Of a stretch of DNA of 64,000 bases, positions 1 to 64,000 are shown piece after piece. Within the stretch, counting starts at the first letter, position 1. Each line of letters starts with the position of its first letter. This DNA comes from Bdellovibrio sp. (lineage in GTDB: Bacteria > Bdellovibrionota > Bdellovibrionia > Bdellovibrionales > Bdellovibrionaceae), in NCBI GenBank assembly GCA_025359945.1, contig JANYDD010000031.1, positions 124,001-188,000 on the forward strand. Direction: 5' to 3'. The notes under the pieces are model-generated. The model was not told where the DNA came from and searched no databases. It saw nothing but the letters and a program-made list of their open reading frames with translations. The position numbers and the translations under genes are program-made.

Positions 1-1
1 T

Positions 2-175
2 CATTTTAAGACTCATCTTGAGAATCATCATACCGGCGGATTGGCTGAAAAAATTGTGGGTCTAGAAAGCTGTGAACATCTGACGGACAATCAAATCCTT
101 GCCAAATCGAGAGCTTTTTTTAAAACTTACGATCTGTTCAATAATCCCATTCGAGCCGCTGAAAAAAGCCGCTAA
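2..175 (+). CDS. C-terminal end of an unidentified protein (5' end outside window)
   Basis: An open frame enters the window at base 2 and stops at TAA 173-175, giving the last 57 residues of a protein that begins upstream. The tail is polar and helical-looking, with a His-rich stretch (ENHHTGG) near its beginning and RAAEKSR at the end. No motif is diagnostic and I do not recognise the family. Roughly 115 bases of AT-rich sequence without a clear hairpin separate it from the next gene. Confidence 0.6.
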   Translation, partial: HFKTHLENHHTGGLAEKIVGLESCEHLTDNQILAKSRAFFKTYDLFNNPIRAAEKSR

Positions 176-291
176 TTCCTTAGAATTTTTTTTTAAAATT
201 AAAGTGACAATGTGGCGGCTAGTCCCCTATCTAGTATTTTGTTTGATAAACACAAATTTGTATACCGTTTAAATTCTATCGCTCTTCGAAA

Positions 292-1449
292 ATGTTAAAG
301 AAGTGCGGGAAGGACTTTTTTTATGAAAACCACTATCAAATGGTAAGCCAAAATTTAGAAGAGCGACTTCGATTTGTTTTGCTAGTGGCCAAAATGGGAG
401 TTTGGGAATGGGACGTTCCAAACAATCACCTGTCCTGGGACGACAATATGTTTGAGCTTTACGGAATCCAGAAAGGTGAGTTCTCGGGCCGGGTCCAGGA
501 TTGGGTCAATTCTTTATTCGCGGAAGACGCGGTAGAGACTCAAAAGAAACTTCAAGAGAGCTTGGAATCGGGACAGATGTTTTCAACCCAGTATCGCATA
601 ATGACACCTGCAGGAGACGTCAGAAATATCGGTGCCCGTGGTTACGTCGAGCGTGACCCCCACGGAGAACCGAATCGTATGATTGGGGTCAACTGGGACG
701 AGACCACTGACTACGAGCAAAAACGAACGATTGAAAATCAAAAAATTAAAATGGTCGAAGCCTCTAGGCTGTCGTCGCTGGGTGAGATCGCCGGCGGCAT
801 CGCGCATGAAATCAACAACCCCTTAACTATTATTTTAGGAACGTCCCAACATCTGCGGAAACTGCATAGTAGAAACGAGCTTGCGCCAGAGGTCTTATTG
901 GAAAAACTTGCAAAAATTGAAAGCACTGCCGACCGCATCGTTCGCATCGTTAAGAGTCTTAAATTTTTTGCTCGCGACGGATCCGAAGATCTCTATTCAC
1001 ATTGTCCGCTCGGTACGATTGTTCATGAAACCTTAGAGCTGTGTCAGGAAAAGATAAAAAACTTTTCGGTCAACCTTAGTGTGGCTTCGATTCCTGATGT
1101 GACGATAGAATGCCGACCCGTACAGATTTCTCAGGTGCTTTTAAACCTTTTAACCAATGCTTTCGACGCCGTTCATGACAGTGAAGAGAAACTGATTATG
1201 ATCGAATTTGAAGTCACTGAAAAATTAGTGCGAATCTTTGTCAAAGATTCAGGGCTTGGAATTCCAAATGCAAATTCTGAAAAAATATTTATTCCGTTTT
1301 TCACAACAAAGGACATTGGCAAAGGCACAGGCCTGGGCCTAAGCCTTTCAAAAGGCATTATTGAATCTCATGGTGGCCGCCTGACCTTTTTAGCAAACCT
1401 TAAAATGACAACTTTTGTGATCGAGCTTCCGAAGGTGCATCACAAATGA
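292..1449 (+). CDS. PAS-domain sensor histidine kinase (soluble)
   Basis: Cytoplasmic two-component sensor kinase of 385 residues with no membrane segment. A PAS fold of the PAS_3 type spans about 27-140 (key residues GVWEWD and ELYGI). A HisKA domain follows with the phospho-acceptor His172 in the motif [11 protein letters not shown]. The HATPase domain carries an N box ([12 protein letters not shown], about 283-295), a G1 box DSGLGIP, an F box FFTTK and a G2 box [10 protein letters not shown]. The C-terminus has no receiver, so the partner regulator is unlinked. An in-frame ATG at 340 (Met17) is an alternative start, because no clear ribosome site precedes ATG 292. The gene ends convergently inside the 3' end of clpB, with a 10-base overlap. 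The class is certain; the signal and the exact start are not. Confidence 0.9.
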
Positions 1450-4025
1450 AATTCAAAAACTGATTTTTTTGAATTCCAACTAACAACGACGCGATCTCCT
1501 GATTTAAATTTTCCTGAAATCATGTCCTTGGCCAAAGGATTTAGGATTTCGGTCTGAATCAATCGCTTCAGTGGTCGGGCTCCGTAGTGGGGATCGTAGC
1601 CTTTTTGGGCCAATTGACTGAAAACTTCTGGCATGAATATCAATTGAATTCTTTTTTGTTCAAGCCGTTGTACAAGATCCTCAAGTTGAACGCGCACGAT
1701 ATCTTTTATTTGTTCGGCGCCCAAAGACTTAAACAAAACAGTTTCGTCAATACGATTCAAAAATTCCGGACGGAAATGCGCCCGCAAAGTTTCAAAAATT
1801 TGCTTTTCTTTTTCTGCTGAATCTAGGCTTTCATCCAACAAAATATTCGACCCGATATTGGAAGTCATAATCAAAACACAATTTCTAAAATCCACCGTTC
1901 GCCCTTGACCGTCGGTCAAGCGACCTTCGTCCAGAACCTGCAACAAGATATTGAACACATCTGGGTGGGCTTTTTCGATCTCGTCCAGAAGAACTACACT
2001 GTAGGGTCTGCGACGAACAGCTTCGGTTAATTGCCCGCCCTCTTCGTACCCTACATATCCCGGAGGCGCCCCGACCATTCTTGAAACCGAGTGCTTTTCC
2101 ATATACTCACTCATGTCCAATCGAACGATAGATTTCTCGTCGTCAAATAAAAACTGCGCTAGAGTTTTCACCGTTTCAGTTTTACCAACTCCGGTGGGAC
2201 CTAAAAAAAGAAAGGTTCCGATAGGGCGATGGGGATCAGATATTTCTGCTCGAGACCGTCTGATCGTATCGGCCACGATTGTTAATGCAGCGTCTTGCCC
2301 AACCACCCTTTTTTTGAGTTCGTCTTCCATTTTTAAAAGTTTGGTTGTTTCGCTTTCAAGCATTTTTTGCACTGGGATCCCTGTCCATTTAGCGACAACC
2401 TCGGCGATGTCTTCGTTAGTGACTTCTTCTTTCAACAATCGATTTTGAGATTGGGCCGTGTCAGAGTTTTTGAAAACCGATTGCAGTTGTTTTTCAGCTT
2501 CTGGAAGTTTGCCGTATTTGAGTTCTGCGGCTTGGCCTAGGTCGCCGGCGCGTTCTGCTTTTTCAATATCAATTTTAATTTGCTCTAACTTTTGTTTGAT
2601 CGATTTGACCTCGTCAAGGCCACTTTTTTCGGCGCTCCATTGTTCGCGTAAATTTTCAGTTTCCTTGCGCGCTTGAGAAATTTCTATTTCAATTTTTTTT
2701 CGTCGCTCGGTGCTTGCGGCGTCAGTTTCTTTTTTAAGAGCTTCCTGTTCGATGCGAAGTTGCATCAATTTGCGCTCGACCTGGTCGATTTCCTGAGGAA
2801 CGCTGCCAATTTCGATATTCAGCTTACTGGCGGCCTCGTCGATCAAATCAATAGCCTTATCAGGCAAAAATCTTGATGTGATGTAACGCGACGAAAGCTT
2901 CACCGCCGCTATGAGTGCTGAATCCGTAATTCTGACGCCATGGTGGACTTCATATTTTTCCTTAAGGCCGCGCAAAATCGAAATCGCGTCTTCAATAGAA
3001 GGTTCATCGACAAGAATAGTTTGAAACCGTCGTTCTAAAGCCGCATCTTTTTCAATATATTTTTTATATTCATCCAAAGTGGTGGCACCAACGCAGCGAA
3101 GGTCACCCCGAGCCAAACTGGGTTTTAAAATTTGTCCGGCGTCCATGGCGCCTTCTGATTTTCCCGCGCCCACCAAAGTGTGAATCTCGTCGATAAATAA
3201 AATAATTTTTCCATGAGATCCCACGACCTCTTTAATCACAGCCTTCAATCGATCTTCAAACTCGCCTCGGTATTTAGCGCCGGCAATCAATGCGCCCATA
3301 TCCAAGGATAGAATTTTTTTCCTCTTCAAGGATTCTGGAACATCGCTGTTAACTATCCTAAGGGCCAAGCCCTCGGCCAAAGCGGTTTTGCCGACGCCGG
3401 GTTCACCGATCAGCACGGGATTATTTTTTGTTCGTCGAGATAAAACCTGAATCACTCTGCGGATTTCTTCGTCTCGACCAATAACGGGGTCTAGCTTTCC
3501 CTCTGCGGCCAATAAGGTTAGATCTTTAGAGTATTTGTTCAAAACTTCGTATTTGCCCTCGGGATCGTCGTCGGTCACTTTTTGCGATCCCCGAATTTGT
3601 TGAATCGTATTCTCAACCACGGCTAATTTAATTCCCCACTTCGAAAACAAAGCATCGATTTCTGAATCGTGGGCTTTTAAAAAAGCTATTAAAAAATGTT
3701 CTACCGAGACCAGCTGGTCCTGCAAACGAGCGCTTTCTTCTTCTGCAAGATTAAAAATTTTAACCAGGCGATTGCTGGCGTTCACTTTGGAAGATCCCTG
3801 AACCCGAGGCAATCGATCCAAACGCGCCTTCAAATCCGCACTTGCGACATGAGTTGAAACTTTGATCTTTTCAAAAACGCGACTGACTAAGCCTTCGCTT
3901 TGTTGCAGCAAGGTCTGCAGAAGGTGTTCGGGTTCGACAGCCGGATTTTTATGCCGCTCGGCCAATTGCGCGGCCGTCTGCATGGCCTCTTGAGATTTTC
4001 TGGTCATTTTTTCTTGTTCATTCAT
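1440..4025 (-). CDS. clpB: ATP-dependent chaperone ClpB
   Basis: Hsp100 disaggregase that works with DnaK to extract polypeptides from aggregates, in the cytosol. Its 861 residues match the usual length of about 860. Two Clp_N repeats fill about 1-150. The first AAA+ module has a Walker A GEPGVGKT (207-214), followed by the coiled-coil middle domain (about 405-530) that marks ClpB rather than ClpA or ClpC. The second AAA+ module has GPTGVGKT (609-616) and the D2-small domain. The start is ATG 4025; an in-frame ATG at Met7 (4007) is also possible. A TTGACA promoter lies so close to ATG 4025 that the transcript may be leaderless. The gene is monocistronic and convergent with the upstream kinase. 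Confidence 0.97.
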
Positions 4026-4031
4026 GATGTT

Positions 4032-4059
4032 ATTTTGAGTTCTCAGACGGATTTGTCAA
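4032..4059 (-). promoter_or_regulatory. Probable housekeeping-sigma promoter of clpB
   Basis: On the minus strand a perfect -35 box TTGACA (4059-4054) is followed after 16 bases by CAAAAT (4037-4032), which matches TATAAT at four of six positions. The expected transcription start falls on or next to the A of the clpB ATG at 4025. No heat-shock sigma-32 consensus was seen in the short gap. Moderate confidence. Confidence 0.45.
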
Positions 4060-4114
4060 TGCTGCTTCTAGATAAGTTTGACCACTGCTTTGTCTTGAGT
4101 TTAGACCTTCTGCC

Positions 4115-4357
4115 ATGTCGAAAGTGACTAAAACGCCAAAGAGAATCAAACCTTCAATTAAATTTGATGCCGTTAACCCTTCTCAATTTATGAAATACCG
4201 ACTGCCGTATTCTTGCGAGGAATGTTCACACTTTGCCTCGGACCATGCCGTTTGCACCTTGGGTTACGATACAAAGTGGCATTTAAAAGAGTTCCAAAAA
4301 AAATCTTACGAGCTTTCAGGTCGCATGGCCTTGTGCCGATTCCACGAAATTGACTAA
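4115..4357 (+). CDS. Small four-cysteine protein of unknown function
   Basis: An 80-residue basic cytosolic protein whose ATG lies 89 bases from the divergent clpB start. Four cysteines sit in a metal-site arrangement: Cys34-x2-Cys37, Cys47 and Cys74, with His39, His44 and His77 nearby. This suggests a zinc ribbon or small iron-sulfur site. The family is not recognised. A strong hairpin with a T-rich tail follows the stop, which supports this being a real transcription unit. The codons look like those of its neighbours. Confidence 0.65.
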   Translation: MSKVTKTPKRIKPSIKFDAVNPSQFMKYRLPYSCEECSHFASDHAVCTLGYDTKWHLKEFQKKSYELSGRMALCRFHEID

Positions 4358-4361
4358 ACCG

Positions 4362-4391
4362 ATTCCGGGCCTTGGCCGCGGAATTTCTTTT
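4362..4391 (+). terminator. Rho-independent terminator after the four-cysteine gene
   Basis: The arms ATTCCGGGCC and GGCCGCGGAAT pair around a TT loop, with one bulged G, and are followed by the T-rich tail TTCTTTT. It begins four bases after the stop codon at 4357. Confidence 0.65.
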
Positions 4392-4856
4392 ACTTTCGCC
4401 AAAATTTTGCCATCGGAAAATAAGTCTCACCAAAGCTCGACGAGTGTCGGGAAAAAGTATTTTTGACTGGACACCCGTCTTGAAAAACCGCCTGTAGGTC
4501 CAAATTTCTGGATCGTATGAAAGTCTAATTTTTAGTCTTTGGACCCATAACCGGCCTGATGTCCTGTCAACTTCATGGCGCGCCTGTCGAAGAATAAAGC
4601 GTCAGAAGCATGACAAAAAAGAACTAACAGGGATGAAGGATTCACCCGGAGAGAAGCTAGGTCAGCTCTCCGAACAGAAAGAAAGGAGGCCATCAAGGAG
4701 GACTAATTTTGAAAAAAATTGTGGCCAAAAAGTTCTAAGGCTAGGATGCCGCTTCAAAAATCTCGAACGAGACGGATGAGGACTTAAAACACGGAGGAAA
4801 TGATGGATTTAAACAAAGTATAAAAAAACAAAGTTAACAAAAACGAAGGAGTTTTT
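4392..4856 (+). promoter_or_regulatory. Long 5' region of flagellin 1 with short leader ORFs
   Basis: About 465 bases without a conventional gene. Two tiny frames have good Shine-Dalgarno sites. TTG 4709-4738 (nine codons plus stop) follows AAGGAGG. ATG 4800-4823 (seven codons plus stop) follows GGAGG. A FliA-like promoter at 4728-4755 overlaps the first frame. A weaker FliA-like alternative, TCTAATTT-N11-ACCCATAA, lies near 4520-4550. Whether the mini-ORFs are translated is unknown. Confidence 0.4.
4728..4755 (+). promoter_or_regulatory. FliA (sigma-28)-like promoter of flagellin 1
   Basis: AAAAGTTC (4728-4735), a 12-base spacer, then GCCGCTTC (4748-4755). This resembles the enterobacterial sigma-28 pattern TAAAGTTT-N11-GCCGATAA and the better copies in this window at 5758-5784 and 35672-35699. 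It would leave a leader of about 95 bases before the flagellin ATG at 4857. Confidence 0.45.
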
Positions 4857-5690
4857 ATGGGAATGAGGGTAACTACGAATATTGCTGCCTTGAACGCACA
4901 AAGAAATTTGGCGGGCAGTCAACGAATGATTCAGAAGAGCTTTGCGCAGATGTCTTCTGGAAACCGGATCAACATGGCTGCTGATGATGCTGCCGGACTG
5001 GCGATTTCTGAAAGATTGAAATCATCAATCCGATCAACTCGACAAGCTAACCGCAACGCCAACGATGGTATCTCGATGGTGCAAACGGCTGAGGGTGGTT
5101 TGAACGAAATTTCAAACATCATGACTCGACTGAGAGAATTGGGCATCCAAGGGGCATCTGACACTGTCGGTGAAACGGAGCGTGGATTTCTGGATAAAGA
5201 AGTTCAGCAAATGAAATCGGAGATTCAACGGATTTCTGCTGTGACAACTTGGGGTTCGACTAAGCTTTTAGACGGAAATACCCCCTCATTTGATTTTCAG
5301 GTGGGTGTTTACAACAATGCTGAAGAAGATCGAATCGTGTTTAACTCGTCTGAAAACAATGCTCAACTTGATGCTTTGGGTTTAGACGGCCTAGATTACA
5401 CGTCAAGAGAAGGTGCACAAGAGGCCTTGGCACATTTGGATACGGCGCAAACACAAGTCAACGGATATCGAGCCAACTTGGGAGCTTTGCAGAACCGATT
5501 AACTTCAACAACTGATAACTTGTCGGTGTCTGAAGAAAACCAGAGTGCTGCGAATTCTCGAATTCGAGATACAGATGTGGCTCAGGCTTCTTCTGAATCA
5601 ATGAGAAACAATATCTTATTGCAAGCAGGTACTGCGACCTTGGCCCAGGCCAACCAAGTTAACCAATTGGCATTAAAACTGATCGGTTGA
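4857..5690 (+). CDS. fliC: Flagellin 1
   Basis: Filament subunit exported through the flagellar type III apparatus. It has 277 residues, a short flagellin lacking a large variable D2/D3 region. The conserved N-terminal D0/D1 (MRVTTNIAALNAQRN at the start, then SSGNRIN, DDAAGLAIS and NDGISMVQTAEGGL) and C-terminal D1/D0 (NSRIRDTD, then ILLQAGTATLAQANQ) are intact. The start follows GAAGGAG. The gene has its own terminator. It is a paralogue of flagellin 2 on the minus strand near 36 kb, about 31 kb away, and both are the same length. Confidence 0.97.
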   Translation: MGMRVTTNIAALNAQRNLAGSQRMIQKSFAQMSSGNRINMAADDAAGLAISERLKSSIRSTRQANRNANDGISMVQTAEGGLNEISNIMTRLRELGIQGASDTVGETERGFLDKEVQQMKSEIQRISAVTTWGSTKLLDGNTPSFDFQVGVYNNAEEDRIVFNSSENNAQLDALGLDGLDYTSREGAQEALAHLDTAQTQVNGYRANLGALQNRLTSTTDNLSVSEENQSAANSRIRDTDVAQASSESMRNNILLQAGTATLAQANQVNQLALKLIG

Positions 5691-5714
5691 TCATTAATCA
5701 GTCAGCTGAATAGC

Positions 5715-5747
5715 AAGGGAGTTTCAACCTGAAACTCCTTCTTTTTT
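5715..5747 (+). terminator. Terminator of flagellin 1
   Basis: Perfect GGAGTTTC/GAAACTCC pairing with a five-base loop (AACCT) and an extended A-T stem, followed by CTTTTTT. It starts 25 bases after the flagellin stop. Confidence 0.85.
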
Positions 5748-5757
5748 AAAACTAGAC

Positions 5758-5784
5758 TTAAGTTCCTGGCCCTAGTGCCGATCC
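5758..5784 (+). promoter_or_regulatory. FliA (sigma-28)-type promoter before a lipoprotein gene
   Basis: TTAAGTTC (5758-5765), exactly 11 bases, then GCCGATCC (5777-5784). Each box matches the sigma-28 consensus TAAAGTTT-N11-GCCGATAA at six of eight positions, with ideal spacing. The start codon of the lipoprotein at 5810 is 26 bases downstream, leaving a leader of about 18-20 bases that includes CGAGG. The upstream flagellin terminator isolates this unit. Confidence 0.65.
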
Positions 5785-5809
5785 AGGTGGCAACAAAAAG
5801 CGAGGTTCT

Positions 5810-6550
5810 ATGAAAAAACAACTTATTTTTCTAGCCGGATTAGTTTTCACCTTAAGTTCGTGTGCGCCCCAGACTGGATTTAAATCTCAGTCTCAAGAAG
5901 GCGGAACCCAAGCGCCGCCAACAACAACTCCGAGCACAAATCCCTCAGAGCCCCTTGATCAGACTTGGCAAAATATCAGCGACGAAATGACTTCATCTGT
6001 CAGTGGTGGAATTTACGATTCGAAAACTTTGATCGAAATCGACGTCGCCAGACAGGCGGTGGTTTTTGTACTGCCCTTCAGCCAATTTTTATTTCCATTG
6101 CTAAGTGCTGCGGTTTCAACCAAATATCCTGACATTGTGGTTGAAGAAGCGCAACGGGTCAGTGGCGAACTAGCTTGGGCCGTAGTGATTCCGATAAAAT
6201 ATTTTTCGAAGCAATCGCAAGTGGACCAAATCGAAAAGCTTCCGAATGGGGTTGGTAATTTGCCTGGCTTTCCTAAGGGAGAAGCGAAAGGAATTCAGAT
6301 CCAATTTCCGCAGAAAACATCGCATACTCTTTACATTTACTTAACAACTGGAGCCGCAGCGGTGTTTGTTCAGTTCGCAAAACCACAAATCCCATTTGGC
6401 TTAAAGTATCCGATCGTTAACAAAGCACAGACTCGCGTAAACGGATATTTGCAAATTTATCCGAACGTCGGCCAAGTCGGTGGAGTTTATTTGTCGGCTC
6501 AGTTCACAAAGCAGACGCTGATCAAATTAAATCAGATTTTGAAATTTTGA
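5810..6550 (+). CDS. Secreted lipoprotein of unknown function, probable flagellar regulon member
   Basis: A 246-residue protein with a type II signal peptide: a basic start MKKQ, a hydrophobic core and the lipobox LSSC with Cys18. A Thr/Pro/Gln-rich linker (about 25-50) follows, then a folded domain with alternating strands and no recognised motif. It lies directly behind flagellin 1 and has its own FliA-type promoter, so I infer a role in the flagellar envelope, such as the membrane sheath or the basal body. The family itself is unknown. Confidence 0.75.
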   Translation: MKKQLIFLAGLVFTLSSCAPQTGFKSQSQEGGTQAPPTTTPSTNPSEPLDQTWQNISDEMTSSVSGGIYDSKTLIEIDVARQAVVFVLPFSQFLFPLLSAAVSTKYPDIVVEEAQRVSGELAWAVVIPIKYFSKQSQVDQIEKLPNGVGNLPGFPKGEAKGIQIQFPQKTSHTLYIYLTTGAAAVFVQFAKPQIPFGLKYPIVNKAQTRVNGYLQIYPNVGQVGGVYLSAQFTKQTLIKLNQILKF

Positions 6551-6611
6551 TTTACAGAACCTTGGGGATTATCTAGTGTTGTTGCTGTCTGAAACAACCC
6601 CGGGGGGACTT

Positions 6612-7163
6612 ATGGCTAAAAAGGCTTCTAAGAAAAAACAAAAACCGGCAGCTGCCCAAAAAAAAGCTAGCCCAAAAGCTGGTAAAAAAATTAATAAGAA
6701 AATAATCAAGAAAGTCAGTAAGAAGGTCATTAAAAAAGTATCTAAAAAGATCGCCAAAAAAGCGAATAAGAAGCCGGCTAAAAAGTCCGCCAAAAAAGCA
6801 ATGGCGATCGTCAGTAAAAAAGTTGCTAAAACTAAATCAGCCTATGGTCCTAAAAAATCCGGGCAAAAAACGCCGGTTTCAAAAAAAGAAAATTTATTGA
6901 AAGCATCCGTTTTAGGCGGAGCCGCTTTGCTGGGCGGAGCTTTGGCCGCCGACGCCGTCATGGGCGAGCTTGACCAATTTGAAGATGAAATGTCATCGCT
7001 TGAAGATCTAGAAGCTTCAAAAGAAGCCGACGCCGAAAAAGAAGAAGGCTGGGAATCGGCAGAAGATCAAAGCGAAGACTCATTTGAAAAATTAGAAGAC
7101 GAGGATGACGAGGACGATGAGGCCGTTGAAGATCCTGAAGACGGCGAAGAAGGGTACTTTTAA
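6612..7163 (+). CDS. Lysine-rich (histone H1-like) protein with acidic C-terminal tail
   Basis: A 183-residue protein with extreme charge segregation. Residues 1-95 are a polycation made of KKVS, KKIA, KKAN and KKSA repeats like bacterial histone H1 homologues. Residues about 96-117 are a Gly/Ala/Leu hydrophobic segment. Residues 118-183 are a polyanion of Glu and Asp runs. I chose ATG 6612, which follows GGGGGG, over an in-frame TTG 36 bases upstream. Nucleoid binding through the basic half is inferred from resemblance to H1-like tails. The acidic half could shield it or bind basic partners. Low-complexity composition makes homology unreliable. Confidence 0.75.
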   Translation: MAKKASKKKQKPAAAQKKASPKAGKKINKKIIKKVSKKVIKKVSKKIAKKANKKPAKKSAKKAMAIVSKKVAKTKSAYGPKKSGQKTPVSKKENLLKASVLGGAALLGGALAADAVMGELDQFEDEMSSLEDLEASKEADAEKEEGWESAEDQSEDSFEKLEDEDDEDDEAVEDPEDGEEGYF

Positions 7164-7183
7164 GCCACTACCTCGATATTCAA

Positions 7184-7206
7184 AAGGGTGACTTCGCGTC
7201 ACCCTT
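7184..7206. terminator. Bidirectional hairpin terminator
   Basis: Perfect nine-base-pair stem AAGGGTGAC/GTCACCCTT with loop TTCGC. It lies between the convergent lysine-rich protein and sigma-54 activator genes and can serve both. The T-run is short. Confidence 0.7.
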
Positions 7207-7228
7207 CTCACTTAAACTTTTTTGAAAA

Positions 7229-8290
7229 TTATCTCATTGGTTTTGTGTGAATTGCGTATTTGTCAAACTCGCCGTACTGATGAAGTTTGTTATAAAGAGT
7301 TTTTATCGTAATGCCTAAAGACAAAGCCGCCTGAGTTTTATTTCCAGCGAAAAATTCCAAAGCTTTTAAAATATATTTCTTTTCAAGCTCGGCCAACGGT
7401 ACTTCTGGATCGTAGTCTGTCGACAAACTTTGCGCTTCTGGAGACACAATATTTTCTGGTAGATCCGTTGTCATGATTGTATGCCCTTCGGAAAGTATTT
7501 GCATTCGTTCGCAAACGTTTTGAAGCTCACGAATATTTCCTGGCCAATCATATTTTACCAATACCTTCATAGCATCAGAATCTACGTTCCGGCCGCGATT
7601 CAAATAAGTGTTTGATCCCGTCGTTAAAAAATATTGAATCAGAGAAGGGATGTCCTCTTTGCGAGCTCTTAGCGATGGCACTGGCAGCACAATCGTATTG
7701 ATACGGTAGTAAAGATCTTCGCGAAAGCGACCTTCTTTGACTTCTTTGTCTAAGTCCCTATTGGTGGCACAGATTAAGCGAATGTCGACGCGCACGGGGT
7801 CTTTTCCACCGACGCGATAAACTTCACCGTCCTGTAAAAAACGTAAAAGTTTGGCCTGAATGCCTGGGGTTAATTCTCCGACTTCGTCCAGGAACAGCGT
7901 TCCGTTATTTGCCGATTCGGCCAAGCCGATTTTTTTAACATAGGCGCCGGTGAAAGACCCTTTTTCGTGACCGAAAAGTTCGCTCTCTAGCAAATTTTCT
8001 TGAAGGGCGCCGCAGTTGATGGCCACAAAAGGCTTACCTTGCCGGGTGCTTTTATCGTGAATGGTGTGGGCGATCAGTTCTTTACCCGTACCTGATTCGC
8101 CTAAAATCAAAACATTGGCGTTGGACGGCGCCACGCGATCAACCAACTTGAAAAGTTGGTTCATAATTTCAGAATGAAAAATTATTTTTTTAGAATCGAA
8201 GAAAACCGTTTGCGGATTCTGCCAAGTCACCTGCCTGTTGTTCTGGGATCCGGGAAGAACCGTTGTTTCAGTCATTTCGTTTTGACTCAT
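7229..8290 (-). CDS. Sigma-54-dependent transcriptional activator (no receiver domain)
   Basis: Bacterial enhancer-binding protein of 353 residues. A short N-terminal region (about 1-40) replaces the usual receiver. The AAA+ domain has Walker A GESGTGKE (64-71), the sigma-54 contact loop GSFTGA (111-116, a variant of GAFTGA), Walker B GTLFLDEVGEL and an arginine-finger region. A Fis-type helix-turn-helix ends the protein (about 310-345, ALSLGITIKTLYNKL). Like PspF, it lacks a regulatory domain, so control is probably by abundance or a partner protein. A sigma-54 promoter occurs in this window at 31501-31516. Flagellar control is a reasonable guess because of the neighbouring flagellin genes. 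Confidence 0.93.
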   Translation of the reverse strand: MSQNEMTETTVLPGSQNNRQVTWQNPQTVFFDSKKIIFHSEIMNQLFKLVDRVAPSNANVLILGESGTGKELIAHTIHDKSTRQGKPFVAINCGALQENLLESELFGHEKGSFTGAYVKKIGLAESANNGTLFLDEVGELTPGIQAKLLRFLQDGEVYRVGGKDPVRVDIRLICATNRDLDKEVKEGRFREDLYYRINTIVLPVPSLRARKEDIPSLIQYFLTTGSNTYLNRGRNVDSDAMKVLVKYDWPGNIRELQNVCERMQILSEGHTIMTTDLPENIVSPEAQSLSTDYDPEVPLAELEKKYILKALEFFAGNKTQAALSLGITIKTLYNKLHQYGEFDKYAIHTKPMR

Positions 8291-8320
8291 GAGAAACCAC
8301 CTTTCATAATTAATGCGTAG

Positions 8321-8357
8321 CGTTTGACGTAACGCACTATATACGACGCAATATAGT
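8321..8357. promoter_or_regulatory. Paired inverted repeats between activator and xerC/D-like genes
   Basis: An exact ACTATAT/ATATAGT repeat (8336-8342 and 8351-8357, eight-base loop) lies beside an imperfect TGCGTAGCG/CGTAACGCA repeat (about 8323-8336). They sit about 35-65 bases upstream of the activator start, where an operator would be expected. Function is inferred from position only. Confidence 0.35.
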
Positions 8358-8472
8358 TTTTCCAGGTAATCTTTGCAATGGCGTGTAATCTTTCTAAGAC
8401 TGAATAGTAAGATGTGCTTAAAATTTGATCATGTTGACAGGGAATTAGGCTGGAAATGCTGGCGAAGTTCAG

Positions 8473-9330
8473 ATGGTTGAAATCTTAAAAAGTATAGATA
8501 ACTTCTTGAATTATCTAGAAAATACCAAGGACCCTTCGGCTCATACTTTGCGCGCATACCGTCAGGATCTAAGGGTTTTTTTCAAAGATCAGCAGACTCT
8601 GGAAGAAATTGAAATTCTTCCTTTTATTCACCGAGAAATGGCGGCTTGGACCCAACTTTCTCCGGCCACAAAAAATCGAAAAGCAGCCAGTTTGAAGAGC
8701 TTTCTTAAATTTCTGTTTCAAAAAGAGCTGATTTATCAGGATTTAGCGTATCAGGTCCCAATGGTTAAAGTGCCCAAGAAAATTCCGCGATTTATTTCCG
8801 TGGACGAAGCTTTGTCAATCATTCGGGCCCTTGAAAACAAAGACAACACCGACTTGACCGACCAAGTCCTTTTTTTTCTGCTTTATGGAGCTGGTTTGCG
8901 GGTCAGCGAAGCCTGCAGTTTGCTTCGAGCAAATATCGATTTGAAAGGCCGAAAGTTAAAAATTTTGGGAAAGGGAAACAAAGAAAGAATCAGCTCGGGG
9001 CCCAAAAAGCTTTTCTTTTTGTTGGGATCTTTATTGAAGCTGACCCAAGGGCGATGGATTTGGGGTGATCTGCCCTTGCCGACAAGAAAAGCCTACCAAA
9101 AAATTTCAGATTTGGGTGTTCATGCGCAACTTCTGCGACCGCTAAATCCGCACGCGCTTCGGCACAGTTTTGCAACTCACCTACTGACTAGTGGATCGGA
9201 CTTACGAACCTTGCAACAGCTTTTGGGTCACGAAAGCTTAGGCTCGACCGAAAAATATTTGCACCTTTCGGTGGATGATTTGGCCCGCAGTCTTCAAAAT
9301 TTTCACCCCTTATCAAAGCTACAAAAGTGA
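8473..9330 (+). CDS. Tyrosine recombinase XerC/XerD
   Basis: Site-specific recombinase of 285 residues, the length expected for the XerC/XerD pair that resolves chromosome dimers at dif. The N-terminal SAM-like core-binding domain spans about 1-95. All six catalytic residues are visible: Arg143 (GAGLRVSEA), Lys167 (LGKGNKER), His227 and Arg230 (HALRHSF), His253 (LGHESL) and the nucleophile Tyr262 (EKYLHLS). No partner integrase, att repeat or phage gene is nearby, so a housekeeping role is likelier than an integrase. I cannot tell XerC from XerD. The 3' end overlaps the mscL remnant on the opposite strand. Confidence 0.93.
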   Translation: MVEILKSIDNFLNYLENTKDPSAHTLRAYRQDLRVFFKDQQTLEEIEILPFIHREMAAWTQLSPATKNRKAASLKSFLKFLFQKELIYQDLAYQVPMVKVPKKIPRFISVDEALSIIRALENKDNTDLTDQVLFFLLYGAGLRVSEACSLLRANIDLKGRKLKILGKGNKERISSGPKKLFFLLGSLLKLTQGRWIWGDLPLPTRKAYQKISDLGVHAQLLRPLNPHALRHSFATHLLTSGSDLRTLQQLLGHESLGSTEKYLHLSVDDLARSLQNFHPLSKLQK

Positions 9331-9510
9331 CAAAAAATGAGCACACTTTTTGGCCTGATCGGGATTGCACTTGATGCATTCTTGGCAAGTTTTTGGCGTG
9401 ACCGCCTTCGGCTTTCCAAAGGCTGCGCCCATGATAACTCCTACGGCCAGATCGATCACGCGACCCTTAGATATGAAACCATAGGCTTTAGCAGCTTTTA
9501 ATCAAGGCAT
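9319..9510 (-). pseudogene. Decayed remnant of mscL (large-conductance mechanosensitive channel)
   Basis: Reading the minus strand, ATG at 9510-9508 is followed by one codon and a TGA. The same frame then stays open to TAG at 9321-9319. The first part reads like an MscL N-terminus, through the gate helix: FISKGRVIDLAVG, VIMGAAFGK. Where the periplasmic loop and second membrane helix should follow, it jumps straight to a cysteine-rich tail (TCQECIKC, then KKCAHFL) resembling the C-terminal extension of some MscL proteins. About 80 residues are missing. The early stop and the internal deletion make a working channel impossible. The tail overlaps the end of the xer gene by 12 bases. Confidence 0.72.
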
Positions 9511-9579
9511 AACCGCAGATCCATCAAAATTTCATCTTTTGGCTTCCCAAATCTAGATTTAATTCGATAGTCAAAGTCG

Positions 9580-10185
9580 ATGGGTTCAGCGATCAGAAAA
9601 TTATTATTAAATAAGCTAGGATTCCTTGTTTTTTTATTTCCGATTGTCGCAAATTCGATCGCCTGCAAAGGACCTCAAGAATTTTTTTGGTCGGTACCGG
9701 AGTTGCCGCGGTCTGGCCCACTTTTAATTTTATTAGACGGACCACCTTCTGAAATTGGGATTTTGGCCCTAGAAAGTATTTTGAAAAAAAACGGTTTCCA
9801 GTTTTTATGGATTCGTTCTGGCGAAAATGGAAGTTCAACAAGTCATGCCGAAATGATCTCCCACTATTTTAAAGAATTTTCCGCGGATCATTCTGGAACA
9901 GCTTTGATCGCTGCTCTTAATCCCAAAAGAAATGCCGCCTCAAAATGGCAGAATATCAACGACGGAATTTTAACTTGGGTTAAGAAGATCCCAAATTTGT
10001 TTTTGGTCCCGACCAGGATTTCCCAAAACAAAGGTATTTTTGGAAGGGGGCTTACGCAGGATCAGTTGGATTCAGTTGTGCCCAGCGGACTTATCTATTC
10101 TCACTCAGCGGGCCTTCATCGTGCACAAATCAAATGGTTGACCCAACAAATTCAACGTCTTGAAACTACGGCTGGTCAACCCTAG
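9580..10185 (+). CDS. Putative exported protein of unknown function
   Basis: 201 residues with a hydrophobic N-terminal segment (about 10-26) ending in SIAC; Cys29 could be a lipoprotein acylation site, although the lipobox is not classical. The rest is a mixed alpha/beta domain (strand LLILLDG, helix ALESILKKNG, strand FQFLWIRSG), perhaps Rossmann-like, with no active-site motif that I recognise. The gene stands alone, 200 bases before a histidine kinase on the same strand. Confidence 0.65.
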   Translation: MGSAIRKLLLNKLGFLVFLFPIVANSIACKGPQEFFWSVPELPRSGPLLILLDGPPSEIGILALESILKKNGFQFLWIRSGENGSSTSHAEMISHYFKEFSADHSGTALIAALNPKRNAASKWQNINDGILTWVKKIPNLFLVPTRISQNKGIFGRGLTQDQLDSVVPSGLIYSHSAGLHRAQIKWLTQQIQRLETTAGQP

Positions 10186-10210
10186 CCGGTTGAATTGAAG
10201 AGAAATAAAA

Positions 10211-10288
10211 ATGGACCAGAGGATTAAAAATAGGATCCAGAAGTGCCCCGGTGTGCCCAGATGTGCGCGTGGAGGGCTTGCAAAATAA
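10211..10288 (+). CDS. Possible 25-residue basic peptide
   Basis: ATG 10211 to TAA 10286-10288 encodes a short Arg/Lys/Cys/Gly peptide preceded by an A-rich, weak ribosome site. It lies in the leader of the following kinase gene. There is nothing beyond an open frame to support it; it may be chance. Confidence 0.15.
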   Translation: MDQRIKNRIQKCPGVPRCARGGLAK

Positions 10289-10385
10289 AAAATTGAAAAC
10301 AATTGCAAATAAGATAGCCATTCGGAGAATGTTTTAAGGACCTGGACCATCAACAATTTCGTAAAGAAAGCCGATCTGTAGGGCA

Positions 10386-12056
10386 ATGTTTTCTGATTTG
10401 AAATATTCAAAATATCCTGTCGAATTTGACCTTTATTCTAATGTCAAATTGGTCACCATCGGAAGCCTGATGGTATCTGTATCTTTAATATTTTCTTTTT
10501 GGCAGCAGAGCACGCAGATCGTCTGTTTTGTTGGGCTGAATTTCTTGATCTGGGTCGCGATTTATTTTTTTGCACGCGCACTGAACCGCTTTGAAAGTTG
10601 GAACAAAGTAAAGCTTTGGAACCAAATATTTAATTCGCTAATTTTGGCGTCGGGCATGGCGAATGGGTCCACAGCTATTGTGGCCGCCCGCCAGTTTGAA
10701 GTCGCCCATATTGATCTGATTCAATTGATTATGTCTGTTTGCGGTGTTGGTGTGGCTTCTTTGATTTACCTGCGAGCTAGGGCGTGGTTAAACCGCGCTT
10801 ACTGCATAGTTTTGATGGGCCCCATTGTTTTAGGATTTCCTTACTCTCATACATCAACTCATTATTTCTACATCCCTGTCTTTTTTTTGGTTTATATTAT
10901 TTATAATTGGAATCAAGCCAAGCGCAGTGAGGTTAGTTTTCTTCAAAAGCTGACTCAGAGCGAATTTCTTCAAAATATTATTAACAGCATTCCATTGTCG
11001 ATTATGGCCAGGTCATTTGATAACGAAAGACGAATCGCGCTGATTAATCCCATGGCACAAAAAATTTGGGGTCTTAGTGGATCTGTGGTCGGTCAAAAAC
11101 CCGACGAAGTTTTTTCGCCCGAAGTCGCCTTAATATTTCAGTCTCAGGATTCCTTAGCCCGAGAATATAAAGAACCCGTCAAATTTCCGGACACGTCTTT
11201 CACATTAAACGGCAAAACAAGGATCATTTCCAAAACTTTAATTTTTTTAAAAGACTCACGTTTGATCCTTGAAATTGCCGAAGACCAAACTGAAATTAAA
11301 AATGCTCAGAGAGAAATTCAAGATCTTCAAAATTACAATTTACAGACGGCAAAAATGGCAACCCTTGGCGAAATGGCCGGAGGCGTAGCTCATGAAATTA
11401 ATAATCCCCTAGCCATTATTATGGGCAAGGCCGAACAGATCAAAAACGAGATTAGAAAACCTAATGTCGATTTAGACCAATTAGAACAAAATACCGACAA
11501 AATAGTTCACACCACGAAAAGAATCAGTCGAATTGTTCAGGGCCTGCTTTCATTTTCAAGAACCGGGGAAAAAGAAGCCCTAGAGATCACGTCTGTACAA
11601 TCGTTGATTAACGAATCTTTTTTAATGATTAAGGAAAAGTTCGATCGCGCCACAATTGATTTTAGGATTGCTCCCTTCGAAGATTTTAAAATTGAATGCC
11701 AAAATATGCCAGTCGCTCAGGCCCTGATAAATCTTTTATCCAACGCATTCGACGCCATTGAAACCTTGGACGATCGATGGGTGGAAATCGCCGTTCAGGA
11801 TCTGGATGAGGACTTCGCGATTTTAGTCACTGATAGCGGTAAAGGAATTCACGATCCCGAGGTTAAAGAGAAATTAATGCGCCCTTTTTTTACCACAAAA
11901 AATGTGGGCAAAGGGGTTGGCTTAGGACTTTCGATTTGCAAAGGTGTCGTGGAAGAGCACAATGGAGAATTTTATCTCAATGAAGAATCTAAAAATACGC
12001 AGTTCGTAATGATTTTGCCGAAGAGTCAAAAATCCAAATTTCGTCAGGCCGCGTGA
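10386..12056 (+). CDS. Membrane-bound PAS sensor histidine kinase
   Basis: 556 residues. The N-terminal 190 residues hold about six hydrophobic membrane segments forming a 7TM- or MASE-like sensor module. A PAS domain follows (about 198-305), then a short coiled coil. HisKA has the acceptor His336 in [14 protein letters not shown]. HATPase has LLSNAFDAIE, DSGKGI, FFTTK and GKGVGLGLSIC. The catalytic half closely resembles the soluble kinase at 292-1449, so the two are probably paralogues. There is no receiver and no adjacent response regulator. Confidence 0.92.
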   Translation: MFSDLKYSKYPVEFDLYSNVKLVTIGSLMVSVSLIFSFWQQSTQIVCFVGLNFLIWVAIYFFARALNRFESWNKVKLWNQIFNSLILASGMANGSTAIVAARQFEVAHIDLIQLIMSVCGVGVASLIYLRARAWLNRAYCIVLMGPIVLGFPYSHTSTHYFYIPVFFLVYIIYNWNQAKRSEVSFLQKLTQSEFLQNIINSIPLSIMARSFDNERRIALINPMAQKIWGLSGSVVGQKPDEVFSPEVALIFQSQDSLAREYKEPVKFPDTSFTLNGKTRIISKTLIFLKDSRLILEIAEDQTEIKNAQREIQDLQNYNLQTAKMATLGEMAGGVAHEINNPLAIIMGKAEQIKNEIRKPNVDLDQLEQNTDKIVHTTKRISRIVQGLLSFSRTGEKEALEITSVQSLINESFLMIKEKFDRATIDFRIAPFEDFKIECQNMPVAQALINLLSNAFDAIETLDDRWVEIAVQDLDEDFAILVTDSGKGIHDPEVKEKLMRPFFTTKNVGKGVGLGLSICKGVVEEHNGEFYLNEESKNTQFVMILPKSQKSKFRQAA

Positions 12057-12071
12057 AGCGCAGGCCAGTTT

Positions 12072-12452
12072 CTATTTTTTTGAACAGTCGTAAATGCGAT
12101 CCAATCGCGCATTAAAGAAAGTACCACCCTTTGCTAAATTCCACGGGGGATAAGGGTAAAACCTGGCCTCGACACATCGGTCGGGATCGACAACAGCCCA
12201 TTGGCGGTCTTCGCTTGAAGCTGTGAATATTTCTCCGTGCTCATCTTGTATAGCCACCGAATACGAGTACAGTTGGGGATTAATTTTGTTTTCCGTCGAC
12301 TGCATAATTGAAATATTAAGATTGACCCTTTCCACTTTCAGGACCACGCCGGTTACTTTTTTTGAGAAAATAAAACTATACTGAGAGATCAAAACGTAAA
12401 AGACCAGTCCCACAACTGCAAAACTTAAAATGTAGCCAAAAAACTTTTTCAT
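12072..12452 (-). CDS. Membrane-anchored protein of unknown function
   Basis: 126 residues with one N-terminal transmembrane helix (about 5-28, start MKKFFGYILSF) and an extracytoplasmic beta-rich domain. The domain has two cysteines (in DRCVEARF and IYDCSKK) that could form a disulfide. The pattern of a thiol-less DUF3592-like domain (VTGVVLKVE followed by YSYSVAIQDEHGE) is suggestive but not secure. The gene is convergent with the upstream kinase and divergent from the PilZ gene. Confidence 0.7.
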   Translation of the reverse strand: MKKFFGYILSFAVVGLVFYVLISQYSFIFSKKVTGVVLKVERVNLNISIMQSTENKINPQLYSYSVAIQDEHGEIFTASSEDRQWAVVDPDRCVEARFYPYPPWNLAKGGTFFNARLDRIYDCSKK

Positions 12453-12549
12453 AGCTTAGTGATACTTGGTAATATCGGCGCAAGCAAACACGTTTTTTCA
12501 AGACCTTGGCCCTGCAGACCTGCTTTTCTAAAAAACATAGAATGTTATC

Positions 12550-13254
12550 GTGGCATCGCACTTTCCAGAACAAAATATATTTTCCGAGATCCGAGACCCA
12601 GAAGAGAAAAAAAAACTTTTCTCAGAACTGGCTTATTTCAAAGTCGAGCTGTTGGCAAAAATGGTCGAAGACGGCGCCGTTGTTTTTAAGGTGAAAGCCT
12701 TCGAGATCAAGGGCTCTACACCTGCTTTAATTTTGAAGGCTCAACTAAAAACGGAAGGAATTTTTTTGCAAACCGAGGGAGCTTTAATTCTTCAGTTTCA
12801 GTTGGGAACAGAAAAATATATTTCGCAAAATAACTATCTTACGACTGAGGACGAAATTCTTCTCGATCTCAATTCGGCTCTTTTTAGAATCCAGCGTCGG
12901 CAAGACTTTCGAATTCGCATCCCCAGTTCAATTAAAACTCAAATTAGGCTAAAGAACCCGGCCGATCGCAAAATGACATTAGTCGACGTCTTTGATTTAA
13001 GCGGTGGTGGCTGTAGGCTTCAATATAGCGCCAAAGAAATTCAGTTTCACGTGCAACAAAAATTTACAGCCACTCTAGAGATCGACGGCCGTGAGCCTTT
13101 TATTTTAAATTGTATGGTTCAGCATCAAAATCCAGATCCAGAAAAAAAAGACGCCTTTCAAGCAGGGATTCAATTTATTAACTTGGATGAAAAAGTTAAA
13201 AATAAAATTATTAGTCTGGTGATGGATATCTACAAAGAATACATGAAAAAATAG
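12550..13254 (+). CDS. PilZ-domain protein (cyclic-di-GMP receptor candidate)
   Basis: 234 residues in a YcgR-like layout: an N-terminal beta domain (about 15-110) and a C-terminal PilZ domain (about 113-225). The c-di-GMP binding residues are present: the RxxxR motif Arg117-Arg121 (RRQDFR) and the DxSxxG motif Asp149-Ser151-Gly154 (DLSGGG). The start is GTG 12550. It may adjust motility or surface behaviour in a genome rich in such regulators. The 3' end overlaps the convergent chrA-like gene by 25 bases. Confidence 0.88.
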   Translation: MASHFPEQNIFSEIRDPEEKKKLFSELAYFKVELLAKMVEDGAVVFKVKAFEIKGSTPALILKAQLKTEGIFLQTEGALILQFQLGTEKYISQNNYLTTEDEILLDLNSALFRIQRRQDFRIRIPSSIKTQIRLKNPADRKMTLVDVFDLSGGGCRLQYSAKEIQFHVQQKFTATLEIDGREPFILNCMVQHQNPDPEKKDAFQAGIQFINLDEKVKNKIISLVMDIYKEYMKK

Positions 13255-14315
13255 GTTTTCCCAATCGCCACTAAAATTCCGCTGACTAGGATTATTATCC
13301 ATCCCGGCCATTTGAAGCGTTCAAATAAAAAAGCCATGCCACACCCGAATAAAATCTCAGTACTTGAAAATTTCTTTCCCAATGAAAAAACTGATAGCAA
13401 AATCCCGGCGCTTAGAGCGGCCAGGGCACCTACTAAAAAGTCTGCATACCAATGGCGACTGGCCAGCCATTTCTTGGCTTTAGGAAACCATGTCGTTATA
13501 TTAATGTAGCCGGGGCCAAACACGCCGACCGCACTGGCTACGGCACCCCACCACCCAAAAGATTTAAAGCCTATATAAACAACCGAGATAATCACCGGTC
13601 CCGGGGTCAGTTGTCCTAAAGCTAAGGCATTTAAAAATTCCGTCTGAGAAAGTAACTGCAGCTTTTGCACAACCTGATTCTCCAAAAGCGGAACGATCGT
13701 TAAGCCGGTTCCAAAGGAAAACGCCCCCGATTGAAAGCAAACTAGAAAAAAATCTAAAAAACTTGAATAAAATTTAGATGTCTTAAAACTGTAAACACTG
13801 CAGAAACCCAAAATTAAAATAACCAAACCTTCGTTCCAATGAAAAACTCCCAAAAGTAAAAGGCCTAACATCAAGAAAAACCAGAAAGCGTTTTTTTTCC
13901 AATACGAAAAAGTTAAATTTTTAAAGGCGAACAAAATCAGAATCAAAGCTCCGATTTGAAAACCTTCAAACGCCGCTGGCACAAAAGGCAATGATTGCAA
14001 AACGTGATCGTACTGCGCCAAAAGAATCATCATTAAAAATGAGGGCAGAATAAAAACTATGCCGCTAGCTAAAGCGTATGCGGAATTTACGTACTCTCTG
14101 GAAAGAAAAACAACCGTCTGAAATGCCACCGGCCCAGGCAGGGTTTTAATCAGCGGAAGAACTTCATCAAATTCTTTTCTGGGAATCCATTCCCGACCTT
14201 CGATAAGATCTTTTTGCATTTGGGCCAAAAGGGCCAATGGTCCACCAAAACCAAGACTTCCCAGTTTAAAAAAATATTTTATGGATTCTCGACCTCGGCG
14301 ATGCCGTTCGTTCAT
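13230..14315 (-). CDS. Chromate transporter ChrA-family protein
   Basis: Inner-membrane transporter of the CHR family, 361 residues with about ten membrane helices in two homologous halves. The signatures FFKLGSLGFGGP in the first half, LPGPVAFQ, and SFGTGLTIVPLLE with GQLTPGP in the second half are typical of proteins that expel chromate with proton exchange. It is slightly shorter than the usual 390-400. The start overlaps the stop of the upstream lipoprotein gene by four bases (ATGA), so the two are translationally coupled. Confidence 0.9.
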   Translation of the reverse strand: MNERHRRGRESIKYFFKLGSLGFGGPLALLAQMQKDLIEGREWIPRKEFDEVLPLIKTLPGPVAFQTVVFLSREYVNSAYALASGIVFILPSFLMMILLAQYDHVLQSLPFVPAAFEGFQIGALILILFAFKNLTFSYWKKNAFWFFLMLGLLLLGVFHWNEGLVILILGFCSVYSFKTSKFYSSFLDFFLVCFQSGAFSFGTGLTIVPLLENQVVQKLQLLSQTEFLNALALGQLTPGPVIISVVYIGFKSFGWWGAVASAVGVFGPGYINITTWFPKAKKWLASRHWYADFLVGALAALSAGILLSVFSLGKKFSSTEILFGCGMAFLFERFKWPGWIIILVSGILVAIGKTYFFMYSL

Positions 14316-15079
14316 TGACCAGACTCTATTTTTTCCGATTTCATTCTTTTTGAATCTTCAAGCTCTTGAAGAAAACTTTTAACTTCTCCGTTGGCACCAG
14401 ATGGTTCGCCAAAATTATTGTCTTCTTTTTTTCTTTTTTGGTCATCGAAACGTTTAGAATAAGCTCGCCACTCTTGGTAAAACGAATTTTGATTTTCTCG
14501 GGCATAGTCCTCGAAACTTTTTCGCCGCTCACGAAAATCAGATTCAAAGTCGGCTCGGCGGTCACGCTCATTGGCCGAGAATTCACGGCGGGCCATGTCT
14601 TGGCTTTTGTAAAACTCGGCCCGTTGATCTTTACTTACTTTTTGTGATTGGAAATCTTTTCGGTCCTGATCCATTCGCTTTAAAAACGCTTCTCGCTTTT
14701 TTCGCTCGCTGGTAGTCCAAGATTCTCGCTCGCGTTGAGCATCACGCTGGAAAAGCTCGCGCTTTTTTCGCAGCACCTGATCAAATTTATTTTTAATTTC
14801 GTAGGGAGGTTTTGATTCGTCTTTCAGCAACTGAAGCACCAAGGCCAGTTCATCATTTTCTGTTTTTTGATCCGGTGGAATTTCTTTGCGAAGCTCGTCT
14901 AGTTTTTGGCGGTCTTCGGTCAGGCGATATTTGTCCTCGACCAGAGGTCGCGAAGGCGCGTCAGGGCTTTCGCTGGATCGAAAGGTGTTCCGCGGCTTTT
15001 CTGATTGGCATTGGGTCTGAGATAAAAAAACTAGGCCTAGGACTAGAGCGCCGAAAACTTTTTGAAAAGCAAAATTCAT
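14312..15079 (-). CDS. Exported, highly charged coiled-coil protein
   Basis: I chose ATG 15079, which follows AAGGAG, over an in-frame start 27 bases upstream. The 255-residue product has a signal peptide ending near Cys24 (SQTQC), an atypical lipobox. A long Arg/Glu/Lys/Asp-rich helix-forming region covers about 60-230. In it, motifs such as RREF, RRADF and RRKSFE recur about every 8-10 residues, suggesting a rod-like periplasmic coiled coil. The family is unknown. It is coupled to the ChrA-like gene by an ATGA overlap. Confidence 0.72.
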   Translation of the reverse strand: MNFAFQKVFGALVLGLVFLSQTQCQSEKPRNTFRSSESPDAPSRPLVEDKYRLTEDRQKLDELRKEIPPDQKTENDELALVLQLLKDESKPPYEIKNKFDQVLRKKRELFQRDAQRERESWTTSERKKREAFLKRMDQDRKDFQSQKVSKDQRAEFYKSQDMARREFSANERDRRADFESDFRERRKSFEDYARENQNSFYQEWRAYSKRFDDQKRKKEDNNFGEPSGANGEVKSFLQELEDSKRMKSEKIESGQ

Positions 15080-15189
15080 TGGATAACTCCTTCGTATACA
15101 TTTCAAACACCCTTAGGGTATCCCGACTCTTGTCTACCTTCAACCGCGGACCCTTTAGATTTTTTCGAAAAGTGTCGATAAATGAGACA

Positions 15190-15807
15190 ATGCTATTTGG
15201 AAGAAAAAAAATCATAAATCCATTTCAACGTTCAGCGATTCGAAACTATCGACCGCAGCAACGAATCCGACTGGCAACCCCAACTTTTCAGTGGAAGTAT
15301 TCGCTATTTTTAATTTCTGCTGTGGTGGGATCTCTTTTACTTTTTTATGCCCCGACTTTTTACTTTGTTCAGCAGAACTATAAAATATTCGTACGCTTAT
15401 CGTATCTTCAAAGTCCACAGTTGGTTGAATATTTGGAACGTGAAGTTCAGTGGCTGTTTACATTTTTGGTTATTTCAACCATCTTTTCGATTCTGTTCAC
15501 TTTTTATATAGTTCGACGAATGAGTTTGCATTTAATGACGCCGCTGCAGCGTCTTGAAAAGCATATTCGGCAAGTATCGCGCGGCGATCTGGCGCAGCCT
15601 CCGCTGAAGTCGCGGGGCAAAGAGGACTTTGGCGAGCTTTACGAATCCTACAACTATCTCTATCGATCTTTGCAAGCCCACACCGAGGCAGAAATCAAAA
15701 AAATGGAAACCCTAACGTTGGATCCGCAACACCGCGAGGCCTATTTTAATTGGAAGAGGCTGATTGAAACCAAGCAAAATCAACTGGGAATAAAAAAAGC
15801 TTCCTGA
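15190..15807 (+). CDS. Membrane protein with HAMP domain
   Basis: I chose ATG 15190 because the open frame upstream of it is antisense to the charged-protein gene and has poor protein-like content. The 205-residue product has two transmembrane helices (about 35-57 and 88-110) flanking a short periplasmic loop. A HAMP linker follows (LMTPLQRLEKHIRQVSRGDL, about 118-165) and then a short helical tail without kinase or methyl-accepting domains. Similar HAMP-only proteins exist in Bdellovibrio relatives. It may act as an adaptor for a separate signalling partner. Confidence 0.75.
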   Translation: MLFGRKKIINPFQRSAIRNYRPQQRIRLATPTFQWKYSLFLISAVVGSLLLFYAPTFYFVQQNYKIFVRLSYLQSPQLVEYLEREVQWLFTFLVISTIFSILFTFYIVRRMSLHLMTPLQRLEKHIRQVSRGDLAQPPLKSRGKEDFGELYESYNYLYRSLQAHTEAEIKKMETLTLDPQHREAYFNWKRLIETKQNQLGIKKAS

Positions 15808-15825
15808 CCTAAATCGCACACCTTC

Positions 15826-16275
15826 TTAGCGACGCTTCAGCTTTTGTTGGACTTCGCGGTCAGCGTCTCGTTTTTTTAACGACTGTCTTTTATCGATTTT
15901 ATTTTTTCCCCGGACCAACGCAATTTCAACTTTGGCCAAACCATTTTTAAAATAAACTTTGATGGGGATGCAGGTAAGACCTTTCGTGGTCAAAGCACCG
16001 TTGATGCGCTTAATTTCTTCGGCGTTTAAAAGTAATTTTCTTAAACGTTCGGGCTCGTGATTATTATAGCTGCTAGCCTTGAAAAACGAGACATGCGCGT
16101 TTTGCAAAAAGCATTCTCCGTTTTTGATGACTACGTAAGAATCCTTTAAGGCCAATTGCCGCTCGCGAAGTGATTTCACTTCGCTGCCCACAAGGACCAT
16201 GCCTGCTTCGAATTTTTGCAAGACTTCGTAGTCATGAAAGGCTTTTCGGTTTTCGGCAATGATCAAAATTCCCAT
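15826..16275 (-). CDS. smpB: SsrA-binding protein SmpB
   Basis: 149-residue partner of tmRNA in trans-translation. Diagnostic segments are present: NRKAFHDYEV, EAGMVLVGSEVKSLR, the LKDSYVVIKNGE strand, and the basic C-terminal tail with KIDKRQSLKKRDADRE that enters the ribosomal decoding site. It is the last gene of the pal-to-smpB operon, nine bases after rsmA. No ssrA gene was recognised in the window. Confidence 0.97.
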   Translation of the reverse strand: MGILIIAENRKAFHDYEVLQKFEAGMVLVGSEVKSLRERQLALKDSYVVIKNGECFLQNAHVSFFKASSYNNHEPERLRKLLLNAEEIKRINGALTTKGLTCIPIKVYFKNGLAKVEIALVRGKNKIDKRQSLKKRDADREVQQKLKRR

Positions 16276-16284
16276 GGCCGTACG

Positions 16285-17109
16285 TTATCCAATTGATGTT
16301 GAAAAAGATAGCGTTCGAAGGAAAAGACTCTGGTACTGGGCTGGCGATAATTGATGGGGCCTGACGGCTTCGGCCAACTTTAAGTCGGCGTATAAAACTT
16401 GAAGGCGATCCATTTCAAATTCACTTTTCAAATTTGAAATTAATTTTTTTCTAGGATGACTAAATGCCAATTTTACAAAATGCAGAAATCGCTGGCGATT
16501 TTCGATCTGACTTTGTTGCGGGGTAAAACTTAAAACTCGGCTTCGGATTTTTGGCGGCGGGTAAAAATCATTTTGAGAAGCATCGATAACCTTTTTTATT
16601 TTCCAAAATGTTTGGCTGATGACCGCAAGCATTCCAAAATTAGAATCGCCGAAAGAAACTTGAATTCGCTGGGCGACTTCTTTCTGAAACATCAAGACCA
16701 TCCCCGCTAATGGTTGTGGATCCTGACTTCGATCGATCACCAAGGACGCCGCAATTTGATAAGGCAAATTGCTGACTAAAACTGTATTCTTGGCGGATTC
16801 AACTTGATTCCAAGACCATCGCAGAGCATCGGCTTCGTAGACTAAAAAATTTTTTGCTTTCCAATAGCCTGCGAAATCTGAATCAAGTTCGATCAAACTG
16901 ATTTTTTCCAGCGACCATAGGGGAAGCCAGTGATTGGTTAAAGCCCCAAGCCCTGGACCAATTTCGATCAAAGACGTTGCAGAAAATCGGTGTGCTTCCA
17001 AAACGATGGCTTGAATGACTTTTTCGTTAACCAAAAAATTCTGACCTAAAGATTTATCGGCTTGTGTGCCCAACTGATTTAGAATTTGGTGGATTTGATC
17101 TCTGTTCAT
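16285..17109 (-). CDS. rsmA: 16S rRNA dimethyladenosine transferase RsmA/KsgA
   Basis: 274 residues. It dimethylates the two adjacent adenosines near the 3' end of 16S rRNA during 30S maturation. The N-terminus KSLGQNFLVN, the SAM-binding loop EIGPGLGALT, the acidic motif IELD and the catalytic NLPY are all present, with the C-terminal helical domain. The ATG overlaps the stop of tsaD by four bases. It belongs to the pal-tsaD-rsmA-smpB operon. Confidence 0.96.
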   Translation of the reverse strand: MNRDQIHQILNQLGTQADKSLGQNFLVNEKVIQAIVLEAHRFSATSLIEIGPGLGALTNHWLPLWSLEKISLIELDSDFAGYWKAKNFLVYEADALRWSWNQVESAKNTVLVSNLPYQIAASLVIDRSQDPQPLAGMVLMFQKEVAQRIQVSFGDSNFGMLAVISQTFWKIKKVIDASQNDFYPPPKIRSRVLSFTPQQSQIENRQRFLHFVKLAFSHPRKKLISNLKSEFEMDRLQVLYADLKLAEAVRPHQLSPAQYQSLFLRTLSFSTSIG

Positions 17110-18116
17110 AGATTATGCGGCGACGCCTTGACGTGAATGTCGTCGGCTTGACCCAATAAAAATTTTTTCATTCCCACCCAGCCGATCATCGCCGCATTGT
17201 CCGTGCAGTAGCGCAAGGGCGGAATCAAAAGCAAAACGTGATTGGCCTTGGCCCATTCGCTCGATTTTTGGCGCAGTCGAGAATTGGCACTCACACCTCC
17301 GGTCAATATAAACTGCATGGCCCCCGTTTTTTGCCGGGCTAATTCTAACTTTTGAAGCAAAGTATCGACGATGGCTTCTTGAAAAGAGGCGCACAAATCC
17401 GAGACCCGAGTTAAGTCCGCGTGATCGGCAATAAATCTTTGCGCAGAAGACTTCAGCCCTGAGAAACTAGTTTCAAATTTATTTTCGTCTAAAATTCCGC
17501 GCGGAAAATCATGGTACTTTGGATTTCCGAAGGCAGACAAACGGTCGACTTCGACCCCACCAGGAAAAGGCAAGCCCAGCATCTTGGCAAATTTGTCAAA
17601 GGCCTCGCCGGCGGCATCATCCCTAGTCTTTCCTAAAAGTTCGTAAGTGCCAAATTTGCGAATGAAATAAATTTCGGTGTGACCACCGCTGACCGACAGG
17701 GCCACGGAGTTTTCGACCGTTGTTGAAAGTGGCGTGTGCGTTGGATCCCACAAGAAAGGAGCCATTAAATGCCCCTCAAGATGATTGACACCAACGATGG
17801 GTTTGCCCCACGCAAAAGCCAACGACTTGGCCGCAGTCACACCCACCAACAAAGATCCCATCAACCCGGGACTGGTAGTGACCGAAATAAAGTCCACCTG
17901 CTGGGATAAAATTTGGGCTTCCGCCATTAATTTTTCAAGCAGCGGAAAGAACTGCATCACGTGTTGTCGACTGGCGATTTCAGGGACGACACCCCCAAAT
18001 TTTTGATGAAATTCGTTTTGATGAGAAGACAGAATCCCTAATACAAAGCCATCTTGCCTAACCAATGCGACCGAGGTGTCATCACATGAGGTTTCAATCG
18101 CCAGAGTGACTTTCAT
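17106..18116 (-). CDS. tsaD: tRNA N6-threonylcarbamoyladenosine transferase TsaD
   Basis: 336 residues, the standard TsaD length. It transfers threonylcarbamoyl to A37 of ANN-decoding tRNAs with TsaB, TsaC and TsaE, which are not in the window. The N-terminal ETSCDDTSVAL, the metal-binding HLEGH motif and the C-terminal TGGVSANSRLR and CTDNAAMIG motifs are intact. Its start codon directly abuts the cpoB-like stop, and its end overlaps rsmA by four bases. Confidence 0.97.
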   Translation of the reverse strand: MKVTLAIETSCDDTSVALVRQDGFVLGILSSHQNEFHQKFGGVVPEIASRQHVMQFFPLLEKLMAEAQILSQQVDFISVTTSPGLMGSLLVGVTAAKSLAFAWGKPIVGVNHLEGHLMAPFLWDPTHTPLSTTVENSVALSVSGGHTEIYFIRKFGTYELLGKTRDDAAGEAFDKFAKMLGLPFPGGVEVDRLSAFGNPKYHDFPRGILDENKFETSFSGLKSSAQRFIADHADLTRVSDLCASFQEAIVDTLLQKLELARQKTGAMQFILTGGVSANSRLRQKSSEWAKANHVLLLIPPLRYCTDNAAMIGWVGMKKFLLGQADDIHVKASPHNL

Positions 18117-18758
18117 TTATTTTTTAGCTTTGAGTTTCCCCTTGGCGGATTTGGAAAAACTGGAATTAGGGTATCGGGAAATCACTTCGTCAAAAAATGT
18201 TCGGGCTTCGTCTTTCATGCCCAGCTCTTGGAAGCTGACGCCAATTTTGTAGGTGGCTTCCGGCATTTGCTTCCCCTTGGGAAATTGCTCGCGATATTTT
18301 TGAAATTGAACGATGGCTTTTTTATAATCGGTATTTTTAAAAAGCTCTTGTGCTGTATCAAACGGATTTGCCGTTGAAGGCTTTACTTTTGGCTCTTTCT
18401 GCAATTCAAGAATTTGATTTTGAAGCTTAACTAATTCTTCTTGAAACAAAGCTAATTTTTTGGCGTTCTCGCTGCGTTCTTCTTCTTGGGATTTCTTGGC
18501 ACGGTCTTTATCTTGCGCCACAATCTGATTGTGATTCTCTAAAGCCTCGACACGACCGTTGAGCGAGCGAATGCCTTCGCTCAACTCATTAAATCGGTTT
18601 CCTTGATCAGCATTGCTTTTTTGCATTTGTACGACTTGTTCTTGGATCACTTTTTTTTGCTCGGTTTCTTGAATCGAAGTTCTAGTTTCTAAACAGGCGG
18701 TTAAACTAAAAAATCCAATGACTAAAAAAAAATGTAGTATGAGAGTTTGATTTTTCAT
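18117..18758 (-). CDS. CpoB/YbgF-like TPR lipoprotein
   Basis: 213 residues: signal peptide with lipobox LTAC (Cys22), a coiled coil over about 30-125, and C-terminal TPR-like repeats (QELFKNTDYKKAIVQFQKYREQFP and GMKDEARTFFDEVISRYP). This matches CpoB/YbgF, the Tol-Pal partner that coordinates outer-membrane constriction with peptidoglycan synthesis, and pal lies two genes upstream. Unlike E. coli CpoB it is a lipoprotein. It overlaps the DUF4398 gene by one base. Confidence 0.85.
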   Translation of the reverse strand: MKNQTLILHFFLVIGFFSLTACLETRTSIQETEQKKVIQEQVVQMQKSNADQGNRFNELSEGIRSLNGRVEALENHNQIVAQDKDRAKKSQEEERSENAKKLALFQEELVKLQNQILELQKEPKVKPSTANPFDTAQELFKNTDYKKAIVQFQKYREQFPKGKQMPEATYKIGVSFQELGMKDEARTFFDEVISRYPNSSFSKSAKGKLKAKK

Positions 18759-19084
18759 TAAAAAATTTCTCCAGTCTTAAATCGAATCAATCGTGCCGAG
18801 TTTTCGGCTTTCTCCGAAAAATCGCGAGATCTTTGAAACTGAACCTTGGCATCGGCGTATTGGCGATCTTCGTAAAGAAGCTTGCCCTTTTGATAAGCTT
18901 CGAGGGCTTGCGAGTACAAACCCGAAGAATGGCGAGCCGAATCCACACGGGTGGCGGCTTCAAGGGCCTCTTTGGCGAATGCAAAATCTTCGTTGGGTTG
19001 AGGTGCCGTCACGCAACCTGAAACCCAGATGAAACAAATGCAGACAATGGTTTTTAAGTATTTTTTGTTCGTAACAAAGGTCAT
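18758..19084 (-). CDS. DUF4398-type lipoprotein
   Basis: 108 residues with signal peptide and lipobox VSGC (Cys24). The mature part is a helical hairpin rich in Ala (EALEAATRVDSAR, then YQKGKLLYEDRQYADAKVQF) typical of DUF4398 domains found beside OmpA-like proteins. It sits between pal and the cpoB-like gene with overlaps of four and one bases, so it is probably a periplasmic partner of the Tol-Pal system. Confidence 0.8.
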   Translation of the reverse strand: MTFVTNKKYLKTIVCICFIWVSGCVTAPQPNEDFAFAKEALEAATRVDSARHSSGLYSQALEAYQKGKLLYEDRQYADAKVQFQRSRDFSEKAENSARLIRFKTGEIF

Positions 19085-19626
19085 TGGACGGGAACAAAAT
19101 TGGCGCGACGATTATTTCGATTGTCGCCCTCAGAATCGCCCTGAGAAAGTAATTTTTCCTCGCCGTAGCTCACGGTATTGATTCGACCTACGGGAATACC
19201 CAATTTTACCATGTAATCTTTGACGGCTTTGGCACGACGTTCACCCAGTGCCAAGTTGTACTCGTTAGAACCGTGCGCATCGCAATGACCTTCGACGGTC
19301 ATATTCATTTTTTCGGGCTGAGATTTTAGCCATTTAACGTTTCCTTGAATAATTCTTTGAGCGTCTTTGGGTAATACCGATCGATCGTAATCAAAATGCA
19401 CGGTCTCAAGCCCTGGGATCTTGCCGCTATCACTACCAACAGCATCAAATGCAATCGGAGTTTGCTCGATTTTATTATCGGGAACACTTTCTGTTTTAGG
19501 AGCCAAATCAGATTGGTCCTCAACTTTTTTCTTTGAGGCACATGCGCCTAAGCCAACAACGACGGCGGAAATAATTACTGCGGAAAAAAGTTTTTGGGTT
19601 AAGGGCGAAATATTTTTTTTTACCAT
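19081..19626 (-). CDS. pal: Peptidoglycan-associated lipoprotein Pal
   Basis: 181 residues. The signal peptide ends in lipobox GLGAC (Cys29). An OmpA-like peptidoglycan-binding domain spans about 65-180 with the strand VHFDYDRSVLP, the meso-DAP-binding motif EGHCDAHGSNEYNLALGERRA and NNRRANF. It tethers the outer membrane to peptidoglycan. The motif has Cys where many Pal proteins have Thr (GHTDERG). It heads the operon. tolQRAB is not adjacent. Confidence 0.94.
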   Translation of the reverse strand: MVKKNISPLTQKLFSAVIISAVVVGLGACASKKKVEDQSDLAPKTESVPDNKIEQTPIAFDAVGSDSGKIPGLETVHFDYDRSVLPKDAQRIIQGNVKWLKSQPEKMNMTVEGHCDAHGSNEYNLALGERRAKAVKDYMVKLGIPVGRINTVSYGEEKLLSQGDSEGDNRNNRRANFVPVQ

Positions 19627-19778
19627 TGTGGATCCTCCTGAAAGGCGTTTGGGGTGTCTCCTATTTATGTCAGATATTCCGAATCTTTAGAAGGGCGATC
19701 TTCGATTTATTTTGCGAGGCACTATAACTCGTCTTGACAAGCATAGTTTCCGACTAAAAACTGAGAAGAGGGGGTTGA

Positions 19779-20297
19779 ATGGAAAAAATTTTTGACCAAT
19801 GGAATTGGGTCAGAGACCTCGTCAAAACGGAAGAGCAAATGGAAGAAACCGGCGTGATTGATTTGTCGACTCAAGTTGATGAAGACAAAGCTCTGGTGAA
19901 AGAGACCTTCTATTTCTTGCATCGATTAAAAAATGAATTTATCGAAGCCACCCAGGCTTTTAACTCTTTAAAAACTTCTCCGTTGGGTCGAATTAAAATC
20001 TACGGAATTGCTAAAACAGAAGCTGACTTTATGTTGTTTCGCAATGGCTTTAAGATGATCTTTTCTTTTAAAAATCCGGGCATGGTCAGCATTCGTTTTA
20101 ATTTTTTTGGTCCTCAATACTTGCCCAACGCGGCCGGCAATCAAAGCTCGGCTGCCCAGTTAATGGAAGAACACCTTGTTGAAACAAAAAAAGGGCCGTT
20201 CCATGACATCACTTGGACTTTTCAAGATCAACCTTTTCAGATCCCCGCTTTGGTTAAATATCATTTGACCCTGTTTATTCGCGAAAGCGCTAAATAA
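19779..20297 (+). CDS. Conserved-looking cytosolic protein of unknown function
   Basis: 172 residues without signal peptide or membrane segment. Helical N-terminal half (about 1-65) and a beta-rich C-terminal half with aromatic clusters (MIFSFKNPG, RFNFFGPQYLP). It starts after AGAGGGGG. It converges on the 87-codon gene of the opposite strand with an 8-base overlap. Family unknown. Confidence 0.7.
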   Translation: MEKIFDQWNWVRDLVKTEEQMEETGVIDLSTQVDEDKALVKETFYFLHRLKNEFIEATQAFNSLKTSPLGRIKIYGIAKTEADFMLFRNGFKMIFSFKNPGMVSIRFNFFGPQYLPNAAGNQSSAAQLMEEHLVETKKGPFHDITWTFQDQPFQIPALVKYHLTLFIRESAK

Positions 20298-20544
20298 AAC
20301 GGTTGATTCGGTTCAGCGGCCCTTGGCCCGTGAAACCTTCGGCGATTTGAAATTCCAAAGGCTGTAGGTACTTGACCTGCAACTGGATTTTTTGACCTGC
20401 TTTTAGATTTATTTTAGACATATTTTTGACGCGAAAAACTTCGCCATTAAAGCTGACCAAAATATCTTGCGAGCTTAAGATTTCAACCACTTCGAATTGG
20501 TAAATCTGACCTGCCGTCCATCCCGCCTGGGCCGCATTAGCCAT
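20290..20544 (-). CDS. Small beta-rich protein of unknown function
   Basis: 84 residues from ATG 20544; a TTG nine bases upstream is the alternative. The pattern QIYQFEVVEILSSQDILVSFNGEVFRVKN followed by GQKIQLQVKYLQP looks like a small beta-barrel (OB- or SH3-like). Its start overlaps the upstream gene end by eight bases, so it is the last gene of the long minus-strand run. No function can be assigned. Confidence 0.65.
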   Translation of the reverse strand: MANAAQAGWTAGQIYQFEVVEILSSQDILVSFNGEVFRVKNMSKINLKAGQKIQLQVKYLQPLEFQIAEGFTGQGPLNRINRFI

Positions 20545-21181
20545 TTTTCTCAATCCGTGGAAATGTGACCGGAATTGCCTGCCTGAACTTGTCTCCTAAG
20601 CTGGAGAGTTTTGTTTTCTCGACCTCAGGTAATGTGGGTTGGACCGCCGCTACAGTGGTGACACCGGTCTTGGCCCAATCGGGAAGATCTTCAGGCGCAA
20701 ACTGCAGGCGGTCGCGATTGACCTTGGCGATAAACTCGATCTCGCCCAAATTCAAATCGACTTCTTTAGAAATTTCTTCCACGGATTTACCCTGATGAGC
20801 TAGTTGAGCCGCCCGGATGTACTTCATCGTATTTTGTCGTTCGATAATTTCTTGATGAGGAATTTTATCTTGAAAAATTTTGGCGACTTCTAAACTTTGG
20901 TTTCTGCTGGCTTCGATTTTTTGTATCTGCTGTTCCGATTGCAGAATCTCGTGCTGCAGTTCTTGGGTCTTTTTTTCGATCAATTTCTTCATTTGATCGA
21001 CTTGTTCTTCGGTACGATCCGCTAAATCTTCTAGAATTGAAATTTTACTTTGCAGCAGTTGCAGGCCGCGACTTAAACGGGGATCCTGGGCCGGAGGTCG
21101 CATCAGCCTTACCCATAAAGTAGCCACACCCGCTAGCATCAAAAGATCAACCAAAGCTTGTACTAAAAACCAAATGTTCAT
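20537..21181 (-). CDS. Membrane-anchored coiled-coil protein (DUF2802-like)
   Basis: 214 residues. One N-terminal membrane helix (about 5-25) is followed by a coiled coil (about 38-105). A short helical motif comes next (RAAQLAHQGKSVEEISKEVDLNLGEIEFI), like the helix-turn-helix of DUF2802 proteins often found near flagellar genes. A Pro-rich tail ends the protein. It follows the aminotransferase after 56 bases and is coupled to the small gene behind it. The DUF2802 assignment is tentative. Confidence 0.72.
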   Translation of the reverse strand: MNIWFLVQALVDLLMLAGVATLWVRLMRPPAQDPRLSRGLQLLQSKISILEDLADRTEEQVDQMKKLIEKKTQELQHEILQSEQQIQKIEASRNQSLEVAKIFQDKIPHQEIIERQNTMKYIRAAQLAHQGKSVEEISKEVDLNLGEIEFIAKVNRDRLQFAPEDLPDWAKTGVTTVAAVQPTLPEVEKTKLSSLGDKFRQAIPVTFPRIEKNG

Positions 21182-21237
21182 AAAGACCTCGCTATGAGAT
21201 CCATTTTAGCTTGGTCGGGCTTTAAAGGCTATTGGCC

Positions 21238-22434
21238 CTAAGGCCTGAAAAAAGCATTCATCCTAGAACATGCGCTTGCGAAATCTTCTGCAGAGACTGC
21301 AAAACTAATTCTTAAATACCCTTCGGTGCCAAATTCAACTCCGGGAACAGCTGCCACGAAAGCCTTTTCCAGAAGGGCCTCGGCCAAATCTTTTGAGTTT
21401 TTAAAATTTAGACCGTCAGGTCTAGTTTGGTTTAAGAATGGTCTAATATTAATCCAAAAATAAAAGGCTCCGTCTGGGGTCACCCATTTCAGATCTTTAA
21501 TTTTTCGCAAATTTGCTTCGGCACTTTCTTTTTTGGCTTTCAAAAGTTGAAGAGCCGATTTTACTTCATAGTCCTGATTTTCTAGTGCGCTGAGTGCTGC
21601 ACGTTGGGACAAATTCGATGTGTTCGAAGTCGTCTGACTGAGATAATCTCCCATCAGTTGCATCACGGTTTTAGGACCCACCAACCAACCTATTCTCCAT
21701 CCCACCATCGCTAACGTTTTAGAAGCGCCATTCACAATCAACAATTGATTTTTAAGGCCAGGTTCCACCTCGAGCAAATGCGGCGCCGTGAACTGTTCAC
21801 CAAAATAAAGGTGATTGTAAATATCATCAGAAATAATCCATAGATTTGGAAACTGCATAAGAACTTTCGCCAATGCTGAAAGCTCTTCACGTGTGTACGC
21901 AACACCGGTTGGGTTACTGGGGCTGCATAAAATAAAGGCCTTGGTTTTTGCCGTGATGGTTTGTTGCAACTGCTCGGCAGTAATTTTAAATCGGTTTTCT
22001 TCTTTTGTTTCAATAAATACCGGAATTCCACCGGCCAATTCGGCCATCGAGGGATAACTGACCCAATAAGGTGCTGGAACAATCACTTCGTCACCTGGAT
22101 TTATCAGCAGCTGAAACAACGAATAGATCGCAAATTTGGCTCCGGGGGTGATCGCCACCTGCGATTCTAAAAACTGAGTTTTAGTTTCCCTAGAAGTTAA
22201 TTCGGCCACCAGTTTTTTGAGCTCTGGCAACCCAGATGCTGGTGTGTACCTTGAAAATTTTTCGTTCAAAGCACTTTGAGCTCCCGCCACTGCACTGGCA
22301 GGAACATCCCAATCGGGTTCTCCGACAGTGAGATTAAGTACCGGGTTTCCGGCGGCGGCTAAAGTCTTTGCTTTCTGAGATAATGCCAACGTGGGTGATG
22401 GTTTCAAAAGACGAGTTCGTTCTGAAAAATTCAC
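21238..22434 (-). CDS. Aspartate/aromatic aminotransferase (class I, PLP)
   Basis: 398 residues. Fold-type I aminotransferase with the aspartate aminotransferase signatures NLTVGEPDWDVP, PAPYWVSYPSM, CSPSNPTGVAYT and the PLP lysine in NGASKTLAMVGWRIGW. The most likely reaction is aspartate plus 2-oxoglutarate to oxaloacetate plus glutamate; the sequence resembles the thermophile-type AspC subgroup. The ATG overlaps the coaD stop by four bases. Confidence 0.93.
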   Translation of the reverse strand: MNFSERTRLLKPSPTLALSQKAKTLAAAGNPVLNLTVGEPDWDVPASAVAGAQSALNEKFSRYTPASGLPELKKLVAELTSRETKTQFLESQVAITPGAKFAIYSLFQLLINPGDEVIVPAPYWVSYPSMAELAGGIPVFIETKEENRFKITAEQLQQTITAKTKAFILCSPSNPTGVAYTREELSALAKVLMQFPNLWIISDDIYNHLYFGEQFTAPHLLEVEPGLKNQLLIVNGASKTLAMVGWRIGWLVGPKTVMQLMGDYLSQTTSNTSNLSQRAALSALENQDYEVKSALQLLKAKKESAEANLRKIKDLKWVTPDGAFYFWINIRPFLNQTRPDGLNFKNSKDLAEALLEKAFVAAVPGVEFGTEGYLRISFAVSAEDFASACSRMNAFFRP

Positions 22435-22955
22435 TTATTTTTACCTCGAGAAACGTTTTTTTGAAGTTTAGTTTTGAGAGGGCCGATCACTTGAGCTGGC
22501 ACTAAACCTTTGGGGTCACCCCCATTTTTCACCACTTCTTTGACGGCCCTTGAAGAAATAAAATAATATTCAGGGCTTGCAAAAACCAAGACAGTTTCAA
22601 TTTCGGGATTCAGTTGGCGGTTGATGTTGGCTTGGCTGACTTCATATTCGAAGTCCGTCACCGCACGAAGACCACGAACAATCACTTGGCCCTTTTCTTT
22701 TTTGACAAAATCCACCGTCAGGCCTTCAAAAATTTCAATGCGCACATTCGGCAAATTCCCCAAAGATTTTTTAATCAGTTGACGTCGTTCGACGGCCGTA
22801 AATAAAGAAATTTTGTCATTTGATTGCGCGACCAACACAACGACTTCTTCGTACAAAGCTGAAATGCGGCGGATAATATCGACGTGGCCCAAAGTAATGG
22901 GATCAAAACTTCCCGGATAGATGGCCCGTCGAAAAATGGGATTCTTGGTTTTCAT
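22431..22955 (-). CDS. coaD: Phosphopantetheine adenylyltransferase CoaD
   Basis: 174 residues. It catalyses the fourth step of coenzyme A synthesis. The N-terminal YPGSFDPITLGHVDII with the nucleotidyltransferase T/HxGH signature and the C-terminal FISSRAVKEV motif are present; Arg replaces the more usual Thr in ISST. The coaE gene for the next step lies at 53 kb in the same window. It is coupled to the aminotransferase downstream. Confidence 0.96.
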   Translation of the reverse strand: MKTKNPIFRRAIYPGSFDPITLGHVDIIRRISALYEEVVVLVAQSNDKISLFTAVERRQLIKKSLGNLPNVRIEIFEGLTVDFVKKEKGQVIVRGLRAVTDFEYEVSQANINRQLNPEIETVLVFASPEYYFISSRAVKEVVKNGGDPKGLVPAQVIGPLKTKLQKNVSRGKNK

Positions 22956-22998
22956 TTGCAGTCCTTATCAGAAGGCTATTGTGTTTTGCAATTCAAAG

Positions 22999-23541
22999 TC
23001 ATCCCGCTTGAAAGATCGAAAGTGATTTATCGCCGTATTGACGTCGATCCCACAGCTTCAAGGGGCCGTAAAAATCCTGAATTTTTTCTTTAAGGCCGGA
23101 CTCGATCGCGATCAATGTTCCTGTCTTGAAAACCTTTGATATCGCCATTTCTTGCAATAATGCATCGGCCATCTTTTCGGTGAACGGAGGGTCGATAAAA
23201 ATAATATCGTAAACGTTAGCCGTGGTTTTAAGAAATAAATAAACGTCTTGCGCAAAAATCTTAAAATCAGCTTTGATCTTTAAGTTGTCCAAATTCTTTT
23301 TTAAAAGTTCAATCGACTGCGGGTGTTTATCAACAAAATGAACTTGTGCGGCCCCTCGGGACAGAGCTTCTAGGCCCAGGTTTCCGCTGCCTGAAAAAAG
23401 ATCTAGAATTTGCTGGCCCTCGAAATAACCTTGCATAATATTAAAAAGACTTTCCTTAACCCGGTCTGTGGTGGGTCGCAAGTGGGGCAGATCAAATTCG
23501 GCTAATTTATGACCTTTGTATTTTCCTGAAATGATTCGCAT
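22999..23541 (-). CDS. rsmD: 16S rRNA (guanine966-N2)-methyltransferase RsmD
   Basis: 180 residues, SAM-dependent. Typical start MRIISGKYKGHKL, LRPTTDRVKESLFNI, the SAM loop DLFSGSGNLGLEALSRGA and the catalytic IFIDPPF. It is commonly paired with coaD, as here, with a 43-base gap. Confidence 0.95.
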   Translation of the reverse strand: MRIISGKYKGHKLAEFDLPHLRPTTDRVKESLFNIMQGYFEGQQILDLFSGSGNLGLEALSRGAAQVHFVDKHPQSIELLKKNLDNLKIKADFKIFAQDVYLFLKTTANVYDIIFIDPPFTEKMADALLQEMAISKVFKTGTLIAIESGLKEKIQDFYGPLKLWDRRQYGDKSLSIFQAG

Positions 23542-23560
23542 GCGGGCTCCGGCGCGGACT

Positions 23561-23944
23561 TTAAGTTTTTTGCCCGATCTTACTTAAGAATTCCTGGATT
23601 GTCTTTAGGTTATGATCCTGAAGCGAAGTAAAATGAAGCTCGACAATCATGTGCGTCGGCATTTCGCCTTTTCGAAAATGTTCTACCGGCTGTTGGGTTT
23701 TAATCACCCGCAGCTTTTCCTTAATCACGTAACTGGTCGTTGGAATCTGAAAAAACCCTTCGAAAACTTCGCCCAATTTATAAAATTCGTAAGGAGACTC
23801 CATCAAAAGTCCCACGACATTTAAGGTTTTGATTTTTCCTTTTCTTTTTTCTGCGGAAGGGCGCAATAACTCTAAATCGATAGGGTAGGGCGTGATCATA
23901 ATTTTTTCAGAAGAGGACTCGGAGCTTTTTTTTGCAGTCGACAT
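23561..23944 (-). CDS. PilZ-like protein lacking c-di-GMP binding residues
   Basis: 127 residues. The strand pattern GKIKTLNVVGLLMESPYEFYKLGEVFEGFFQI followed by a C-terminal helix (NLKTIQEFLSKIG) resembles the PilZ barrel. There is no RxxxR motif, and DxSxxG is degraded to NVVG, so it would not bind the nucleotide in the usual way. It overlaps the receiver gene by one base. The fold assignment is tentative. Confidence 0.65.
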   Translation of the reverse strand: MSTAKKSSESSSEKIMITPYPIDLELLRPSAEKRKGKIKTLNVVGLLMESPYEFYKLGEVFEGFFQIPTTSYVIKEKLRVIKTQQPVEHFRKGEMPTHMIVELHFTSLQDHNLKTIQEFLSKIGQKT

Positions 23945-24336
23945 TAAACCACCAGCGATCGCTTTATTTTATTCTCGCACAGTTCCACGATCTTAAATAC
24001 GTTTTCAAACGGCTTTGGCATAAACTCTAGGCTTGGCCACTGCAGACCGCTGTCCTCTATTTTCATCTCAGAAAAGGCAGAAATCAAAATAACATGCGAA
24101 CTGACTAGACCTAGTGCTTGAGCTTTTTTTAAAACCTCGAAACCATTCAAGTCAGGCATCACGATGTCCAGCACGACAAAATCGGGTTTCACCTGGGACC
24201 AAAGCTGCAGCCCCGGGATCCCGCTGTCGGCGTCAAAGACTATAAAGTGGTGGGCTTGAAATGCTTTTCGCAGGGCCCTTCGAACCAAATTTTCATCGTC
24301 GATAATAAGAACTTTTTTTTCTTTATTGTCTAACAA
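23944..24336 (-). CDS. Single-domain (CheY-like) response regulator
   Basis: 130 residues, a receiver domain only. The acidic pair is in IIDDEN, the phospho-acceptor aspartate in VLDIVMPDLNG, the Thr/Ser switch in LISAFS and the conserved lysine in MPKPF. With no output domain, it probably acts by protein contact. It overlaps the adjoining kinase gene by 14 bases, and that kinase is its likely phosphodonor. Confidence 0.92.
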   Translation of the reverse strand: MLDNKEKKVLIIDDENLVRRALRKAFQAHHFIVFDADSGIPGLQLWSQVKPDFVVLDIVMPDLNGFEVLKKAQALGLVSSHVILISAFSEMKIEDSGLQWPSLEFMPKPFENVFKIVELCENKIKRSLVV

Positions 24337-26356
24337 TTGGAAATCTCACTTCGAAGTTGGCGCCAGAACCTTCACCCGGATTCTGCGGAATTAAATTGAG
24401 CTGCCCGCCCATCTTTTGCACGATCTGCCTAGACAAACTAAGACCCAAACCCGTCCCCTGACCGTCGGATTTGGTGGTGAAAAAGGGTTCAAAAATTTTC
24501 TCCTGTAAGTGTGCCGGAACTCCGGGGCCGGTGTCTTGAATGCGTAAAATAACCTGCTGGTCTTCCCTTGAGAAAAAACTTTGGATGGTCAACCTGCCGG
24601 ATTCTTTCATCGCCTGGCAGGCATTCTGGACTAAATTGTAAACGACCTGTTGAATCAAAATCGAATCCCCGCGAAAAAAAAGTCCATTTGTTTTTAGGTC
24701 AATTTGATAACGATGATCCAACAAATTTGATTTTAAAAAGGGCAAAGTTCGCTGGACAATATCATCAAGCTCTAGCATAGAATCTTGGCCCGAGGACCCT
24801 AGACTAAAATCCATTAAATTTTTAATAATGTCTTTGCATCGAGCGCTGGCTTTCTCAATTTCTTTTAAATCTTGAACTAATTCTGGCTTGTTTTGGTTTT
24901 GCGATTGAAGGACCTGAGCTAGCGCGATCAATCCGGCAATGGGATTATTAAGCTCGTGCGACAAATTTCCCGCCATTTTTCCCATCTGACTTAGTTTTTC
25001 GGTTTGTAGAAACTTAATCTGCAAATCTTTTTGCGCCGTCATATCTACATATCGGTTTAAGAAAGACGACACTTGTCCAGATTCTGATAAAATGGGGTAC
25101 GACTGAACTTCATAAATTTTATTTTTAATTTTCACGACAGACACTTCGGTCTTTGCCGAATCCAGCGATTTTTCGACGGGGCAACCCAAACAAATTTGGT
25201 CTTTCTGAGCGAATATTTTAAAACAAGGGTAGGTCGTAAAATTTTCGGAAAACAAATTATTAGCTCGCAAAACTTGATACGTCGGATCCAAAATCGCTAA
25301 CGGGTCTTTGAAGCTATCAAAAGTCTGCTCCCACTGTTGAGCGGTTTTTTTTAGTTCTTCCTCCAGAAAAATCTTCTCAAAGGCCAATTGAATGACTTTT
25401 TGCCGTTCGATAAAATGGTCCTGCAAAAAAACAGGATTTTGCAACAAAGGTTCCGTTTCAATCAACAGGCAGGCCCGAACCAGCGAATTTTGAATTTGAA
25501 AAATCTCGATGGGCATAAAGGGCCGCGCCAAAGCATTAGCTAACTGAGTTCGTAAAAAATTTTTATCAGTAAACCAACGTTCAATTTGCTGAGGCGTAGT
25601 TTTAAACGATTTTTTTGATTCTGCCTGTGTTTGTGCATCAATCAAGTAAACTTCATTGGGATGCCCAGAGAAAATTAAAAAAGGTTCATTTTTTAGGTGA
25701 AGCTTGTGAAATTCTTTTCTAATTTGGTCGATAAATTCTTCAAATGAAAGTGTGGTGGAAAGTTCTTTAATAAACCGAATCAGCTGTCGAACTAAATTCA
25801 GTTTTTTATCTTCTTCTTCTTTGGATACTTTAATGGACGATGTCCTTTCGTCGACGATCTTTTCTAGATCCTGGTTTAACAAAGCCAGCTCTTGAAGTTG
25901 CCGCTTAGACTCCTGAAATAAAAAATTCTCTCGGTCAAGTTCTCGTTGGTAGTGAATTTCTAAGTTCATTTGCGCCAGTGTTTCTTTGGACTCAAAAGGG
26001 TAGGCCACCAAGTGCGCGGTTTTAAGCTCGTTCACAGCAGTTGCGATCAGACCTGGGTCCCAGACCCGTGCCGACACAAAAAGAAGACTTCGCGAAAAAT
26101 CAGAAGTGCTTTGTTGTCGCATTGATATCAGTTGTTGCAGCTGATCTTTTTTTAACCAGCTTAAATCAACAATGGTCACATCGGCTTTCAGTGCGGGCCA
26201 TTCCTGAATGAACTGGGCGAATTGACTGAGATGAGTGACCCTAATTTGAGGTTCAAAAATCGAAATTTCTTTAGGATCAAACGAAAATAAAACTAGGTGC
26301 GGAAGGGCCTTGTTATCAAGGTTGACTCTCTGATTTTTCTGCACTGACTCCGGCAT
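24323..26356 (-). CDS. Multi-domain sensor histidine kinase with cysteine-bearing PAS domain
   Basis: 677 residues, soluble. About 1-130 looks like a degenerate receiver (strand VTIVDLSWLKK at the phospho-site position, no clear acidic pocket). A coiled coil follows (about 135-185), then a GAF-like region (about 190-330). The PAS domain (about 340-455) carries CFKIF and CLGCP, a Cys-x(n)-CxxC cluster seen in delta-type sensor kinases and possibly a redox or metal site. HisKA has His in GNLSHELNNPIAGLI. HATPase has LVQNACQAM, DTGPGVP, FFTTK and [11 protein letters not shown]. The start follows AGGAAG and overlaps the upstream gene by 41 bases. Confidence 0.92.
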   Translation of the reverse strand: MPESVQKNQRVNLDNKALPHLVLFSFDPKEISIFEPQIRVTHLSQFAQFIQEWPALKADVTIVDLSWLKKDQLQQLISMRQQSTSDFSRSLLFVSARVWDPGLIATAVNELKTAHLVAYPFESKETLAQMNLEIHYQRELDRENFLFQESKRQLQELALLNQDLEKIVDERTSSIKVSKEEEDKKLNLVRQLIRFIKELSTTLSFEEFIDQIRKEFHKLHLKNEPFLIFSGHPNEVYLIDAQTQAESKKSFKTTPQQIERWFTDKNFLRTQLANALARPFMPIEIFQIQNSLVRACLLIETEPLLQNPVFLQDHFIERQKVIQLAFEKIFLEEELKKTAQQWEQTFDSFKDPLAILDPTYQVLRANNLFSENFTTYPCFKIFAQKDQICLGCPVEKSLDSAKTEVSVVKIKNKIYEVQSYPILSESGQVSSFLNRYVDMTAQKDLQIKFLQTEKLSQMGKMAGNLSHELNNPIAGLIALAQVLQSQNQNKPELVQDLKEIEKASARCKDIIKNLMDFSLGSSGQDSMLELDDIVQRTLPFLKSNLLDHRYQIDLKTNGLFFRGDSILIQQVVYNLVQNACQAMKESGRLTIQSFFSREDQQVILRIQDTGPGVPAHLQEKIFEPFFTTKSDGQGTGLGLSLSRQIVQKMGGQLNLIPQNPGEGSGANFEVRFPIVRQ

Positions 26357-26936
26357 GGATTCTTCCTAGGGTCTCGTTCCATTTTTGCAGACCATGTGCT
26401 AGATCGTACTCCAGAATTTCAGAAAGCAGAACAAAATCTTTCTTTTCGAAGGCTGCTAAAAGTTGTTGGATGGTTTCGGTCATATGAAGACTATTCGACG
26501 CCCAAAAGGTTTTAGTCTCGAGATCTTGAATCAGTGTTTTTTCGATCGCCATCAAACAGTCGGTTAACGATGAACAAGAATCCACTAGATCAACAAAATT
26601 TTTAAGCTGCCCTTCAGGGCCGTCAAATTTCATTTTTTTAGATAAGCTATCCACTTGCACAATTAAAAAGGGAAGCTCGTGCAACCAACCTTCAATAACG
26701 GCTGGCAACAGCTGATCCGGGGCTTCGGCCAGAACTTCTAGTTGATTGATGTCGGACACTTTTAGGTCTGAAAATTCGACTTCTTGCTTTTCATTCAGAC
26801 TTAACCCGTTCAGTTTAAACTGACAGACAACCAAACCATCTTGCTCGAATTTTTTTTCGAGTTCACGCTTAAGCCCACCAAAAGAAGGCGAAGAAAATTC
26901 ATTCTTGAGTTCTTCCTGAGAGAATATTGCTTTCAT
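26316..26936 (-). CDS. Helical protein of unknown function
   Basis: 206 residues from ATG 26936, which follows AGGAG; a TTG one codon upstream is less likely. No signal peptide. An N-terminal beta-like part (about 30-65) precedes a long helical part, resembling in general shape a small chaperone or adaptor. It overlaps both the glycosyltransferase gene upstream (38 bases) and the kinase gene downstream (41 bases). Its place between glycosyltransferases and a signalling pair suggests a link, but no motif supports one. Confidence 0.7.
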   Translation of the reverse strand: MKAIFSQEELKNEFSSPSFGGLKRELEKKFEQDGLVVCQFKLNGLSLNEKQEVEFSDLKVSDINQLEVLAEAPDQLLPAVIEGWLHELPFLIVQVDSLSKKMKFDGPEGQLKNFVDLVDSCSSLTDCLMAIEKTLIQDLETKTFWASNSLHMTETIQQLLAAFEKKDFVLLSEILEYDLAHGLQKWNETLGRIHAGVSAEKSESQP

Positions 26937-28371
26937 CAAGCACTCCTGGCGTTTCGGCGGTTTCAGACCAATGGTACTTCGTTAAATAATTCTGCAGTTG
27001 CTGGTGTCGCTTGAAGGTCTCGGCCAAAAGTTTCAACAGCTGATCAAAGTCCGTTGGCGCAATTCGAGATCTTTCGGTCATCAGCCAGTCCGTAATCGGG
27101 CTTAAACTGGGAACAATCTGAGAAATTTTACCAAAAGCTGCATCAGCGGCGTCAAGCAGATGTTTGTGATTGTCCAGGTCGGTTTGATTTTTTATTTGAG
27201 CCAAAAACTCTAGAACCATATCGTTCACCATTTGAAGCTTTTCAATTCCTTCTAGTGCCGTTGGCGACAGCGGAACCACATGTGGCAATTGAAAGTATAA
27301 CGAACAGATTAAACTCCAGGCTTCGTCCTCTTCACTAGAAGTTAGGCCATGATACGCATTGGTTTCTGGATCAATGGAATAACACTTTATCCCTGGTACC
27401 AAATTGAGCGCGCATTTTTTTATTTCAGAGACAACTTCTTCCAAATCCACCGCACCCTGAGCGCGATAAACTATCGAACCTGGCGCTTTCGGTCCAGACT
27501 CCCAGAAACGCACGCTTGAGAAGCTTAAATTAAAAGATTTCTTTTGCAAAAGATTCGCCACCTGCAACAAAGAGCTATCAGGCCCGATAAAAAGATCGGC
27601 TCCGTCAATGATTTGAAAAACATCATCCAAATTAGTCTCTCCGACTAAAACTCTTAACCTTGAATTTAGCCGTGGGTGCTGTGGCAACGACTTGATCACT
27701 TCTCTTTCGGTTCCCAAAACCACCAGCTGCTGGGGAACTTGGTCCAGTAATTTCTCGACAAAACTTCCCCATTCTTTCGCTGAGAGATTTTTTTGCGATT
27801 GGCTAGCGCCGATATGCAAAGCAAAATAAGCCTGGAATTGATAGGGCGACGGGGCAAGCCGCTGATAGTAAAAATCCGATGGAGTTAGTTCGACCTGAAG
27901 AAAGTTGGCGTAAAATTCAATCATGTGAATGCGATTCCATTTATGGATTCCCATCTGAGCGTAAAAATAAGCGCTCCAGTCATCGTTAAATTGCAAAGAT
28001 AAATCAGGATGCCGCGACAAGCCCCGACATTGAGCGACCCTAAGGTATCCTGCAATGGATGCCGAAAGCGGCGAAAAAGTCAGGTTAATCAATTGATCAA
28101 AATTTTGTCCTTGAAGGTCGCTCAGGAAACTTTTTAAAGTTTTCAGAACGGGCTGAAAATTTTTAGTAACGATAAATTCTTCGACGCAGCTTTCGGTGGG
28201 AAGCGGATGAATGGTGACCGGAAATCCCAGTCCTGCAAACGCACCTTGAAATTTCTTTCGAGTCAAAAAATGTATTTCTGCTGCCGGATGCAAACGTGCA
28301 AAGGCTCGAAGCGCCGGCCACGATTGATAAATATCACCTATTCGGGCTAGACTGATGATTAAAATTTTCAT
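26899..28371 (-). CDS. GT9-family (heptosyltransferase-like) glycosyltransferase, copy B
   Basis: 490 residues from ATG 28371, which follows AGGAG; a TTG upstream is the alternative. It has a GT-B fold of the ADP-heptose:LPS heptosyltransferase family. The N-terminal Rossmann start MKILIISLARIGDIYQSWPAL and the GT9 nucleotide-sugar region (LHIGASQSQKNLSAKEWG and later IDGADLFIGPDSSLLQVANLL) are clear. About 130 extra C-terminal residues are helical and not part of the family core. The target could be LPS, but the context favours a protein or flagellar target. Confidence 0.85.
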   Translation of the reverse strand: MKILIISLARIGDIYQSWPALRAFARLHPAAEIHFLTRKKFQGAFAGLGFPVTIHPLPTESCVEEFIVTKNFQPVLKTLKSFLSDLQGQNFDQLINLTFSPLSASIAGYLRVAQCRGLSRHPDLSLQFNDDWSAYFYAQMGIHKWNRIHMIEFYANFLQVELTPSDFYYQRLAPSPYQFQAYFALHIGASQSQKNLSAKEWGSFVEKLLDQVPQQLVVLGTEREVIKSLPQHPRLNSRLRVLVGETNLDDVFQIIDGADLFIGPDSSLLQVANLLQKKSFNLSFSSVRFWESGPKAPGSIVYRAQGAVDLEEVVSEIKKCALNLVPGIKCYSIDPETNAYHGLTSSEEDEAWSLICSLYFQLPHVVPLSPTALEGIEKLQMVNDMVLEFLAQIKNQTDLDNHKHLLDAADAAFGKISQIVPSLSPITDWLMTERSRIAPTDFDQLLKLLAETFKRHQQLQNYLTKYHWSETAETPGVLDESNILSGRTQE

Positions 28372-28519
28372 GAGGTATCTGCTCCTGCGCAAGTTCGGTT
28401 AAAATTTTTAAAGCCAGTAGATCTTGAAGATCAGGATTTTCTGATTTCAAAATGGCCGTCGTCTGAATTTGAAGTTCGCTGACCAGCTGACGCATGTATT
28501 TTTCTAAATCGATAGCCAT
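28334..28519 (-). CDS. 61-residue helical protein between two glycosyltransferases
   Basis: I chose ATG 28519 because of a good AAGGA site eight bases upstream. The product is acidic and helical (DLEKYMRQLVSELQIQTTAIL, then LQDLLALKILTELAQEQIP). The gene overlaps both flanking glycosyltransferase genes (16 and 38 bases), so it is translated with them. Possibly an adaptor or stabilising peptide; no family recognised. Confidence 0.6.
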   Translation of the reverse strand: MAIDLEKYMRQLVSELQIQTTAILKSENPDLQDLLALKILTELAQEQIPHENFNHQSSPNR

Positions 28520-29880
28520 GAGATTTCCTTTCCAACAAGGTTCAGATGCGATTGCAATGAGTTGGACAATTGCCCAATTAGTGATTCTTGCAATTGAAGC
28601 CTGGATTCCCACGAGCTGCCTTGAAAGTCTGATGCTTTTTGAAAAACTTGAAATGCTTGAATCCAGGTTTGGTTAAAATTGTGATTTTGTCGCGTTTGAA
28701 GCCCATCTAGATCTTTTTGAAGATCCTGGATCATATCATGGCACTGTTGGTGCGATAGTGAAAGATCCAAAAGGTCTTTAGCGTCGATAGGTTTTTCATC
28801 CAAAAAGTGGGCCCAAGTTCTTTGTGCCAGTTTTTGTTGTAAGACCGAATTTGCACTGGCGTTGGTCTCGCGAAGAAAAAACTCACCCTGATTGCTTTCG
28901 ACAACAAATAAATTAAAACCAGCTCGCGGTCGATTCAAAGTCTGATTTAAAATAAAGCTTTCGATCGCCAAGACTAAATCTGCCCTTGAAAAACTTTGCT
29001 CGCACAAATGCGATGCCTTGGGACACGTTTGATGATGATCGCAAGGGTAACAGGACACCGTCGACGTCATCACTTGGGATTCCAACAAGTATGGCGCAGA
29101 TTTCATGGCATTTGCACTGCCTAAAAAAATTCCAAAAGTAGGTACCTTTTTCTTGGCCGCAAGATGTAGCACACTAGTGTCCAAGCTCACCAAGGCATCA
29201 AATTGATCGATCCGCGATTCTAAGGTCGGCCAATCCCAGCTGACAATTTTTTCATCAGGAAACATTTGCTCGCATTTTTCTTTATCTTCGGGCGCAGTTA
29301 AAATGGAAATTTCAAGATGAGGTTGGCGATGGAAAAGTTCCTTGATCATTTGACGCCATTCAGTAAGCTCCATATTTTTCTTGGGGTCACTGCTGGTGAC
29401 TTGAAAAAGAATTTTTCGCTTGATCCTAGTTTGCATCGCAGCCATTAGCATTGGAGGATTTTTACCCGCGGCTCTGGCAATCAATGACAGCCCGTGAAAA
29501 ACTGGCGACGCCTGCGCTCCCAAATACAGATCTAAATATGGAAGCCAGGGATTTTTTTCATGGGACGCAGAATCCTGCACAAGGCTTACGACCGCTCTGG
29601 ACAGATGGGTGTGCGAGGCATCGATCACGCGATCAAATCCTAATTTTTTAAGGAATTGAATTTCACGCTCAAGCACAACGAAGGCGTGCATCCAGTTGTA
29701 ATTTTTTTCCACCAAAATTTTTTGCAGTCTTCTGCGAGAAAAAAAATACATTCGCGGGTGATGTTTCAGCTGCGGATAAAAAAGATCATTAACTAAAAAA
29801 TGCGTGTTTTCATCTTCAAACGCCTGTTGATGTTGAATAAAATCACCCAGTCGAAGTAAGGACAAAACCAGCGTCTTCAT
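28504..29880 (-). CDS. GT9-family (heptosyltransferase-like) glycosyltransferase, copy A
   Basis: 458 residues. Start MKTLVLSLLRLGDFIQ, central FQVTSSDPKKNMELTEWRQMI, and the acceptor-side motif LVSLDTSVLHLAAKKKVPTFGIFLG are GT9 features. It carries a short cysteine cluster (CYPCDHHQTCPKASHLC, about 278-294) and a helical C-terminal extension of about 140 residues. ATGA overlap with the Maf-like gene upstream. It is paired with copy B, suggesting two sequential sugar transfers. Confidence 0.85.
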   Translation of the reverse strand: MKTLVLSLLRLGDFIQHQQAFEDENTHFLVNDLFYPQLKHHPRMYFFSRRRLQKILVEKNYNWMHAFVVLEREIQFLKKLGFDRVIDASHTHLSRAVVSLVQDSASHEKNPWLPYLDLYLGAQASPVFHGLSLIARAAGKNPPMLMAAMQTRIKRKILFQVTSSDPKKNMELTEWRQMIKELFHRQPHLEISILTAPEDKEKCEQMFPDEKIVSWDWPTLESRIDQFDALVSLDTSVLHLAAKKKVPTFGIFLGSANAMKSAPYLLESQVMTSTVSCYPCDHHQTCPKASHLCEQSFSRADLVLAIESFILNQTLNRPRAGFNLFVVESNQGEFFLRETNASANSVLQQKLAQRTWAHFLDEKPIDAKDLLDLSLSHQQCHDMIQDLQKDLDGLQTRQNHNFNQTWIQAFQVFQKASDFQGSSWESRLQLQESLIGQLSNSLQSHLNLVGKEISWLSI

Positions 29881-30518
29881 TGCGTTAGCTCTTTCAGAAT
29901 TTTAAAATAAAAATCTTCTCGAGATTTATTTTGGTGAAGTAAAATACTTTTTAATTGAAAATCTTCAGAAGACAAAAGTGTCGGTGCGCTGGCCAAAAAA
30001 GAATCTAATTCCAACATTTTTAGATTTCGTGCGACCGTCCTTGATTCGCTGGCTTTTAAACCAGCTAGACTAAGCCACAATTGGAAATATTGCTTTTCAA
30101 AAAGTGCCCATGCGGGCTTAAATGGCATGACAATATAGTCTAAATCCTGCGCGCTCTTAACTCGTGATGAAAATTGAAAATCGGGTTTAATCGCAATAAT
30201 TTCTACCGACGCAGGGATTGAATTTACACTTAAAGTGTCGCGAATTGTCTGTTGATCAAACTCAAGAACCGTAATTTTCTTCCACAAATTGGCTTGCGCT
30301 GCTGCAATAACATGATGGGCAGCTCCCAACCCCAGAATGTAAGCCTGCTTTGAAACTGACTGGGTTTGATCTTTGTTATCTTTGTTATCTTTGTTATCTT
30401 TGTGATCCTTGTGATCCGTAAATTCAAGTTTTACAAATGGCGCAAGCCAGGTCTGGGCTTCGCGAGCAGGATCCCTTGGCGAACACAACAGACGACCCTT
30501 CCTATTCATAAAAGTCAT
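29877..30518 (-). CDS. Rossmann-type protein resembling the N-terminal domain of Maf (motility accessory factor)
   Basis: 213 residues. After a short N-terminal part there is a low-complexity DHKDHKDNKDN linker (about 36-51) encoded by 9-base tandem repeats. A nucleotide-binding fold follows, beginning YILGLGAAHHVIAAAQ and KKITVLEFD. The Gly-Leu-Gly loop followed by an acidic strand end matches SAM-dependent methyltransferases and the N-terminal domain of Maf proteins, which glycosylate flagellin. The large catalytic MptE-like domain of full Maf is absent. ATGA overlaps on both sides. Confidence 0.6.
   Translation of the reverse strand: MTFMNRKGRLLCSPRDPAREAQTWLAPFVKLEFTDHKDHKDNKDNKDNKDQTQSVSKQAYILGLGAAHHVIAAAQANLWKKITVLEFDQQTIRDTLSVNSIPASVEIIAIKPDFQFSSRVKSAQDLDYIVMPFKPAWALFEKQYFQLWLSLAGLKASESRTVARNLKMLELDSFLASAPTLLSSEDFQLKSILLHQNKSREDFYFKILKELTQ
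30371..30415. repeat. Five 9-base tandem repeats inside the Maf-like gene
   Basis: Five consecutive copies of CTTTGTTAT with small variations (last two CTTTGTGAT and CCTTGTGAT). A unit of nine keeps the reading frame, so copy-number changes would only lengthen or shorten the Asp-His/Asn-Lys linker. Confidence 0.85.
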
Positions 30519-31465
30519 GTCAGACCCAGCATCTGTTGGACGCGTTGAAGTTCTGGATCCCGAGGCCGAAACAGAAGTTCCTTTTCAAGCTCGACGCGGG
30601 CCAAATCTGATTGGTGAGTTAAATGATAAAGCTGAATCATTACCAGATTTATATCACCATCGTCCCAAACGATTTTTTGATAAGCTTCACAAGCATTCAG
30701 TACCCGTTCGTAGACTCTTTCAGTCACGCCAATTTGAATGTACATCTGCAGCGCCGTTTTGTTTCTTGGACAAATTTCCAGAGCTTGTTGAAGATGCGCT
30801 AGGCACAAATTCAAATCGTGTTCATGATGCGAAATTAGTGCTAAACCCACCCACGCCTTGTCATTATTTGAATTAAGATGAATCGCCTTTTGAAAGTTTT
30901 CACGGGCCATGACGAAATTGTTTTTCTGAATTTCCAGTGTGCCTAAATTCACCCACAAATGGTCAGAATCGGCGTTCAAAGTCAGCGCCTTATGATAAAA
31001 TTCTTCCGAGGATTCGAAATCTTTTTCTTTAAGAAAAATATTACCCAAATTTTTATAAATTTCAAAAAGCTCGGGGGGATTAAAAGGCATTTGATTGATT
31101 GCAAAAAAATAGGCTTCTTTTGCGGGCTGATCTTGATGGTGTATGTAGAGGTCGTGGGCCCAAGCAATTAGATCGTTGATCTGGGGATTATTCTCGGCCA
31201 AATATTTCAGAACGGAGGTTCGTTCGTTTTTGAGGTTTAGCTTTTCCATGACTTCAGAAAGTAAATAATAAAGTTCACGGCGGTGTGATTTATCCTGCAA
31301 GGCCTTGAGTAGAAGTTGAAGGCCCAACGCGTACTCTTGATTTTTGATTAACGTTTTCGCATTAAAGATTAAAACGGAAAGGTGATCTTCTTTTTTCGGA
31401 CTGGAATTTTGGCTTTGGTTCTTAGGCTCGTGGATGGCATCTGGACTAAAATCTATAGATTGCAT
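30515..31465 (-). CDS. TPR-repeat protein heading the glycosyltransferase operon
   Basis: 316 residues with about seven tetratricopeptide repeats (for example AYFFAINQMPFNPPELFEI, YHKALTLNADSDHLWVNLGTLE, FQKAIHLNSNNDKAWVGLALIS). There is no signal peptide. TPR proteins often feed substrates to glycosyltransferases. The start follows GCGAGG, and a sigma-54 promoter lies about 36 bases upstream. ATGA overlap with the Maf-like gene. Confidence 0.85.
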   Translation of the reverse strand: MQSIDFSPDAIHEPKNQSQNSSPKKEDHLSVLIFNAKTLIKNQEYALGLQLLLKALQDKSHRRELYYLLSEVMEKLNLKNERTSVLKYLAENNPQINDLIAWAHDLYIHHQDQPAKEAYFFAINQMPFNPPELFEIYKNLGNIFLKEKDFESSEEFYHKALTLNADSDHLWVNLGTLEIQKNNFVMARENFQKAIHLNSNNDKAWVGLALISHHEHDLNLCLAHLQQALEICPRNKTALQMYIQIGVTERVYERVLNACEAYQKIVWDDGDINLVMIQLYHLTHQSDLARVELEKELLFRPRDPELQRVQQMLGLT

Positions 31466-31500
31466 ATCAGAAAACCTCGCTGTTACTTAAATGGTAAGAC

Positions 31501-31516
31501 AGCAAGAGAAATGCCA
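31501..31516 (-). promoter_or_regulatory. Sigma-54 promoter of the TPR/glycosyltransferase operon
   Basis: Minus strand TGGCATTTCTCTTGCT. The -24 GG and -12 GC are exactly ten bases apart, and 10 of the 11 specified positions of TGGCAC-N5-TTGCW match. The predicted transcription start near 31489 leaves a 24-base leader before ATG 31465. Confidence 0.8.
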
Positions 31517-31622
31517 ACGCCCGAGATGAATTCAAATGCGTGCAGACGTGAAAGGTCCAGACAAAAAAATGACGAGCGCTTTTGCTTTTAGCAAAAATCC
31601 CGTCAAAACCAAAACGTAGAGC

Positions 31623-32813
31623 TTAGTCTAGCGCCAGTTTTTTCAGATCATCCAATTTTTGTTGGACGTCCAAAGGAATTCGCGTGCCGGAACTTCCAGT
31701 GTAACCCATATAAAGCGATTCTTCGAGTTTTTGATAGCACTTCTTAGCCCAGGCGCTGTGGGCAGTTTGGCGAATACAAGACTCGTAATAATTTTCATGA
31801 AGATTAAATATTGAAAGGTCACGAACGGATTCGTAAGAAACTCCGACCATGTATAAAGCTTCGCCCAAATTATTGGCATCTAACTTTTGTGCCAAAATCG
31901 CGTGAAGGTCTGAAAGTGCGCGCATAAAATAAACGTCTCCACCACGATCGCCCAAACCCTGCTGAAGATCCCGACCTTTTTGAACTAAAATTTTTGCCCG
32001 TTTCATTTTCTCAGCAGTATTTTTTGGCGCTTTTGCTTTTTTTTCGCTCTTCCACTCTTTGATGGCCTTGTTCCAACTTTGTGCGCTTTGTTTCAGATAA
32101 AATGGCGTCTGTGAGGAATCCAGAATTTTTTGAATCACTTTCAACGACAGTTCGGGATCTTTTAAAAACTTAATGGTGATCGAAAGACTGTAGCGGACGG
32201 CCTTGTCTAAGTCCATCAGCAAAAAATCTTTCGGTTTTGAAATCACCATTTCAAACTGCGCCAAAGCAGGCTGAAATTGGCGAGTCGCTAACAAGAACTC
32301 TCCCCGCTCGATGGCTTTCATATTCTTTAACGTTGATTCTATTTCTGGCGAATTAAATTCTGGACCTTGGTTGGTGCGGGTATGGCATTCTATGCAATAG
32401 GAAGTGGCATTGATCAATAAATAGCGGGCGTATTCTTTCTTCGAAGCCGTAAAACTTTCTTGGGCGCGCTTTAAATCATCGGTGAAACCATTCGAAAGAA
32501 ATCGCAGACTAGGATCAGACCGAATCATCATCGAATGGTTGGCCAATTGTTTCGAGGCTTCAGTTAAATTGGACAATGAGGTTTTAATTTTTTCTTCGTT
32601 GCCAGACTGACTAAATTTTTCCGAATTCAAGACCAACGGAAAAATTTCAACCAAGTTATTTTTGAACGACTGCATCGAGTGTTGAAAGCTTGCAGGGGTA
32701 GGATCGGCGTTCTTTTTGGCCGAATGGGTGTCTTCCGATTTGGAATGGCAGCTGGCTAAAAACAAAAATCCGCAACCTAAAAGCAATTTGAACGAAGACG
32801 GAAATGATTCCAT
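31623..32813 (-). CDS. Lipoprotein with one c-type heme motif (cytochrome c'-like)
   Basis: 396 residues. Signal peptide with lipobox LASC (Cys22). An N-terminal helical bundle (about 45-150) ends with the heme-attachment motif Cys140-Ile-Glu-Cys143-His144, the layout of cytochrome c'/c556 domains where CXXCH lies in the last helix. The remaining 240 residues are helical and TPR-like. The start follows AGGAGA. It lies between flagellar chaperone genes and the glycosylation operon on the same strand. Electron transfer, gas sensing or a structural heme are all possible. Confidence 0.8.
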   Translation of the reverse strand: MESFPSSFKLLLGCGFLFLASCHSKSEDTHSAKKNADPTPASFQHSMQSFKNNLVEIFPLVLNSEKFSQSGNEEKIKTSLSNLTEASKQLANHSMMIRSDPSLRFLSNGFTDDLKRAQESFTASKKEYARYLLINATSYCIECHTRTNQGPEFNSPEIESTLKNMKAIERGEFLLATRQFQPALAQFEMVISKPKDFLLMDLDKAVRYSLSITIKFLKDPELSLKVIQKILDSSQTPFYLKQSAQSWNKAIKEWKSEKKAKAPKNTAEKMKRAKILVQKGRDLQQGLGDRGGDVYFMRALSDLHAILAQKLDANNLGEALYMVGVSYESVRDLSIFNLHENYYESCIRQTAHSAWAKKCYQKLEESLYMGYTGSSGTRIPLDVQQKLDDLKKLALD

Positions 32814-32885
32814 GAAATCTTTCTCCTGTTGCCAAGAGCGTGAGATTATTCGTGGTTTTCGTCAATCCTTTTGTTTGCGATTCAG

Positions 32886-33305
32886 TTACACTTTTTCGTC
32901 TAAGTTTTTATGAAACAAGGGAGACTTGTATTTTCCGAAAATCTCTTTGGTTTTTTTCACGTCTTGAAGCTCTCGGATAATTTTGGTTTTGATTTCTTCG
33001 ATCTGCCCAAGAATTCGCAAGTCTTGATCTAAAATCCTGCGGACGTATTCGTCTTTAATTTCTAAGAGATTTTTGACCTCTAGCCGTGTCTGGGGGGTGG
33101 GCGAACGATCCAAAGAGTTTTGTTCTTCAGTGATTTCACGAGAAATGTAATTAATCACGTCCAGGATATTTTCACGTAACGAATAAAATTCATCGATATT
33201 CGAAAACTGATTCAGCGGAATTTTTTCCAGCTGCTGTTCATTCAGTGAGTAAAATTTCTCTAGATAGTGAACTTTCTGCTGCAGTAACTCGATGATTCTT
33301 TCCAT
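32886..33305 (-). CDS. FliT/FlgN-like flagellar chaperone
   Basis: 139 residues from ATG 33305, which follows GGAGGGG; an upstream start would overlap fliS and lacks a ribosome site. All-helical and acidic/basic alternating (ERIIELLQQKVHYLEKFYSLNEQQL, then KDEYVRRILDQDLRILGQIEEIK), with a pattern like FlgN/FliT export chaperones. Its position right after fliD-fliS is where fliT normally sits. Assignment rests mainly on position and helicity. Confidence 0.7.
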   Translation of the reverse strand: MERIIELLQQKVHYLEKFYSLNEQQLEKIPLNQFSNIDEFYSLRENILDVINYISREITEEQNSLDRSPTPQTRLEVKNLLEIKDEYVRRILDQDLRILGQIEEIKTKIIRELQDVKKTKEIFGKYKSPLFHKNLDEKV

Positions 33306-33336
33306 AACCCCTCCATAGGTAGTCTTGCGGCCGCGA

Positions 33337-33735
33337 TCAGCCAGCTTTTTTTTCTGTTTCGCCTTTTTTAATTTTTTCAACTGCCTGGACCCATCCATCG
33401 TAGAGAGTCTCAAGAAGTTTCAAATTCGTTTTCAAGGGTTCCGGTGAACCTGAAATATTTGCTTTAGTAAATTGTTCGGTCATAAACATATAAAGCTGTT
33501 CTAGGTTTTTGGCGATTTCGCCGCCCACATTGTGGTCTAGGGTGTTGTTTAGCTCTAGGACTATGTCGAAAGCTCGACCTATGTTGATACATCGTTCAGA
33601 TACATTTTTTTCTTCGGCGGCTTTAATTCCTCGCCTAGTGAATTTAATCGCGCCTTCATACATCATCAAAAGAAGTTTCTCGCGGCTAGCGCTGGTGACT
33701 TGAGTTTGTTTGTACTTTTGATACGGATGATTCAT
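33337..33735 (-). CDS. fliS: Flagellar export chaperone FliS
   Basis: 132 residues. It binds the flagellin C-terminus and keeps it unfolded for export. Typical start YQKYKQTQVTSASREKLLLMMYEGAIKFTRRG, the conserved IGRAFDIVLELNNTLD and YMFMTEQFTKANI are present. Between fliD and the FliT-like gene, all on the minus strand. Confidence 0.95.
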   Translation of the reverse strand: MNHPYQKYKQTQVTSASREKLLLMMYEGAIKFTRRGIKAAEEKNVSERCINIGRAFDIVLELNNTLDHNVGGEIAKNLEQLYMFMTEQFTKANISGSPEPLKTNLKLLETLYDGWVQAVEKIKKGETEKKAG

Positions 33736-33785
33736 AAAAAATTTTTCGGATTGATTCGAAGGATCCTAGAGTCCGGTTTTAACTC

Positions 33786-35168
33786 TTATCCCTGACCACC
33801 CTTGCCCTGTGGGGTTGCGATTCCGCCTAAAGCAGCACCCTGTGACTGCAGTTGCGACATTTTGCTTTCTAAATTAGAGAATTGAGTCCTGAGCGATTCT
33901 TCCCGTTTGGTCAGCTGGCGTTCTTTGTTGTCGATCTGTTTGTTGATATTATCGACCTTTTGTTGGATGCCTCGCTTGCGAGTGGCCAAAGGTCCAAAAG
34001 CATTGTTGGTCAGCGCACTGATTTCTCGTTTCACCGCCGACACAAAACCGGTGTTAAAACCGTCGCCTCGAAAAAAATTAGACACCGACTGCGGATCGCC
34101 AGTTAACTGAGCGTTAAATTTATCTTGATTAAAATTCAGTGTTCCGTTTCGGGTGAACTCGACGCCCAATTGGTTCATCTGACTGACCGAGCCTTCGACT
34201 CCGTACTGAGGATTTTGAATTAAACGACGAAAGCGACTTTCGATACTGCGCAAAATGCTGTCGCCACCCATTGGGCCCAAATGCTCTTTTCCGGATTTAT
34301 CTTTTTGAAGCTTGTGCTGATTCTGAATAAAACTAAGAACTGCGTTATAAGCTTCGACGAAAGATTTAATTTTTCCCGATATGACTTCCTGATCCTCTTT
34401 GACCGACAAATAAATTTCTCGGCCAGGCGCTGCTTGTTTAAGCTCTAAAACCATCCCTGGAATTAAATCTTTAATTTTATTTTCTGGGGTCTCAAGTTCA
34501 AAACCATCAAGCTTAATGATTGCATTCTGTGCCGGCTTTTTTTGATCAAAATAAAAATCATCGTCACCATCTAAAAGATAGACTGTGGGAAATTCCACTT
34601 GTTTATCATCACCGGTGGCAAGTCCCGTGACCATCAGTTTAAACGGAGTTTCCTTATCGCGCCGGTCGTTAATAACTAAAGCGCGCAGACCTAAATTGGA
34701 CTTATTAATCGTCTGAGCCACTCCATCTAATGTTGAATTGTCGCCATTAATATAAACTTCTTTCATACCGTCGGGAGTTTTAAATTTGATGTAGCCAACA
34801 CCCATTTCCGTGCGATCGCGATCGGCATATCCATTGGATATCGCGCCCGGTTTTTGCGCTAATTGCTTCACTTCGACTTGCCATTCGCCGCTGATAACGG
34901 TGTTAGGATCGACAGTTCCGTTAATCACACTGGGATCACCACTGACGACTTTTGTGTTTGTAAATCCGCGCGTTCCGACAAGTTCGCCGATGGGTTTATT
35001 GATTTCATTGACTTTAGTTTCTAAATCAGTGACCAGCTTAAGCTTGTCGTCTTCGGCAGCTTTTTTGGTTTCCATTTGCTTCACGGGAACGCGTTCGGCT
35101 TCCATAATTTGGTCGACGATATTAGACGGTAAACCTGAAGCCATTCCCGAGAATCGGATTGCACCCAT
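33786..35168 (-). CDS. fliD: Flagellar filament cap protein FliD
   Basis: 460 residues. It caps the filament and guides flagellin polymerisation. N-terminal FSGMASGLPSNIVDQIMEAERVPV with the FliD_N coiled-coil region, a central variable part, and the C-terminal FliD_C domain with YNAVLSFIQNQ and a terminal coiled coil (QLTKREESLRTQFSNLESKMSQLQ). Slightly shorter than enteric FliD. It lies 124 bases after flaG and is probably co-transcribed. Confidence 0.95.
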   Translation of the reverse strand: MGAIRFSGMASGLPSNIVDQIMEAERVPVKQMETKKAAEDDKLKLVTDLETKVNEINKPIGELVGTRGFTNTKVVSGDPSVINGTVDPNTVISGEWQVEVKQLAQKPGAISNGYADRDRTEMGVGYIKFKTPDGMKEVYINGDNSTLDGVAQTINKSNLGLRALVINDRRDKETPFKLMVTGLATGDDKQVEFPTVYLLDGDDDFYFDQKKPAQNAIIKLDGFELETPENKIKDLIPGMVLELKQAAPGREIYLSVKEDQEVISGKIKSFVEAYNAVLSFIQNQHKLQKDKSGKEHLGPMGGDSILRSIESRFRRLIQNPQYGVEGSVSQMNQLGVEFTRNGTLNFNQDKFNAQLTGDPQSVSNFFRGDGFNTGFVSAVKREISALTNNAFGPLATRKRGIQQKVDNINKQIDNKERQLTKREESLRTQFSNLESKMSQLQSQGAALGGIATPQGKGGQG

Positions 35169-35292
35169 ACAATTATTTTCGCAGAGTTTTAATCTGTGTG
35201 TGAGTCAATTAAATGTCTTTAGGACCCCACTCAATGTGAAGGTAGAAAAACAGATCTTTGACAGGCCCTTGGCCCCTTTTTACTTGAGGTTT

Positions 35293-35664
35293 CTATGCGG
35301 CTTTCGACAGGAGTTGGCCTTTTTGGCCTTCGGGTTTGACGAGATCCCAAAGCTCAAGCTCGGGAGCGCGACGTATGACTTTACCCAAGTGATCTTTGAT
35401 GATGACGAATTTTTTGTTATCAATCGTCACCAGTTCCACTTGTAGATTTTGATTTTTCACAACTTCTAAATTTTTTAAGTGATCTAAAGCGACCTGCAGT
35501 TCTTCAGGTGTCATTGGATTTTTTTTCTTCTGCTGCTCGCTCGAAGACTGTTGTCCATTGGCGTCTCGGTCTGTGGCCGAGTCCGACTTAATGGCTTTTT
35601 CAACAGGTTTTTTGGGCTTCAGATTCATGGGTAGAACTGATACCAAAACATTTTTTATATCCAT
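35293..35664 (-). CDS. flaG: FlaG-family flagellar protein
   Basis: 123 residues. A charged, Ser/Gln-rich N-terminal part (about 14-50) and a C-terminal beta domain (LQVELVTIDNKKFVIIKDHLGKVIRRAP) typical of FlaG, which influences filament length and is usually next to fliD, as here. A FliA-type promoter lies only seven bases before the ATG, so the message may be leaderless or the true start may be Met13. Confidence 0.8.
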   Translation of the reverse strand: MDIKNVLVSVLPMNLKPKKPVEKAIKSDSATDRDANGQQSSSEQQKKKNPMTPEELQVALDHLKNLEVVKNQNLQVELVTIDNKKFVIIKDHLGKVIRRAPELELWDLVKPEGQKGQLLSKAA

Positions 35665-35671
35665 AACTTTA

Positions 35672-35699
35672 AGATCGGCTTGATCTCTTTTGAACTTAA
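35672..35699 (-). promoter_or_regulatory. FliA (sigma-28)-type promoter of flaG-fliD-fliS
   Basis: Minus strand TTAAGTTC (35699-35692), 12-base spacer, GCCGATCT (35679-35672). The -35 box is identical, and the -10 box differs by one base, to the promoter at 5758-5784. The predicted start coincides with the flaG ATG at 35664. Confidence 0.6.
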
Positions 35700-35764
35700 A
35701 CTGTACTTACGGCTGGCCCAAAGTACCCCGGAAGATTTTAAGGCCCCCCGGGTAGGATGGTACC

Positions 35765-35790
35765 GTGAAGGGAACTAGGCTTCCCCTCAC
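35765..35790 (-). terminator. Hairpin after flagellin 2
   Basis: GTGAAGGGAA/TTCCCCTCAC with one G-U wobble and loop CTAGGC, 22 bases past the flagellin 2 stop. There is no T-run on the minus strand, so termination may be factor-dependent or the hairpin may stabilise the mRNA end. Confidence 0.5.
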
Positions 35791-35811
35791 TCAACCAAAA
35801 GAGAAAATAAA

Positions 35812-36645
35812 TTAATTTAAAAGTTTAAGTGCTAGACCCGGCTGTTGGTTGGCCTGTGCCAAGACCGAAGTCGAAGCCTGCAACAGAACGTTGTTTCTTG
35901 CAAATTCTGAAGAGCTTGCCGCGATGTCAGCATCACGGATTCGAGAATTTGCAGCGGACAAGTTTTCGTTCTGCACAGCTAAGTTATCAACGGTCGATTG
36001 AAATCGATTTTGAAGAGCTCCAATGTTGGCGCGAAATCCGCCCACTTTGGCTTGCGCTTCATCGACTACAGACAAGGACTCTTGCGCCCCTTCTTTTGTC
36101 GAGAAATCCATACCGCTAATTCCTAACTCGTCGCTAGTTGCATTCAATTGTGAAGAGTCGAAAGAAATTCGATCTTCAAAGTCGTTGTTGTTAATGCCCA
36201 CTTGAATATCATATTTAGAACCTTGCCCGTTCAGAAGAGACTGATTTCCAAATCTGGTAGTTCTTGCGATCCGCTCTGATTCGTCTTTTAATTGCTGAGC
36301 CTCGATGTTGATGTAGCCACGTTCGCGTTCACCCACGGTGTCTGACGCTGCTTGAATTCCAAGCTCGCGCAGTCGAGTCATAATATTAGAAATTTCGCTT
36401 AATCCACCCTCAGCGACTTGCACTAAAGAGATTCCATCGTTCGCATTTCGTGATGCCTGGCCCAAACTTCGGATCTGAGATTTTAAGTTCTCACTGATCC
36501 CCAAACCAGCGGCATCGTCCGAAGACGTTACGATCCGCGATCCAGACGACAACTGAGCCGAGGATTTTTGAATCATCCTTTGCGATGTTGTCAGAGTTCG
36601 TTGCGCAGCGATTGACTGCAGATTGGTAGAAATACGTAGTCCCAT
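35812..36645 (-). CDS. Flagellin 2
   Basis: 277 residues, a paralogue of flagellin 1 with the same length. D0/D1 motifs MGLRISTNLQSIAAQR, QRMIQKSSAQLSSGSRI, DDAAGLGISENLKSQIR and NANDGISLVQVAEGGL are conserved, as is the C-terminal NSRIRDADIAASSSEFARNNVLLQA. The ribosome site is strong (AGGAGG, eight bases before ATG). It stands next to flaG-fliD-fliS and is preceded by a long leader region. Bdellovibrio-type filaments use several flagellins, which fits two divergent copies. Confidence 0.96.
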   Translation of the reverse strand: MGLRISTNLQSIAAQRTLTTSQRMIQKSSAQLSSGSRIVTSSDDAAGLGISENLKSQIRSLGQASRNANDGISLVQVAEGGLSEISNIMTRLRELGIQAASDTVGERERGYINIEAQQLKDESERIARTTRFGNQSLLNGQGSKYDIQVGINNNDFEDRISFDSSQLNATSDELGISGMDFSTKEGAQESLSVVDEAQAKVGGFRANIGALQNRFQSTVDNLAVQNENLSAANSRIRDADIAASSSEFARNNVLLQASTSVLAQANQQPGLALKLLN

Positions 36646-37111
36646 GGGAACCTCCTAGGGTTTGTGATCAGGACTTCCCGTCTGATCGATAAATTTCGAG
36701 AACCTCAAGCTACCTACTACCGAGGAACCAAAACGCCAATCCCTGGCTGTTTTTGTTTTTGTTGCACGTTGAAGACCTTGGCTTTTCCAGCAGGAGTTGT
36801 TTTTTTAAGAGGGATCACTGTCACGCTTTCTCTCTTCAAGCATCTGTGGTCGAGTCTTGATCATTCGTTCTGCCTAACCATTCGGCGAGTCTGGTTCCGA
36901 CTTGAGTCTCGTCCAGTAGATCTAGACCAAAGACCATTCACTTCTAGACTTTAGGACTGCGAATGCAGACCTTCGATGGGTTTTTTCCTAGACTTCAGTC
37001 TGGAAAATGGCCAGGTTTTGGATCGCATCACCTTGGTCGTATCTAGTCCGGCACGGACTATGGGCGGGATTGGTTCTTGATCTCATCCCAAATAATTGTG
37101 ATAACTGGTGG
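36646..37111. promoter_or_regulatory. Divergent regulatory region between flagellin 2 and a lipoprotein gene
   Basis: About 465 bases. On the minus strand a FliA-like box pair TCAAGTCG (36905-36898)-N11-GCCGAATG (36886-36879) could drive flagellin 2 with a leader of about 230 bases. That leader contains a GTG-started frame of 33 codons (36818-36717). On the plus side, AGACTTCAGTCT near 36990 and TAGTCCGGCACGGACTA near 37040 are short inverted repeats upstream of the lipoprotein gene. Confidence 0.4.
36717..36818 (-). CDS. Possible 33-residue leader peptide of flagellin 2
   Basis: A GTG-started frame in the flagellin 2 leader with a basic, Gln-rich product (PLKKTTPAGKAKVFNV at the start). The ribosome site is A/G-rich but not strong. 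Codon use looks protein-like. It could also be a chance frame. Confidence 0.2.
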   Translation of the reverse strand: MIPLKKTTPAGKAKVFNVQQKQKQPGIGVLVPR

Positions 37112-37705
37112 ATGAGAAATAATTTTTATCATTCAGTCATTTTTTTGGGATGGGCTGCAATTCTAAATTCGTGTTCAACAGTTCGCGAGAATCCGCAATT
37201 AAAACTGATCAGCGAACAAGAATATATTTCAACCGTCGAACGCCACACACAGAAAACAAAAGTCTATGATGGGTTTGTAAATATTTTAGATTTTGGAGCG
37301 ACTCTTCATACTGCTGACATGGCGGCCGCACAGGTCGATCAAAATGCCCGGCTGTATCAGTGGAGTGTCGATCAATACAAAGCAGAAAAATCCAGGGTCG
37401 AGAGCGAATTGGCTTCACAAACAAAAATATTTTTAAGTTTTTTTGTGCCTGAACGTAAACACGATGACCTTCATCGCAGCAATTCGAAATGGAAAATCTT
37501 TTTAGATGCCAACGGAAAACGTTTTGAGGGTAAAGCCACTCGTATGAAAGCCATATTGGCGGAAGTGCAATCGCTGTATCCTTTCCATACCAGATGGGGC
37601 ACACCTTATTTCGTCACTTTCCAAGTCCCCGTGTCGGTGATTGAAACCGGCAAAGCTAAATTGACTTTAACTGGCCCTGTCACCGCGGCCACAGTTCAAT
37701 TTTAG
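37112..37705 (+). CDS. Lipoprotein of unknown function
   Basis: I chose ATG 37112 because it gives a clean lipoprotein signal peptide (lipobox ILNSC, Cys21); upstream in-frame starts add unrelated residues. The 197-residue product contains a helical part (about 40-115) and a beta-rich C-terminal part (KWKIFLDANGKRFEG and YFVTFQVPVSVIETG). Pattern not recognised. Divergent from flagellin 2. Confidence 0.72.
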   Translation: MRNNFYHSVIFLGWAAILNSCSTVRENPQLKLISEQEYISTVERHTQKTKVYDGFVNILDFGATLHTADMAAAQVDQNARLYQWSVDQYKAEKSRVESELASQTKIFLSFFVPERKHDDLHRSNSKWKIFLDANGKRFEGKATRMKAILAEVQSLYPFHTRWGTPYFVTFQVPVSVIETGKAKLTLTGPVTAATVQF

Positions 37706-37716
37706 TTCAATTTTAG

Positions 37717-37739
37717 ATCAGTATTGAATCAATACTGAT
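37717..37739. terminator. Perfect hairpin between convergent lipoprotein genes
   Basis: Ten-base perfect stem ATCAGTATTG/CAATACTGAT with loop AAT. It lies 12 bases after the plus-strand stop and overlaps the stop codon of the minus-strand gene. An 11-base direct repeat (AGTTCAATTTT, twice) precedes it. There is no long T-run on either side. Confidence 0.55.
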
Positions 37740-38451
37740 TTAAAAAAAGTTGGCCAATCGCTGCAGGATCTGCAACTGATCCATTGCCCGTCGCCGTGTT
37801 GAATTGGGTGCAAGCTTGGGCATAAGACGCCGTCACAGTTGGCCCTGCGCAATTGGCATTATAGGCCGACAAAACGGCAGTACCGACAGCGGTTTTGGTT
37901 GTAGTGTCTGCATTTGTTTTCATACATGCCAGCTGCGCGTTCATATCTGCGGCCGCAGTGCAGGCGCTGATCGTATTTTTCACGTAGTTTGCTGCTGTCG
38001 CCATTTGCGCTAAGCTGGCTAACATGGTCAGCCCTTTGGATTTTGAAAGCGTGCAATAGGTCACCGCAAGGTTGGAATTCGTATAGTTTGTCGCCTGACT
38101 ACTACTGCTATTGAAAGCCAAAACGGTCATTGCCGCGGCGGTGGAACTTGTACTGCTTCCGCCTTTTAAACTATCGGCCGCGGTAGCGATCGTTGCCGGA
38201 GTTGCAAAACCCTGTTGAATAAAGAGAGCCGCACAACGAATTAAATAAGCGGCTTCAGATTCTAACCCAGTTATTTTCTCTAAACAGTCAGGCGCAGATG
38301 CCGGCGTGCTGGTGTTCAAACACTGCTGAGCTTCTTTAACTTTGTCACCGTTGGTTTTAGTGCCGCAGCCCGAAGTGGTCAAAAGGGCAAGACCTAATAA
38401 CAAATATTTAAAGGTGCTTGGTTTCAAAGTAAAATCAAAAAGTTTCGTCAT
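37729..38451 (-). CDS. Ser/Thr/Ala-rich lipoprotein
   Basis: 240 residues with signal peptide and lipobox TSGC (Cys29). The mature protein is rich in Ala, Ser and Thr with seven or more cysteines spaced through it, consistent with a disulfide-bonded periplasmic or surface protein. No known domain. It resembles in composition the lipoprotein at 41288. Confidence 0.7.
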   Translation of the reverse strand: MTKLFDFTLKPSTFKYLLLGLALLTTSGCGTKTNGDKVKEAQQCLNTSTPASAPDCLEKITGLESEAAYLIRCAALFIQQGFATPATIATAADSLKGGSSTSSTAAAMTVLAFNSSSSQATNYTNSNLAVTYCTLSKSKGLTMLASLAQMATAANYVKNTISACTAAADMNAQLACMKTNADTTTKTAVGTAVLSAYNANCAGPTVTASYAQACTQFNTATGNGSVADPAAIGQLFLNQY

Positions 38452-38600
38452 GTTGGTTCCTTTTAAACTTGGGATGTGGAAGCGTTCCTTTTAGCTTTGG
38501 CCGAGAACTTTTCTTGGTCAAGATATTTGGCAATTTGCGGCACCTCGGTCGAAAGTTCATCAGTTTAAGTTGCTCCAAATAAAATAAAATAGGTCCAGGG

Positions 38601-38618
38601 CTGGCACGCCTTTGGAAT
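38601..38618 (+). promoter_or_regulatory. Sigma-54-like element before a lipoprotein gene
   Basis: TGGCACGCCTTTGGAATA. The -24 half is perfect (TGGCACG), but the -12 half reads TTGG and spacing is one base short of GG-N10-GC. A near twin occurs at 60086-60104 before another lipoprotein. It may be a variant sigma-54 promoter or another factor's site. Confidence 0.35.
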
Positions 38619-38652
38619 AACAGATGTTATTAACAATAAAAAAGGAGGACCT

Positions 38653-39909
38653 ATGTCCAACAAAAATGCATTGATCACTTTCGGAATGGCAAGCCTGCTG
38701 CTTGTAGGATTCGCCTGCTCGAAAAAAGAAGATAAAAAAGACCAAGTTGCAGCTCCAGCGGCGGCGAAAGCCCCCGACGCAAATCAAGCCCTTCCGCCAT
38801 CAGTAACTGCGGGGATTGATTCCAGCACACCAAGTGGGCAGACATTGTTGGCCGTACGTGCAGAATCTGCGGTGACATTTGACCAAGCAAAAAAGTATTT
38901 GATGGATTTAACGGACTATGAAGGGATCACCTTGCTTGAAGAAGCTGTTGCCATTTCCGGTGCATTATCTTTAGTACAAGCCCAGGCCGACCTTAACGAT
39001 TTTACTTCTGCATATAAGTTCGTTTCCGAGCTTGAAAACGAAAAAGGCGGACACCTTTATACCAGCGAAATGTGTTACACATTGGCGATGGATTTGGTGA
39101 CTAATAATGTTTATATCCATCAGGATTTAAAATCCAACTATGACTATTTGTCCAAAATTTCACCCCGCGCCACAGGAATCGCTACAAATCTTTTAAATCC
39201 GCGACTTTTAACTCGCGAAAAAGCTTTAGAAGCAGCCACTTTTATGATGGGCATTGCGAAATCAGCATCTCAATTGCAATCAGTGCACCAGCGCCTGTTA
39301 GAGCAGAAAGAAGCGGATGGACAATTCGCTTTGACAGATTCGGAAGCGTTGGAAATGGCGCTAAAAGTTATTGAAAATACCGACTTAGAAACTCTGGATG
39401 TGACCATCAAGGTTGAGCGTCAAGCTTTGGCTAGTGCAACGACCCGACAAATTTTAGCAAAAGTGATCGACGATCGCCAAGTTGAAATGGGTCTTGAAGT
39501 GGAAAATGCTGACCTTACCGCTGCATCTTTTGTCCCGGTCGAGGGTGAATCTGCAGCTGCGATAGCTGAATCCCAGAAATTAATTCCGGGTACAATAATT
39601 AACACGATGGAAGAACCAACAAATCTTGCTACTGCGAACTTACCCACTCGAATTTCCGATGCGCATAACTCTGCTGTTAGCGTTTATGGTTTAGATGTCA
39701 GTGGACAAAAAGAGCTGGCTAGAATCAAAGTCGAAGAAGCTGCAAAACAAAAAGCAAAAGCTGATGCAGCAAAAGCTCAACTTGCTCTTGCAAAAAATCA
39801 AAGACGATTAGAAGCCATAAAAGCTGCGAAACAAGAGGCTAGAGACAAAAAGAATAAAGCGGATGAAAACAAAGATCGTTTAGACCGCGCTGCTGACAAG
39901 AAAAAGTAA
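38653..39909 (+). CDS. Lipoprotein with Lys/Ala-rich coiled-coil tail
   Basis: 418 residues; starts after AAAGGAGGACC. Lipobox VGFAC (Cys22), an Ala/Pro-rich linker (about 30-60), a helical middle and a C-terminal coiled coil (about 355-418) of Lys, Ala and Arg. Probably an abundant envelope protein, given the strong ribosome site and efficient terminator. Family unknown. Confidence 0.78.
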   Translation: MSNKNALITFGMASLLLVGFACSKKEDKKDQVAAPAAAKAPDANQALPPSVTAGIDSSTPSGQTLLAVRAESAVTFDQAKKYLMDLTDYEGITLLEEAVAISGALSLVQAQADLNDFTSAYKFVSELENEKGGHLYTSEMCYTLAMDLVTNNVYIHQDLKSNYDYLSKISPRATGIATNLLNPRLLTREKALEAATFMMGIAKSASQLQSVHQRLLEQKEADGQFALTDSEALEMALKVIENTDLETLDVTIKVERQALASATTRQILAKVIDDRQVEMGLEVENADLTAASFVPVEGESAAAIAESQKLIPGTIINTMEEPTNLATANLPTRISDAHNSAVSVYGLDVSGQKELARIKVEEAAKQKAKADAAKAQLALAKNQRRLEAIKAAKQEARDKKNKADENKDRLDRAADKKK

Positions 39910-39927
39910 TCAGGTTTCGGAAATTAA

Positions 39928-39959
39928 AAAGGCTTGCCCTCACGGGCGGCCTTTTTTTT
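39928..39959 (+). terminator. Rho-independent terminator
   Basis: AAAGGC plus GCCC pairs with GGGC and GGCCTTT around TCAC, followed by eight Ts. It begins 19 bases after the lipoprotein stop. Confidence 0.88.
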
Positions 39960-40113
39960 ATCCAGCCTTTGGTCTTAAAACCATTTCTTAAAAAAGCCCT
40001 TTGAAAATTTCCAATTGACATTAAATTCCTGAAAAAAATAGACGAGCTCTTCGTCTGTAGAGCTTTGGGTTTTCCTTTCCCTCTGCCTAATTAAAACAGA
40101 AAATAAAAAGACC

Positions 40114-41193
40114 ATGGCGCGGTCAAAAATTTTCCATTTCGCTTTCTTAATTTTTATGGCGCCAAAATTGTGGGCGCAGACTTCCGAAGTTCGAGAATTT
40201 TATAATGGCGCCCGAATGTTAGCCATGGGGGGTGCCAGCATCGCCGTGGTCAACGATGAAACCGCACTTTTAACTAATCCTGCAGGACTTGGAAAACTAC
40301 GAAATGCTTTTGGCACTATTTTGGATCCAGAAATCGATGGCTCGTCGTACCTGGGATCAATTTACAAAGCCAAAGCATTTTCAAATCCACTAAGCATGAG
40401 TCAAATGGCTGCAAGTCTCAACTTGGCCCGCGATTCCTATTCTCACTTTCGCGCACAAGTGTTTCCGTCGTTTGTCGTTCGCAATTTTGGATTTGGAATT
40501 TATTGGCGACAATCTCTGGACGCCATTATGAACACTTTAGGAACTTCGATGGCGACATCCTACTACGACGATTTAACTTTGGCATTGGGTTATAATCTTC
40601 GGCTTTGGGAAGGCCGAATCAAAATTGGTTTTGCAGGGCGCGCGATTTCGCGAATCGAAGTTGCAAAAAATTTGGATCCAACAGCGGCACTAGATCTTGC
40701 CAGCAATGCCTCGGAAGGCTTTGGTTTGGCCGGCGATTTGGGACTGAATTTAACAGCGCCTTGGACTTACCTTCCAACGATTTCTGCGGTCGTGCGCGAT
40801 GTAGGCGGCACCAAATTTACATCCGGAAATAATCTTCGATTGACCAGCACATCTAGACCGGTGGCGGTGGCACAGGATATAGACTTGGGTGTTGCCCTGT
40901 TTCCCATACATGCCAATCGCACCCGATCAGCAATCACTTTAGAATATACAAAAATGGTCGAGGCCTCGAGGGCCATTGATAAAAATCGTTACTATCACGC
41001 AGGCTACGAACTGAATTACGCGGATCTTTTCTTCTTTCGCATTGGTATGAATCAAAATTTTTTCACCGCCGGCGTCGAGCTTGCATCTGAATTTACTCAG
41101 ATCCAATTATCGACCTACGGCGAGAACGTAGCCGCCGATGGATCCACTACCGAAGATCGCCGATTTGTTTTCAAATTCGCTCTCAGATTCTAA
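40114..41193 (+). CDS. Outer-membrane beta-barrel protein (PorV/UPF0164-like), paralogue 1
   Basis: 359 residues with a cleavable signal peptide (ends APKLWAQ). After it comes GARMLAMGGASIAVVNDETALLTNPAGLGKL, the N-terminal signature of FadL-fold PorV/UPF0164-type barrels, then alternating amphipathic strands and a C-terminal Phe (FKFALRF). Two further family members are in the window (42132 and 51094). Exact cargo unknown. Confidence 0.8.
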   Translation: MARSKIFHFAFLIFMAPKLWAQTSEVREFYNGARMLAMGGASIAVVNDETALLTNPAGLGKLRNAFGTILDPEIDGSSYLGSIYKAKAFSNPLSMSQMAASLNLARDSYSHFRAQVFPSFVVRNFGFGIYWRQSLDAIMNTLGTSMATSYYDDLTLALGYNLRLWEGRIKIGFAGRAISRIEVAKNLDPTAALDLASNASEGFGLAGDLGLNLTAPWTYLPTISAVVRDVGGTKFTSGNNLRLTSTSRPVAVAQDIDLGVALFPIHANRTRSAITLEYTKMVEASRAIDKNRYYHAGYELNYADLFFFRIGMNQNFFTAGVELASEFTQIQLSTYGENVAADGSTTEDRRFVFKFALRF

Positions 41194-41287
41194 TTTTTGA
41201 ACATTAAAAATAGAAGATAGACTCTAGAAGCTAGACCCTGCCCGATCCAGACTTATCCCAGTTTTGTTTTTGTGCGATCCTGACACT

Positions 41288-42130
41288 ATGAAAATTTGGC
41301 TGGGGTTGCCATTGGCAGCGATCCTTTTTTTAACTTCGTGCACTAATATTTTTTTGGGACTTTCCAATCGCGAAACCGATGATGCTCTTTACGAAGACGC
41401 GACAAAAGCAATGGATGATTCTTTGTGGGATGTCGCCATTGGAAAATTTCAAACCATGTCGCCCACTTATCTGACAAACAATCGTAAAGTGCGCCAAAGC
41501 TATGCCGGCGCCCTTGCCGGAAAATGCGGTCTGGATTTTATTACTTACCTGACTAGTATTTCAGGATCATCACCGGGCGCGACGGTCTCTTTTTTTAATT
41601 GGTTTATGCAAGGCTTTAAACAAAAAACCGTCAGCCCGGCTTCATGTGTTTTAGCCGAAAATCAAATTAAACTAATTTCCGTCAACCCTAACTTAAGAAC
41701 CCCCAGCGAAAATCTCTTTATGCTTTTTTTGGCGATGGTGAAAATTGGCACGACCCTTCGAAATCGCGCGGATATCGATTCTACAAATAGTCTTGGAGAG
41801 GGAACACCCGATGCCACTTTCAACGCCTGTACCACCAGCGGTGGAACAAATGTTTTGACTGACGCCGAGGTCACCCAAATTATTACTGGCATTGGTTTAA
41901 TTATTGAAAACCTAGCGTACTTGCCTTCGGGAACTTCGTTAGGGACTTCGTTTTCTAATCTTCAAGCGGTCTGTGGAGCGACTTGTAATATCACTGACTC
42001 GTCGGTCGTTAGCGCATCAGACATTAACACTTTTCGTGATTTGATCAGTCTTTCAAACACACACACTCTTTTGCCGGGTGTGGGAATAGGCTCTTGCGTC
42101 GATTTAACAATTGTTGGGTGCTGTCCTTAA
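41288..42130 (+). CDS. Lipoprotein of unknown function encoded between two barrel genes
   Basis: I chose ATG 41288 for its clean lipoprotein signal (FLTSC, Cys18). The 280-residue product has a helical N-terminal part (ATKAMDDSLWDVAIGKFQTM, TPR-like) and a Thr/Ser/Gly-rich, cysteine-bearing C-terminal part ending in CCP. Its stop is two bases before the next barrel ATG, so lipoprotein and barrel are likely co-produced and may interact. Confidence 0.75.
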   Translation: MKIWLGLPLAAILFLTSCTNIFLGLSNRETDDALYEDATKAMDDSLWDVAIGKFQTMSPTYLTNNRKVRQSYAGALAGKCGLDFITYLTSISGSSPGATVSFFNWFMQGFKQKTVSPASCVLAENQIKLISVNPNLRTPSENLFMLFLAMVKIGTTLRNRADIDSTNSLGEGTPDATFNACTTSGGTNVLTDAEVTQIITGIGLIIENLAYLPSGTSLGTSFSNLQAVCGATCNITDSSVVSASDINTFRDLISLSNTHTLLPGVGIGSCVDLTIVGCCP

Positions 42131-42131
42131 A

Positions 42132-43247
42132 ATGAAAAAATTATTTTTTTTTATTTTCATGGGATTGGTTTTTAAAATTAACGCCGGCGCGGCAGAAATT
42201 TATAATTACAACCAAAGCTTGCGCTCATTAGGCATGGGCGGCGTTCACATTCCAGCAGAAGATGATGCATCGATGATGTTAGTCAATCCAGCCAATTTAA
42301 GTGAAATCAAAGGCATTCAATGGACTATTTTCGATTTGGGACTAAAATCAAACGCTCTTCAGTATGCTACGACTTCCACCACTACAGCGACTAGTGTATC
42401 CGGAGCATCATCGTTAAGTCCCTATTACGGTAAACCAGTCTATGTTGGATTGGGCGGAAATTCGACATTGGCATTCCCGTATTTTGGATTTTCAATATAT
42501 GACGACGGTGGCTTGGGATTTAAACTTAATAATCCTGCATTTCCAAATTTAAATCTCAATTATTTTAATGATTATGGTTATGTTTTGGGTGGCGCTTTAC
42601 CCATTGCGGGTCCTTTGAGCTTTGGATTAAATTTTAAACGGATCACTCGGGCCGGCGGTAATGTCAACTTTGGCCCGGATTTAATTTCGACTTTAACCAG
42701 CACTACTTTGGCTTCATCCATTCAAAACGAAGGGACTGGTTACGGGATCGACGCCGGCTTTTTATTGCGGTCGCAGGCCCCGTTTCATCCCAGCGCATCC
42801 GTCACCATGAAAGACGTCGGCCAAACTGCATTTATTAGAACCAAAGGGACCATCACGCCAGAACCCATCAAAGACAGTTTAAATTTAGGACTGACGTTTG
42901 ATGGCAGCATTCCCGGTTTGGGTATTGCGGGCGGAATCGAGTACCGAGATATTTTATTACTGGGAGAAACCATCGGTAAAAAACTTTATATGGGCACAGA
43001 ATTATCACTGCCCTTGCTAGATATCCGCGCGGGATTTGGCCAAGGTTATTATTCTTATGGACTTGGAATTGATCTGGCCATTTTTCAAGTCGATGCGGCC
43101 CTTTACCAAATTGAAACAGGGGTATATCCCGGGCAAACGGCTTCACAACGAGTAGCTATTTCTTTTAAATTAGATTTAGGTTTTGATCCTAATTTTAGTC
43201 TGACAGAAGCCGGAAAAAAGAAAAGAAAAGTTAAATTGCGCCGATAA
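42132..43247 (+). CDS. Outer-membrane beta-barrel protein (PorV/UPF0164-like), paralogue 2
   Basis: 371 residues from ATG 42132. Signal peptide (MKKLFFFIF, cleavage near NAGAAE). Signature SLRSLGMGGVHIPAEDDASMMLVNPANLSEI matches the family of the 40114 and 51094 proteins. The last residues are basic (KKKRKVKLRR), which is unusual for a barrel whose terminal strand normally ends in Phe. Confidence 0.78.
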   Translation: MKKLFFFIFMGLVFKINAGAAEIYNYNQSLRSLGMGGVHIPAEDDASMMLVNPANLSEIKGIQWTIFDLGLKSNALQYATTSTTTATSVSGASSLSPYYGKPVYVGLGGNSTLAFPYFGFSIYDDGGLGFKLNNPAFPNLNLNYFNDYGYVLGGALPIAGPLSFGLNFKRITRAGGNVNFGPDLISTLTSTTLASSIQNEGTGYGIDAGFLLRSQAPFHPSASVTMKDVGQTAFIRTKGTITPEPIKDSLNLGLTFDGSIPGLGIAGGIEYRDILLLGETIGKKLYMGTELSLPLLDIRAGFGQGYYSYGLGIDLAIFQVDAALYQIETGVYPGQTASQRVAISFKLDLGFDPNFSLTEAGKKKRKVKLRR

Positions 43248-43271
43248 GATTAATCAAGTTAGTCTTTCGAA

Positions 43272-44018
43272 ATGTCGCTAGAAGTGATTTCGCTTTCACC
43301 CAACCAAAGTTTTTCTTCGTTTATTGCGCAAGCCTTTTTGGATTTTGGTGCTGCAAACACGCGGTGGATTGTCAGTCAGCCAGGACTTAAAAACGAAATT
43401 GAAGATCATCTGTTAGAACGCACATCTGGGATCAGCCGCAGGGCCGCGGTTTTGGCCAACGACTTCTGGCGAGAAATTTTTAAACAACAAAACGATCCGT
43501 TGATTAATTCATACCAGTTAGTTTCTAAGGACTTTTTATTGGAGTCTATTGCGGAACACTTGATTCCTGAATTTCCACAGCTACAGAAAGGATCCGAAAA
43601 AACAATTTTAAATACTGCGATTTGTTTTTCGGATGTTTTTTTTCAAAATGATTTGCAAGATCATATGGAAGACTGGCTAGCAGAAAATCCCTTAAGCCAA
43701 ATGAAGTGGGGTCTTTGGTATTTATTGGCGCAAAAAGCGCATCAGCTTTTTCAGCGTCAAAAAATTACTTGCGAAGACCTCATTTTTGGATTGTTAAATC
43801 AAATACCAAATATCCAAATTCAAGATCGCCGACGGTTGATTTTTTGTCTTGGGCCATGGATTAGGCCGCTGGATCTTCAACTGATAAAAAAAATTGCAGA
43901 GAATAATTTTGTTTATTTAGTCAAACCCACTTCCCAGTTAAACAAAAAATTTTCCCATTTGCTGCGGCCCTACGATAGCTTTTTGGTCCCGATCTTGGAT
44001 GAAAGCTCCTTGCAATGA
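43272..44018 (+). CDS. N-terminal half of a split AddB-like helicase-nuclease subunit
   Basis: 248 residues with no signal peptide. The order of strands and helices (IVSQPGLKNEIEDHLL, LANDFWREIF, LIFCLGPWIRP) fits the non-catalytic helicase-like N-terminal domain of AddB; no P-loop is visible. Its TGA overlaps the ATG of the next gene (ATGA, shifted by one frame), which carries the rest of AddB. Assigned mainly from what follows it. Confidence 0.65.
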   Translation: MSLEVISLSPNQSFSSFIAQAFLDFGAANTRWIVSQPGLKNEIEDHLLERTSGISRRAAVLANDFWREIFKQQNDPLINSYQLVSKDFLLESIAEHLIPEFPQLQKGSEKTILNTAICFSDVFFQNDLQDHMEDWLAENPLSQMKWGLWYLLAQKAHQLFQRQKITCEDLIFGLLNQIPNIQIQDRRRLIFCLGPWIRPLDLQLIKKIAENNFVYLVKPTSQLNKKFSHLLRPYDSFLVPILDESSLQ

Positions 44019-45937
44019 TCGCCGGGCAATTTTTCAAACTTTCATCGCCTTTATCAGAGGCCAAGTACTCGGTGACTCAACTTCGTCGATGGATTGAATC
44101 CGGGATTAATCCCACTGAAATAGCGTTGCTAGCCCCAGCGATTTCTAATTACCAAATTTATTTAAAACCCTTGTTGGAACAGGAAGGAATTCCGTTTCAG
44201 TCAGTGCAAGTTTCGGCTTTAAAGAATTATGTTTCGATTGCTCAACTGCTTTCGAATTTGAAAATTAACGCACGAGAATTTTCCTATTTCGACATCGAAA
44301 CTTCGTTTTATTCAAGCGAGCAGGCCCCTTTGCAGAAATTCGAAGTCTGTCATTCGCAAACTTATTTTTTAGAAGAAACTTCTGATTTTGAAAGATCGCT
44401 GAAGAAATTGAAGATGCCTTTCAGTCCCGCCGAAAAAAATCCCAGGCTCAACTTTTTGGAATTCCAAAATAGAGTGTTCGATCAAGCTGCCGACATCCAA
44501 CTAAAAGCTTTTGGCGATAGCTTAATCCGGTTTCAGCAAACTGTCGACGTACACGCGCTGCTACCTTTAGAGAGCTGGATTCGATTACTTGAAAAATTTT
44601 TGGGACAGACAAAAATTTCATCTGAAAACGAAATCCTAGAGCAAGGGGTCCGATTGATTTCTTTGTTGGATCATTGCCCCGGCAACATCACTCACAAAAT
44701 TTATTTGGGACTTTCTGAAAGTTCTTTCAAGGCCCCCCAATTGATGGCGCTGTCGACCCAAGAAATCGAAAAACTGAATGCGGATCTTGGGGTGTTTTTA
44801 TCTCACCCGGATCAAAATCCGCTGGATTATCAACTGCAGGCCCATGCCCTTTCACCCAGCGCTCAACAGGTTTTTTTGACTTCAGAATATGACTTTCAGT
44901 CAGATCCAGATTCGCCGCATCCGTTTTGGACCGAAAATTCATTGCAGAAGTCCAATTCTGAACCGCTAGAAGTTCAGACTGTTTTTGACGACCATTTGTC
45001 TAATGCGAAAGTCCCTGAATCTCTAAGTAAACCAAATCTTCTGAATTCGGCAGCGGTAGAATTTCTTTCGCCTTCGGGTTTTGAAAGATTTAAAAAGTGC
45101 GGCTTTGTTTATTTTGCAGAGCGAAAGCTGAAATTGGATGACTTGCCTTATTTAGATCTCGAACTGGATCATCGAACGAAAGGGTCATTTCTGCACGCTT
45201 TGGTCGAGGATCTGATCCATCAACTTGAGATCACAGATCCAGAACTAGAAAAGTTGATTGAAGAAAAAAAGCGCCAATTGAATTTTGAATTTTTAGAAGA
45301 ATCGCTTTGGACCGGAAGTCTTGTAAAGTACAAAACTAAGGCGCGGCGTTTTATTGAAAATGAAATCCAGAAAAAAATTAAATTTCCTGGCGTAAAGACC
45401 TTGTTTCAGGAAAAAGCATTTTCATTTCCTCTTGAATTACCATCAGGAATAGTTACCCTTCGAGGTAAAATCGACAGAATGGATATTGATGAAAAAGGCC
45501 GGGTGATTCTGTACGATTATAAAAGCTCGGTCAGCTCGAAGATGAGCTTCACCCAATGGTTCAAGCAAAATCAACTTCAACTTTTGTTTTATGCCTTGGC
45601 GGCAGCCAAAGGACACATTTCCAAAAATCCTGATCAAAAAACTGACCAAAAGCCATTCGAAATTGGCGGAGCTTTTTTTTATAGCCTGAAGGACTTTTCA
45701 AGCCGTTGGGGTTTTGCCTTAGACCAAACGCAAGGGACCTCGCTGGCGGCTGATCAGGTGCAAAGTTTTTTGTCGACCCAAGAAATTGAAAAACTGATGG
45801 AACAGTTTGAAAATGTTTTAAAAACTGGACTTGAGCAAATGATCGCTGGAATTTTTAAACCACAACCTCATAACCCCGATGAATGTGCCAATTGCAAATG
45901 GAATCAACTATGCAGAGCTCCTCACCTGAAAACCTAA
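44015..45937 (+). CDS. AddB-like PD-(D/E)XK nuclease subunit with iron-sulfur cysteines
   Basis: 640 residues. The first part (YSVTQLRRWIESGINPTEIALLAPAI) is a central AddB domain. The C-terminal nuclease carries the iron-sulfur staple: one Cys in FKKCGFVYF and three in CANCKWNQLC at the end. The catalytic core is GKIDRMDIDEKGRVILYDYKSS (Asp, then DYK). With AddA it would process double-strand ends for recombination. It overlaps addA by 28 bases. Confidence 0.82.
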   Translation: MIAGQFFKLSSPLSEAKYSVTQLRRWIESGINPTEIALLAPAISNYQIYLKPLLEQEGIPFQSVQVSALKNYVSIAQLLSNLKINAREFSYFDIETSFYSSEQAPLQKFEVCHSQTYFLEETSDFERSLKKLKMPFSPAEKNPRLNFLEFQNRVFDQAADIQLKAFGDSLIRFQQTVDVHALLPLESWIRLLEKFLGQTKISSENEILEQGVRLISLLDHCPGNITHKIYLGLSESSFKAPQLMALSTQEIEKLNADLGVFLSHPDQNPLDYQLQAHALSPSAQQVFLTSEYDFQSDPDSPHPFWTENSLQKSNSEPLEVQTVFDDHLSNAKVPESLSKPNLLNSAAVEFLSPSGFERFKKCGFVYFAERKLKLDDLPYLDLELDHRTKGSFLHALVEDLIHQLEITDPELEKLIEEKKRQLNFEFLEESLWTGSLVKYKTKARRFIENEIQKKIKFPGVKTLFQEKAFSFPLELPSGIVTLRGKIDRMDIDEKGRVILYDYKSSVSSKMSFTQWFKQNQLQLLFYALAAAKGHISKNPDQKTDQKPFEIGGAFFYSLKDFSSRWGFALDQTQGTSLAADQVQSFLSTQEIEKLMEQFENVLKTGLEQMIAGIFKPQPHNPDECANCKWNQLCRAPHLKT

Positions 45938-48864
45938 GATCGCGATTGAAAGAAAGAACGTCGCTGGTTTCCACTCTGGTCAAAGCCGGTGCCGGCGCTG
46001 GCAAAACAACTTTCTTGACCGAATCTGTTCTGGGTTTGGCTTTGCAGTACTATGAAAAAGAAAATCGATGGCCTCGTTTGGTTGTGACCACATTTACTCG
46101 CAAAGCCACGCATGAACTCAAAGAACGAATCCTGAAAAAAGCGCTTCAACTGGAATCCGAAAAGCTGACCGAGTTTGCTCAAAAAAAATCGCATCTACAG
46201 ATTTCAACAATTCATGGTGTCCTGTATTCGTTTCTGAAAAGTTACGGGACGCATTTGGGATTGTCTCCGCAATTGATTTTTTTAAATTCTACTGAAGAAA
46301 AGCGCGTGCTTAAGAAAAAGATCAGGGAACTTATTTCGAACAATGATGACTTTCGATTAGCGTTTGAAAACTTAATGGAGTTTATGGAATGGAACCAATT
46401 ATTGCAGGGTTTACCGCAGATTCTATCAAGTGTTTATTTGCGGCCTGATTTGGCCCCTTATTCTGAAACTCAAGTGCGGCAAGCGCGAGCTCAACTACAG
46501 GGTGACGTCCTTCAACTTTTTCAAAGAATCAAAATAGCGTCAGCTGGCGAAAAATTAAATGCTGCGTGGACGGATTATTTATCCCAAGACGTGGCTACAA
46601 ACCCTCCAAGAATTCAAAATGCTTGCAGCGAAGATTTTAAGAATCAAATAAAATCTTTGCAGGCGCTTCTGGAAATTTCTGAAAGTTTTTTCTACCAGGA
46701 GCAAAATCTTCCAGCCTACGCGCAGATGGCAAAGTCCTTGCAGATATTTTTAAATCACCTATCGCAAGCGTTTTACCAACACAAAATAAGTCGAGGCCAA
46801 ATTTCTTTAGAGGATTTAGAAGTATTAAGCTTGCGCCTGATTCGAGACCATTCCTTTACGGCTGAAAGTTTTTCGAACGAGTGGGATTTTTGGCTGATCG
46901 ACGAATACCAAGATACTTCCCCCCGACAGGTGGAATTGATTCAAAGCCTACAGGGCGCGAAAAAAAGTTATGTGGTTGGCGACCCCCAGCAAAGTATTTA
47001 TCTTTTTCGTGGGGCAGATCCAGGAGTGTTTTTAAAAAAGGAAAATGAAACTAAAATCAGTCAGGGACGCCAGGAAATTCTGAATACAAACTATCGCTCG
47101 ACAGCCACTTTGATCAGTTTTTTTAATTCCTTCTTCGCGAAGATTAATTCGCAGTATCTACATATGTTGGTGGCTCCAAATCCAAAACCTGCTCTCGAAC
47201 GACCTTCTGAAATTCGCTATTATCATCCCGGAAAAATTAGGGACGTCAAAAGCAATCCTAGCTTTGATATAGACAACTGGGAATTAAAGACAATTGTCGC
47301 CGAAATTGTTCGTGCCTTGGAAGCAGGGGTTGCCGCCCAGGATATTGCCGTTCTTCATCGAAAGAATGACGACCTGGAAAAGTTAGCCAAGGTCTGTTTC
47401 GAACTCCAAATTCCAGTCGAGCTTCATTCGTCGGGATCTTTTTTTCATCGCCAAGAAATTCAGGATGCCACGCACATTTTAAAATTTCTTTTGAACCCTC
47501 ATGATAATTTAAATTTTTTATCAGTTCTGCGAAGCCCCTGGTTTTTTCTTGAGGACCAAAAAATTTTAGACATGCTTCAAACCATCGATCCCAAAGCGTC
47601 TTCGTATTGGGACCACTTTAAAAAATTCGATGTCGAACCCATTTCCCAGCTGTCCAATTACCTGCAGCGGTTGCGCTTGCAAAGCTGGCTTGAAGTCCTG
47701 ACGTTGATTTTGTTTCAGCAAAAAATGTTTTTAACCAGCCACGCGATGGATCCCTCGGGACGTCGAGAAGCCAATCTTTGGAAATGGCTTCAGATTCTGT
47801 CGGAAGACGCCAATAAAGAAAACTCGCAAGTTTTAAAGTGGCTTGACACTCCACAAAATCCAAACCTTGAATCCAGTACTGATCAAGACGGCATACCCTC
47901 AAAAAGTCCATCGCGAGTGCAGCTAATGACAATTCATGCGTCCAAAGGGTTGCAGTTTGAACACGTGATTTTATTTGGAATGGGAAAGTATCGGCCCCAA
48001 AGTTCACAAAATCTATTTTATTTGGGTCAGAGCGAATATTTTTTCGGCATGCCTAACGAAGAATCCAAAACAGAATATCCAGCTGCGGTTCAAATGTTGA
48101 AAGCTAAGCAAAAAGAAAACGAGCGAGCCGAGTACGATCGACTTCTGTACGTGGCCTTAACCCGCGCCGAAAATAGTTTAAGTTTAGTTTTAGCCGCCCG
48201 AGATTCCGAGGCTTGGACGCAAAGAATTTGGCACCCGGATCCCAGTGAAAGTGTGATTTATCTTGAGGGGGAATTTTTGCCACAACTTTTGACCAGCCCA
48301 AAGACCGACACAAGTCCAATGTCGCGCAGGCGATTAGATCTGGCGCGTTTGCCCGTACGAACCCAAAAAAGTTTTTCTCAAAACCAACGGCAGTCATTTC
48401 AGACTGCAGACTTTGATGCCATCAAAGCAGCGCAACGTGGGATTCGCGCGCATTCCCTTTTTGAATCTCTGAAATATCGACCGCAAACATTGGCCAGTGA
48501 ATTGTCGCTGGATCCCGCATTGACGAAAGCCATTCGGTTTTTGCATACATGGCAGCAAGGACAAATCTTAAAAATTATTTCTGCGGGAGAGGTGGAATTC
48601 GATTTTAAAATTCTGGTGGGCGGCGAAATTCAGTCAGGCCAAATTGATCTTTGGGGCATCGTAGATGGCAAATTATATTTGGTGGATTATAAAACCGGCC
48701 AAAGTCGCTACAGCCAAAAAGCGTTTGAACAATTGAGTTTTTATTTGTCGTGTCTTCACTTGATTCAGCCTGACTTAAAAGCACTAGACCATCAGTTATT
48801 GGTCGTTTACCCTTTTGAAGAAAAGGTTGAAATCAATGAATTCCCAATTCGTCATTCTCTTTAG
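45910..48864 (+). CDS. addA: AddA-like UvrD-family helicase with nuclease domain
   Basis: 984 residues from ATG 45910; ATGs at 45898 and 45883 are alternatives. Superfamily 1 helicase motifs: KAGAGAGKTT (I), TFTRKATHELKERI (Ia), LIDEYQDTSPRQ (II), VGDPQQSIYLFRGA (III), LMTIHASKGLQFEHV (V) and LLYVALTRAENSLSL (VI). A C-terminal RecB-type nuclease follows (GQIDLWGIVDGKLYLVDYKTG). The motor and nuclease subunit of end resection. No recBCD genes are in the window. Confidence 0.92.
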   Translation: MQSSSPENLRSRLKERTSLVSTLVKAGAGAGKTTFLTESVLGLALQYYEKENRWPRLVVTTFTRKATHELKERILKKALQLESEKLTEFAQKKSHLQISTIHGVLYSFLKSYGTHLGLSPQLIFLNSTEEKRVLKKKIRELISNNDDFRLAFENLMEFMEWNQLLQGLPQILSSVYLRPDLAPYSETQVRQARAQLQGDVLQLFQRIKIASAGEKLNAAWTDYLSQDVATNPPRIQNACSEDFKNQIKSLQALLEISESFFYQEQNLPAYAQMAKSLQIFLNHLSQAFYQHKISRGQISLEDLEVLSLRLIRDHSFTAESFSNEWDFWLIDEYQDTSPRQVELIQSLQGAKKSYVVGDPQQSIYLFRGADPGVFLKKENETKISQGRQEILNTNYRSTATLISFFNSFFAKINSQYLHMLVAPNPKPALERPSEIRYYHPGKIRDVKSNPSFDIDNWELKTIVAEIVRALEAGVAAQDIAVLHRKNDDLEKLAKVCFELQIPVELHSSGSFFHRQEIQDATHILKFLLNPHDNLNFLSVLRSPWFFLEDQKILDMLQTIDPKASSYWDHFKKFDVEPISQLSNYLQRLRLQSWLEVLTLILFQQKMFLTSHAMDPSGRREANLWKWLQILSEDANKENSQVLKWLDTPQNPNLESSTDQDGIPSKSPSRVQLMTIHASKGLQFEHVILFGMGKYRPQSSQNLFYLGQSEYFFGMPNEESKTEYPAAVQMLKAKQKENERAEYDRLLYVALTRAENSLSLVLAARDSEAWTQRIWHPDPSESVIYLEGEFLPQLLTSPKTDTSPMSRRRLDLARLPVRTQKSFSQNQRQSFQTADFDAIKAAQRGIRAHSLFESLKYRPQTLASELSLDPALTKAIRFLHTWQQGQILKIISAGEVEFDFKILVGGEIQSGQIDLWGIVDGKLYLVDYKTGQSRYSQKAFEQLSFYLSCLHLIQPDLKALDHQLLVVYPFEEKVEINEFPIRHSL

Positions 48865-49567
48865 CGACGGCGCATGTTCCGGAAATCCAGGCCCTGGAGG
48901 ATGGGCCGCGGTCATGCAAAGGCAAAGTAATGTGTTTGAGATTGGCGGATTCGAACCTGCAACAACCAACAATCGAATGGAACTATTGGGCTGCTTAGAA
49001 GGCTTGAGAAAAAGTTTGTCATTTCAGTCACCGATTAAATATTACACAGACTCTTCTTATGTTTTGTATGGCGCCAACCAATGGATTCACGGTTGGAAAA
49101 AAAGAAATTGGAGAACTGCTGAAAACCAACCCGTTCTGAATCAAGATCTTTGGCAACAATTGGATCGCCTTTTACAAGATGTCCCCAAAGAACAAATTGA
49201 CTGGAAGTATTGTAAAGGCCATGCGGGCATTCCCGGAAACGAACGCTGCGACGAGATTTCAGTATCGTTAAGTTTAAAAAAATCCATTTTTCTTTTTAAC
49301 GGATCCGCGAAAGATTATATGTGGGATTTGCAGACTCTACCGCCGGATCTGCCTTGGCCGCAAATGAACAGTTCCAAAACAAAAAAAGTTGTCTTTAGTT
49401 ATTTAAGTTACATCAACGGCAAAGTTTACCGCGATACCGATTGGAAATCGTGCGAGGCTCGCGTCAAGGGTCGAAGCGGAGTTCAATTTAAAAAGACCCA
49501 CTCCGCGACCGAAGAGATGGAGGTTCTAAAATCTTGGGGCCTGCCTGGATCCACCAAGTTTTCTTAA
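48836..49567 (+). CDS. rnhA: Ribonuclease HI with C-terminal viroplasmin-like domain
   Basis: 243 residues from ATG 48836. RNase HI core over about 1-150: SDGACSGNPGPGGWA (Asp10), NNRMELLG (Glu), YTDSSYV (Asp), CKGHAGIPGNERCDEIS (Asp). After a linker, about 180-238 (FSYLSYINGKVYRDTDWKSCEARVKGRSGVQFKK) resembles the caulimovirus viroplasmin/RNase H1 hybrid-binding domain, which is normally N-terminal. Starts 29 bases inside addA, so it joins the end-processing cluster. Confidence 0.85.
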   Translation: MNSQFVILFSDGACSGNPGPGGWAAVMQRQSNVFEIGGFEPATTNNRMELLGCLEGLRKSLSFQSPIKYYTDSSYVLYGANQWIHGWKKRNWRTAENQPVLNQDLWQQLDRLLQDVPKEQIDWKYCKGHAGIPGNERCDEISVSLSLKKSIFLFNGSAKDYMWDLQTLPPDLPWPQMNSSKTKKVVFSYLSYINGKVYRDTDWKSCEARVKGRSGVQFKKTHSATEEMEVLKSWGLPGSTKFS

Positions 49568-49682
49568 AAAATCGATTTTTCTTTTGACCGCTTTCGAAAA
49601 GTCTCAAACAATCTTTTGGTCGAGCCTGCTCTCCGATGGAGATCTGGTAGATCGATAAAAAATTAATGAGGGGGATAACGAT

Positions 49683-50147
49683 ATGAAAGCAATATTTGCT
49701 GGCGCAGCTAGCTCATTGGCAGTGATTTTATTTTCGGGGATGGTTCAGGCGGCTTGCACTGACTATACGGGATTTTATACTTACACAAAAAGTAAACCTT
49801 TTTTATGTGTGGAACTTACGCAAAATGCCTGTGCAGGTCTAATAACCAATAGCTTGAACGATGACGGATCAACAGAATTAACGACTTTGACAGCATCGGC
49901 TGGCGACCAGGATCTTCCGGGCACCCCTGCAAATATTAAATTAAATATCGAGTTTAACCCCGATGGTAATTTATTTTTATCAGTGAAAGATGTTACTGCT
50001 CAACAAGTTTTGGCCACTTCGCTATTTACTTTAGACGAAGCCACAAAAAATTTAGTGATCATCAACCAACAATATGGCAAATCTGAAATGACTACTTTTA
50101 TTAAACAAGCAGACCTTGCTACTTGCAAAAAGGCTGTTGGTTTATAA
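49683..50147 (+). CDS. Small secreted protein of unknown function
   Basis: 154 residues with a Sec signal peptide (cleavage after MVQAA). Four cysteines in the mature part (CTDYTG, FLCVEL, NACAGL, ATCKKA) suggest two disulfides. Beta-rich, single domain. Starts after GAGGGGG and ends with a strong terminator, so it stands alone. Confidence 0.75.
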   Translation: MKAIFAGAASSLAVILFSGMVQAACTDYTGFYTYTKSKPFLCVELTQNACAGLITNSLNDDGSTELTTLTASAGDQDLPGTPANIKLNIEFNPDGNLFLSVKDVTAQQVLATSLFTLDEATKNLVIINQQYGKSEMTTFIKQADLATCKKAVGL

Positions 50148-50213
50148 GACGTTTTTTTCAATTTTTTGTAATTTGATTATTTTTCTAGATTAGTTCTAAA
50201 CTATTTTTAATTT

Positions 50214-50244
50214 AAAGGTCCGAAGTTTTTCGGGCCTTTTTTTT
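50214..50244 (+). terminator. Rho-independent terminator
   Basis: AAAGGTCCGA/TCGGGCCTTT with one G-U pair, followed by TTTTTTTC. It ends the transcript of the small secreted protein. Confidence 0.85.
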
Positions 50245-50311
50245 CTTGGCCAAATTCATCAAAGACTTTTATCCTAAAGCGAATTCACTTTAGCCAGGAG
50301 CTTTTTAAAGA

Positions 50312-51088
50312 ATGGAAACAAAAAATGCGCATATTCTGATTACGGGAGCTAACCGTGGCATCGGCCGGGCCTTTGCCGAACGAATGGCCGAAGACAAAGC
50401 CCATCTAATTCTACCGCTTCGCACTGAAGACCCAGAGCTTAAAAAAATTCTGTTAGAAAAAGGGGCGGCCAGTGTCGAGATTTCAAAATTAGATTTATCG
50501 GATCGACTGAATATTGAAAGATTTATCGAGGAAAATAAAGCCCGCGATATCGATATTTTATTTAACAATGCGGGAATGTTGACCGGGGGATTGATCGAAG
50601 AACAAAAAATCGAAGAAATCTATCAACTACTTCAGGTTAATATCAGTGCGTTGATTCATATGACTCACGGATTTCTGCCGCAGATGTTGAAACGAAAAAA
50701 AGGGAAAGTGATTAACCACGCTAGTGTTTCGGGGTATTTGTATTTCCCCTGCGCTTCTGTTTATGCGGCTTCGAAAGCTGCGGTCATTGCATTTACTCAG
50801 TCTGTGGAATTAGAACTTAAAAATACCGGCGTATCGACACTGTGTCTTGTAACTCCAGGAGTTGAAACCCGCATGTACCGAGATATTTCAAATAAATATT
50901 CCAAAAATTTAGACGTAGGCTTTTTAAAAGGAATGCCTGTAAAAGAATACGCCGACCGAATCCGCTACGCCATCCACGAAGATGTCGAGTTTTTAAAACC
51001 CACAGGCTTTCAAGGTATTGGACTACTTGCGAACAAATACGCGCGGCCCTTGTTCAATCGATATGTGATGGGAAAATTTAAACGGTAA
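50312..51088 (+). CDS. Short-chain dehydrogenase/reductase
   Basis: 258 residues, classical SDR. The nucleotide motif TGANRGIGRAF, the NNAG motif, the catalytic Ser in HASVSGY and Tyr-x3-Lys in YAASKAA, and the PG motif (VTPGVET) are all present. Substrate unknown. Its 3' end faces the next gene across five bases. Confidence 0.9.
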   Translation: METKNAHILITGANRGIGRAFAERMAEDKAHLILPLRTEDPELKKILLEKGAASVEISKLDLSDRLNIERFIEENKARDIDILFNNAGMLTGGLIEEQKIEEIYQLLQVNISALIHMTHGFLPQMLKRKKGKVINHASVSGYLYFPCASVYAASKAAVIAFTQSVELELKNTGVSTLCLVTPGVETRMYRDISNKYSKNLDVGFLKGMPVKEYADRIRYAIHEDVEFLKPTGFQGIGLLANKYARPLFNRYVMGKFKR

Positions 51089-51093
51089 TCGTT

Positions 51094-52320
51094 TTAAAAA
51101 TCCATATTCAGTTTAACTTGGTACACACGGTTTTCTACTGGAGCACTTAATGCACCGAACTCTTCACCGTAGGTCGCCAAGTCCAATCTAAAAATGCTAA
51201 ATAGTGCAGATACCCCTGCTGTGTAATACATTTGGTTTAAGCCAACTCGCCATTGACCTTTCCACCAGCTGGTCACGGTCCAGTCAAATTCAAAACCAAC
51301 ATGGACTGATTTTCTCCAGGTGTAACTAGGGTGGCCCAAATCCCGGATGTCTAACAGTCCGCGACCTCGAAAGATCCACAGCGGAGGGTATTCCCATTTA
51401 CTGCCGAAATCAAAAACCCTGTAAAGTCTTTCGGGGGGGTTGTTGGTGCTTGCGTTTTTATTGATTAATTTAAAAGTTTGTCCAAACCCATAATCAAAAA
51501 TATTTCTGGCTACAAAACCAAATGTCGGCCTTGCGTATCGAAAATAGGACCAGAAACCGTCAGAAGGAATGTCAGGCGTGTACAGTGTACCTAAATCCAT
51601 GTCGACCGTGTAGCCCTCTTGAAAATCAGAAGTCTTGACCACGTTTGAATCGGCAATCAAGTCAATCGCGTTAACTTGTTTGGCTAAATAACCTCGGTTA
51701 ATTAATTTCGCAGTGGTTCCCCACGAAAGACGACCCGGAACACCTTTGATATCATTTCCGTAACCGTAAGCGATCGTTGAATCCAAATAAGACCTGACGT
51801 CAATGGCCGGCGTCCCTTGCTTTTGGATCGACATTTCCACTGTAGCGTCCGCTGGCAAAACGGCGATACCCCAGTGACGGCGAACCCAAACTCCCTGCAG
51901 TAAACTAGTGCGAAGTGAGTAAGCTTTTCCATAATTTTTTTCCAAAAGTTCAGACATCGCCGTAAATTTTTGAATATCAGTTCCTTGCGTGCTTGATGCT
52001 GAACTGACGTCTTTAATAAAAGTTGGGTAAGTTGATGTGCCCCCGACTTCCAAAGCTAAATTTATCTGACCATCTTCGCGACGAGCCAACCCTGCAGGGT
52101 TGTATAAAATGGCGTTGTAATCATCCGCGACAGCAATAAAAGCATCCCCCATTCCCAGAGGCTTAGGGTCTTGGTACTGGTGATGGATTCCGGTAAAAGT
52201 TTGATCCGCGGCATTTGCAACCATCACCCCAGACACCGTGAGCACCCCTACCGCCCATCGCAACAAGAAATATTCTAGGCGTTTTGATGAAGATTTTTTT
52301 TGATGGCTATGACTTTTCAT
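51094..52320 (-). CDS. Outer-membrane beta-barrel protein (PorV/UPF0164-like), paralogue 3
   Basis: 408 residues with a long basic N-region and signal peptide (ends VANAAD). Signature KPLGMGDAFIAVADDYNAILYNPAGLARR matches paralogues 1 and 2. C-terminal strand ends NMDF, as expected for BAM-inserted barrels. It is single-gene and carries an AT-rich promoter region upstream. Confidence 0.8.
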   Translation of the reverse strand: MKSHSHQKKSSSKRLEYFLLRWAVGVLTVSGVMVANAADQTFTGIHHQYQDPKPLGMGDAFIAVADDYNAILYNPAGLARREDGQINLALEVGGTSTYPTFIKDVSSASSTQGTDIQKFTAMSELLEKNYGKAYSLRTSLLQGVWVRRHWGIAVLPADATVEMSIQKQGTPAIDVRSYLDSTIAYGYGNDIKGVPGRLSWGTTAKLINRGYLAKQVNAIDLIADSNVVKTSDFQEGYTVDMDLGTLYTPDIPSDGFWSYFRYARPTFGFVARNIFDYGFGQTFKLINKNASTNNPPERLYRVFDFGSKWEYPPLWIFRGRGLLDIRDLGHPSYTWRKSVHVGFEFDWTVTSWWKGQWRVGLNQMYYTAGVSALFSIFRLDLATYGEEFGALSAPVENRVYQVKLNMDF

Positions 52321-52511
52321 AAATTTTCCCTGCTGTTCTTTTTACTTTCAAGTTAATCTTAAATGCTTTTAAATTATCCTTAGGCTTGTTATTCCAAATT
52401 TTGTCGGCTTTAATTTATTTGTCTTCAAACTGAGAATCATTTTGATTAATGATCGTATTTTTTTTTGTAATGTTAAACATTTCTTTTCAATTGGAACAAT
52501 GAGGCACGACC

Positions 52512-53183
52512 TTGAAGAATCCCTTAAACTCCCGCTTTTTTAGCTTTCCCCTCGGTCTAGTTTTAGTGCTTTCGCCTGCAGCTTGGGGGGCTTCTGCCGA
52601 CCCACTAAGTACTTCCAAAAAACCCACATCCAAACTGAATAGTCCGAAATTAGACCAAGATGCCAATTCTGCCGAAAAAAAGATTATGTTTGAATCTTTA
52701 CAGCCCGCTGAAGTTGATCCCATTGAATCCACTCCCAGCGACGAGCTGATTCTTCCCACTAGAAAATTTGCGTATAAAGCCGTACTTGCTGGTTTTGGTT
52801 TTTGGTTCGGAAATTTTACAGAAAATCCTCCGGGCACAACTGTGTACGGTCAGTTGGCTTTTAGTTTTTACCAGCGAGAAAGAGTCGGCTACGACATGGG
52901 TTTGGAGCTTTTGCAAACGGGCCACTTGGGAGTTTTTGCCACCAAAAAATGGCTGTTTCAAATTCTTAAAAATTATGAACCTTATTTTTCTGTGGGTGGT
53001 GGGGCTCTTTTCAAACCTTCTGAGGCCATTGGATCGTTGATTAATATTAACCGCTATCAGATTAGGCTTAACGCCGGACTTGAAGATGTCTTCGAGCTCA
53101 GACGCCGACTGCGAAGTGAACTGGGTTTAGGGATTGGCCTTTTAGGATTATCTTATCATTTACAAATTTCTTACACGTTTTAA
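52512..53183 (+). CDS. Secreted beta-rich protein, probable small outer-membrane barrel
   Basis: 223 residues with a TTG start after GAGG and a signal peptide (ends AAWGASA). A low-complexity Ser/Lys/Pro linker (about 30-75) precedes strand pairs with aromatic girdles (AGFGFWFGNF, YEPYFSVGGGALF) and a final SYHLQISYTF ending in Phe. Fits an eight-stranded barrel, family unknown. It converges on coaE with a four-base overlap. Confidence 0.7.
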   Translation: MKNPLNSRFFSFPLGLVLVLSPAAWGASADPLSTSKKPTSKLNSPKLDQDANSAEKKIMFESLQPAEVDPIESTPSDELILPTRKFAYKAVLAGFGFWFGNFTENPPGTTVYGQLAFSFYQRERVGYDMGLELLQTGHLGVFATKKWLFQILKNYEPYFSVGGGALFKPSEAIGSLININRYQIRLNAGLEDVFELRRRLRSELGLGIGLLGLSYHLQISYTF

Positions 53184-53788
53184 GAATTTAAATTAAGTTT
53201 TGTTAAAACTTTTTCGACTTCGGCTTCAAGATCCTCTAAGCTTCCAGCATTTTCAATCACTTGATCAGCTAGCTTGATTTTTTGATGCAAGGGAATCTGA
53301 TTCGCCATTCGCGCCTGGATCTGGGCTGCAGTCCATTTTCTATTTTCAAAAAGTCTTTTTTTTCGAACTTCGTCGGGCGACGTAACCACAATAATTTGAT
53401 CAAATTGACTTTCCATTTTTTTCTCGAACAGTAAAGGCACATCGTAAAAGGCTGCCGATACTTTTTGGTTCATCCATTTCGCTTTTTGATTTTTAACTTC
53501 CTGCTGGATCAAGGGGTGCAGAATACCCTCCAGTTTCAGCAAGGCTTCAGAATTCGAAAAAACTAATTCGGCCAATTTTTTTCGGTCCAAGATCATCACG
53601 TCTGGCTTTTTTAGAAAATAATCTGGACCAAAGGCTTGCTCAATTTTTTGAAGACCAAAAGTTCCAGGTTGGGTCATTTGGTGAGCCAATTGGTCCGCGT
53701 CCAGTACAAAAAATCCGCGACCGCGCAAAATCTTCGCGACTTCGGATTTTCCGCTGGCAATTCCCCCGGTCAGACCACACCAAATCAT
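53180..53788 (-). CDS. coaE: Dephospho-CoA kinase CoaE
   Basis: 202 residues from ATG 53788, which gives the usual start MIWCGLTGGIASGKS with the P-loop; an upstream ATG at 53818 would add ten residues. DADQLAHQM and the LID region (RKWTAAQIQARMANQIP) are present. Final step of coenzyme A synthesis; coaD is at 22.4 kb. Confidence 0.93.
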   Translation of the reverse strand: MIWCGLTGGIASGKSEVAKILRGRGFFVLDADQLAHQMTQPGTFGLQKIEQAFGPDYFLKKPDVMILDRKKLAELVFSNSEALLKLEGILHPLIQQEVKNQKAKWMNQKVSAAFYDVPLLFEKKMESQFDQIIVVTSPDEVRKKRLFENRKWTAAQIQARMANQIPLHQKIKLADQVIENAGSLEDLEAEVEKVLTKLNLNS

Positions 53789-53880
53789 GGTCTTACTTTG
53801 GAACAATTCTAGACTCATGTCTAATCATTTGAATTCCAAAAAAAGCCGATGATATCGATGAAGGACTAAAATTTAAAAAG

Positions 53881-55824
53881 ATGAAATTTAAATCGGCCGA
53901 ACCTTTTGGAAAATATTTACTTTTAGAAAAAATCGCCGCCGGTGGTATGGCCGAAGTTTATCTGGCAAAATCTTCTGGCGCCGAGGGCATCGGTCGATTC
54001 TTCGCCATCAAAAGAATTCTGCCGCAGTTTTCCGACAACGCTGATTTTATCGATATGTTCAAAGAAGAAGCCAAGATCGCCATGAATCTAAGTCATGGTA
54101 ACGTGGTTTCGATTTTTGAATTTGGTGTAGAAAAAGGGCAGTTTTATTTGGTCATGGAATTTGTCGAAGGCCAAAACCTGCGACAAGTCCTGAACCACCT
54201 GCAAAAAACCGGACGAAAACTATCACTGGAACAAACCATTTACGTCATTAAAGAAGTAGCCGCAGGATTAGATCAAGCACATCGCTGTTTAGATAAAACC
54301 ACTGGAAAGCCTTTAAACATTATTCATCGGGATATGAGCCCGCAAAATATTATGATCAGCTTCGAAGGCGAAGTTAAAATCGTCGACTTTGGAATTGCCA
54401 AAGCCGAAACTCAACTTGAGCAAACTCGCGCTGGGACTATCAAAGGCAAATACGGCTACATGAGCCCCGAACAGGCCGAAGGGCAAAACACGGATCCACG
54501 CACCGATATTTTTTCGTTAGGAATTATCATGTGGGAATTGCTGGCCCACGAACGATTATTTACCGCGCAAAATGAAGTGGCCGTATTAAAAAAAATTCGC
54601 GAGTGCAATATCCCCTCGCTGCGAAAACTAAATCCCGCTATTCCTGCCGAGCTTGAAAAAATTGTTTTGAAGGCTTTGTGCAAAGATAAAACTTTGCGCT
54701 ACCAGTCCTCGGGATTGTTGCATAAAGATCTGAATCGATTTTTAAATACTCAGTATCCCGATTTTGCGGGTCAAGACTTTAGTCTGTTTATGAAATCCAG
54801 TTATTCTGAAATGTTTTTAGCGAATCGCAAAAAACTTTCTTATTTTGCTAAATTCTCGGTGCCTACAGAAAACTCGGTGTCAATCACTGAATCAATCACG
54901 TCGGCTCAGAGAAATTTAGCGGACGCGGAAGAAAAAAAATCTCGCCAAGAACACAATCCCGTCGGCGACATGATCGAAAAAACCGTTAGCCAACAAGTAG
55001 ATCTGAGCCACTTAAAAATCACCACGATCAAAAGTTCCACTGATTTGCGATCGCCCTCTTCGGTTTCTTCAAGTTCTTTGTCGACGGGAACATCTTCTGT
55101 CGCAGGCCCTAGAAATCCTCAACGACCACAAAACAATTCTCGACCCAGACCAGGCACGACCAGTTCGGTCACCATCAATTTTGGTTGGTTGCCACCATTA
55201 TTGTTTGCCGTCAGCGTCGCGTATGGTGCTTACACGCTGTGGGAACAGCCCACACTGATCTCTCGGTTTTTGCCATCAGGCATTGCGCCTACAGCGGCGC
55301 CGCTGAATCCAGCTGACGGAAGTGGTAGCACCACTCAAAGCGATTCGATGTCCTCGATTCAAAGGGTCCCCTTAAATATTCAAAGTTTTCCTCAAGGGGC
55401 CAAAGTGGTCATTGATGAAGAACTTAAAGGAATCACTCCGTTAAGTTTGGATCTACCTGCCAATAAAGTCTTTCGAGTATCAATAGTTAAAGAAGGTTAT
55501 CTTCCTTTCGAACGAACGGCCGAGAAAGTCACGGCACCCAATTACACATTGAAGGCGACGCTATTGCCCGAACCACCCATGGGTTTTGTCACCATCGAAT
55601 TGAAAAACGGCCCACGCGACACCATCGTCAAAATCAACGACGTGCGGGTGAATGATCAGTCTAATTTAATTAGGTACAAAATTCCTGCTGGCGTTCCGGT
55701 TCGCATCGAGGCCTCGCATCCACTTTCTGGATTCGCGGCAGAACAAGTGGTTACTGTTGGACAAGGCCAATCGAAAGTGATTAATTTCGATATCAATGGA
55801 AAAACCCAACGCCGTTCAGAATAA
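53881..55824 (+). CDS. Transmembrane Ser/Thr protein kinase with PEGA domain
   Basis: 647 residues. Hanks-type kinase domain (about 8-290): glycine loop IAAGGMAEV, Lys in FAIKRI, catalytic HRDMSPQNIM and DFGIAKA, activation loop ending GYMSPEQ. A Ser/Pro-rich linker leads to one membrane helix (about 434-456). The external part holds a PEGA domain (about 497-565) and a second beta domain, likely binding a surface polymer. Substrates unknown. Confidence 0.93.
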   Translation: MKFKSAEPFGKYLLLEKIAAGGMAEVYLAKSSGAEGIGRFFAIKRILPQFSDNADFIDMFKEEAKIAMNLSHGNVVSIFEFGVEKGQFYLVMEFVEGQNLRQVLNHLQKTGRKLSLEQTIYVIKEVAAGLDQAHRCLDKTTGKPLNIIHRDMSPQNIMISFEGEVKIVDFGIAKAETQLEQTRAGTIKGKYGYMSPEQAEGQNTDPRTDIFSLGIIMWELLAHERLFTAQNEVAVLKKIRECNIPSLRKLNPAIPAELEKIVLKALCKDKTLRYQSSGLLHKDLNRFLNTQYPDFAGQDFSLFMKSSYSEMFLANRKKLSYFAKFSVPTENSVSITESITSAQRNLADAEEKKSRQEHNPVGDMIEKTVSQQVDLSHLKITTIKSSTDLRSPSSVSSSSLSTGTSSVAGPRNPQRPQNNSRPRPGTTSSVTINFGWLPPLLFAVSVAYGAYTLWEQPTLISRFLPSGIAPTAAPLNPADGSGSTTQSDSMSSIQRVPLNIQSFPQGAKVVIDEELKGITPLSLDLPANKVFRVSIVKEGYLPFERTAEKVTAPNYTLKATLLPEPPMGFVTIELKNGPRDTIVKINDVRVNDQSNLIRYKIPAGVPVRIEASHPLSGFAAEQVVTVGQGQSKVINFDINGKTQRRSE

Positions 55825-57646
55825 AGAATCCAGTCATGCAACGATTTGCAGCTCCCTAGTGATGCAAAAAACCCAAAAGGGTTCGAATCCTGCAATTCTT
55901 CGTAAAGTCAGCGAAAGCACTAAAGGCATGCACGCCTGGCAGCCCCTAAATTGGGAAGAGTATTTTGACCAGATCGAACAAATGGCCCAAATTCTAAGCC
56001 AAAGCTGCCACGTTGAAAAAGGTCAGACCGTCGCCATTTTATCGAACACTCGTTTTGAATGGTCCTTGTTGGACTGGGCTTTGCTTTCGCTGGGTGCAGT
56101 GGTCGTTCCGATTTACCAAACAGTCACTCTTCAAGATTTAGAAATGATTTTAAATCATTCGGAATCAAATCTTTTAATTGTTGAAAATTTATCGCTCTAT
56201 AAAAATTTTTTAACAATCAAGGATCGCTGCCCCTTGGTCCGCACGGTGATATCCATCGAGACCATAAACTCGGATCTTTTGGGCGATCAAATGCCCCCGG
56301 TTAGCCTTCCGAAACTGAAAGAAAATTATTTTAAAGACCCTCAGTTTCACCTGCAGGACTTTATTGAGAAACTACGATTAGATGATCTTGCGACTTTGGT
56401 TTACACATCCGGAACCACGGGGGATCCCAAGGGCGTTATGCTTTCGCATCAGCAACTTCTTAGTGAAATCGAAGATGTTTTTCAGGCCCTAGATGTCACA
56501 CCAAAAGATGTGACTTTAAGTTTTTTACCGTACTCTCATATTTTGGGTCGAATTGAACATTGGGCGCATGCGTATATTGGATTTACTTTAGCTCACGCCG
56601 AATCTTTTGATCGCTTGAAAAAGAATTTGGCCGATGTCGCACCCACGCTCCTCATTTCGGTTCCAAGAGTATTTGAAAAAATTTATTCGCAAATCCAAAC
56701 GCAAATGGATTCTCAGTCTTGGATCAAACGAGTTTTCTCGTGGGGTTTGAATTACAGCATCGAAGTGAATCAAAAAAAACAAAATCAAATGCCACTGACG
56801 CTTTTAGAATGGGGAAGTGCCGAACTGATTCAAAAATATTTGTTCACACAAATCCGCCAGGTCTTTGGAGGCCGGCTTCGATTTGCATTCTGTGGCGGTG
56901 CCCCCATGAACCCTGAAATCAGCCAGTTTTTTTTCGCCTCGGGTATTTTAATCTTAGAAGGCTATGGTTTGACCGAGACTACTGCCGCTATTTCGGTTAA
57001 CCCAGCTTTCGATTTTAGATTTGGAACCGTTGGCAAACCCGTGGGGGACGTCAAAATCAAGCTTGCGGAAGACGGCGAAATTTTAGTTCATAGCCAAAAA
57101 GTAATGAAGGGATATTTTAAAGATGCAAGCGGTACGGCAAACGCTTTCGTCGATGGAGACTTAAAGGGATATTTTAAAACTGGCGATATTGGCGAATTGT
57201 TGCCGTCGGGCCATTTAAAAATCACCGATAGAAAAAAAGACTTAATAAAAACCTCTGGTGGAAAATACGTGGCGCCACAAAAGATCGAAGCCGTTTTAAA
57301 AGAAAATGCTTTGATCTCGCAAGTCTTAGTTCACGGCGACCAAGAAAAATTTATTGTCTGCCTGTTCACGTTGAATCAAGAAATGACTTTAAAAATCGCT
57401 CGAGAAAAAAACCTGAACTACGTCGACTACGCCAGCCTAACCCAAGATCAAACGATTTTAAATATGGTCCGGGACCTTGTGGCCGACGCGAATTCAAAAC
57501 TAGCAAGTTTTGAGTCGATCAAAAGATTTTCAATTCTTCCCCAGGATTTTTCGGTCGAAGCCGGCGAGCTCACTCCATCACTAAAAATAAAAAGAAAGTT
57601 TCTAGATAAAAAATTACACGCCGAAATCAAAGCGCTGTATCGCTAA
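55796..57646 (+). CDS. Long-chain acyl-CoA synthetase (AMP-forming)
   Basis: 616 residues of the ANL superfamily. AMP-binding motif YTSGTTGDPKGVMLSH, adenylate motif EGYGLTETTAA, the hinge/A8 region GYFKTGDIGELLPSGHLKITDRKKDLIKTSGGKYVAP. It activates fatty acids as acyl-AMP then CoA thioesters. The start overlaps the kinase gene by 29 bases; Met23 is a possible alternative. Confidence 0.92.
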   Translation: MEKPNAVQNKESSHATICSSLVMQKTQKGSNPAILRKVSESTKGMHAWQPLNWEEYFDQIEQMAQILSQSCHVEKGQTVAILSNTRFEWSLLDWALLSLGAVVVPIYQTVTLQDLEMILNHSESNLLIVENLSLYKNFLTIKDRCPLVRTVISIETINSDLLGDQMPPVSLPKLKENYFKDPQFHLQDFIEKLRLDDLATLVYTSGTTGDPKGVMLSHQQLLSEIEDVFQALDVTPKDVTLSFLPYSHILGRIEHWAHAYIGFTLAHAESFDRLKKNLADVAPTLLISVPRVFEKIYSQIQTQMDSQSWIKRVFSWGLNYSIEVNQKKQNQMPLTLLEWGSAELIQKYLFTQIRQVFGGRLRFAFCGGAPMNPEISQFFFASGILILEGYGLTETTAAISVNPAFDFRFGTVGKPVGDVKIKLAEDGEILVHSQKVMKGYFKDASGTANAFVDGDLKGYFKTGDIGELLPSGHLKITDRKKDLIKTSGGKYVAPQKIEAVLKENALISQVLVHGDQEKFIVCLFTLNQEMTLKIAREKNLNYVDYASLTQDQTILNMVRDLVADANSKLASFESIKRFSILPQDFSVEAGELTPSLKIKRKFLDKKLHAEIKALYR

Positions 57647-57651
57647 AGAAA

Positions 57652-58422
57652 TCAAAGCCAGAATCGAAAGCCGATGCTGGCTTGAAACCCCGATAAATTT
57701 AATTTTCTTGCAGTCACGCCATCGTTTTCATAAGCGATGCCGCCCTTGGTGACGGGGCCCTGAAACGATGTCACTGCTAAATTATGGTTCAGTTGTGTGT
57801 GATTTAAATATCGATAACCCAGATCTATAGTGAACGTCGTGGTATCGCTTAAAAGAGTTTCAAATCCCAAGGCGCCACCTGCCATCATTGCGCTGGATTT
57901 AAGTTCCTCTCGAAAATCCTGCAAACCAAATGCGGCAGCTCCCACTGAATTAAATGTGTAACTGTTTTGCAAAGTCAAACTGGCGTAACCACCTTCGGCC
58001 AACATATAAAATCGCGACACCACCCAGGTCTTTAAATTGAATTCAAAGCCCATTTTCAAAATAATATCTGAAATGGCGGTATCTAGTTTGTAAAGCTCGG
58101 TGCCTGCAGTGTTTTTGGCCGCTATCCCTTTGGCCTCTGGAGGCTGCAAAACTTCCACACCTAATTTGGTGTTAACGACTCCGCTGGAAAACACCATGCC
58201 AAATTCATAGCCGTAGGAATTGGTTTGGCCGCCATCAAAGGTCAATTTGTTGCCACTAGAATTTGAAAACGAATTTTGCCCTGGGACATTCACATCGTAA
58301 TTGCCGCGAAGGTAACTAGCGAAGGATTCTTTTTTCATATTAAAAATTCGCGCCGTCGCGAATGGGGGAAATAAAATTAGACCTGCAAACAGAGAGAAAA
58401 AAAACAAACAAGAGATTCTCAT
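57652..58422 (-). CDS. Outer-membrane beta-barrel protein
   Basis: 256 residues. Signal peptide (cleavage near PPFATA). OmpA/OprF-like strand pattern with aromatic residues (NSYGYEFGMVF, SRFYMLAEGGYASLTL, TFTIDLGYRYLNHT) and the C-terminal SIGFRFWL. Probable eight-stranded barrel. Same strand as the VWA-like lipoprotein, 44 bases behind it; probably one transcript. Confidence 0.75.
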   Translation of the reverse strand: MRISCLFFFSLFAGLILFPPFATARIFNMKKESFASYLRGNYDVNVPGQNSFSNSSGNKLTFDGGQTNSYGYEFGMVFSSGVVNTKLGVEVLQPPEAKGIAAKNTAGTELYKLDTAISDIILKMGFEFNLKTWVVSRFYMLAEGGYASLTLQNSYTFNSVGAAAFGLQDFREELKSSAMMAGGALGFETLLSDTTTFTIDLGYRYLNHTQLNHNLAVTSFQGPVTKGGIAYENDGVTARKLNLSGFQASIGFRFWL

Positions 58423-58466
58423 TTTTTTATTTTAGAGAATCTCTTGCAAAGGTCCAAGTCTGGCTT

Positions 58467-59612
58467 TTAGTTCTTGGCGCGAACTGGGTCGAAGTCGATG
58501 TTGATACTGGCGCCTTGTTCAGGGATCGCGTCGCCACGAAACTGGACGGCGTTTTGATCCACAAGGTAGCTCCAGCCGTTGGCTTCGTTGTGGGCAACTA
58601 ACAATCCATTTACTTTCACAACGATCGTGTCGGGATTTGGTTCGCGGTCCAAGACAAATGTACTGGTCAAGGTCAAAACGTTAGCATTTATTTGAGATAA
58701 AGTGTCGCCAAAGTTGGAACAAAGACTTCCTTTAATTCCTTTGGTTTGATCAACGATTTGAGCGTAACGGACACCAATAGCTTGTCCCGAATTACCTAAC
58801 TGAGTCACACATTGCGCAGTATCGGCGTAAATCGCTGATACCGAAAAGTTAGCTGCACCTTTCATAAAAGTGGTTAACCAATCAACGTAATAACTAGTGG
58901 GTTGCAATAAGGGCGCGGCCGCATTGTAGTTTCTGTTAACAACGATCGAGCTTCCGTAGTCACTATCGCCTGAATAATCGTCTTCGTCGCTTAAGATTAT
59001 GATCGACAAAAAGGACCCGGCTCTAGGAAATTCGTAAACTGCATTTTCAGGATTTTTCAGAGCTGCTACAAAGCTTGAAAAAGCACGTTCGTCACCTTTT
59101 CCTGCAACCCCTTGAGTAATAAATTTCTGAAAGTTGGCTGTAGTCGTATTTGAAGGATCCATAATCGTAAAAGGCGTAGTCCCCAAACACAAATTTCCTC
59201 CACCAGTAGCGCAACCGGCACGAAGACGGTCATTATTTTGGGTTGATGGATAATAAGCTTTTACTGTGGTGTTGGCTGCAATGGAGTTAAAATAGGGGTC
59301 TCCCAACCAGGCTTCGGTGGTAGTCACCGCAATTCGGTAGTCAAATCCTAGAGTCGCAAATCGATTAATAAAAGAAGTCATGTTGTTACCCAGGTTGGTC
59401 TGTGATGAATTCATAGAACCCGAGTTATCAATAACAAAAAGGATATCAATTTTTCTTTGGGCGAAAGCGGTTGACTGCTTAAACTCCTGACTATCGGGAA
59501 GTAAGGAATAAGAGCTTTCGGTTTTGCTACACGCCGCAAGCACCAGGCTTAAGCCCAGGGCTAAAAGACCTGAATTCCCTTTCAGACCATTGGTAGAGTA
59601 GTTTGTTTTCAT
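58467..59612 (-). CDS. Lipoprotein with von Willebrand A-like domain
   Basis: 381 residues. Lipobox LAAC (Cys28). A VWA fold starts at IDILFVIDNSGSM, with the metal-ion adhesion motif Asp62-x-Ser64-x-Ser66, and includes IIILSDEDDYSG. The C-terminal part (FVLDREPNPDTIVVKVNG) is a beta domain. Such proteins bind ligands or partner proteins at the outer membrane and could serve adhesion. Confidence 0.82.
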   Translation of the reverse strand: MKTNYSTNGLKGNSGLLALGLSLVLAACSKTESSYSLLPDSQEFKQSTAFAQRKIDILFVIDNSGSMNSSQTNLGNNMTSFINRFATLGFDYRIAVTTTEAWLGDPYFNSIAANTTVKAYYPSTQNNDRLRAGCATGGGNLCLGTTPFTIMDPSNTTTANFQKFITQGVAGKGDERAFSSFVAALKNPENAVYEFPRAGSFLSIIILSDEDDYSGDSDYGSSIVVNRNYNAAAPLLQPTSYYVDWLTTFMKGAANFSVSAIYADTAQCVTQLGNSGQAIGVRYAQIVDQTKGIKGSLCSNFGDTLSQINANVLTLTSTFVLDREPNPDTIVVKVNGLLVAHNEANGWSYLVDQNAVQFRGDAIPEQGASINIDFDPVRAKN

Positions 59613-60145
59613 AGATCATCTCCTTGATTACCCTTATTTTATACGCATTGCGGCGCTGGACCTAGGGTGTCCGTAGGTCCCTGCAAGTACTGGGTTCCTG
59701 GCAGAAAATCTCAATTTGAGACAGGCTAACTGATTGAACTTGTTGATCGAGGACAAGTTGGGCAGTGCAAAAATATTTTTCGGCTGAAAACAAGTTGGGC
59801 AAGAAAATCTGAATCTCGTTTCAACTTTTGATTTTTTTCGCCAAAGAACTGGTCACCCCTAGAAACGGCGCATTTTTTTGGGGACTCTTGGGCGGTGCTT
59901 CGGAGGCGGACTAACTGGACCCAGCACCAGTACACAAACAATTACCATTACTTCCGGCAAATATGTCGCTGATTTCCCAAAGTTCTCTAATTCTTCGGCG
60001 GTGCAATTGCTCAACAATTTTGGGCCAGTGTCTAATTCTAAGACACCTCAATTGTAAAATTTCGCAATCTAAGACCTTCAGTGGATGGCACGGCTTTTGG
60101 AATAGTTCTTTTTGTGGAGTTGTTTAACTTGTCAAAGAGGTTGTT
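59613..60145. promoter_or_regulatory. Non-coding region with inverted and direct repeats
   Basis: 533 bases between divergent lipoprotein genes with no convincing gene. Noted elements: GGACCTA/TAGGTCC inverted repeat (59658-59680), TCTCAA-T-TTGAGA (59709-59721), a 12-base direct repeat ACAAGTTGGGCA (59753 and 59790, 37 bases apart) and GTGTCT/AGACAC (60028-60046). Confidence 0.45.
60086..60104 (+). promoter_or_regulatory. Sigma-54-like element before the Asn/Cys-rich lipoprotein
   Basis: TGGCACGGCTTTTGGAATA. The -24 half is perfect. The -12 half is TTGG rather than TTGC, with the correct ten-base spacing between GG and the second G. It lies 42 bases before the ATG and matches the element at 38601. 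Confidence 0.45.
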
Positions 60146-60751
60146 ATGAAGAAAATCTACTTATTCTTGTTGTCGGCGGCGATTACCGCGCTAGTAGTCT
60201 CGTGCAACAACAAAAACAATGGTGGCGGAGACCCCAACGGCGGCATTCCAGCGGGTTATGCGACGACACCGCAAGCTTGTAATCTGAACACACCCGGTTG
60301 TGTGCCTCAGAATTACCAAAACCTAAATTATAACGGCATGAATTGGGGAGGAACTTTGTTTCCAAACCAATGGAACCCCGGAGTTGGAAACTGTGGTTGC
60401 GTCCCTTTCAACGGAATGCAATACAACCCGTTTTTATTTCCTAACGTAGCAAGTATTGGTTGTGTTCCCGCCAATGCTTTCCAAGGTTTCACGCAATATG
60501 TGAATATGAATGCTTATTGGAGCGCTGGTGGACAAATTAATTATAATTCCAACTTGCAAACTGCGAATGTCCAGCAAATCCCATTTCCAACTCAGTATGG
60601 TGGACCTAGTGGAGCGTGTATGCAACAAATTGGTCCGGGCTGCATTTTATCTCAACAGATGAATGGTTTGGGAAGTGGATGCGCGGCTGGCAGAGTGTGC
60701 AGACCTGCAGCCACTGGTGCTTCGAGCATCGGAATTTGTTTACCCTACTAA
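60146..60751 (+). CDS. Asn/Gly/Cys-rich lipoprotein of unknown function
   Basis: 201 residues. Lipobox VVSC (Cys20). The mature protein is unusually rich in Asn, Gly, Gln and Tyr, with about ten cysteines, several in CxC or paired positions (GNCGCVP, ASIGCVP, GPGCIL, AAGRVCRP). No charged core and no known domain; it may be a surface-exposed disulfide-stabilised protein. Own promoter and terminator. Confidence 0.75.
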   Translation: MKKIYLFLLSAAITALVVSCNNKNNGGGDPNGGIPAGYATTPQACNLNTPGCVPQNYQNLNYNGMNWGGTLFPNQWNPGVGNCGCVPFNGMQYNPFLFPNVASIGCVPANAFQGFTQYVNMNAYWSAGGQINYNSNLQTANVQQIPFPTQYGGPSGACMQQIGPGCILSQQMNGLGSGCAAGRVCRPAATGASSIGICLPY

Positions 60752-60755
60752 ATAG

Positions 60756-60783
60756 ACGGCCGAAATTCGGACGGCCGTTTCTT
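60756..60783 (+). terminator. Rho-independent terminator
   Basis: ACGGCCG/CGGCCGT stem with a nine-base loop and TTTCTTTC tail, four bases after the lipoprotein stop. Confidence 0.8.
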
Positions 60784-60863
60784 TCGTGACTCCCACTTTA
60801 ATTTTGTGGAAGATATTTTTTGTTTAGGCCGCCTACAAAGCGGTCTGAAAAGGGAGTATCAAC

Positions 60864-62909
60864 ATGGGTCACAGGCAAACTAACACAAACACTTTGCTCG
60901 AATATATTGAATCCAGCGAGCACCCAAGTAAAAACTTTTTTTTTCCTTACTCAGAACTCAAAATATCAGAATTTTCTCCTGCTCTTAAAGCGGCAGCAGG
61001 GCAATTGGACCAAGACCTTACTAGGATCAAAGCTGAAACCGTTGTGACTTTTGAAAACACGGTGGTGGCCTTCGAGCAAGCTTTCGAGGCGTTGAATCTT
61101 ATAGCAACTCAATTTGGAATTTTGAAGTCATCGAATGCAACGCCCGATTTGTTTGCCATTGCGGGCGACTTGATGATTGAAATCTCGCGCATCGAAAAAA
61201 AGGTTTTCTTAGATGCCGATTTGTTTAAGCGGGTTCAGTTTTTGTTTCAGAAAAAAGAAAGTTTAAAACTGACTGATGAAGAATCCAAACTTTTAGAAGA
61301 ATATTTTAAATCATTTGACCGCAATGGCGCCCTGCTGTCCGTAGATCAAAAATCTAAACTTAAAGTCATCGACGACCAGCTCAACCAAGTGTCTGCGCAG
61401 TTTGCAGAAAACGCACTTAAAGCAACCCAGAAATTTGAATTGGTGATTAATGATAAAAAAGATCTTAAAGGCTTGCCGGATTCGCTGATTGAAAGTGCGC
61501 AGCGTGGACCCGACAAATGGATTTTTACGTTAAAAGCGCCAAGCTTACTTCCCTTTTTAATGTTTTCGGAAATACGCGAACTGAGAAAAAAAATGTGGTT
61601 CGCCAACAGTTCACGAGCTTTCAATGATGAATTTAGCAATGTCGAAGTCGTTAAAAAAATAATTACTTTGCGACACCGTAGGGCTCAACTTTTAGGAACC
61701 TCTAGCCATGCGGAATTTGTTCTAAAAGAACGAATGGCTGAAACTCCAGACAAGGTTTTTGATTTTATCCAAAATTTATATCAAGTCGTGATCAAGGGAG
61801 CTCAAAAAGACTTTGAAGAAATTCTTTATTTTAAACAGACGATGGATGGTCAAAAAGACTTAATGCCTTGGGATTATCTTTTCTATTCTGAAAAACTAAA
61901 AGAAAAAAAATATAAACTTTCTGAAGAACTCTTAAGGCCGTATTTTAAATTGGATTCCACTTTGCAGGGAGTTTTTGAAATCGCGCGACGACTTTATGGT
62001 TTAACTTTTCGAAAGCTGGAAAGCGTTCCGGTTTTTCATGAAGATGTTATTTGTTACCAAGTCACCGAAGAAAAAACTCAAAAATTTATGGCGCTTTTGT
62101 ACTGTGATTTTTTTCCTCGCGATGAAAAACAAGGCGGCGCGTGGATGTCGGTCGTGCGAAAGCAAGGACTTTTTAAAGGCGATGTTTTGCGTCCGCATGT
62201 GATGATTTCGTGCAATTTCCCAAGACCTTCGGCTTCGCAGCCTTCATTGTTGAACTTTCAAGAGGCTCGCACTTTATTTCATGAATTCGGACACGCTTTG
62301 CATGAAATGCTTTCGGATTGTCGTTTTCAGAAACTATCGGGAACAGAAGTGCTTTGGGATTTTGTCGAATTGCCATCTCAGTTAATGGAAAACTGGTTGC
62401 TAGAAACCGACAGCCTTCGGTTATTCGCACAACATTACAAAACGAAGGAAATGATCCCGAATTCTTTGATCGAAAATTTAAAACAGGCGAATCAATTTCA
62501 GATTGGCTATCAATACTTAAGACAACTTCAGTTGGCGTACTTGGATATGCGCGTTCACACCGCTGACCCCAAAGAAATTGAAGACCTGGACAAATTCGAA
62601 AAAAAGGTCACTGAACGATTTCGATTATTTCCAACCATCCAGGGCACAAATGCATTGTGCAGTTTTTCTCATTTATTTGGTGGCGGATATTCAGCCGGGT
62701 ACTACAGTTACAAATGGGCCGAAGTATTGGAAGCCGATTGTTTTGAATACTTCAAAGAAAAAGGAGTTCTTAGTTCAGAAGTGGGCCAAAAATTTAAAAA
62801 TCATATTTTAAGTCGCGGCGGCACCGAGCATCCTATGGAACTTTACAAAAAATTTCTGGGCCGCGAACCTTTACTTGAACCCCTGTTAAAACGAGATGGG
62901 TTTTTATGA
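60864..62909 (+). CDS. M3-family oligopeptidase (OpdA/PrlC-like)
   Basis: 681 residues, the family length. Zinc motif His473-Glu474-x2-His477 in LFHEFGHALHEML, with the third ligand Glu about 25-30 residues later (VLWDFVELPSQLMENW). The helical clamshell surrounds it. Cytosolic degradation of peptides; OpdA in E. coli also clears signal peptides. Ends with ATGA overlap with nadK. Confidence 0.92.
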   Translation: MGHRQTNTNTLLEYIESSEHPSKNFFFPYSELKISEFSPALKAAAGQLDQDLTRIKAETVVTFENTVVAFEQAFEALNLIATQFGILKSSNATPDLFAIAGDLMIEISRIEKKVFLDADLFKRVQFLFQKKESLKLTDEESKLLEEYFKSFDRNGALLSVDQKSKLKVIDDQLNQVSAQFAENALKATQKFELVINDKKDLKGLPDSLIESAQRGPDKWIFTLKAPSLLPFLMFSEIRELRKKMWFANSSRAFNDEFSNVEVVKKIITLRHRRAQLLGTSSHAEFVLKERMAETPDKVFDFIQNLYQVVIKGAQKDFEEILYFKQTMDGQKDLMPWDYLFYSEKLKEKKYKLSEELLRPYFKLDSTLQGVFEIARRLYGLTFRKLESVPVFHEDVICYQVTEEKTQKFMALLYCDFFPRDEKQGGAWMSVVRKQGLFKGDVLRPHVMISCNFPRPSASQPSLLNFQEARTLFHEFGHALHEMLSDCRFQKLSGTEVLWDFVELPSQLMENWLLETDSLRLFAQHYKTKEMIPNSLIENLKQANQFQIGYQYLRQLQLAYLDMRVHTADPKEIEDLDKFEKKVTERFRLFPTIQGTNALCSFSHLFGGGYSAGYYSYKWAEVLEADCFEYFKEKGVLSSEVGQKFKNHILSRGGTEHPMELYKKFLGREPLLEPLLKRDGFL

Positions 62910-63769
62910 CTGTAGCTGTTTCTAAAGTGGCCTTTGTCTATCGTGGTTCCACCCCAGAGGCCCAAAAGCTTTTAAAAAAAATCATTCCCATTTTAAAAAA
63001 GCAAGGCGTTCAGGTTTTCACCGCTCCGGAACAAAAATTAATTCCCGGAACAGTACTACTGAAAGCAAAAGACCTTGCCAAAACTAATCTGGTAGTTTCA
63101 CTTGGCGGTGATGGCACTTACCTAAGATCCGTACGACTATTGCAGGGCAAAGCAGTTCCAATACTTGGAGTTAATCTGGGCTCGTTGGGATTTCTTTCTC
63201 CGACTCCAAAAGAAAAAACCTTAATTAATATTCAAAAAACTTTAAATGGACAGATGACCTTGGTGCCACGATCGATGTTCAAAGTGACCATGCTTCGAAA
63301 TCGAAAAAAGAAATGGGAAAGTTTAGTTTTAAATGATGTAGTGATTGAAAGAGGATCCTTAAGCCAACTGATCACCATTTCAATTTCTACCGATCAACAA
63401 TTGATGTTATCTGCCAAAGCTGACGGTCTGATCATTTCGACCCCGACAGGGTCGACCGCGTATAACTTAGCCGCCGGCGGGCCTTTAGTTCACCCTGATT
63501 CACAAGTCATCGTGATTACTCCGGTGGCGCCGCATAGCCTGACCCATCGCCCGATTATTTTACCCGACGATCGCTCTCTAAGTTTTAAACTAGAAGGCAA
63601 ATCCGAAAAAGCGCACTTGGTTTTAGACGGGCAAAAAGTTTCGGATTTGCAATTTTCAGATCAAGTGGTGGTGAAAAAAAGTACTGCTGATCATTTGATG
63701 GTCCGCGACCCCGAACAAAAATATTTTAACCTACTAAGGTCAAAATTAAAATTTGGAGAAAGGTGTTAG
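62906..63769 (+). CDS. nadK: NAD kinase
   Basis: 287 residues. Phosphorylates NAD to NADP. GGDGTYLRSVR with the catalytic Asp, the conserved GVNLGSLGFL, STPTGSTAYNLAAGGP and the LDGQ motif of the C-terminal domain are present. Between the oligopeptidase (ATGA overlap) and recN, a common nadK-recN arrangement. Confidence 0.96.
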   Translation: MTVAVSKVAFVYRGSTPEAQKLLKKIIPILKKQGVQVFTAPEQKLIPGTVLLKAKDLAKTNLVVSLGGDGTYLRSVRLLQGKAVPILGVNLGSLGFLSPTPKEKTLINIQKTLNGQMTLVPRSMFKVTMLRNRKKKWESLVLNDVVIERGSLSQLITISISTDQQLMLSAKADGLIISTPTGSTAYNLAAGGPLVHPDSQVIVITPVAPHSLTHRPIILPDDRSLSFKLEGKSEKAHLVLDGQKVSDLQFSDQVVVKKSTADHLMVRDPEQKYFNLLRSKLKFGERC

Positions 63770-63773
63770 GAAA

Positions 63774-64000
63774 ATGCTTTTAGAACTCAAAGTCTCAAAC
63801 TTTGCGATCATCGATCACCTGCACGTTAGATTTAAAACCGGATTAAATATTCTTAGTGGTGAAACGGGTTCGGGCAAATCAGTTTTGTTAAAAAGTTTGG
63901 CTTTGTTGATGGGGCAAAAAAGTTCCGCCGATCAAATTCGAAGCGGCTGCGAATTCGCACAGGTCGAAGGCGCTTTCGATTTATCAGGACGTCCTGACTT
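63774..64000 (+). CDS. recN: DNA repair protein RecN (N-terminal part, runs off window)
   Basis: First 75 residues, starting four bases after nadK. Typical start MLLELKVSNFAIIDHLHVRF, with the SMC-type Walker A GETGSGKSVLLKSLALLMGQK. RecN is an SMC-like ATPase at double-strand breaks. Confidence 0.92.
   Translation, partial: MLLELKVSNFAIIDHLHVRFKTGLNILSGETGSGKSVLLKSLALLMGQKSSADQIRSGCEFAQVEGAFDLSGRPD

Follow-up and report, generated by a model that had tools for sequence, protein, structure and literature searches.

The 64-kb window, that is, the whole stretch of DNA analysed, contains a real and old gene unit. On balance, its best reading is a dedicated system that O-glycosylates a flagellar protein in the cytoplasm, with flagellin as the most probable acceptor. 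The observations behind this reading are the genes themselves, their linkage to fliD-fliS-fliT, a conserved sigma-54 promoter, GT9 catalytic residues that have been kept, and a distribution confined to genomes with flagella. The source organism belongs to the Bdellovibrio family and forms a genus of its own (g1) within the set searched. The relevant features of the window are as follows.

35812-36645, minus strand: flagellin, 277 aa, 29.6 kDa (from translation)
35293-35664, minus strand: flaG (from translation), with a sigma-28-like site at 35673-35699 just upstream
33786-35168, minus strand: fliD, filament cap (FliD_N match, E 1.2e-14)
33337-33735, minus strand: fliS, flagellin chaperone, syntenic with the operon in complete family loci
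32886-33357, minus strand: small protein in the fliT position after fliS, position conserved
31501-31516, minus strand: sigma-54 (-24/-12) promoter TGGCATTTCTCTTGCT, exact consensus match directly upstream of the TPR start codon
30515-31465, minus strand: TPR protein, 316 aa, candidate adaptor for a flagellar acceptor (Pfam TPR_1, E 4e-18)
29877-30518, minus strand: MafN, Rossmann protein, 213 aa (structure model pLDDT 78; profile comparison with Maf)
28504-29880, minus strand: GT1, GT9-family glycosyltransferase, 458 aa (PF01075, 30.2 bits, cut-off 22)
28334-28519, minus strand: small ORF, 61 aa, overlapping the GT1 3' end and the GT2 5' end; conserved ORF
26899-28371, minus strand: GT2, GT9-family glycosyltransferase, 490 aa (PF01075, 38.4 bits, cut-off 22)
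26316-26936, minus strand: P207, with a small alpha/beta region at the N-terminus and then a four-helix bundle (structure model pLDDT 92)
24323-26356, minus strand: histidine kinase, HK (HATPase_c and HisKA matches), same overlapping run, syntenic
23944-24336, minus strand: receiver-only response regulator, RR (from translation), same overlapping run, syntenic

The first-pass annotation had described an overlapping run of genes for a TPR protein, a Rossmann protein, a GT9 enzyme, a 61-aa ORF and a second GT9 enzyme, and both the coordinates and the Pfam matches bear this out, with adjoining genes from TPR to GT2 sharing a few bases in overlapping frames on the minus strand. It had overlooked the P207 gene, which continues the same run and is followed by HK and RR. 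The flagellin/flaG/fliD/fliS block that it placed on the same strand is present at 36645-33337. Extra C-terminal parts, claimed for both GT9 proteins, were also found, being conserved in GT2 and variable or missing in some GT1 orthologues.

A recurring unit, fliD-fliS-fliT-TPR-(MafN-GT1)-small ORF-GT2-P207-HK-RR, could be found across the order, with parts of it recurring across the phylum Bdellovibrionota. Gene order is kept in the complete family loci retrieved, in 63 named loci and also outside the family, elsewhere in the phylum. The TPR gene is present in all 68 order-level loci, and in these MafN and GT1 are inherited together (50 loci have the pair, 18 lack it, and 0 have a single one). 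Occurrence of the operon in non-flagellated relatives, which the first-pass annotation had named as an argument against its own reading, was looked for and not seen: the GT2 model matched 175 of 288 FliD-positive genomes and 0 of 37 FliD-negative genomes (Fisher p 2.5e-14, relatedness ignored). Within family f9 alone, GT2 was found in 23 of 25 FliD-positive and 0 of 16 FliD-negative genomes, 6 of the latter 16 retaining other GT9 genes. Taken together, fliD/fliS synteny across the phylum, a conserved sigma-54 promoter and absence from all 37 FliD-negative genomes tie the operon to flagella far more firmly than the first reading had grounds for.

The window was scanned with the sigma-54 consensus TGGCAY-N5-TTGCW, and TGGCATTTCTCTTGCT, the promoter proposed earlier at 31501-31516, is its sole exact match. 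When one mismatch was allowed, 3 matches were obtained against 4.6 expected, which is chance level, so the lone site in the window proves nothing by itself. The promoter is supported by its conservation at the first gene of the operon: of 53 orthologous loci, 49 have a sigma-54 site at the TPR gene, whereas 15 other genes from these loci gave 0 sites in 675 windows. Sigma-28-like sites were found at the flagellin (fliC) and flaG genes, the flaG site with one mismatch. Given sigma-54 control of the operon, the enzymes could therefore be made ahead of their putative flagellin substrate.

Both glycosyltransferases score above the curated PF01075 (GT9) cut-off, and among solved structures WaaC and WaaF are their best relatives. 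The catalytic Asp and donor-binding positions of WaaC show little or no variation in the GT1 and GT2 orthologues aligned. The GT1 family retains the WaaC-type D13, T/S-D-x-K-K-N-W and D-T-S-x-x-H elements, and in GT2 residues D13, S190, K194 and D265 are invariant among 19 aligned orthologues. These conserved residues support a predicted glycosyltransferase chemistry for both proteins. GT1 also carries a Cys cluster (C-x2-C-x5-C-x6-C). A TibC-like four-Cys iron finger was considered for it and set aside as probably not specific, since comparable clusters are common among other GT9 proteins of the same genome.

ADP-heptose, or an ADP-sugar like it, is the probable donor, because all 53 of 53 family genomes have HldD and the window genome (approximately 96% complete) yielded no true NeuB, only a weak match (E 2e-10, compared with approximately 1e-90 for true NeuB). 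A nonulosonic acid donor is disfavoured by the NeuB result, and a heptose-type sugar is the likelier of the two. For a putative heptosyl transfer from ADP-heptose by GT1 and GT2, what HldD points to is availability of the donor.

The label "Maf-like" given earlier to MafN fits at most the N-terminal Rossmann domain, which aligns with that of Maf (hhalign, 82%, E 1e-5), and does not hold for the catalytic domain: no Pfam match to PF01973 (MptE-like) was found in the 213-aa MafN or in any orthologue scanned. Of 20 MafN orthologues, 8 match PF20157 weakly, with two operon members exceeding the cut-off, and 12 match Methyltransf_25. Spermidine synthases and methyltransferases come first among the solved folds. 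The Maf structure 5mu5 does not appear among the structural matches listed for MafN, and a profile search ranked it last (E 2.1), which is still compatible with kinship between MafN and Maf. That MafN is a methyltransferase was also considered: comparison with the RsmD profile gave 0.4%, but methyltransferase Pfam models match 12 of the 20 orthologues, so this is kept as a possible reading. The MafN gene contains a 9-bp in-frame repeat array.

The 61-aa ORF is kept as an ORF in 49 of 51 loci, and its profile finds matches in 102 loci, some of which have no GT1. It is read as a conserved microprotein linked to GT2. P207 is likewise conserved beside GT2 and matched no Pfam family. The structural search with P207 returned generic four-helix bundles only; a FliS-flagellin entry at E 0.15 means little.

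Under the preferred reading, in which the acceptor would be a protein, the TPR protein would hold flagellin before export and GT2 would add the first sugar, aided by the microprotein and P207. The MafN-GT1 pair, where present, may then extend or vary this sugar. Since no Maf catalytic domain was found, MafN is assigned a putative role as a recognition or Rossmann partner of GT1. A comparable arrangement is seen in FlmG of Caulobacter crescentus, which combines a GT-B glycosyltransferase with a TPR part in the cytoplasmic O-glycosylation of flagellins and requires the TPR part for flagellin binding (PMC7591256); here the same logic is suggested by the genes. Unlike in FlmG, where TPR and glycosyltransferase are fused, the two are separate genes in the loci read, and the window operon differs further in its GT9-type enzymes, two in number, in MafN, the microprotein and P207, and in a genome with no true NeuB found for a nonulosonic acid pathway. 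TibC, a WaaC-like protein heptosyltransferase of the BAHT type, shares the GT-B fold and WaaC-like catalytic core, and TibC-type enzymes place heptose on protein Ser/Thr residues (PMC4358343). The N-terminal beta-barrel of TibC is absent from GT1 and GT2, whose profiles align to WaaC, and whose GT9 core begins, from residue 1. Heptosylated flagellin sites have been reported in ETEC (PMC5000012). Maf and MafN both adjoin fliD/fliS within the Bdellovibrionota, and full-length Maf proteins with the PF01973 domain lie next to flagellin-fliD-fliS in family f27, in whose loci the GT9 module was looked for and no sign of it found. A more specific proposal, possible though somewhat doubtful, is a Bdellovibrionota-specific GT9 machine for flagellin heptosylation, built from a TPR adaptor with its own gene, a pair of GT9 enzymes, a Rossmann partner resembling Maf-N, a conserved 60-aa microprotein and a four-helix protein, switched on by sigma-54 ahead of flagellin and replaced by Maf in some lineages.

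Flagellin itself offers some observations on this question. In genus g17 (14 genomes, 10 loci read) the flagellar genes are kept and MafN, GT1, GT2 and P207 are lost, with TPR retained beside HK-RR. When 14 flagellins of this genus were compared with 48 from other loci, 1 Ser/Thr position was lost and 9 were gained; because there is no loss signature, no candidate glycosylation sites emerged. The flagellins of B. bacteriovorus 109J run at 29-31 kDa for 274-282 residues, with one 2D spot each (PMC2791853), close to their predicted size, and any glycan would therefore be small, approximately 2 kDa at most. The literature searched yielded no description of glycosylated flagellin in Bdellovibrio. 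The g17 losses with the Ser/Thr result and the 109J sizes were counted against the preferred reading, together with family f12, in which the glycosyltransferases are present and TPR is below detection, and family f14, which has TPR and P207 without any glycosyltransferase. Points counted in its favour include five further GT9 genes elsewhere in the window genome and the occurrence of Maf without the module in f27.

An unlikely alternative is that the GT9 pair acts not on a protein but on a lipid-linked glycan of the sheathed flagellum, either LPS core or LPS specific to the sheath. Most GT9 enzymes of known function build LPS core, and GT1 and GT2 share the fold and donor-site residues of the LPS heptosyltransferases WaaC and WaaF, from which they differ in their C-terminal extensions, flagellar gene context and sigma-54 promoter. 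Bdellovibrio flagella are indeed sheathed, and sheath LPS is reportedly unlike that of the outer membrane, but the reported difference lies in fatty acids, not sugars (PMC7175336). Moreover, the genes travel with fliD, fliS and fliT rather than with LPS genes, the genome has five more GT9 genes at other locations, and the TPR and Maf-N-like partners point toward a protein acceptor.

That this protein is not flagellin but the FliD cap, the hook, FlaG or a secreted regulator appears rather improbable. The nearest constant neighbours of the operon are fliD-fliS-fliT, flagellin genes vary in position and orientation among loci, and loss of the module in g17 leaves no signature in flagellin; however, the known TPR- or Maf-containing flagellar glycosylation systems described in PMC7591256 modify flagellin, and fliS encodes the flagellin chaperone. 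It is very improbable that TPR-HK-RR constitutes a flagellar checkpoint regulator in which the glycosyltransferase genes are passengers or enzymatically inactive. None of the order-level loci lacks TPR, and in g17, where the glycosyltransferases have been lost, TPR is still accompanied by HK-RR, and GT2 of the window has Gln in place of the His of the D-S-x-x-x-H motif that most orthologues keep. Against this, the catalytic Asp, Ser/Thr, Lys and Asp are invariant or nearly so in aligned orthologues, and most loci read from family f25 have GT2 and TPR without a detected HK.

If glycosylation of flagellin by this operon is correct, a function would be provided for a flagellar operon that is old and shared by much of a phylum, a new type of flagellin-modifying enzyme would be added in which GT9 works with an adaptor from a separate gene, and an unannotated microprotein family would be linked to flagellin modification. 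Genus g17 represents a natural loss of the module that is useful for comparison. Genomes of genus g4, whose records are named Bdellovibrio, also carry the operon, which is therefore accessible in a laboratory predator.

The genes described in the first-pass annotation (a TPR protein, a Rossmann protein, two GT9 glycosyltransferases and a small ORF) were all found at the positions given there, and the run was found to continue beyond them through a further gene (P207) and a two-component pair, with every gene from the TPR protein to the last one listed abutting or overlapping its successor.

Overlapping gene run in the window
31516-31501, reverse strand: sigma-54 site, head of the run
31465-30515, reverse strand: TPR protein
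30518-29877, reverse strand: MafN, Rossmann protein
29880-28504, reverse strand: GT1, GT9 glycosyltransferase
28519-28334, reverse strand: small ORF, 61 aa, flanked by GT1 and GT2 and overlapping the start of the latter
28371-26899, reverse strand: GT2, GT9 glycosyltransferase
26936-26316, reverse strand: P207
26356-24323, reverse strand: histidine kinase (HK), same run
24336-23944, reverse strand: receiver protein (RR), same run
23944-23561, reverse strand: further gene, function unassigned, end of the run

Past the last gene lie rsmD, coaD and an aminotransferase gene, in that order. Pfam agrees with the TPR and both GT9 assignments and returned no match for the window MafN, small ORF or P207, each searched alone; the closest NCBIfam model to both GT9s is heptosyltransferase I, at scores far below cut-off. 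The HK-RR pair (23944-26356) is conserved within the run, and the kinase might be part of flagellar sigma-54 control. Between fliT and the operon lies a putative lipoprotein of 396 aa (31623-32813), which only some genera have.

As a lone sigma-54-like site in 64 kb does not exceed chance, conservation across orthologous loci was used as the test. A strong site was found at the TPR gene start in 49 of 53 orthologous loci from named genomes (14 of 19 with narrower windows), versus none of 675 windows of equal size placed at 15 other genes in those loci. Its offset from the TPR start differs between loci, probably a result of start codons being computed too far upstream in some of them. Sigma-28-like sites were seen at fliC (10/31) and flaG (10/38) and at almost no other genes; the window has one immediately upstream of flaG (35673-35699). 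In B. bacteriovorus, FliA is reported to be the chief sigma factor of the attack phase (PMC3627812).

Nearly all complete loci fetched from the family share the order fliD-fliS-fliT-(lipoprotein)-TPR-MafN-GT1-GT2-P207-HK-RR-rsmD-coaD-aat, with an occasional single gene undetected. Named genomes of bacteria and archaea were also scanned, with short peptide patterns that limit sensitivity beyond the phylum. This gave 63 loci, almost all in records titled Bdellovibrio, Bdellovibrionales, Bdellovibrionaceae or the like; one under a Streptomyces griseus title is evidently a mislabelled MAG. Variants occur in other families of the phylum: f12 has MafN, two GT9s, P207, HK and RR with no detectable TPR, f25 has TPR and a longer GT9, often with P207, and lacks MafN and GT1, and f14 has TPR and P207 with no glycosyltransferase. 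In 68 order-level stretches, which include some genomes twice, TPR is never missing. MafN and GT1 occur together in 50 and are both missing from 18, never singly, and GT2 occurs without them in 8, which marks GT2 with TPR as the core and MafN-GT1 as an optional pair.

The small ORF (28334-28519 in the window) is a conserved microprotein of ~60 aa, present as a separate frame in 49 of 51 loci. Its profile matched 102 loci, some without GT1, and it therefore belongs to GT2. Overlap with the conserved GT2 start explains part of the conservation of its C-terminal residues, but not that of the preceding motif, L..LE.....i..TqGYt.e.ekikmLiELikEQ.

The first-pass annotation named conservation of the operon in non-flagellated relatives as a result that would refute its reading of protein glycosylation; no such conservation was seen. 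Among 325 phylum genomes covered by both searches, GT2 matches (E at most 1e-35) were found in 175 of 288 FliD-positive and 0 of 37 FliD-negative genomes (Fisher p 2.5e-14, kinship ignored); of these 37, 20 are listed by name and 17 were deduced from absence among the listed matches. Within family f9 alone the counts are 23/25 and 0/16; 6 of these 16 retain other GT9 genes, so the loss of GT2 is not mere loss of all GT9s. The converse fails, as GT2 is missing from many genomes that have flagella, in particular from genus g17 (L140-L147, L157, L158), a natural deletion of the glycosyltransferase module: MafN, GT1, GT2, P207 and the small ORF are lost, the last together with GT2, the flagellar genes are kept, and TPR directly adjoins HK-RR. 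Overall, the reading gains strength without being proven, and the system fits best among flagellar glycosylation systems, as a new form.

The description of MafN as Maf-like would hold for one domain at most. Profile comparison placed it nearer to true Maf proteins, at their N-terminal domain (82%, E 1e-5), than to RsmD (0.4%), but the Maf catalytic domain was not found in it. Its predicted structure is a Rossmann fold (moderate confidence), closest to spermidine synthases and SAM methyltransferases at Z about 8-9, where common fold arrangements score too. P207 has a high-confidence predicted structure, a four-helix bundle with a small alpha/beta part, whose fold matches are generic. Full-length Mafs containing PF01973 adjoin flagellin-fliD-fliS in family f27, at the position occupied elsewhere by the GT9 module, and a PseB-like gene (named from sequence) adjoins another Maf. 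Maf and the GT9 module thus seem to be alternative occupants of one chromosomal neighbourhood, which indirectly supports a flagellin-modifying role. The f27 loci in question are L192, L193, L195 and L196, and L192 also has a GNAT acetyltransferase beside flagellin-fliD-fliS. The window MafN carries five in-frame copies of a 9-bp repeat (30369-30416) encoding a KDNKDN stretch not seen among aligned orthologs.

GT2 residues D13, S190, K194 and D265 are kept in 19/19 aligned orthologs, and the GT1 family keeps D13, a TSDxKKNW stretch and DTSxxH. These align with residues assigned to the WaaC donor site. As HldD scores above cut-off in 53/53 family genomes and NeuB gave only a weak superfamily match in the window genome, ADP-heptose, or an ADP-sugar like it, would be the more probable donor. 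The GT1 of one genome (G003; L061 6696-8204) lacks a Cys cluster kept by most orthologs.

Flagellin would be the favoured acceptor, by the fliS/fliT neighbourhood and by analogy with FlmG, which depends on a flagellin-binding TPR part to glycosylate flagellin (PMC7591256), and with the heptosylation reported for ETEC flagellin (PMC5000012). The flagellar sheath remains a rival target, as Bdellovibrio flagella are sheathed and the sheath LPS is reported to be different (PMC7175336). Counting against flagellin, those of g17 show no loss of Ser/Thr, and B. bacteriovorus flagellins migrate at 29-31 kDa (PMC2791853), against a computed mass of about 28.6-29.3 kDa for typical flagellins of genus g4 (274-277 residues). 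FliC5 and FliC6 have the same length (277 aa) yet lie 2 kDa apart on the gel, a gap that modification might explain, as might gel behaviour. If flagellin is the acceptor, the observed sizes would fit a small neutral glycan, not heavy glycosylation.
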